Shown here: positions 1 through 25,018 of the stretch, one piece after another
Numbering within the stretch: the first letter of the stretch is position 1
Layout: each line of letters opens with the position of its first letter
Origin: a virus
Virus record (IMG/VR): IMGVR_UViG_3300046167_000727
Span: 1 to 25,018 of that record
Strand: one strand, 5' to 3'
DNA: 25,018 nucleotides
The notes under the pieces: generated by a model
Seen by the model: only the letters and a program-made list of their open reading frames with translations
Database searches by the model: none
Told to the model about the DNA's origin: nothing
Program-made: the position numbers and the translations under genes

Positions 1-1
1 G

Positions 2-943
2 GATGAAGCTCATGGTATGGGTGCGTATCCTAAGCCGAGCAAGAGAACCAAGATGATAAAACAAATCATTAAAAAACAGAATCCATTTGTTATCTTAATG
101 TCTGGAACTCCAACTCCAGAATCTTTTAGTCAGATGTATCACCAGGTTTATGCCTGCCCACACAATCCTTTTAGAAACTACACTAACTTTTATAAGTTTG
201 CTAAAGATTATGTCAATGTGGTTCAGATTAGAATAGGGGCTATGCCTCACAACAACTACTCTAGCGGGAGGCAATCCATATTAGATCAGATGAAACCATA
301 TATGATTAGCTATACTCAGAAGGAGGCGGGGTTTAAGGTAGAGACCATTGAAAAGGTATTGAAGGTTAAGATGTCTGACCTCACCTACAACATGGTCAAG
401 CAACTGAAAAAGAATTTAGTTATCGAGGGAACTGATGAGGTTGTGCTAGCAGATACCGGTGTGAAGCTGATGTCTAAATTACACCAACTTTTTTCTGGAA
501 CTGTAAAGTTTGAGAGCGGAAAGGCAACTGTTATAGACCTATCGAAAGCTGAGTTTATACGGGCTCAATTTAAGAATCAGAAGATAGGTATATTCTATAA
601 GTTTAAAGCCGAGTATGATGCCTTAAAAGAGGTCTACGGGGATGATTTAACTAGTGATTTAAAAGAATTTAAAACCACTGATAAAAACATAGCGCTCCAA
701 GTGGTGAGTGGACGTGAAGGAATTAGTTTAAAGGAAGCGGATTGTCTTGTAAATTACAATATAGATTTCTCTGCCCTTAGCTATTGGCAGTCACGTGACA
801 GAATGACAACCAAAGACTCTATCCAGAATGATGTGTACTGGATATTCTCAGAGAAAGGTATTGAGGAAAAGATATACCGAGCGGTTACTAAGAAAAAAGA
901 TTACACGTTAAAACATTTTGAAAAAGATTTACTAAGTTTATAA
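2..943 (+). CDS. SNF2/DEAH-type phage helicase, C-terminal part (5' truncated)
   Basis: The reading frame is open to the left edge, so the N-terminus with the Walker A motif lies outside the window. The first in-window residues are DEAH (bases 2-13), a helicase motif II, so the internal ATG at base 17 is not the true start. Further superfamily 2 motifs follow in order: SGTPTPES (motif III region, about residue 33 of the fragment), VVSGREGISLKEAD (motif V) and YWQSRDRMTTKD (motif VI, with the Q..R..R arrangement). Such SNF2-like ATPases are common in the replication modules of podoviruses and crAss-like phages, where they are thought to remodel or unwind DNA in replication or recombination. 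The role here is inferred from the family. The downstream nuclease and DnaA-like genes fit a replication block. The next gene starts 2 nt after the stop. Confidence 0.9.
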   Translation, partial: DEAHGMGAYPKPSKRTKMIKQIIKKQNPFVILMSGTPTPESFSQMYHQVYACPHNPFRNYTNFYKFAKDYVNVVQIRIGAMPHNNYSSGRQSILDQMKPYMISYTQKEAGFKVETIEKVLKVKMSDLTYNMVKQLKKNLVIEGTDEVVLADTGVKLMSKLHQLFSGTVKFESGKATVIDLSKAEFIRAQFKNQKIGIFYKFKAEYDALKEVYGDDLTSDLKEFKTTDKNIALQVVSGREGISLKEADCLVNYNIDFSALSYWQSRDRMTTKDSIQNDVYWIFSEKGIEEKIYRAVTKKKDYTLKHFEKDLLSL

Positions 944-945
944 AT

Positions 946-1149
946 ATGAAAGAACAAAAATTAATTGAGATGATGAACAAAGTCAACAAGCTTGACGAAA
1001 TTATGCAACAGGTAATACAGGAAATGTATAACCTAAAAAACCTATCGCTTGGTACCCTGGAAACCATCAAGAGAATGAAGGGGTATGACAAAGCACTGAA
1101 GGAATTAAAAGCAGATGCTGAAAAAGAAAAAAAGCAATCAAAAGATTAA
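946..1149 (+). CDS. Small charged coiled-coil protein, function unknown
   Basis: This 67-residue protein is not recognised. It is rich in Lys, Glu and Met with a heptad-like pattern (residues 5-35 and 45-65), so it is probably all helical and perhaps coiled coil. There are no Cys residues, no membrane segment and no catalytic motif. It starts 2 nt after the helicase stop behind the leader ACTAAGTTTATAAAT. A nearly identical leader precedes the following nuclease gene, which suggests a shared translation-initiation context in this operon. Its place between helicase and nuclease hints at an accessory role in DNA metabolism, but nothing in the sequence shows this. Confidence 0.7.
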   Translation: MKEQKLIEMMNKVNKLDEIMQQVIQEMYNLKNLSLGTLETIKRMKGYDKALKELKADAEKEKKQSKD

Positions 1150-1162
1150 CTAAATTTATAAT

Positions 1163-1402
1163 ATGACAGAGCAACAGATTCAAACAAAAAAGATTAAAGA
1201 GTTGGAGGATGATGGTTACTTTGTTTTAAAATTAATAAAGACTAATAAGAATGGTATACCAGATGTACTTGCATTGCACCCTGAGTATGGGATTGAGTTC
1301 TACGAAATCAAAACCAAGAAGGGTAGAGTGTCTAAGCTTCAGGAGTACCGATTAAAAGAATTGAGACAATATGGATTTACCGCAGAGATATACAGGGGAT
1401 GA
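1163..1402 (+). CDS. VRR-NUC domain nuclease (PD-(D/E)XK type)
   Basis: This 79-residue single-domain protein has the typical minimal VRR-NUC layout. An N-terminal helix is followed by GIPDVLAL (residues 31-38, catalytic Asp34), then FYEIKTKKG (residues 46-54, catalytic Glu48-x-Lys50), then S57..Q60 and a final helix-strand ending in GFTAEI. Stand-alone VRR-NUC proteins of about 80-130 residues are frequent in phages and are structure-selective nucleases acting on replication or recombination intermediates; phage versions are thought to form dimers resembling Holliday-junction resolvases. All residues of the PD...ExK site are present, so it is expected to be active. It sits 13 nt after the coiled-coil gene and overlaps or abuts the next gene. 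Confidence 0.88.
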   Translation: MTEQQIQTKKIKELEDDGYFVLKLIKTNKNGIPDVLALHPEYGIEFYEIKTKKGRVSKLQEYRLKELRQYGFTAEIYRG

Positions 1403-1415
1403 GCACTACTATGAA

Positions 1416-1715
1416 ATGGAAGAAACCTTTCTAGAAGAGCTGGAAAACTTGCCTTCTATTTATAGCGCAGGAATTATTATGCAGTTAGATCGTTTGGCTG
1501 AAGAGATGTACCAGGAGAATAGAAAGTCTATGCCTACTAAAAGATTTGGATTAGTAGCTGGCGTAGTTCAGTTAAAGAGTCCTTTATTTTTCAGTGTAGA
1601 ATATTTGAACAGTAAATCAATGCACCCACTGTTCTTTAAATTTAACGTCATTAATTCTGACGATTACTTAGATTACATTAACCTAAACAAAACTATAACT
1701 AATGATAAACAATAA
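1416..1715 (+). CDS. Hypothetical protein
   Basis: The product is 99 residues if translation starts at the ATG at 1416, 13 nt after the nuclease stop. An in-frame ATG at 1371 would add 15 residues but would overlap the nuclease gene by 32 nt. I prefer 1416 because a purine-rich GGGGATGAG stretch lies upstream of it, but the choice is uncertain. The protein has an acidic N-terminal helix (EETFLEELENLPS) and a mixed alpha/beta C-terminus, with no known motif. It overlaps the DnaA-like gene by 14 nt, suggesting coupled translation. Function is unknown. Confidence 0.7.
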   Translation: MEETFLEELENLPSIYSAGIIMQLDRLAEEMYQENRKSMPTKRFGLVAGVVQLKSPLFFSVEYLNSKSMHPLFFKFNVINSDDYLDYINLNKTITNDKQ

Positions 1716-2232
1716 TTTTAAAGACAGAACTAAATTAAAAGTAATAAGAAATGAGGTGATGTCTACATTCGATACCGATATAAGAACCAAGCGTAGGAAT
1801 CGTAACCTGGTTTACGCTAGAGCTGTTTACTATAGGCTATGTAAAGATTTAACTTCACACTCTCTAGCTGAAATAGGTTCTTGTTTACGTAAAGACCACG
1901 CCACTGTGCTTCATGGGTTAAAAGTTTTTGAAGGTATTGTTTTTAATAATGACTTTTATTATGTCAATGCTTATGAGGAAATGTATGATAGATTAAAGGT
2001 TAATTATTTCATTAACATACGAAACCAGAATGATTTAAAATCAAAATATTATAGGTACGTAAATCAAAATATTAATTTAAAAGAAAAGAATCAACATTTA
2101 AATTTTATTATTAAATCACAATTAAAAGAAATCTTTAAAGAGTGCAGGGAAGAATATGGGTACGTACCTCAAACAAGTTATCTCAAAGAAAAGTTTGATA
2201 AAATAAATGATATGTTAGAAAAAATTTCCTAA
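1702..2232 (+). CDS. DnaA domain IV-like DNA-binding protein (putative replication initiator or regulator)
   Basis: Residues 35-77 of this 176-residue protein match the C-terminal DNA-binding domain of bacterial DnaA (Bac_DnaA_C). A helix YARAVYYRLC is followed by SLAEIGSCL and the signature-like KDHATVLHGLK, equivalent to the RDHSTV motif of DnaA that reads the DnaA box. There is no AAA+ ATPase module. The remaining C-terminal 100 residues are Lys/Asn/Ile-rich and helical, with coiled-coil tendency around residues 110-145. In DnaA this domain binds DnaA boxes at oriC; a phage protein with only this domain could mark the phage origin, recruit host DnaA or compete for its boxes. The helicase/nuclease neighbourhood supports a replication role. 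The specific role is inference; the domain match is clear. Confidence 0.82.
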   Translation: MINNNFKDRTKLKVIRNEVMSTFDTDIRTKRRNRNLVYARAVYYRLCKDLTSHSLAEIGSCLRKDHATVLHGLKVFEGIVFNNDFYYVNAYEEMYDRLKVNYFINIRNQNDLKSKYYRYVNQNINLKEKNQHLNFIIKSQLKEIFKECREEYGYVPQTSYLKEKFDKINDMLEKIS

Positions 2233-2253
2233 CTTTAAGTATCAGGTATACTT

Positions 2254-2484
2254 ATGTCTTACAATGTAGATGATATAGATAAAATTTTAAGCTTTACAAG
2301 TTGGAGCAACAAAAGAAAAATCGACGCTCTATTTGAGATTGACGCTGACCTGTATTGCAATCAAGGAAAGGACTCCACTAAGACAGAGCTTGATACCACA
2401 CACAAACAATCACGTAAAATTTATAAAGCAGTTAAATCACTCGATGAGTATTGGGGCGGAATGATGCTAAGAGAAATAAAGTAA
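2254..2484 (+). CDS. Hypothetical protein
   Basis: This small, polar 76-residue protein is not recognised. The N-terminal half (MSYNVDDIDKILSFTSW) is acidic. The middle carries KRKIDALFEIDADLY and then a Lys/Thr-rich stretch with DSTKTELD and KQSRKIYKAVKSLDEY, which looks helical. It lacks Cys clusters and membrane segments. It starts 21 nt after the DnaA-like gene and ends 2 nt before the next ATG, so it belongs to the same transcription unit. Confidence 0.7.
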   Translation: MSYNVDDIDKILSFTSWSNKRKIDALFEIDADLYCNQGKDSTKTELDTTHKQSRKIYKAVKSLDEYWGGMMLREIK

Positions 2485-2486
2485 TT

Positions 2487-2675
2487 ATGAATATCTCTCC
2501 ACTTGAAAAGAAGCGCATACGTAACATAAATTATATTATGAATGATCTTCATGAGTCTGTAAACAATATATATGAACTGCTAATTGACCATGAGTACGGT
2601 GCTTTAAAGGGTGAGGTTTCTAAGATTAACGCCCAACTTAAAACCATTACCGATTCTTTAGAGAATGAAATATAA
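2487..2675 (+). CDS. Small helical hypothetical protein
   Basis: This 62-residue protein starts at the ATG at 2487, directly after the previous stop. A longer frame from a TTG at 2451 would overlap the upstream gene by 34 nt and is less likely. The N-terminus is basic (SPLEKKRIRNI) and the rest alternates hydrophobic and polar residues in a way typical of a helical hairpin or coiled coil (NYIMNDLHESVNNIYELL, then SKINAQLKTITDSL). No family is recognised. Its end overlaps the start of the next small membrane ORF. Confidence 0.68.
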   Translation: MNISPLEKKRIRNINYIMNDLHESVNNIYELLIDHEYGALKGEVSKINAQLKTITDSLENEI

Positions 2676-2763
2676 ATTCTCAAAGCCTCAACTAAACTTT
2701 ATGATTGTCTTTATAATAAACGCAGTGATACTCTACGTTATCTTCTGGAACTTATTTAATTAG
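2665..2763 (+). CDS. Single-helix membrane microprotein at the operon end
   Basis: This 32-residue ORF begins at an ATG 11 nt inside the preceding gene. It encodes a short polar N-terminus (MKYKFSKPQL) followed by one strongly hydrophobic helix (about residues 11-29, IVFIINAVILYVIFW) ending in NLFN. The form is that of a small inner-membrane protein, possibly with the basic N-terminus inside. The overlapping start is typical of coupled phage genes. Its last 8 nt overlap the 3' end of the converging giant ejection-protein gene. Function is unknown; phage proteins of this form include holin-like and superinfection-related peptides, but no specific motif supports either. Confidence 0.5.
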   Translation: MKYKFSKPQLNFMIVFIINAVILYVIFWNLFN

Positions 2764-5700
2764 ACTTAAGCTTTCTTCTTAAAGCTCTAAGCCTAGCATC
2801 TGCACTGCCTGGACCATATAATTTTTTATATAACCTAGGATTTCGTTTTCTTAATTCAGTTTTTGTTAAAGAGCCTGTCTTAGTTTTTTCTCTTTCTTCA
2901 TATTGCATTCGTAAAATTATTCTTCTAATATCTTTATAAAAAGGAAGTAATCCTGCATTACCACCAATCTCTAATGCCATTCTTTGTGTGAGATCATCTT
3001 GTTGTTTTTTTGTTTTAGGTTTTTTAGATTTACTTTGTCTTTGTATTTCGTCGTAATAACGATCAGCAAAATTTAAAAAAGGTTTATAAGGGCCAGCAAA
3101 TACATTTCCTAAATTACTCAATAAGTCTTCGTTTTCTAAATCTTTTTTACCTAACTGAGAATACACTATAGAGTGTTTATATGGATCGTACTCTTCTCCA
3201 CTTCTAAGAACTCCTAAATTGTTTTCGTTAAATCTTTCTAAACCATAAGCTATAGCAGTAAAAGGTACATTCCCCATTGTTTGTCTAGTCAAAAGCGTAA
3301 GTATAGAACCTGTCATTGATCTACCCGCTAAATCTAAAATCTCTTGAGCCTCATCCATATCATCATCTTCTTTGTCTCTAAACATTTGGTCGAACTGATC
3401 ACTTATTACTTGATAAAGTATCGTATAAAAAGACATTCTTAATGTTACACCTAGTAATAATCCTAAAGCTTGTTTTTCAGATATAGAACCTTGATTAAAA
3501 AGAGCATTGACAGCTGTCCTGGCAGTAGTGTATTCAAAAGCAAAAAAGTTCGCCATAAAAGAATTTGCTTCTATATAAATTTGTTTGAACGCATTTGCTT
3601 TAGGGTTTCTTTTAAACTTTTCTATAGCAAGTATGGGGTTACGTGAGGTCGTAGACATAATTGCCTGCTTATCGGCAGCAATACCAGCTTTCTTTATGGC
3701 TTCTGCATATTCTAAAGTAAGATATTTAGATTTACCTGGACCCTCTGACATCTTTATTATATCATCTTGAGTTAATTTGATACCAGTTTCTTCTTGAAAA
3801 ACTCTCACAAACTCACCTATGTATAATGGCCTACCAATCATTTGGTCAGGATAAGAAAGCATTTTGTTTGACAGCTCAGAAGTAAATTCTCTTATTGGTT
3901 TTAGTGTAGAATTTAATATTTGTGAAATTAAATTTTTAATTTGCGGAGCTGCTTTACCTGTAGCGTTGGTGTACTTAGTTATACCCTGATCATCCGTAAA
4001 TTTTCCAGTCAATTCATCTACGTTAGCAAGCTTAGTCGCTTCAGTTGAGTTTATGTTATTTAAAAAGTTTAACATTACTTCAACGTTCATAACAACATCT
4101 TTGTAATTATTTATACCGTCCATTAAGGCATCAGGGTTTGCAGAAATAGCAAACAAAAAGTTAGAACTTAATTCAGCTGCAGCTCTTGGCATTGACACTA
4201 ACGTTGCCTCATAACCTACTCTACGCATAAATGAAAGAAAACTCTGAGTAGCAGATGGATCAGAATTTATAGAGTCAAAAGTAGAAGTTAAAGCTTTTTC
4301 CATAGAGTCTTCTATAGCATCTAAAGCTTGTATTTGTAAAGGTGTTAAGCCTTCTATTTTTCTTAATTCATCTATCTTCATTCTGAATTGTCTAATGGCA
4401 TTAGTCATATTAAAATCTAACAAAATGTCATCACTTGCTTTCATTAAAGCGTAAGAAGGATCAAAATATATTGCATTTGCACCACCTGTTCTTTCCTCTA
4501 TAGATCCAGATTTAGTAGAGGCTTTTAAAAAACTTTCTAATTTTTTTGTACGTATATTATCAGCCTCTAATCTATCTGAAGCCTTTTTAGTACCATACAT
4601 TACTGCATGTTTAACATAATTGTTAAAAATATCCACCTTGTTTCTTCTTAGAATAGTTGATACGTAGTTTGTTTTAACTGCTAAGTCGTCAAATCCTTTT
4701 CTATAAAGCTCAACAGCTTTATTTATATTAGGAGAAAAAGAATCTTTTAATTTTTTTAAATTAACCTCACCATCTACAACATAATCGTTTAATATATCGG
4801 CATACATTTTTAGTGATACATCAGATTCAAGTGGCGATTTTGCGATGTAATAATCTATATTGGCGTTTAAAAAATCTATAGCAGCAGGAGTTAATGTTTT
4901 AGTTTTATCAGATTGTAGGGGGTTTGATTCGTGTTGAAGCTGTAATAGATAAGTCATAATCTTAATCTTATCATACACAATCTCATTCTGCGACCTTTCA
5001 ATTCTTTTGTTTCCGTCAAAAGCAATTAATTTTTCGGCTGCTCCTATGATTTGTTTTAATACTTTATTTCTATCTACATCAAATCCTGCAAAGGCAGAAG
5101 CTAAAGGTCTAATTAGTTTTTCAAATATTGTAGTATCATTAGCATTACCTAATAAATCATCGATTACAGTTTTTGGGTTTGATTTAAATACTGCATCAAA
5201 AAAATTACCATTTTGAATTATATTTAAAGCTTTACCTATATCAAATATTGCCTTTCTTAAACCGCTCTGCAGTCCACGTATAGCTATGTTTAAAATTTTT
5301 GGAGTTGTAGATTGTGAATCCTTTTTAGTTTCAACTAAATTTATTATATCATTAGCGGCAGCTGGAACAAACCCGGCATCAATATTTTTTTTAATTAATA
5401 TTAATTGCTCTAATTTTTTTACATCTACATTTCCATCCTCTGTTGTAGTAATAAGTAAATCTAAATCTTTAGATGTTAAATTTTTAATTTTCTGTGCTAA
5501 TTCTCTTGACGGAAAATCTAAAGATTTATTAATCTTAACAACCATATTTATTATCTCATCCTTTAAAGACTTTACATCAACCTCTTCTTCTGTAGTTGCT
5601 TCACTTACTTTTTCAATTTGTTCATTAACACCATCTACTAAAATATTATATAAAGAATCTGCTTCTTTTTTAATCTGAGCTGCAGTTGGTAAGTCTATTA

Positions 5701-8700
5701 AAACAGCTTCTCTTTGACCTATTAATTTAGCTAAAGCATTATATCTCTCTAAAGTTTGAGGTGGTAAGTCTTCACTTTTTATTAAGCTTCTTATAATTTT
5801 AGGATCTATTGTAAATATTTTTTGTAAAACCTCTGTTGACAGTTCAGTCCCAAGTTTACCTTTTTTTATATTAGCTAAAGCAAGCCTCCTGGTTTCTTTT
5901 TCTTGTTGTATATTTTTAATATCTTCTTGCCCCTTTTTCCTTGCTTCTTTTAATTTATCATCTTCAATTTTTTGAGCTTCTTCTTGTGCGCTTTTAACAG
6001 CTTCTTCACTTGCTTTCTGTTGAACTTCTTCTTGTGTAGGTGCATTTGCAACAAGACCCACTATCTTAGGTTGTGATGGCAAGCCAGTAACTTCAGTAAA
6101 TTTTTCTCTTTCTAGTTTTAATTCACTTTTTAAATCACCCTCAATCCTACTTTTAAATTGTTTCTTACTAAAGTTAGTTTCTATAAATGCAGCAACTGCA
6201 TCTGCGTCAAAAAACAATCCAGTGCTATCTGTAAATCCGTCTGATATATTTTGACCACCTTTTTCTTTAGTAGCTACCCATGTTTGTATAAATCCTGGCC
6301 CCATTTGACTTGGAGATTTTCCAAAATAATCTTTAATAGATTGAGATGTAAATTTAGTTCCAAACAAAGATTCAATACCTGAACCACTAATCATATTTTC
6401 AAAGTCTGTAACTTGATCTTTAATTTCTTTTTTTAATCTTTCAATGTTTATAGCTATAGACCTTGGTTTAGTGGTTTGCCCTGGGTTGGGAGAGTCTTGC
6501 CCAGCATCTACATCTATTGCTCCTGTAGATATTATTTTTTCAGCTACATTTCTTTGAGAAGAAGACGTTGCCTTTTTACCTTTTTTTGTTACACTTACAA
6601 CCTTGTTATTCTCTATAACTACATCGAAGTTTCCTATTTTATTTGTAGCTGGAGCTACTTCCTCAACAACCTCTTCTTGTGTAACCTGTTCAGTTTCTAC
6701 AAAAGGTTCTAACGCAACAGTTGAATCAAAACTTTCCGTTGTACCATCAGGGTTAGTATATGTAACTGTAATGTCAGCTGTTGTCTTTCTCTTCCCATCT
6801 ATATTAACTTGGCCAAGATTATCTACCGGTACTGAATCTAAAGATGGTACCTCATTTATTTCTTTTATTTCATAAGAAAAACTTGACTCATCCCGCCCCC
6901 TGTCTTTTATGTCTTGTAAAAATTCTGATTTTTCATCTTTAGAAACTTGATACCCTGCTTTTTCTAATTTTTTATCTTTAGAATCTATAACAATTAGCGT
7001 GCTCGCATCGTCCTCAACCTGAGTCGTGACCTCCTTGGTTTGTTTCGTACTGTCTGTGACTGGCTCGGATGGATCCTTTCTGGTAGTTGACTGTTGTTCG
7101 GTGTCTCCCTTTCCCACTGTTTTGCTATCTGCGGCAGGTTTTGAAACATCCACTTCCTCTGTGCTTTGCTTTTGAATGGCATTTAATTTATTTTCAAATT
7201 GTTCTTTATACTTAGCAGCTTTTTTTTGTCCTGCTAACGTCTTGTCTTCTTTAGCGTTATCATATTGATTTTGTAAAGATACTAAATCTTGAATATCCTG
7301 TTTAGATGCTTTTTCTAATTGCTCAGGAGTTAAACTGTTTTCCATAGTAAACTCATCAAGCAGTTGTTTTTTCTTATCATTCAAAGCCTGCTCTATTAAA
7401 GGACTATCTGTAATTTTTATATCTGTGTTATCTAATTCTAAATAATTTGTTGACTTATTTATTATATCTATAACTGTTTCTTCTGTAACCTTTTCTTCAT
7501 TTACCTCATACTTAGGAACCTTAGCCATACCTCTAATAGTACCTATTATAGAAGGACTAGCTACTTCTCCTATAGCTTCAAAACCTATCTCAGCTACATC
7601 CATTTCTTGTCCAGCCGCTGCTCTACCTAAAGCCTCTCCTGTACCTCCACCTATTGCTTGAACTCCAATACCAGCTGCTCCGGCTGCCGCTCTACCTGCT
7701 GTTGTTCCTAACTTCATGGCTACATTTTTTCCAATGTTAGCTCCTACTCCAGCTGCTAAACCACCTGTTAGTGCACTGATTGAAGATATAGTCGCACCTC
7801 TAGCTAAAGATCTTCTGGTTATGTTACCCATCGCCTCATCATCCTCAAGTATAGTTCTTATGTTATCATCAGTGAAATCTAATCCTTTTTTATTTAACTC
7901 CTCTCTTAAAAATTCTGTAAAAGATAATCCTGTTTCTAATGCACCGGTCATCCCAAATATTGCACCTGCACCTGCACCAACTGTACTAGTAATAGGTGCT
8001 AAAGCAAGACCTGCTGATCCTATGGCTGCTCCTGTTCCAGCTCCTGCTGCTCCGGCTGCTACTGACCCTGGATTTATCATAGCTCTTAGGGATGATAAAG
8101 CCACTTGAATTGCTGCTGTTGGATTTTTGTAAATTCCTTTTAAAAATCCCTTAATACCTTTGCCTTCAGCCTCGTAGATTCTGCTGAAATCTTGCATCTC
8201 CTCTGATGGAGAAAACGAATCCATGTTTTGTACTGCGTCTATATAGTCTTGCAGGTTTTCTTCAGACACATTAGATCCTGAAGCAAAAACTTTTAGTGCG
8301 TCATCTACTGTAGCACCTTGTCCAGCTCCTGTTTTCCAGGCTCTGTACAAATCACCAAAAAAATCTGTGACTTCGTTTTTACCAAAGGCTCTTTCTATTG
8401 CTGTGTCTTTTTCAGGACCAGCACCTACGTTAAGACGTTGGTTTCTTGATAAGGTATTTGGCTGAGAAATACCAATTTCCGATTTGGAATCCGTATTGAT
8501 TTCGGTTTCTTCTTTTTTTTTTACACCCATCAATCCTGAAAAATCATCGAATGAACCAGCATAACCTTCTTCTGTAAATAGGGTGTATGATAAATCTAAT
8601 GCGTCAGTATCGGTGTTTATTAATTTAACAAACTCTTCAATGCTTCCATTGTAACCTTGTTCTGTAAAAAACATATACGCTGTTTCTAATGCTTCGTTCA

Positions 8701-8701
8701 T
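2756..8701 (-). CDS. Giant internal virion (ejection) protein, gp16-like position
   Basis: A 1981-residue protein, last gene of the late operon. The N-terminus carries a tandem pair of related motifs (about residues 6-26 and 35-56: AYMFFTEQGYNGSIEEFV and SYTLFTEEGYAGSFDDF), which I recall from large virion proteins of marine phages. Residues 195-400 contain long Ala/Gly-rich, glycine-zipper-like hydrophobic stretches able to enter membranes. Residues 460-760 are low-complexity and charged. Residues 890-960 form a Lys/Glu coiled coil. The C-terminus is strongly basic. I see no transglycosylase or peptidase motif. Being the third and largest of three consecutive large genes after the tail genes, it corresponds to T7 gp16 or crAss-like cargo proteins, which are ejected to build a channel across the envelope. 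A second gene is embedded out of frame at 6994-7182. Confidence 0.78.
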   Translation of the reverse strand: MNEALETAYMFFTEQGYNGSIEEFVKLINTDTDALDLSYTLFTEEGYAGSFDDFSGLMGVKKKEETEINTDSKSEIGISQPNTLSRNQRLNVGAGPEKDTAIERAFGKNEVTDFFGDLYRAWKTGAGQGATVDDALKVFASGSNVSEENLQDYIDAVQNMDSFSPSEEMQDFSRIYEAEGKGIKGFLKGIYKNPTAAIQVALSSLRAMINPGSVAAGAAGAGTGAAIGSAGLALAPITSTVGAGAGAIFGMTGALETGLSFTEFLREELNKKGLDFTDDNIRTILEDDEAMGNITRRSLARGATISSISALTGGLAAGVGANIGKNVAMKLGTTAGRAAAGAAGIGVQAIGGGTGEALGRAAAGQEMDVAEIGFEAIGEVASPSIIGTIRGMAKVPKYEVNEEKVTEETVIDIINKSTNYLELDNTDIKITDSPLIEQALNDKKKQLLDEFTMENSLTPEQLEKASKQDIQDLVSLQNQYDNAKEDKTLAGQKKAAKYKEQFENKLNAIQKQSTEEVDVSKPAADSKTVGKGDTEQQSTTRKDPSEPVTDSTKQTKEVTTQVEDDASTLIVIDSKDKKLEKAGYQVSKDEKSEFLQDIKDRGRDESSFSYEIKEINEVPSLDSVPVDNLGQVNIDGKRKTTADITVTYTNPDGTTESFDSTVALEPFVETEQVTQEEVVEEVAPATNKIGNFDVVIENNKVVSVTKKGKKATSSSQRNVAEKIISTGAIDVDAGQDSPNPGQTTKPRSIAINIERLKKEIKDQVTDFENMISGSGIESLFGTKFTSQSIKDYFGKSPSQMGPGFIQTWVATKEKGGQNISDGFTDSTGLFFDADAVAAFIETNFSKKQFKSRIEGDLKSELKLEREKFTEVTGLPSQPKIVGLVANAPTQEEVQQKASEEAVKSAQEEAQKIEDDKLKEARKKGQEDIKNIQQEKETRRLALANIKKGKLGTELSTEVLQKIFTIDPKIIRSLIKSEDLPPQTLERYNALAKLIGQREAVLIDLPTAAQIKKEADSLYNILVDGVNEQIEKVSEATTEEEVDVKSLKDEIINMVVKINKSLDFPSRELAQKIKNLTSKDLDLLITTTEDGNVDVKKLEQLILIKKNIDAGFVPAAANDIINLVETKKDSQSTTPKILNIAIRGLQSGLRKAIFDIGKALNIIQNGNFFDAVFKSNPKTVIDDLLGNANDTTIFEKLIRPLASAFAGFDVDRNKVLKQIIGAAEKLIAFDGNKRIERSQNEIVYDKIKIMTYLLQLQHESNPLQSDKTKTLTPAAIDFLNANIDYYIAKSPLESDVSLKMYADILNDYVVDGEVNLKKLKDSFSPNINKAVELYRKGFDDLAVKTNYVSTILRRNKVDIFNNYVKHAVMYGTKKASDRLEADNIRTKKLESFLKASTKSGSIEERTGGANAIYFDPSYALMKASDDILLDFNMTNAIRQFRMKIDELRKIEGLTPLQIQALDAIEDSMEKALTSTFDSINSDPSATQSFLSFMRRVGYEATLVSMPRAAAELSSNFLFAISANPDALMDGINNYKDVVMNVEVMLNFLNNINSTEATKLANVDELTGKFTDDQGITKYTNATGKAAPQIKNLISQILNSTLKPIREFTSELSNKMLSYPDQMIGRPLYIGEFVRVFQEETGIKLTQDDIIKMSEGPGKSKYLTLEYAEAIKKAGIAADKQAIMSTTSRNPILAIEKFKRNPKANAFKQIYIEANSFMANFFAFEYTTARTAVNALFNQGSISEKQALGLLLGVTLRMSFYTILYQVISDQFDQMFRDKEDDDMDEAQEILDLAGRSMTGSILTLLTRQTMGNVPFTAIAYGLERFNENNLGVLRSGEEYDPYKHSIVYSQLGKKDLENEDLLSNLGNVFAGPYKPFLNFADRYYDEIQRQSKSKKPKTKKQQDDLTQRMALEIGGNAGLLPFYKDIRRIILRMQYEEREKTKTGSLTKTELRKRNPRLYKKLYGPGSADARLRALRRKLKSN
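2761..2795. terminator. Imperfect hairpin at the convergence of early and late operons
   Basis: The core inverted repeat AGCTTT (2769-2774) and AAAGCT (2781-2786) has a 6-nt loop. The stem extends outward with one bulge and one mismatch (CTTA with TAAG, TAG with CTA). It lies where the + strand early genes end and inside the last codons of the - strand giant gene. No T-run follows on either strand, so it is at best a weak or bidirectional terminator or an mRNA 3'-end stabiliser. Confidence 0.25.
6994..7182 (-). CDS. Overlapping gene: small basic phage protein of the MPFKSKAQRKW type, nested in the giant ejection gene
   Basis: This 62-codon ORF lies in a different frame of the same strand, entirely inside the giant gene. 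Its N-terminal half, with MPFKSKAQRKW, AKQWERETP and LPER, closely resembles a widespread small phage protein that I recall from many genomes and that normally stands alone. The ATG is preceded by AATTTGAAAATAAATTAA, an A/T-rich leader like those of other genes here. The C-terminal half is Arg-rich. The enclosing frame over this stretch is low-complexity (Ser/Thr/Lys/Asp/Gln) and the DNA is visibly more GC-rich than its surroundings, as expected if the nested frame constrains it. Function is unknown; the basic character suggests nucleic-acid or virion binding. Confidence 0.62.
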   Translation of the reverse strand: MPFKSKAQRKWMFQNLPQIAKQWERETPNNSQLPERIHPSQSQTVRNKPRRSRLRLRTMRAR

Positions 8702-8703
8702 TT

Positions 8704-10488
8704 TTAATCAGGATTAAAACCAGTTGCTCTATTACTATTATTTACCGATTCGTTATCAACCTCTTCTACTACCTCTTCATCTACTATTGTATCTGGTGTA
8801 TCAACAACAACTTCTTCTTCTATTGTTTCTTCTTGTTCTTCTATACCAGGATTATAAAATTCATTGTTAACTATAAAATCAAATGATGAAGGATCCACTT
8901 GAGTTCCTAATTTTTTTGCATTTCCTATAGCAAGCATTATTTCTTCTAAATAGTCTGAAGTTTTTGCATTAACAGGAACTTTAATAGTCTCTGTTGTCAT
9001 ACCTGGTATTGTAATATTAACAGTATTAGAAGAGTTTACTTTAATGTTAGACATTCCTGCTTCTATTGCTTCTTCTAATTCTCCTGGAAAAAGTAAAGAA
9101 AAATAATTTTTACCTGCAATTTTTAAAGCTGTTACACCTTTTTTTGTTAAACTTGCTACTCTTCCACCAGTAAAAAAACCTTCAGTATAATCTTTTGTTA
9201 ATGGTACTTTAAATTCTCCTCCATCCTCAAAAGTAATTTCTGCATTATTAATGCCTACAGTATCTAAAACTGAATTTAAATTAGTAGCTACATCATTCTT
9301 ACCCTTTTTAGTTTCAAAAGAATCTTCATCAATAGTTCTTATGTAGTTTACAGCAGAAATAGGATCTCCGCCATCCGCTGGTATTATTTCATTGACAGGT
9401 GAATTAATCTCTGTTGGAGTCAAACCGTTTTCAGCCAATAGTGTTTTTTGTCTTAAAGCAAAATCTTGATCATATCTTCTTATCCCTTCATTATAAGCTC
9501 TATCAACATTAGCTAATGTTCTTTTTTGGAAAGTACTTAATTCATCTTTCTGCTCTACAGGTATCTGACTAGTTATTTCAGCTTTTACTATTTGTTCAGC
9601 GGCATCTTGATCGTAAAGATATTTATTATTTTTCATGTCATAAAAAATATATTCTCCCTTATTTTCATTATATAATTTTTCATCACTGGTATACTTATAT
9701 CCATTTTGATCTAATACACTAAGGGCATTTGCTTCGCTAGTAACCAAACTTTTTGCTAAAGTATCAATAGTTCCTGTTGCTGTTGATGAATCTATTTCAG
9801 CGCCTTGAATTGTAGTAATTATTTTTCCGTCTTTTGTGTATTGTTTTATACCTCTATTTGCTAATCTTTTTTGTATATCTCCTCTATAATTAAATGCCAA
9901 CTCTTTTTCTGTGCTTAAATAACCAAGCTGAGTTACATCTATTACTTCATCAGTAGGGTTCCCATCTTCATCTTTACGAACTAAAATTAATTCATCAGTA
10001 GCTGGATCAATAATAGCGGTGGTGTTTTTAAAATCTAAAAATTCTTGAGCAATAGATAGTTGATTTATCATTCTACCTGAAGCTTGTTTATCAGGGTCTT
10101 GTGATTGAACTAACTCCATGTTTTCCGCTAACTGTGAGTTGAATTTATCTGCATACAAAAAGAAATTTTCTGTACTACTTTTCATATTAGCTCTACGTGT
10201 ATAATACTCACGCTCGGATATCTCTCCTCTTTTCAATTTATTTAAATTAGCTAATGCAGCTTGAGAAGCTTGATCAGAATAACTACCTATTACAGTATTT
10301 AAATCTGAATTTGCTCCTTGTGGTCTATCTATTAAGGATTTAGTAAGTTCGCTATACTGCTTTTGTATATCATCTCTTTTATCTTGTCGAACTTTTTCTT
10401 GTTCTTTAAGATTGTCGCTAAAGTTTTTTGAAACCTCTGACCAATTTATATTTAAAGGTTCTTTATCCCTTACGTATCCGTATGCCAT
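8704..10488 (-). CDS. Internal virion protein, gp15-like position
   Basis: This 594-residue soluble protein is placed between the small Gly-rich internal protein and the giant ejection protein, each separated by only 2 nt. The N-terminal 150 residues are helical and charged (KEQEKVRQDKRDDIQKQY, then a Gln/Asn/Leu-rich stretch). The middle is mixed alpha/beta. The C-terminus (about 545-580) is an extremely acidic Glu/Val-rich tail. It has no signal peptide, membrane helix or enzymatic motif that I recognise. The three-gene order and size gradient (214, 594, 1981 residues) matches T7 gp14-gp15-gp16 internal core proteins, which are ejected with the DNA. The assignment rests mainly on context. 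Confidence 0.65.
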   Translation of the reverse strand: MAYGYVRDKEPLNINWSEVSKNFSDNLKEQEKVRQDKRDDIQKQYSELTKSLIDRPQGANSDLNTVIGSYSDQASQAALANLNKLKRGEISEREYYTRRANMKSSTENFFLYADKFNSQLAENMELVQSQDPDKQASGRMINQLSIAQEFLDFKNTTAIIDPATDELILVRKDEDGNPTDEVIDVTQLGYLSTEKELAFNYRGDIQKRLANRGIKQYTKDGKIITTIQGAEIDSSTATGTIDTLAKSLVTSEANALSVLDQNGYKYTSDEKLYNENKGEYIFYDMKNNKYLYDQDAAEQIVKAEITSQIPVEQKDELSTFQKRTLANVDRAYNEGIRRYDQDFALRQKTLLAENGLTPTEINSPVNEIIPADGGDPISAVNYIRTIDEDSFETKKGKNDVATNLNSVLDTVGINNAEITFEDGGEFKVPLTKDYTEGFFTGGRVASLTKKGVTALKIAGKNYFSLLFPGELEEAIEAGMSNIKVNSSNTVNITIPGMTTETIKVPVNAKTSDYLEEIMLAIGNAKKLGTQVDPSSFDFIVNNEFYNPGIEEQEETIEEEVVVDTPDTIVDEEVVEEVDNESVNNSNRATGFNPD

Positions 10489-10490
10489 AA

Positions 10491-11135
10491 TTAAGTCGTT
10501 TCTGTTTTATCTTTTGGAGCTTCGTTGGGATTATATAATGGAGTTAAAAACTCAAATATGTCGCTAGCTGCACTAGATATTCCTTGAACTCCCGCTAACG
10601 TAGAGGCTGATTGCGCAGCTCTTTGATCAGCTAACATTTGTTGATATCCTGTTGCTTTACCTAATTGTATATCTAATCTTCCTTGCTGTAATTTTGATAA
10701 CTCAGAAGCTTTATCTTTTTCTAATTGAAATTGTCTTTCTGCAAGACCAGCTCTTTGTTTAGCAAGAGCGTCTTGTTGTAAAGCGACAACTCTACCAACA
10801 CCTGCGCTTGCTCCTCTAGCCTCTCCTTCAGATACTGCCTGTATGGCTTGAGCTCCTGCTTGTGCTATTCCTTCTCTTTCTAAATCGTAAGCCTCCATAG
10901 GTATGCTTACTCCAGACATATATTGTTCCTCAAGTATTCTTCCCGCTTCTTCCATTGCTTTGTCAGCTTCTAACTGTGCGGCTACTTGATTGTCTCTTTG
11001 TTTTTTTGCATCTGCAAAACTCATTACACTACCTGCTAAACCAACTACAGCGCCTATAGGTCCTGCGGCTGCTCCTATTGCGCCTAACGCTTTGCCAAAT
11101 CCTGAAGGTCCATCTCCGGCTGAATCTTGTCCCAT
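10491..11135 (-). CDS. Small internal virion protein, gp14-like
   Basis: This 214-residue protein has an N-terminal Gly/Ala-rich hydrophobic stretch (about residues 11-42, with GAIGAAAGPIGAVVGLAGS) followed by a long helical Gln/Ala/Glu-rich region (residues 43-180) and a short C-terminal part. A hydrophobic Gly-rich N-terminus plus a long helical body is typical of T7 gp14-like internal virion protein B in marine podoviruses. These proteins insert into the outer membrane during ejection as the outermost part of the channel. It begins just after the GNAT gene and is followed 2 nt later by the gp15-like gene. Confidence 0.72.
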   Translation of the reverse strand: MGQDSAGDGPSGFGKALGAIGAAAGPIGAVVGLAGSVMSFADAKKQRDNQVAAQLEADKAMEEAGRILEEQYMSGVSIPMEAYDLEREGIAQAGAQAIQAVSEGEARGASAGVGRVVALQQDALAKQRAGLAERQFQLEKDKASELSKLQQGRLDIQLGKATGYQQMLADQRAAQSASTLAGVQGISSAASDIFEFLTPLYNPNEAPKDKTETT

Positions 11136-11136
11136 A

Positions 11137-11538
11137 TTATATTTTTTTAATTAATTCTGTTGTTATACTTCCTTTTCTAAAACCTTTATTTATAAAAGTG
11201 TTGATTAAATTTTCATTATCGTTTGTAGCAAATATATATTTCATATTTAAATTTTTACATGTTGATATTAATTTATCTAATAATAAATTAATAGCTTCTT
11301 TTCTTTTCTCTTTATGTTTTTTATCAGATATTATCCATTCTACCCAAGCAACTTTAGAGTTTGATATATATATAAAACCTGCGCAAACAGGTTTGTCTTC
11401 TACCGTTACCATTAATCCGCCTTCTCCATTCTCTGGCAAAAAATCTTTAGCTGGCGCCTGCCAACCCCAATCTTTCCACCATCCTACTAACACATTTTCA
11501 TAATCAGATGAATTTAATTTTCTTATACTAAATTCCAT
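11137..11538 (-). CDS. GNAT-family N-acetyltransferase encoded among the virion genes
   Basis: This 133-residue protein has a GNAT-like plan. It begins with IRKLNSSDYENV, then WWKDWGWQAP and LPENGEGGLMV, a central strand pair (PVCAGFIYISNSKVAWVEWI), a helix in the acetyl-CoA pyrophosphate-binding region (KKHKEKRKEAINLLLDKL) and a C-terminal GFRKGS strand. I recall very similar short acetyltransferases next to tail and internal-protein genes of marine podoviruses. Their substrate is not established; acetylation of a virion or host protein is possible. The classical Q/RxxGxG/A motif is replaced by a Lys/Glu-rich turn, so activity is not certain. It starts 22 nt after the proline-rich tail gene. 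Confidence 0.75.
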   Translation of the reverse strand: MEFSIRKLNSSDYENVLVGWWKDWGWQAPAKDFLPENGEGGLMVTVEDKPVCAGFIYISNSKVAWVEWIISDKKHKEKRKEAINLLLDKLISTCKNLNMKYIFATNDNENLINTFINKGFRKGSITTELIKKI

Positions 11539-11560
11539 ACTAGTGTAAAGATACTAATTT

Positions 11561-12754
11561 TTAAGGATAGCTTTTCATTATATCGCTTTCTACGGCAAAC
11601 AATTCTGTTGCTGTTGTATTTTCATTTATTAAAGTAAAGATACAATAGTGACCAAGCAAACCATGAGACTCAGCTTCTGAGTTTTTAATGTATAATATAT
11701 AAGGATCATTTATTAATATTGGCTGCGAACCAGCTGTGGATGTAGTGAAAGTTATTCTGTTTACTGCGTTAGGTAAATCAACTTCTATATTTGTTATCTG
11801 ACCAGCTAAACTTATAGTGGTATACGAAGGCACAGATGAGTATAGATAATCACCTATACTAACTATACTTCCTATTGATACTAATGGGTTTATAGAAAAA
11901 TTAATAGTTCCAGTAGTACCTACAACCGATACATTAGAAGCTCTACCTATTCCATTTGCAGACCTCATTGCGTATTGTTGCGCCAATGCTGGTACCTCCC
12001 CACTCTGTCTTACAAATGCAAAGTAAGCTCCTTCTTTTTTAATAAACCAATCGCTTTCAATAAACCCTTGCGTTTGCAAATCAGTTTCAAAGTTTACCTG
12101 CCAAGCATTATCAGATTCTAAATTAAAAGTTTTAAATATTTTGTTTTGTAGTGGCATCTCATTAAACACACTTGTTACTTGTGAATTATATTGTATGCCA
12201 TAATAGTTATTTCTTGTGTCGTTTTCATTGTGCTGGTAAACATTTCCGTTTTTAAATGTGTAAAAATAATTATTCATTCCTAACATATAGTCTGGATTAT
12301 AAGAATAAAAGGACGGCCAACCACTAGCAGTTTCACTGTAGCTCAATGTATATTCTGTTTCAACTGGCGATGGTATAGGTGGAACAATACTTGATGGTGC
12401 AGGAGTAGGGGTTGCTGCTACTGGTGTGGGCGCAGCCGGTGTAGGACTTGGACCAGGAGTCGGTGAAGGAGCTGGAACTGGAGTAGCAGGCGCTGGAGCC
12501 GGAACTGGACTAGGTGAAGGAGAAGGATCTACACCTCCACAATTACTAGTACACGTTTCTCCTAAAGGGTTGGTTGATCCAGATAGTGAAGTGACTAATA
12601 CACGTCCACCAGGTTCAACACAGACTGTCTGTATATCTTCAGGGGATAAAATTACATTTGTTTTTACACCATTACAACAAGCAACAGTGTAAGTACATTG
12701 ATCTCCTATTGCGTTAAAGGGACATATTAATTCATAGGTAGAACAAGAAGCCAT
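11561..12754 (-). CDS. Proline-rich tail protein with nozzle C-terminal-like domain
   Basis: The 397 residues fall into three parts. Residues 1-75 are a Cys-rich module (eight Cys). Residues 76-131 are an uncharged Pro/Ala/Ser/Thr/Val tract (SPVPAPAPATPVPAPSPTP). From residue 132 there is a globular domain with GWPSFYSYNPDYMLGMNNYF, YTFKNGNVYQHN and KTFNLESDNAWQ. I recall this domain as the usual C-terminal part of large tail stabilisation/nozzle proteins in marine and crAss-like phages, where it follows the part seen in the 2158-residue protein. Here it is a separate gene with its own Pro-rich linker. It lies just downstream of the modification cassette and is a likely substrate of it. It is probably exposed on the short tail. 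Confidence 0.75.
   Translation of the reverse strand: MASCSTYELICPFNAIGDQCTYTVACCNGVKTNVILSPEDIQTVCVEPGGRVLVTSLSGSTNPLGETCTSNCGGVDPSPSPSPVPAPAPATPVPAPSPTPGPSPTPAAPTPVAATPTPAPSSIVPPIPSPVETEYTLSYSETASGWPSFYSYNPDYMLGMNNYFYTFKNGNVYQHNENDTRNNYYGIQYNSQVTSVFNEMPLQNKIFKTFNLESDNAWQVNFETDLQTQGFIESDWFIKKEGAYFAFVRQSGEVPALAQQYAMRSANGIGRASNVSVVGTTGTINFSINPLVSIGSIVSIGDYLYSSVPSYTTISLAGQITNIEVDLPNAVNRITFTTSTAGSQPILINDPYILYIKNSEAESHGLLGHYCIFTLINENTTATELFAVESDIMKSYP
12362..12529 (-). repeat. AP/SP/TP/VP tract in the 397-residue tail protein
   Basis: Codons 76-131 encode alternating Pro with Ala, Ser, Thr or Val and almost no charged residues. Such tracts form polyproline II helices. Non-contiguous Ala-Pro, Ser-Pro and Thr-Pro are the arabinogalactan-type glycomodules of plants, where Pro is hydroxylated and glycosylated. 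The DNA is more GC-rich than its neighbours because of the Pro and Ala codons. Confidence 0.9.
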
Positions 12755-12770
12755 AAAATATATTTAAATA

Positions 12771-12778
12771 CAAAAATA
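12771..12778 (-). promoter_or_regulatory. Candidate Bacteroidota -7 promoter element before the 397-residue gene
   Basis: Read on the - strand, the 52-nt gap between the 183-residue dioxygenase gene and the proline-rich tail gene contains TATTTTTG, which fits the Bacteroidota primary-sigma -7 consensus TAnnTTTG, 16 nt before the ATG. I find no clear TTG-type -33 element at the expected distance, so this may be a weak internal promoter or chance in AT-rich DNA. Confidence 0.25.
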
Positions 12779-12806
12779 CGAATTTAATTGCTATAGTTTT
12801 AAATTC

Positions 12807-13358
12807 TTAATCTCTTCTATATCCTGAGACTTGCATAGTAAATTTATCTTTCTGACCAGCATTACAAGATAGGTGTAATACAGAACTATCCCAAAGTAAA
12901 CCATCACCTGCTTTCCAATCTACAGAAGTGGTCCACTTTTTATTATTATGAATGTCTTGATATTGTATCATGTGGCCTATCTTCCAGTCTTCTAAATATA
13001 AATTAAGCCTCACTTTAGTTCTCTTGTCGTCTGGATATAACTTTTTAAATTTAAAAAATGTATCTCTGTGAAGAGTAACAACGTTACCAGGAGGTTGCAT
13101 AATAGTAGATACAGTTTTAATGTCCATATTTAATTGATCTTCCCAACCATCAAATATTGGATCTTCAATATTATACCATAACTGTTGTATTACAGTATTG
13201 TTTTCATCGTAAGAATAACCATTACCATATTCACTATATAAATCATTTTGCTCCTCTCTTTGATAAGAGATACAAGAACCTTTATGATAATTATAATCTT
13301 GCTTTTCTGAAAGAAAGTGCGAGTAATCAAAATTTAATTTTACTTTTTCTAATATCAT
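12807..13358 (-). CDS. 2OG-Fe(II) dioxygenase, Asp/Asn-hydroxylase-like
   Basis: This 183-residue single-domain enzyme has the jelly-roll dioxygenase signature: MQPPGNVVTLHRD with Fe ligands His97 and Asp99, VRLNLYLEDW (residues 116-125), and GDGLLWDSSVLHLSCNAG with the distal ligand His162. Arg181 near the C-terminus could bind 2-oxoglutarate. The pattern PPG..xxHxD, vRxxL, W..GD...D...H resembles aspartyl/asparaginyl beta-hydroxylases and phage dioxygenases more than prolyl 4-hydroxylases. It probably hydroxylates an amino-acid side chain (or a sugar) using O2 and 2-oxoglutarate. It is the last gene of the modification cassette, 19 nt after the fucosyltransferase-like gene. The substrate is unknown; the adjacent virion proteins are the obvious candidates. 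Confidence 0.75.
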   Translation of the reverse strand: MILEKVKLNFDYSHFLSEKQDYNYHKGSCISYQREEQNDLYSEYGNGYSYDENNTVIQQLWYNIEDPIFDGWEDQLNMDIKTVSTIMQPPGNVVTLHRDTFFKFKKLYPDDKRTKVRLNLYLEDWKIGHMIQYQDIHNNKKWTTSVDWKAGDGLLWDSSVLHLSCNAGQKDKFTMQVSGYRRD

Positions 13359-13377
13359 GTTTTAATTTTATATAAAG

Positions 13378-14262
13378 TTAATAATTTTTTAGAATTATAT
13401 TTCCATTCTCATCAATATTGCCTACCGTATTTTTAAATAAATTCATTTGTGGATCCATTCCGTGTTTGTCTGGCCATGCAAAAACCTGGTTGTGACTTAA
13501 TAAAGCAGCGCTTTGAGAAAAAGCAGAGTATGCAGGAATTAATACTGCAGCATTTAACATTAATATAAAGCTATCATAAGTAGATAATTTATTCTCAATG
13601 ACTATAGAAGGATAAGCTTTAATAATCTTTTCCCAATCTACACTTATTAATGGCCATTCTCCATTATCATTTTTATCAAGCCATGGTTGATGCCACATAT
13701 TGTATTGTTTTAAATCTTTTTTTATTGGCATATAAGTAGTGTCATAATCTGGGGCATCAGTTAATAAAATAACTCTAGGATTAAATATTTTTAACTGTGC
13801 GCAAATGAAATCTATTTGATTCAATATGTGTACATAAACATCTTCAGGAGTATGTCGAGGGTTTGATTTAACTGCATTACCCCTTCTCATATGAATAACT
13901 ATATTTTTATTTTGCTTTGCGTAGTGTTTGTTAAATATAGGTGCGTTAAGTAAAAAATCACAATGATCAGCAAACCCAGGAGCTGGAGCGCCCTGTCCAA
14001 CTAAGTTTGTAAGTTCCCATTCAAAAGAATTAAAATCTATTTCTTTCCAGGGGTTATATAATATATGATTAAACTTATATAAAATCTCGTAATAAATTTT
14101 TTCATTTTCTGCATTGTCACTAGGGTGAATTAAAAACCAACTTAAAGGTTTATTTTTAAATAACATTTTATGGTGGTATGCATAAGACATTGCATAAATT
14201 TTTTTCCACAACATTGCGCCTATCCCATCTGTTGTTTGAAACTCTTCTACTATTTTTATCAT
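13378..14262 (-). CDS. Fucosyltransferase-superfamily glycosyltransferase (HxRRG type)
   Basis: This 294-residue protein has the layout of alpha-1,2/alpha-1,6/protein O-fucosyltransferases. Near the N-terminus is DGIGAMLWK (residues 12-20), equivalent to the GGxGNQ loop. IVIHMRRGNA (residues 121-130) is the GDP-fucose-binding HxRRGD motif, with Asn129 in place of the usual Asp. The C-terminal STYDSFILMLNAAVLIPAYS (residues 227-246) is the conserved region contacting the nucleotide. It likely transfers a deoxyhexose or related sugar from a GDP-sugar supplied by the host. It overlaps the carbamoyltransferase gene by 4 nt (ATGA), so the two are probably translated together. The exact donor and acceptor cannot be read from the sequence. 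Confidence 0.68.
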   Translation of the reverse strand: MIKIVEEFQTTDGIGAMLWKKIYAMSYAYHHKMLFKNKPLSWFLIHPSDNAENEKIYYEILYKFNHILYNPWKEIDFNSFEWELTNLVGQGAPAPGFADHCDFLLNAPIFNKHYAKQNKNIVIHMRRGNAVKSNPRHTPEDVYVHILNQIDFICAQLKIFNPRVILLTDAPDYDTTYMPIKKDLKQYNMWHQPWLDKNDNGEWPLISVDWEKIIKAYPSIVIENKLSTYDSFILMLNAAVLIPAYSAFSQSAALLSHNQVFAWPDKHGMDPQMNLFKNTVGNIDENGNIILKNY

Positions 14263-15695
14263 AATATTACTAGTTCATCTAACCCTGTATTGTTTAACAT
14301 CCACATTGCATCTTCATAATTATTTAATATTGGTTTACCCTGAACATTAAAAGATGTGTTTAATAGTATAGGTTGTACACCATTGCTTTCCAATACAGTT
14401 AAAACTTTATATAAATAAGGATTAGAATTAGATGTAATTGTTTGAAGTCGAGCTGTGTTGTCTGCGTGAACTATTGAGTCAATGGAGTCATTTTTAAATA
14501 TAACTTTAGCATTGTGTGACATCCATAAATTTGTTGCGTTTGATTCAAACCATTTAGTTTTATCTTCCTCTCTACATAAAGGAGAAAAAGGTCTAAAAGA
14601 TTCTCTGTATTTTATAGTATTGTTTAACCTCTCTTTCATTCCTTTAGAAGGCAAACAAAGTATAGATCTATTTCCTAAAGCTCTAGCTCCATACTCACTG
14701 TTACCTTGAACTAAACCTATAATGTTTTTATCAATTATTTTTAAAGCAAACTCTTCAGCTGTTAAACTATTATGTTTATTTCCAGTCCAAGGCAAACCAA
14801 TATACATACTATTAAATTTTTCTTTTGGTCTGATTATTTCTAATAGACATCCTAATGCTAACCCTCTATCGTCAGGATTAGGAGAGACAAATGCGTTATG
14901 TCTAGCATTGTTTATAATATTCATAGCACCACCACCACAGAATATTATAGGCAAATCTTTTTTATAACCTTTTATAATATCATTAAATATAGATTCAAAA
15001 ACAAATTGAGATGTTGCTGCAATATCCTCTGGCTTCCCCTGTATATTTAACGACTGATATCTTTCGTGTGCTACATTAACATTGTCTACACTTTGCCCTA
15101 AATAATAACTATAAAACTTAGGGATTAAACTATAATCAATTTTGCCTAAACCTGCTAGCCCCATAATTTTTCCAGCATATACTAAATTTCCCCACCACCA
15201 ATTTTTCTCTGTCTTTATTGGCTCTAAGTAATGAGCAACAGCTGCATAAGAAACACATAAATCGATACCAATATTAGACAATAATTTAGGAGTGCTTCCT
15301 TTGATAGCTTCAAATATTTTAAAAAAACCCTCTTCACTTCCTCCGTCAAAACTTACAACTAAAGCTTTGTCATAGTCAGATTGATATAAACCATTTGCAC
15401 AATGAGCAGTATGATGAGGTATATACCTATACTCATCTGCTTCCACAAGTTGATGAAGATTATTATCACTGGTGTATCCAACCACAGAATATTTATTTAC
15501 ATTGTATTTGTTTTTTAAATACAGTATAATTTCTTTAAATGTATTCTCAGGATTATCAATAGGGAAATGATAAGCAAAGGCTGCATTTTTTATTCCAACC
15601 CATCTTTCAAGTTCTACTACTTCTTTTACTTTGTTATCTACCGCAATGCCAATAGCAGAATTATGGCTACCAAATACACCTAATTTAAAATCCAT
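14259..15695 (-). CDS. NodU/CmcH-family O-carbamoyltransferase
   Basis: This 478-residue protein shows all the family landmarks: YIPHHTAHCANG (residues 91-102, metal/carbamoyl-adenylate site), VVSFDGGSEEG (113-123), KIMGLAGLG (176-184), FCGGGAMNI (252-260), NPDDRGLALG (273-282), GNSEYGARALGNRSI (331-345), FRPFSPLCREE (367-377) and LNTSFNVQGKPI (445-456). These enzymes make carbamoyl-adenylate from carbamoyl phosphate and ATP and transfer the carbamoyl group to a sugar or antibiotic hydroxyl. It is shorter than typical bacterial members (about 550-600 residues), but the active-site motifs are complete. Placed between two fucosyltransferase-like genes, it most likely carbamoylates the sugar they attach. 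Marine phages and cyanophages are known to carry such genes, generally with unknown targets. Confidence 0.92.
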   Translation of the reverse strand: MDFKLGVFGSHNSAIGIAVDNKVKEVVELERWVGIKNAAFAYHFPIDNPENTFKEIILYLKNKYNVNKYSVVGYTSDNNLHQLVEADEYRYIPHHTAHCANGLYQSDYDKALVVSFDGGSEEGFFKIFEAIKGSTPKLLSNIGIDLCVSYAAVAHYLEPIKTEKNWWWGNLVYAGKIMGLAGLGKIDYSLIPKFYSYYLGQSVDNVNVAHERYQSLNIQGKPEDIAATSQFVFESIFNDIIKGYKKDLPIIFCGGGAMNIINNARHNAFVSPNPDDRGLALGCLLEIIRPKEKFNSMYIGLPWTGNKHNSLTAEEFALKIIDKNIIGLVQGNSEYGARALGNRSILCLPSKGMKERLNNTIKYRESFRPFSPLCREEDKTKWFESNATNLWMSHNAKVIFKNDSIDSIVHADNTARLQTITSNSNPYLYKVLTVLESNGVQPILLNTSFNVQGKPILNNYEDAMWMLNNTGLDELVIL

Positions 15696-15699
15696 TTAT

Positions 15700-16656
15700 T
15701 TAATATTCATTTACATAACAATTTTCCCAGCTATAATTTTCTTTTCCGTTGAATGTATAATTTAATAAAGTTTTACTACAATCTTTTTTTCCTTTGTAAT
15801 GTCTAATAATATTTATATAATCCGTGAATGTAGAGTATCGGCTTCCATAAAACAAATCAGCATTAGCGCACATTAAAGTGTCATAAGCTATTGATGAGAC
15901 CATATCTACATTTTTAAAGTCTGATAAATAATAACATTCATATCCATTTAAACATTCAAATAATTTTCTATTTTTTTCATCTGTTGCTATATATAAAGGT
16001 TTGTCTGTGTTTAAATATTTATCTATCATATCACGTAAATTTGTAAATAAACTGACTGTACTATCAGGTCTTGTCTGATTAAAATCTCCGCTTCGTATAT
16101 GTACAGCATTGTATGGCTGTGATATAAACTGTTCATTATATTTTGAGTTTAATTTTAATCCATTTCTTAATTTATATTTTATAATTTGTTTGTCTTTATC
16201 TTTTACACCTCCTATTAAATGATACCAATGCCCAAACATATTTCTAGGAAAATGTATAAATTTATCTGCATGGTTTAAATAATAAACATTTAAAGGTTTA
16301 GTGTAAGTATCTCCATTAACACCCCAATTAGGATGATTAGTTTCTGGCAAACATTTAATATCATTACAGATACCATCATAATATTGAATTTCAGATTCAT
16401 ATTTTTTATATTCAGGAACATCATAATAATCCACACAATTAAAATATTTAAAGAATAAATCTTTATTGAATAAATCCCAGAAATTAAAAAAAGATTTTTT
16501 TTGATCGTGTTCACTTAAAAATAAACAATAGACTCTATGAGGTATAATTAATTTTCTTTGCGTTATAACTGAAATAGCTGCTGCCATTTCATAAGTCATT
16601 CTAATGTTGTTTAATCCACCCCACCATGCATCAAACGATATGTACTTATCCTGCAT
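15700..16656 (-). CDS. Protein O-fucosyltransferase (POFUT)-like glycosyltransferase
   Basis: This 318-residue protein has the hallmarks of the GDP-fucose protein O-fucosyltransferase family. FDAWWGGLNNIRMTYEMAAA (residues 8-27) is the acceptor/donor loop equivalent to GGxNNQR. YNAVHIRSGDF (182-192) is the HxRxGD GDP-sugar motif. YIATDEKNRKLF (222-233) and YGSRYSTFTDYINIIR (270-285) are the conserved C-terminal region. POFUT-type enzymes attach fucose to Ser/Thr of folded protein domains in eukaryotes, and relatives act in plant wall glycoprotein synthesis. The N-terminus has no signal or membrane anchor, so it acts in the cytoplasm on proteins being assembled. It overlaps the dioxygenase gene by 11 nt and precedes the carbamoyltransferase by 4 nt. 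Assignment to the superfamily is firm; sugar and acceptor are inferred. Confidence 0.8.
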   Translation of the reverse strand: MQDKYISFDAWWGGLNNIRMTYEMAAAISVITQRKLIIPHRVYCLFLSEHDQKKSFFNFWDLFNKDLFFKYFNCVDYYDVPEYKKYESEIQYYDGICNDIKCLPETNHPNWGVNGDTYTKPLNVYYLNHADKFIHFPRNMFGHWYHLIGGVKDKDKQIIKYKLRNGLKLNSKYNEQFISQPYNAVHIRSGDFNQTRPDSTVSLFTNLRDMIDKYLNTDKPLYIATDEKNRKLFECLNGYECYYLSDFKNVDMVSSIAYDTLMCANADLFYGSRYSTFTDYINIIRHYKGKKDCSKTLLNYTFNGKENYSWENCYVNEY

Positions 16657-17926
16657 AAGACCAGTCTTTCAACTTGTAATGAACATAAAAATTTCTAAAA
16701 TATGTGCCGCCAAAAGATTCTAGTCTTGCATGCTCGCATTTAGCAGACTCATATAATATTATGTCTCCTGGTTGAGCATATACTTTATACCAATCTCCAT
16801 CGTGACCTTGAACATCTAACGGCCAATCTTCTGATTCGGGTTTGTTAGCGCACCCACAAGTTAAATTTTTATCTACAATAATAATAGAGCTAATGTGGTG
16901 GGTAGCTATTCTATCTACGTGTGCGGTTAAAGTTGCTCCTTTCAAATAAGATCTAATGCCATATATAAATGAAGGGTCTAAATTTTCTCCACTCCACTCT
17001 TCATGCATTGACTGTAACTCTGAATGAATGTAAGACCTTATAGCTGGTATAGCGTCAAAAGAAAGTATTTCGCTTCCCCCACCTTTTATTATATCTTCTT
17101 TTCCTTCAAACTTTTCTTCTTGAATTTTATCTTTTAATAAATAATAAGAATCATTAATGATATTCCACACATTATCAGGACACTTTTTTATAGCAAAACC
17201 ATTTTCGGTAAATGTTGGAAAATCATTAACGTTAGTAAATGTTTTCTTAGATGTATTTAAAGAATTATCTATTACATCTTTAGCAGAAGCTTTAACGATA
17301 TAAGATTCTCTTTTAATAGGCTCTGTCTTTTCTGCCATTTTAGTTTCCTTGTATAAATTTTCATCTCCAGCTCCATCCCAATTGTTTTCTCTCCACCAAG
17401 AAGTTACTATATATTTTTTCCCTTTTTCTACAGAAACACCTTCGTGTAAATATTGATTTTGATATTCTCCATCTTTTATATTTTCCCACCACAATCCCTT
17501 TCCTATTTCTGGTTCTATTGTTTTATTTAAATTAGGAAAATTAGTTCCACCCCCGACAAAATCATCATTAAGATAAATCATAAAAGTTTGAGTTCTGTTG
17601 CCTGAAGATTTACAATGCATATCGTATGCAGCTCCTGTAAAAAAATCATTGTGTGGTTTAAAATATTGACCTTCCTCATAAAGCTGACCTTGCAGGGCCT
17701 CTCCCTTACTTATGTCTAACTTTAAATAATCAGCTATTTTTTTATGTACACCTGCAACTAAAGAGTTGTTCATGTCTAAATTTGATGTGCTAGATGTTCG
17801 ATGGTCTGTTACGTCAGTTCGATCGGTGCCACCAACTACTACAGATGAACGAGTGTGATTTTCATTAATCATATTGATTAATTCATTACACTCTTGAACT
17901 GTTAAAAAGTTATTTATTTCCTCCAT
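16646..17926 (-). CDS. Two-domain 2OG-Fe(II) dioxygenase with N-terminal prolyl 4-hydroxylase-like domain
   Basis: A 426-residue fusion. The first domain (about 1-180) has the prolyl 4-hydroxylase pattern: DHRTSSTSNLD (residues 41-51), LYEEGQYFKPHNDFF with Fe ligands His92 and Asp94, TFMIYLNDDFVGGGTNFPN, then LHEGVSVEKGKKYIVTSWW with distal ligand His161 and 2-oxoglutarate-binding Lys171. After a charged linker (about 181-240), a second domain has GIRSYLKGATLTAHVDR (His336, Asp338), then GDIILYESAKCEHARL (His399) and Arg411. Both sets of Fe ligands are intact. Prolyl 4-hydroxylases of algae, plants and chlorella virus PBCV-1 act on Pro-rich repeats such as PAPK, so the flanking AP tracts are plausible substrates. 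It is the first gene of the cassette, after a 54-nt gap from the nozzle gene. Confidence 0.87.
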   Translation of the reverse strand: MEEINNFLTVQECNELINMINENHTRSSVVVGGTDRTDVTDHRTSSTSNLDMNNSLVAGVHKKIADYLKLDISKGEALQGQLYEEGQYFKPHNDFFTGAAYDMHCKSSGNRTQTFMIYLNDDFVGGGTNFPNLNKTIEPEIGKGLWWENIKDGEYQNQYLHEGVSVEKGKKYIVTSWWRENNWDGAGDENLYKETKMAEKTEPIKRESYIVKASAKDVIDNSLNTSKKTFTNVNDFPTFTENGFAIKKCPDNVWNIINDSYYLLKDKIQEEKFEGKEDIIKGGGSEILSFDAIPAIRSYIHSELQSMHEEWSGENLDPSFIYGIRSYLKGATLTAHVDRIATHHISSIIIVDKNLTCGCANKPESEDWPLDVQGHDGDWYKVYAQPGDIILYESAKCEHARLESFGGTYFRNFYVHYKLKDWSYAG

Positions 17927-17929
17927 TAG

Positions 17930-17978
17930 ATTTGATTTAATTTCATTAAAGGTAGAAATAATAATTTATTAATCAAAT
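17930..17978. promoter_or_regulatory. Inverted repeat in the gap before the modification cassette
   Basis: The 54-nt gap between the nozzle gene stop and the dioxygenase ATG contains an 8-bp perfect inverted repeat, ATTTGATT at 17930-17937 and AATCAAAT at 17971-17978, with 33 nt between. It could form a stem upstream of the start or be an operator. The surroundings are very AT-rich, so chance is possible. No consensus TAnnTTTG element or T-run terminator is present in this gap. Confidence 0.2.
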
Positions 17979-17980
17979 AT

Positions 17981-20900
17981 TTATGGACATCCTGTACAGT
18001 TTCCACCCCATGCTGATCCAGTCCAATATCTTACATTTCCACCATCTGATACAAATACTGCAGTTGGATACACAAAACTACATGAATTGTTTTCTCCATA
18101 ATAAACTGTAGAGGTGCATAAATCAGTAGTGTCAAAAAATCCTGTTATATTTCTCGTTGCAAGACACGCATCGTTACCTGAGTTTGCGTTTTGTTTAACG
18201 GTAATACCATTACAAGACACTGAAGGTGCAGGCGCTGGCGCAACAGGTACAGGAATAGGAGCAGGCGCTGGCGCTGGCACAGGAATAGGCGCAGGAGCAG
18301 GAGCAGGCGCTGGCACAGGAATAGGTGTTGGCGCTGCAGGCGCTGGCGCAGGGCTAGGTGCAACTGGTGCCGGTACTGGAGAAGGCGTTGCAGGCGCTGG
18401 AGCAGGCGCTGTTGGAGAAGGTGGTGTACACCCTCCACAACTCGATTCAACAGATATTGTAGTTACACTACAATCAGTCGCTGTATTAACAGCTATAATT
18501 TCCCAACACTTAGCTCCTGTAAATCCAGCTCCACAGGATCCTCCACCACCTCCGCTTATCTTAATTGCAACACCTATTGCGGAAGAACTATAGGTTCCAG
18601 ATAGAGTTATATAAGCAGTAGAACTTGCGTCATTACAATCTCTAATTTGAACATTTGTAGTTGGTGCTGCAGCCGGAGCCGGTGTTGGAGCTGGACTTGG
18701 AGCAGTACAACTTACTTTAGCCTGAACAACTCCTAATGCTGTAATTAATAATTTATAATCTGGGGTTGCTTGGCCCAAGACATTTGATACTCCAAACCAT
18801 TCTAATCCTCCATCAAATACTGTAGATTTAGAAGAATTAGCATACATTATATCGTTTACTTGTATTGCGTTTACATTTGCTGCATTAGTAAATATGTAAT
18901 TACTTGTAGCAAAATTACAAGCGGTAGACTCTATGTAACCATTAGTAGGCGTAGCGTTTACAAACATTGTCGGGTTTTCACAATCAAAACAATTGTTATG
19001 CGTTGTAAGCCCCACAATAGAAACTCCAGATGTACTAGATGTAGTTTGAGCACTAGAGAAACATAAGTCATTACCACCTACATTATATTCTATTACTGTT
19101 GGAATAGATGTTCCAAAAGGTATTTCAAATACTTGTGTACTGCTTGTTTGACATTCTGTATATTCTCTATATGTAGGAGGTTCACAATCAACACATCCTC
19201 CTGGATAATGAGCAGCTATAGTAACATCACAATCAAAAGTTGAAGATGAAGGATTTAATACATACCAACATCTAGTTCCGTCAAAATTAGGCGTATAAAC
19301 ACCACTACAATCAGTGCTTGTAAATTTAAACGCTTGATTTGTTGTGTATCCGTTTGTTCCCGTTATTCTTACTTTTCTAATTGGCGTAGTTGTTCCGCAT
19401 TCTGCTACGTCTATTAATTGAGAAATTACTGCTGGAGCTGGAGCAGGAGCAGGCGCTGGACCTGGACATCCTGTTTGTGATGAAACCAATTGAATATTAG
19501 AACAAGGAGAACCTTGATCTGTAGCAACACCAGGTGTGTTATTGTAGTAATAAAAAGTTCCTGTGCTTCCGTCAATAAATCTTTGTTGATTTTGAGGTTG
19601 TGTTGCTGATTCAAAATAACATCCTGGACTAGAATCACACGCTATTAAGAAATAAAATAATGGCGCTGCTGGAACTGGAGCAGGTATAACTGATGGAACT
19701 GGTACTATTGGTGCAGGCGCTGGAACTGGCACGACTGGCGCAGGCACTACTGGCGCTGGGGCTGGAACTGGAACCACTGGCGCTGGGGCTGGAACTGGTG
19801 ACGGACTTGGTGCAGCCGGACTTGGTGCAGGCACTGGCGATACTGAAGGTGCAGGCGCAGGTATTGGCGTAGGCACTACAGGCGCAGGTGTCGGTGTAAG
19901 TGAGGCTGTATAATCGTAAATTAAATATAAATTATTTTCATTCCCTACTGGCATGGTAAAGTTTGCAGTATATGTGTTAGGCGCATCTGCACTATTTGTT
20001 CCAATAACTGTTGCTGCTGCTAGTAAATTTGTAATGTCTGTAATATTATTAGCATAAGTAGTGTTAGTTCTTACAAATGCAAATGCGTCCGCAGCAACAT
20101 CAAAAACAAAATCATCAAAATTAATTTTATTAGAATATAAAGTAACAGTAGATCCATCTGGAGGTATCATAAGCGACCCTTGACCACCAGTTAAAACTTG
20201 ATATTGAGAAATAACAAATGATGTTGTGCCTGTTCCAAAAGTAACTAAATCAGATTGAATAGGTGAACTTGTTGTGTTATCCGTCCAGCTAAATTCATTA
20301 TGAATAAATTGTCCAGCATCTGTTGGGTTTGTTACACAGACACTGTATACATTTATAACATTTTCTGCAGGACAACTTACGTTAATCTCTATAGTGTCAT
20401 TTTGTGTGGAGTCTTGAGAAACAATAACGGTAGCTTGTGTTTGTGCTGGTGATTGTTTCGGGAAAGTAAAAGTTCCTGATTGATATACTGTGCCTGAGGT
20501 ATAAGTTATACCATCATAAATTACTTGAACAACATATCTGGTTTGAGACAAACTTCCCTCTGTTATAATTTGATCTCCACCTTCTGTTGTCACTAATATA
20601 CTGGTTTCACTTACCACGTCTTCTTCTCCCTCTTGTGGAATTGTATAAGTTACAGTAACAGTTCCTAACTGTTGAGTAACATCTACACAATAAATAAAGT
20701 CTGTGTTTGCAAGTACCGTTATGTTTTTACTAACACCACAAGCTAAACATAAAGGCACTTCTGGTTTTAATATAGTATTAGATGTTAAAACATACTCATT
20801 CATGTAAGGATCAAATCCTCCTAATTTTTGAGTAGTAAAAGAAACAGTAAATAAATCTCTAAACCAGCTTCTCATTCCTGTTTGAGAAATAATTATTAAT

Positions 20901-23900
20901 TGCTCATCTTTAAATGAACTACCTTTTAATTGAATTACAGCATTTCTTTTTGCATCTGTAAAATATTTGTTTTCTCCCCAAGCAGCAAAACTTTCAGGAT
21001 GATTACTAATACCAAAATTTTCAATTCTTGCAACTTGCTGTCCTAAAACAGTTGGTACAGATGTAAGTTGTCCGCCGCCAGAAGCGTCTGTTAGAATATC
21101 TTTACCAGCTAAAACATAAGATATTTTATCTTCTTGCAGCGTGAGTATGTCAGTTTTTCTTGCAAATAATATTTCAACATCACCATAAGATTCTTCAAGA
21201 GCTTTAAAATTTAACAATCCTAAATTAAATTCATTTAATTTGTTTACGTTACTTTCATCATTATATACTCCACTGTATGTTAAATCTGCAAATCTTAACG
21301 CTTTTTTATATTCTACGTTAGAAGTGGTAAAAATCCTATTTCCAAGATTCATAGTTTTTCCAACTAAAGAATCTCTTATCTTATAACTTTCAACACCATT
21401 ACCAAATGCATAACAATTAAAAAATCCTGTATTTACTAAACCTGAAACGTTGTTTTCTATATCTTGATTTACTAAATTACCCGCATGATTTCCTAATGTA
21501 TCTATACCAAAAGATAAATCATTTTCATACCATGCGTCAGGTAAAGCTTCATTAGGCTCTGTTTCAAATGCTATAAATGTATCTCTTCTAAAAACAACAA
21601 AACTTACTTGAGCAAAAGAAGCTCCATCATCATTAAGAAATCTACAAGCTGCTGTTCCGCTAACTAATATTGAGTATGTATTATCATTGGTATTCTGATA
21701 CCACCTGTAATAATTGTTTTCTAAAACATCAGATTTTGTAGTAGGGCTATTCGGTTCACCGCCAAACGTTGTATATAACTGTGTTCTAGTTGCGTCGTTT
21801 GTTGCTGCTCCGGTAGCTAAAGCAGTTCCAGCACCAGTAACTAGTCCGTCAATTACAATGTTCCCTACTGGGTCAGCTGGAGTTCCTGAAAAGGTAGTAG
21901 CATTGTTTTCTATAATGTATTTAGCATTACTATCTAAAAACCATTGATACATATCTGTATATGTATCGTCAGCAATAAAAGTTTGCTCTAATATACTTGT
22001 TCTTTGTTCACATAAATTCCCTGTACCATTACGAGTTTGTTCTATTTTCATCACAATCCTTGAACCTACAGGTACATTATATGTTGTGTTTGTTACTCCC
22101 TCAGTTGTATAAAAAGGATAATAAGCAACAGGATGATCATTTTCAATATAAGACCCAGCTCTTATTAAACCCAAATCGACAACATCGTTTACTTCTTCTT
22201 GCGTATCAAAATCTCGTGAGTTCATTTTCATATACGTGCCCCCTGGAACTGGACTTCCACTAGCAGGTGTAACAAAATCAGCTACCTGAACTGCTTTTTC
22301 TAAAACTGTTGCGTATCTACATGATTGCAAAGCACCACCTGCATCTCTTTTAATAATAAGTCTATCTCCCTCTTGCACTTTAGATGCGTTTTCTCCTTCT
22401 AATAATAAAAAAGTATTTTGAGAGTTAGGATCCTCAAAGAAGATACTTGCATATATAGTGTTATAATTTTCTCTATCTGGTTTTATACAAAACTTATATC
22501 TTGTCGCCCAACTTGGAGCTCTTTGTTCTGGGGGAATAGTTACATTAATTTGATTTTTAGATGTAGAAGCTGAACATGGAATATTTACAGTGTTGTTTGT
22601 GCTTACCAAAGCAGTCGACGCTCTGTTAAATTCATCCATATAAATAATACCCACTTCATATCCTCTATTACTATGTAAACTAGAAGTGTTTGCCACTTCT
22701 TGTATTGAACAATCAGCAGAAGTTATTTTATAATACTGTATAATTAAATCTGTTCCAGTTCCTGTTTCTTCGTATTGAGCACACATTAAAGCAAAGCTTA
22801 AAACATTACCTGTGCTTCCTGATAAAAAAATAGCTTCTCCTTTATTAGGAGGCGCAAGAGTAGCGTTAGTAATTCCCGTTTGGTTTATGTCATACTGAGG
22901 TGCAGAACTTCCTAATTGTGCTAACAAAGCATTATTAAACACATCTGTAAATGTTATCCCTGTACCGGCTTGGGCATTAACAACTGTTTGTATTGTGCCA
23001 TTAACGCCTCCTGTACCTACTTGATCTTTAAAATCTTGATTTGCAATTAATTCTAAAATAGGTGTAGCTGTATTGTTGTAATCTCTAGTTAATGTATAAG
23101 ACCATGATATTGTTGTTGGACCTTGACTTGTGTTTGGTAAAACAGCGGAACCTACAGCAAAAGAAGACTCTAGCTCAAAAGTAAAACTAAAGTTTAATAC
23201 TGAACCTTTAAGCATTTTATCTGTATTTCCAGCAAAATTTACATCTAACCTGTTAGCAGTACTAGTGTATGAATTTCCAAAAGCAGTATAACTTTGTTGA
23301 AAAAAAGTTGATGTTAAAGACGATAAAGAAATAGGAGTGCTTTGCAGTGAAACACTATAACTTAAATTAAGAGGAGAATTATATATAGTAGTTAAATCAT
23401 ATCCTTCCACATAATTACCATACACTAATCTATTTTCCATCAAAGTTTGTGCTTTAGCAAACCTTGGCACATTATCATATAATCTTAATATTTCAAATTC
23501 TGGTAAAACAGTAAATATTTTACTATTAGTAAAGGTAAAAGTATAATTAGTGTTATTTAACAACCCAGAGCTTGTCTTATCAATCCTTTCAATAATTTTA
23601 ATTGTGGGATCTGTAGCTTCTTTGAACAATAAATCTATACCTGTAACTAAAGCACTACCAGAATTATATTCTATATTAACTCCGTTAAATCTATTAATCA
23701 TTCCTTCATTTAAAAAACTGTTTGAAGAAAATTCAAATGCATTTGGAGCATAAGCTGGTTCAGAAAACTGAGAAGTTGCTGAATATTCATCATTAGCATA
23801 TTTATATCTATATGCAAAACAAATAAAATTGTCTTCCATATAGGCGTCTTCTAAGGATGTTTTAATTAAAGTAATAACTGGAGAAGCAATAGGTGGTTTT

Positions 23901-24457
23901 TTAATAACCATTATTTCTTCTGCTGTAAATTGATCTATGTTTGCAACAGGGTCTGCATAATTATTGTTTACATCAATAACTCTTGGAGCATTGGTGTTGT
24001 CAGTAAAAAATAATAAATTATCAACTTTGTTAACACCTGTAATTAAAAATTGAGAATTAAAATTTAATGTAGTAATTCCCCCACTGCCATTATCTATACT
24101 AATTACATGATAAATTAAACCCCCAGTTGTAACATTATAGGATACAATTAAATCTAAATTCCCTGTAGCACCAACTGTAAAAGAAGAATCATGTATAAAC
24201 CAATAAATAGTTTCATTAGCTCCATCTTCGAAAGCTCCTATACATCTAGCAGATGAACTTAAAGCTGTACCGTCAATATACTGTAAAGAGGTTATTTTAC
24301 TATTTCCTTTAGAGTTTTCTACTGCACCGATTTCAGACTCTTCGGTTGAACCAAGTCTGACATTTAATGCATCAATATATTCCCCGTTAGGTATAAGCCT
24401 TTCGTCAAGGCTTTTATTCATTCGGCCTGCTACAAAATTTCTTTGAATGTTTGCCAT
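17981..24457 (-). CDS. Tail nozzle/stabilisation-type protein with Cys-rich modules and AP-rich linkers
   Basis: A 2158-residue protein. The N-terminus (DERLIPNGEYIDALNVRLG at about 18-36, then LLFFTDNTNAPRVIDVN near 160) is the signature of large tubular/nozzle (stabilisation) tail proteins of marine and crAss-like podoviruses. The region near 1140-1225 (PESFAAWGENKYFTD, MRSWFRDLF, GGFDPYMNEYVL) belongs to the same fold. After Ig-like, Thr/Val-rich sequence come small modules with paired Cys separated by Pro-Ala linkers at 1521-1599, 1665-1675, about 1915-1932 and 2011-2078. It ends in a Cys-rich domain. The repeated modules probably project from the tail and are candidate receptor-contact and glycosylation sites. 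It follows the adaptor-like gene and directly precedes the hydroxylase/glycosyltransferase cassette. Confidence 0.82.
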   Translation of the reverse strand: MANIQRNFVAGRMNKSLDERLIPNGEYIDALNVRLGSTEESEIGAVENSKGNSKITSLQYIDGTALSSSARCIGAFEDGANETIYWFIHDSSFTVGATGNLDLIVSYNVTTGGLIYHVISIDNGSGGITTLNFNSQFLITGVNKVDNLLFFTDNTNAPRVIDVNNNYADPVANIDQFTAEEIMVIKKPPIASPVITLIKTSLEDAYMEDNFICFAYRYKYANDEYSATSQFSEPAYAPNAFEFSSNSFLNEGMINRFNGVNIEYNSGSALVTGIDLLFKEATDPTIKIIERIDKTSSGLLNNTNYTFTFTNSKIFTVLPEFEILRLYDNVPRFAKAQTLMENRLVYGNYVEGYDLTTIYNSPLNLSYSVSLQSTPISLSSLTSTFFQQSYTAFGNSYTSTANRLDVNFAGNTDKMLKGSVLNFSFTFELESSFAVGSAVLPNTSQGPTTISWSYTLTRDYNNTATPILELIANQDFKDQVGTGGVNGTIQTVVNAQAGTGITFTDVFNNALLAQLGSSAPQYDINQTGITNATLAPPNKGEAIFLSGSTGNVLSFALMCAQYEETGTGTDLIIQYYKITSADCSIQEVANTSSLHSNRGYEVGIIYMDEFNRASTALVSTNNTVNIPCSASTSKNQINVTIPPEQRAPSWATRYKFCIKPDRENYNTIYASIFFEDPNSQNTFLLLEGENASKVQEGDRLIIKRDAGGALQSCRYATVLEKAVQVADFVTPASGSPVPGGTYMKMNSRDFDTQEEVNDVVDLGLIRAGSYIENDHPVAYYPFYTTEGVTNTTYNVPVGSRIVMKIEQTRNGTGNLCEQRTSILEQTFIADDTYTDMYQWFLDSNAKYIIENNATTFSGTPADPVGNIVIDGLVTGAGTALATGAATNDATRTQLYTTFGGEPNSPTTKSDVLENNYYRWYQNTNDNTYSILVSGTAACRFLNDDGASFAQVSFVVFRRDTFIAFETEPNEALPDAWYENDLSFGIDTLGNHAGNLVNQDIENNVSGLVNTGFFNCYAFGNGVESYKIRDSLVGKTMNLGNRIFTTSNVEYKKALRFADLTYSGVYNDESNVNKLNEFNLGLLNFKALEESYGDVEILFARKTDILTLQEDKISYVLAGKDILTDASGGGQLTSVPTVLGQQVARIENFGISNHPESFAAWGENKYFTDAKRNAVIQLKGSSFKDEQLIIISQTGMRSWFRDLFTVSFTTQKLGGFDPYMNEYVLTSNTILKPEVPLCLACGVSKNITVLANTDFIYCVDVTQQLGTVTVTYTIPQEGEEDVVSETSILVTTEGGDQIITEGSLSQTRYVVQVIYDGITYTSGTVYQSGTFTFPKQSPAQTQATVIVSQDSTQNDTIEINVSCPAENVINVYSVCVTNPTDAGQFIHNEFSWTDNTTSSPIQSDLVTFGTGTTSFVISQYQVLTGGQGSLMIPPDGSTVTLYSNKINFDDFVFDVAADAFAFVRTNTTYANNITDITNLLAAATVIGTNSADAPNTYTANFTMPVGNENNLYLIYDYTASLTPTPAPVVPTPIPAPAPSVSPVPAPSPAAPSPSPVPAPAPVVPVPAPAPVVPAPVVPVPAPAPIVPVPSVIPAPVPAAPLFYFLIACDSSPGCYFESATQPQNQQRFIDGSTGTFYYYNNTPGVATDQGSPCSNIQLVSSQTGCPGPAPAPAPAPAVISQLIDVAECGTTTPIRKVRITGTNGYTTNQAFKFTSTDCSGVYTPNFDGTRCWYVLNPSSSTFDCDVTIAAHYPGGCVDCEPPTYREYTECQTSSTQVFEIPFGTSIPTVIEYNVGGNDLCFSSAQTTSSTSGVSIVGLTTHNNCFDCENPTMFVNATPTNGYIESTACNFATSNYIFTNAANVNAIQVNDIMYANSSKSTVFDGGLEWFGVSNVLGQATPDYKLLITALGVVQAKVSCTAPSPAPTPAPAAAPTTNVQIRDCNDASSTAYITLSGTYSSSAIGVAIKISGGGGGSCGAGFTGAKCWEIIAVNTATDCSVTTISVESSCGGCTPPSPTAPAPAPATPSPVPAPVAPSPAPAPAAPTPIPVPAPAPAPAPIPVPAPAPAPIPVPVAPAPAPSVSCNGITVKQNANSGNDACLATRNITGFFDTTDLCTSTVYYGENNSCSFVYPTAVFVSDGGNVRYWTGSAWGGNCTGCP
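18224..18427 (-). repeat. AP/VP tract 4 in the nozzle protein (residues 2011-2078)
   Basis: Sixty-eight residues made only of Pro, Ala, Val, Ile, Ser and Thr, with the recurring unit PIPVPAPAPAP. At DNA level the + strand repeats ACAGGAATAGG at 18249-18259, 18279-18289 and 18315-18325 within GCAGGCGCTGG-type tandem units. This is the longest alternating Ala-Pro tract and lies immediately before the C-terminal Cys-rich domain, so it acts as a stiff spacer. Confidence 0.9.
19433..19465 (-). repeat. Short AP tract 2 in the nozzle protein (residues 1665-1675)
   Basis: Eleven residues, PGPAPAPAPAP, form a pure Ala-Pro linker between two Cys-rich modules. It follows a Cys (CPGPAP), like the CTAPSP and CTPPSP boundaries of the other linkers, which points to a repeated module-plus-linker architecture. 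Confidence 0.8.
19661..19897 (-). repeat. AP/VP/SP tract 1 in the nozzle protein (residues 1521-1599)
   Basis: Seventy-nine residues of alternating Pro with Ala, Val, Ser, Thr or Ile (for example PSPSPVPAPAPVVPVPAPAP), with no charged or aromatic residue. It marks the boundary between the Ig-like/propeller part and the Cys-rich modules. The DNA contains tandem GGCGCTGGGGCTGGAACTGG-like units shared with the other tracts. Confidence 0.9.
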
Positions 24458-24458
24458 T

Positions 24459-24956
24459 TTATTTTATCCACTTATCCTCACCTCTCATATTCATAAGCAA
24501 TCTACTTGGGTGAATGTTACTTAATCTGATTTTTGCATTTCTTAATAAAGCTTGTTTGTTTTTTTTAGCTCTATTAATAATATACTCTTGAACTCCAAAT
24601 TTACTATTTAATATAGCATACTGAATGTATGCATACACATAATCTTCAAATAATTTATTAACTTGAATTTCTAAATTGTTTCCATTTTCCATACCATCAG
24701 ATATATATTGCAACACACATTGTCTATTGGCCATCGTAGAATCAAAATTAATAACACCAGCTTTTTTATCGATTGTGAACGTAGGGTTTATATTAGCTGT
24801 TTCTGTATTTAAACCATATCGTGCTCCTATTCTAGAGTTGTAAACATCGCCATCACAATCCACACAATTACCGTTATCTTCAAGTGCATTGTTTTGATTT
24901 AAATAAATACTATTTAAAGCTCCACTTTTCCTGGTGGTATCTAAATCTGACTCCAC
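24459..24956 (-). CDS. Adaptor/ring-like head-tail connection protein (probably the larger part of a frameshifted gene)
   Basis: The 165-residue reading frame begins at a GTG at 24956; no ATG occurs before residue 75. It contains GALNSIYLNQNN, YNSRIGARYGLN, a beta-rich part (KKAGVINFDSTM, CVLQYISDGM) and a helical C-terminus (KLFEDYVYAYIQYAIL, then NAKIRLSNIHPSRLLMNMRG, ending KWIK). I recall this arrangement from a conserved virion protein encoded just before the nozzle gene in marine and crAss-like phages, by position a T7 gp11-like adaptor. The sequence immediately upstream in another frame (24941-25018) appears to continue the same protein, so the true N-terminus probably lies beyond the right edge. 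It is followed 1 nt later by the nozzle gene. Confidence 0.65.
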   Translation of the reverse strand: MESDLDTTRKSGALNSIYLNQNNALEDNGNCVDCDGDVYNSRIGARYGLNTETANINPTFTIDKKAGVINFDSTMANRQCVLQYISDGMENGNNLEIQVNKLFEDYVYAYIQYAILNSKFGVQEYIINRAKKNKQALLRNAKIRLSNIHPSRLLMNMRGEDKWIK

Positions 24957-25018
24957 AACTGTACATTATTACTACCATCATAACCAAAAGTAGCTGTGGC
25001 AGATTGAATAGAAGATTG
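24941..25018 (-). CDS. C-terminal or internal fragment of an upstream gene, probably the same adaptor-like gene before a frameshift
   Basis: The frame entering from the right edge encodes 25 residues including ATATFGYDGSNNVQLWSQI and then TAG at 24941-24943. It overlaps the GTG start of the next ORF by 16 nt. A single extra base near the TTT run at 24943-24945, or a -1 shift, would join it smoothly to LDTTRKSGALNSIYLNQNN. It may therefore be the same gene interrupted by a sequencing or real frameshift, or the end of a separate overlapping gene. No canonical slippery heptamer is visible. Confidence 0.5.
   Translation of the reverse strand, partial: QSSIQSATATFGYDGSNNVQLWSQI

Follow-up and report, generated by a model that had tools for sequence, protein, structure and literature searches.

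A putative prolyl hydroxylation and glycosylation cassette within the tail muzzle locus of an uncultured phage

The DNA considered here (the window) is the whole of a 25,018 nt stretch, positions 1 to 25,018 of the virus record IMGVR_UViG_3300046167_000727. Between 17926 and 12807 its minus strand carries five co-directional reading frames that almost touch one another, in the order prolyl 4-hydroxylase (P4H) didomain, O-FucT-family glycosyltransferase, carbamoyltransferase, gene 4 and gene 5. On either side, also on the minus strand, lies a protein containing Pro-rich tracts, and no third protein in the window has long Xaa-Pro tracts. The gaps encountered in passing from the larger of these two to the smaller are 54, -11, 4, -4, 19 and 52 nt. 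A preliminary description had proposed just such an arrangement, with five enzyme genes bracketed by two tail proteins bearing Xaa-Pro tracts; the order, strand and coordinates of the genes hold, and profile matches place both flanking proteins in a crassvirus-type tail muzzle. A GNAT gene at 11137–11538 was considered as a further member, but is found both with and without tracts and therefore falls outside the cassette.

The larger flanking protein (the muzzle body protein, 2158 aa, 17981–24457) matches the virion structural family phrog_14478 (9e-202), and has relatives in Bacteroidota phages. A conserved core (aa 1–1515) is followed by small Cys-containing domains linked by Xaa-Pro tracts. 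It has no Pfam match itself, but one of its relatives matches Pfam crAss_MUZ (3.4e-10). The smaller protein (11561–12754), which has a Pro tract in its N-terminal part, matches crAss_MUZ_C (2.8e-17), as do 7/7 of its relatives, so that on profile evidence the proteins flanking the cassette are the two parts of a muzzle of crassvirus type. In a PDB sequence search with both parts, the only matches were to low-complexity Pro tracts. The tracts, located by script, occupy aa 1512–1608 of the body protein (19634–19924, mostly AP, VP, SP and TP), aa 2000–2090 of the same protein (18188–18460) and aa 63–138 of the C-terminal part (12341–12568). Both proteins reach 15 Pro per 30 residues, as against at most 4 in the remaining minus-strand late-region proteins. 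The tracts are not a plain DNA repeat, because their mix of Pro codons (CCT/CCA 0.45/0.46) matches that in the rest of both genes (0.44/0.47), and a repeat artefact could thus be ruled out.

The first enzyme (16646–17926, minus strand) consists of a P4H domain (aa 4–185) fused to a second domain resembling a 2OG oxygenase (approximately aa 230–420). Pfam detects 2OG-FeII_Oxy_3 (5e-13), a search of PDB sequences identifies the protein as a P4H homologue (2e-25), and in Foldseek its AlphaFold model matches P4Hs, including one with bound (Ser-Pro)5; also among the matches are Bacillus and Pseudomonas P4Hs solved with, or named for, EF-Tu. The iron ligands H92-x-D94 and H161, together with K171 (the Lys for 2OG), are invariant in 11 homologues, and H336-x-D338 and H399 of the second domain are conserved in the alignment. 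The protein is, then, a P4H homologue with intact ligands, for which hydroxylase activity may be predicted. Annotated phage records contained neither the complete didomain nor any DNA matching the cassette. The genomes of 84,980 bacteria and archaea also yielded no didomain, in a single scan that used exact peptide patterns and is hence sensitive to close relatives only.

Enzyme 2 (15700–16656) matches PF10250 (4e-12; 46.8 bits, curated cut-off 31.5), shows similarity to POFUT2 (5e-4) and conserves the motifs HxR, ATDE and STFT. Enzyme 3 (14259–15695) has both Carbam_trans domains, N (5e-8) and C (6e-49), matches phrog_1601 (5e-86) and finds TobZ and GdmN in the PDB, and is thus of the NolO/TobZ type. 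Gene 4 (13378–14262) has no match in Pfam, PHROG or the PDB, and its AlphaFold model (pLDDT 38) is unusable. Two sister phages (L005 and L162), however, carry at the same slot of their cassettes a member of PF11397, the Pfam GlcNAc-transferase family matched in the sister cassettes L005, L033 and L038, although the window's own cassette has no PF11397 match in Pfam; gene 4 is accordingly a possible glycosyltransferase. Gene 5 (12807–13358) has H97-x-D99 and H162 invariant among five relatives. PDB sequence searches with gene 4, gene 5 and PF11397 gave nothing useful. Turning to the enzyme assignments originally suggested, that of a P4H is upheld by both sequence and predicted fold, the POFUT-like transferase is borne out by a score above the cut-off (its donor and acceptor being predictions), and the carbamoyltransferase stands. 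A second fucosyltransferase at gene 4 does not, since there is no family match and the hhalign probability against the O-FucT family is only 14%. The third dioxygenase survives in part: gene 5 retains the HxD and later His, but its PhyH match (E 0.0026) is below cut-off, and it is best described as a probable, weakly confirmed third 2OG oxygenase.

Comparison with related phages had been suggested as a way of examining the connection between tracts and cassette. Among 100 related loci, Pro tracts and cassette are both present in 65 and both absent in 35, with zero exceptions, and the same is true of the loci recovered by the muzzle gene alone (33 with both, 35 with neither, 0 mixed). The link thus withstands the comparison, in which separate occurrence of tracts and cassette would have told against it: nowhere in the muzzle group does either stand alone. 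In twelve tract-less contigs of 45–64 kb, the P4H didomain and PF11397 are absent throughout. The Fisher p-value of 3.6e-20 was nevertheless rejected as proof of a link, because on the muzzle tree the co-occurrence amounts to only two independent contrasts. Within the group the tract shifts among three proteins of the muzzle locus and varies in sequence, and transferases are swapped while the hydroxylase pair remains. The cassette is common among the uncultured phages sampled. Six loci have the second domain without the P4H half, most of them with A/V-P tracts; in one of these (L237) there is no P4H within 59 kb.

Outside the muzzle group, unrelated phages have O-FucT and P4H genes next to that for a tail-type protein with an Ig domain and a terminal TP/EP tract. 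Fusions of O-FucT with carbamoyltransferase and of O-FucT with PF11397 were also found. At loci of cyanophage type O-FucT, carbamoyltransferase and the second domain occur together, and no tract lies closer than 10 kb. A scan starting from tracts found a cassette-type enzyme at 4/26 TP loci and 0/32 AP loci outside the muzzle group, and a tract alone was therefore rejected as a predictor of the enzymes.

A predicted P4H, a protein glycosyltransferase and a candidate Pro-tract substrate are thus encoded together and kept together in relatives, and the fact that arms and enzymes are jointly present or jointly absent points to protein glycosylation of a plant-like kind. As to substrate, chemistry, sugar, order of steps and benefit, we would infer the following. 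The five genes would form a protein-modification cassette within the structural gene block, acting on the Xaa-Pro linkers in the muzzle of the same phage. In the host cytoplasm the P4H domain, perhaps with its fused second oxygenase domain, would hydroxylate prolines of freshly synthesised linkers; the O-FucT-family enzyme would then place on the hydroxylated linker a sugar that is probably fucose, with GDP-fucose of the host as donor; the carbamoyltransferase would carbamoylate that sugar; genes 4 and 5 may extend the product or oxidise it further; and the outcome would be tail-tip arms that are stiffened and glycan-coated. Among the benefits put forward in the preliminary description, a change in adsorption or in protease resistance would be conjectural, and immune-like recognition purely speculative. 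Phage-encoded hydroxylation and O-glycosylation of the muzzle linkers is the most likely explanation, and a fairly probable one. The fusions, the PF11397 sister cassettes, the pairing in unrelated phages and the company that hydroxylase-free cassettes keep with Thr/Ser-Pro tracts all lend it support that goes further than shared inheritance. Some action of the enzymes on the tracts is very probable and hydroxylation of tract Pro is likely, while the location of the glycan at least partly on Hyp is just favoured, and a carbamoylated deoxysugar is a tentative suggestion.

The O-FucT family is known for modification of Ser and Thr, and it might be that the transferases attach their sugars to Ser/Thr residues within the tracts, any prolyl hydroxylation merely stiffening a sugar-free linker. 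Hydroxylase-free PF11397 cassettes do accompany Thr/Ser-Pro tracts, and at two loci with a hydroxylase (L149 and L156) no transferase can be recognised; however, Ser or Thr precedes just 28% of tract prolines in the window and 17% in L237, and 60/65 cassettes contain a hydroxylase domain, leaving this arrangement unlikely. Enzymes of the NolO/NodZ type act on small glycans, which would suit a cassette that alters the host surface (fucosylation or carbamoylation of polysaccharide or LPS, superinfection exclusion) beside tracts that are coincidental linkers. A similar gene set in cyanophage S-SCSM1 was read by its authors as serving cell-wall modification (PMC9602691). Against this, the cassette lies inside the muzzle locus and, across the muzzle group, is present exactly where tracts are, its type recurs beside another tract protein, the P4H homologue has no role in polysaccharide synthesis, and the enzymes lack any strong membrane segment (maximum Kyte-Doolittle 1.61), so that a host-surface role appears very improbable.

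Equally improbable is co-inheritance alone, in which a single variable interval of the muzzle locus happens to contain both tract and cassette, with no functional link between them, and the P4H targets a host protein such as EF-Tu. The few independent transitions on the muzzle tree, the shared interval and the EF-Tu-associated P4Hs among the structural matches would fit; but the combination is kept down to 46–50% muzzle identity despite relocation and variation of the tract and swapping of transferases, and the pairing recurs in a muzzle-less phage. The points counted against modification of the linkers were the two contrasts, the loci lacking the P4H half, L149 and L156, the tract-less cyanophage-type loci and the P4Hs of EF-Tu-modifier type.

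Few phages are known to have glycosylated virions, and a literature search turned up no account of a phage that glycosylates hydroxyproline. If linker modification is correct, a role would emerge for part of the large set of 2OG oxygenases that aquatic phages encode, cytoplasmic enzymes would be to hand that might produce Hyp-glycoproteins in bacteria, and it would become testable whether a tail-tip glycan coat governs adsorption or protection. Evenly balanced is the broader proposal of a modular phage system that hydroxylates Pro in proteins of the tail tip and links glycans to the Hyp. Its transferases would be exchangeable (O-FucT, PF11397 and Gly_transf_sug types) and its sugars carbamoylated; it would occur in many uncultured phages of Bacteroidota type, would have been put together separately in phages unrelated to them, and would correspond, among viruses of prokaryotes, to the hydroxyproline-rich glycoproteins of plants.

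Of known systems, hydroxyproline O-glycosylation in plants and algae (arabinogalactan proteins, extensins) is similar in that the P4H is related to the algal (Ser-Pro)5-binding enzyme and the tracts are non-contiguous AP/SP/TP/VP, but the window has an O-FucT and a carbamoyltransferase instead of any recognised Hyp-galactosyl- or arabinosyltransferase, and shows no sign of a secretory route. The Skp1 pathway of Dictyostelium and Toxoplasma likewise pairs a cytoplasmic P4H with a glycosyltransferase, and the PF11397 of the sister cassettes is the Pfam family named after the Skp1 GlcNAc-transferase; in Skp1, however, a single proline is modified, whereas the window has long tracts and no PF11397 gene. 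PBCV-1 also encodes a P4H homologue (5c5t, 1e-10), but is a eukaryotic virus whose P4H is not linked to a transferase cassette in this comparison. In mycobacteriophages a phage-encoded system glycosylates virion proteins, namely the C-termini of capsid and tail-tube proteins (Freeman et al. 2023, via PMC12619734), although the part of PMC12619734 consulted mentions neither a prolyl hydroxylase nor a carbamoyltransferase. S-SCSM1 also has an O-FucT (32% identity) between 2OG oxygenases, together with a carbamoyltransferase and GDP-fucose synthesis genes; two of its virion proteins also contain Xaa-Pro tracts, although these are distant from the enzyme block.

Both of the Pro-tract proteins that flank the five minus-strand enzyme genes (17926-12807), an arrangement correctly observed in the preliminary description, belong together as related components of a single structure. 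The small protein (11561-12754) carries at its C-terminal end a match to the Pfam domain crAss_MUZ_C (2.8e-17), which recurs in 7/7 of its relatives; the large one (17981-24457), a relative of which matches crAss_MUZ at 3e-10, is best read as the body of the muzzle, the crassvirus-type tail-tip protein. Both muzzle parts are matched by a single reading frame in L084 (elemo), L085 (Calle) and L204. The muzzle gene of the window is therefore split, with the cassette between its halves. The crAss001 muzzle forms a hexamer at the tip of the tail (PMC10172136). Since relatives of the large protein occur in phages of Cellulophaga, Flavobacterium, Tenacibaculum and Maribacter, the host of this virus, a 25,018-base IMG/VR record, is likely to belong to the Bacteroidota. 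In the window's group the muzzle is encoded by two genes, as against the one frame of L084, L085 and L204, and the split holds either the cassette or one variable gene. A small GNAT-like gene (11137-11538, minus strand; Pfam score below cut-off) directly follows the muzzle C-terminal gene, and is present in loci both with and without the cassette.

Judged by sequence and predicted fold, gene 1 (16646-17926) comprises an N-terminal prolyl-4-hydroxylase (P4H) domain and a second, 2OG-oxygenase-like domain. The former matches P4Hs of Bacillus, human collagen, Chlamydomonas and PBCV-1 and conserves the iron and 2OG ligands, and the predicted structure (mean pLDDT 76) matches P4Hs with a Foldseek E of about 3e-12, an algal P4H with bound (Ser-Pro)5 being among the matches. 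An HxD(E)...H pattern is retained in the second domain, which across loci varies least of all parts of the cassette. Genes 2 and 3 encode an O-FucT family protein and a carbamoyltransferase. Gene 4 had been described as a second fucosyltransferase-like enzyme, a label now downgraded, as family, PDB and profile-alignment checks yielded no family assignment; that it is a glycosyltransferase is plausible, because its slot holds a gene of the GlcNAc-transferase family PF11397 in sister phages L005 and L162. Gene 5 has a weak PhyH-like oxygenase match, with HxD and a His invariant. Recurrent cassette proteins of about 220 and 277 aa (L027:11232-12065 and L035:17931-19396), with no Pfam family above cut-off, adjoin the P4H didomain in many loci.

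Whether tracts and cassette occur independently in related phages was checked in loci fetched as relatives of the muzzle, the P4H didomain or O-FucT, with duplicates dropped and a tract defined as at least 8 Pro per 30 residues. Among the 100 loci containing both muzzle parts, tract and cassette occur together in 65, neither in 35 and one without the other in 0; for loci found via the muzzle gene only, a guard against ascertainment bias, the figures are 33, 35 and 0. The very small Fisher p-value has to be read with caution, because the muzzle tree provides only two independent contrasts. In twelve contigs of 45-64 kb that have no tract, the P4H didomain and PF11397 are absent throughout; a small, unrelated 2OG oxygenase scoring close to the profile cut-off is present in some of them.

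Co-inheritance with the muzzle would be one explanation, but the variation among cassettes, their recurrence outside muzzle phages and the gene fusions go beyond it. The tract may lie in the muzzle body, an extra interval protein or the C-terminal part, and may be of AP, SP, TP, VP or PPV type, and the enzymes persist, a hydroxylase-type domain being present in 60/65 cassettes. Transferases interchange: a cassette may have O-FucT paired with carbamoyltransferase, or in place of these a PF11397 gene, a Gly_transf_sug gene or genes without an assignment, and some cassettes add radical SAM-SPASM, FkbM methyltransferase or epimerase genes (gene calling was mechanical, and some iterated profiles, namely those for epimerase, Gly_transf_sug and the unassigned families, overlap with each other). 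One 860-aa frame (L185:4763-7345) matches both O-FucT and carbamoyltransferase profiles, with similar fusions in L187, L191 and L208, while O-FucT is fused with PF11397 in L193 and L200; such fusions argue that O-FucT and these partners would act on one product. In L033:10077-10979 a radical SAM-SPASM enzyme lies between hydroxylase and PF11397 gene, as in some sister cassettes.

In the unrelated phages L164:1004-5449, L168:5806-12252 and L171:3516-7934, none with a muzzle match, an Ig-domain tail/head-type protein ends with a long TP/EP tract, and O-FucT and P4H genes come next; their order is the reverse of the window's, and the P4H didomain is of another type. A tract-first scan outside the muzzle group found TP tracts with nearby PF11397, carbamoyltransferase or P4H-type genes in L374, L395, L416 and L431, i.e. 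4/26 TP loci versus 0/32 AP-linker loci, most phage Pro tracts having no cassette-type neighbours. The core of the interpretation, in which the tail's proline tracts are the substrate of the cassette, is strengthened; its chemistry and benefit are putative. An S74-chaperone tail fibre gene stands just before the Ig-domain protein of L171, and in L395:1-9101, within a contig of 229 kb, a PF11397 glycosyltransferase lies between two TP-tract proteins, with no P4H in that stretch.

As to the acceptor, 75-85% of tract prolines are preceded by Thr/Ser in the hydroxylase-free cassettes (L009, L013, L024, L028, L279), and 17 to 92% in hydroxylase-bearing phages (28% in the window), which fits the idea that hydroxylation would supply the acceptor where Ser/Thr are scarce, the hydroxylase-free group amounting to two lineages only. 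Sister cassettes pair P4H with PF11397, a family that takes its name from the Dictyostelium enzyme that puts GlcNAc on hydroxyproline of Skp1; that pathway is the closest precedent for cytoplasmic Hyp-glycosylation. No report of phage hydroxyproline glycosylation was found among 5.4 million open papers (most subscription papers and all preprints fell outside coverage). Glycosylation of mycobacteriophage capsid and tail-tube is known (Freeman et al. 2023, cited in PMC12619734).

Some loci fit less well. The P4H half is missing in six, and in L237 no P4H was found within 59 kb; because most of the six have A/V-P tracts, proline may be a substrate of the second domain itself, or P4H-half hydroxylation may be dispensable. 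L149 and L156 have a hydroxylase and no recognisable transferase. In cyanophage-type loci, O-FucT, the second domain and carbamoyltransferase occur with no tract close by. In S-SCSM1 (MK867354) two annotated virion proteins, ORF19 and ORF217, carry Xaa-Pro tracts (RP/QP/SP and TP/SP) elsewhere in the genome than the enzyme block. The same phage (L086 and L282-L286) has O-FucT, 2OG oxygenases, carbamoyltransferase and GDP-fucose synthesis genes.
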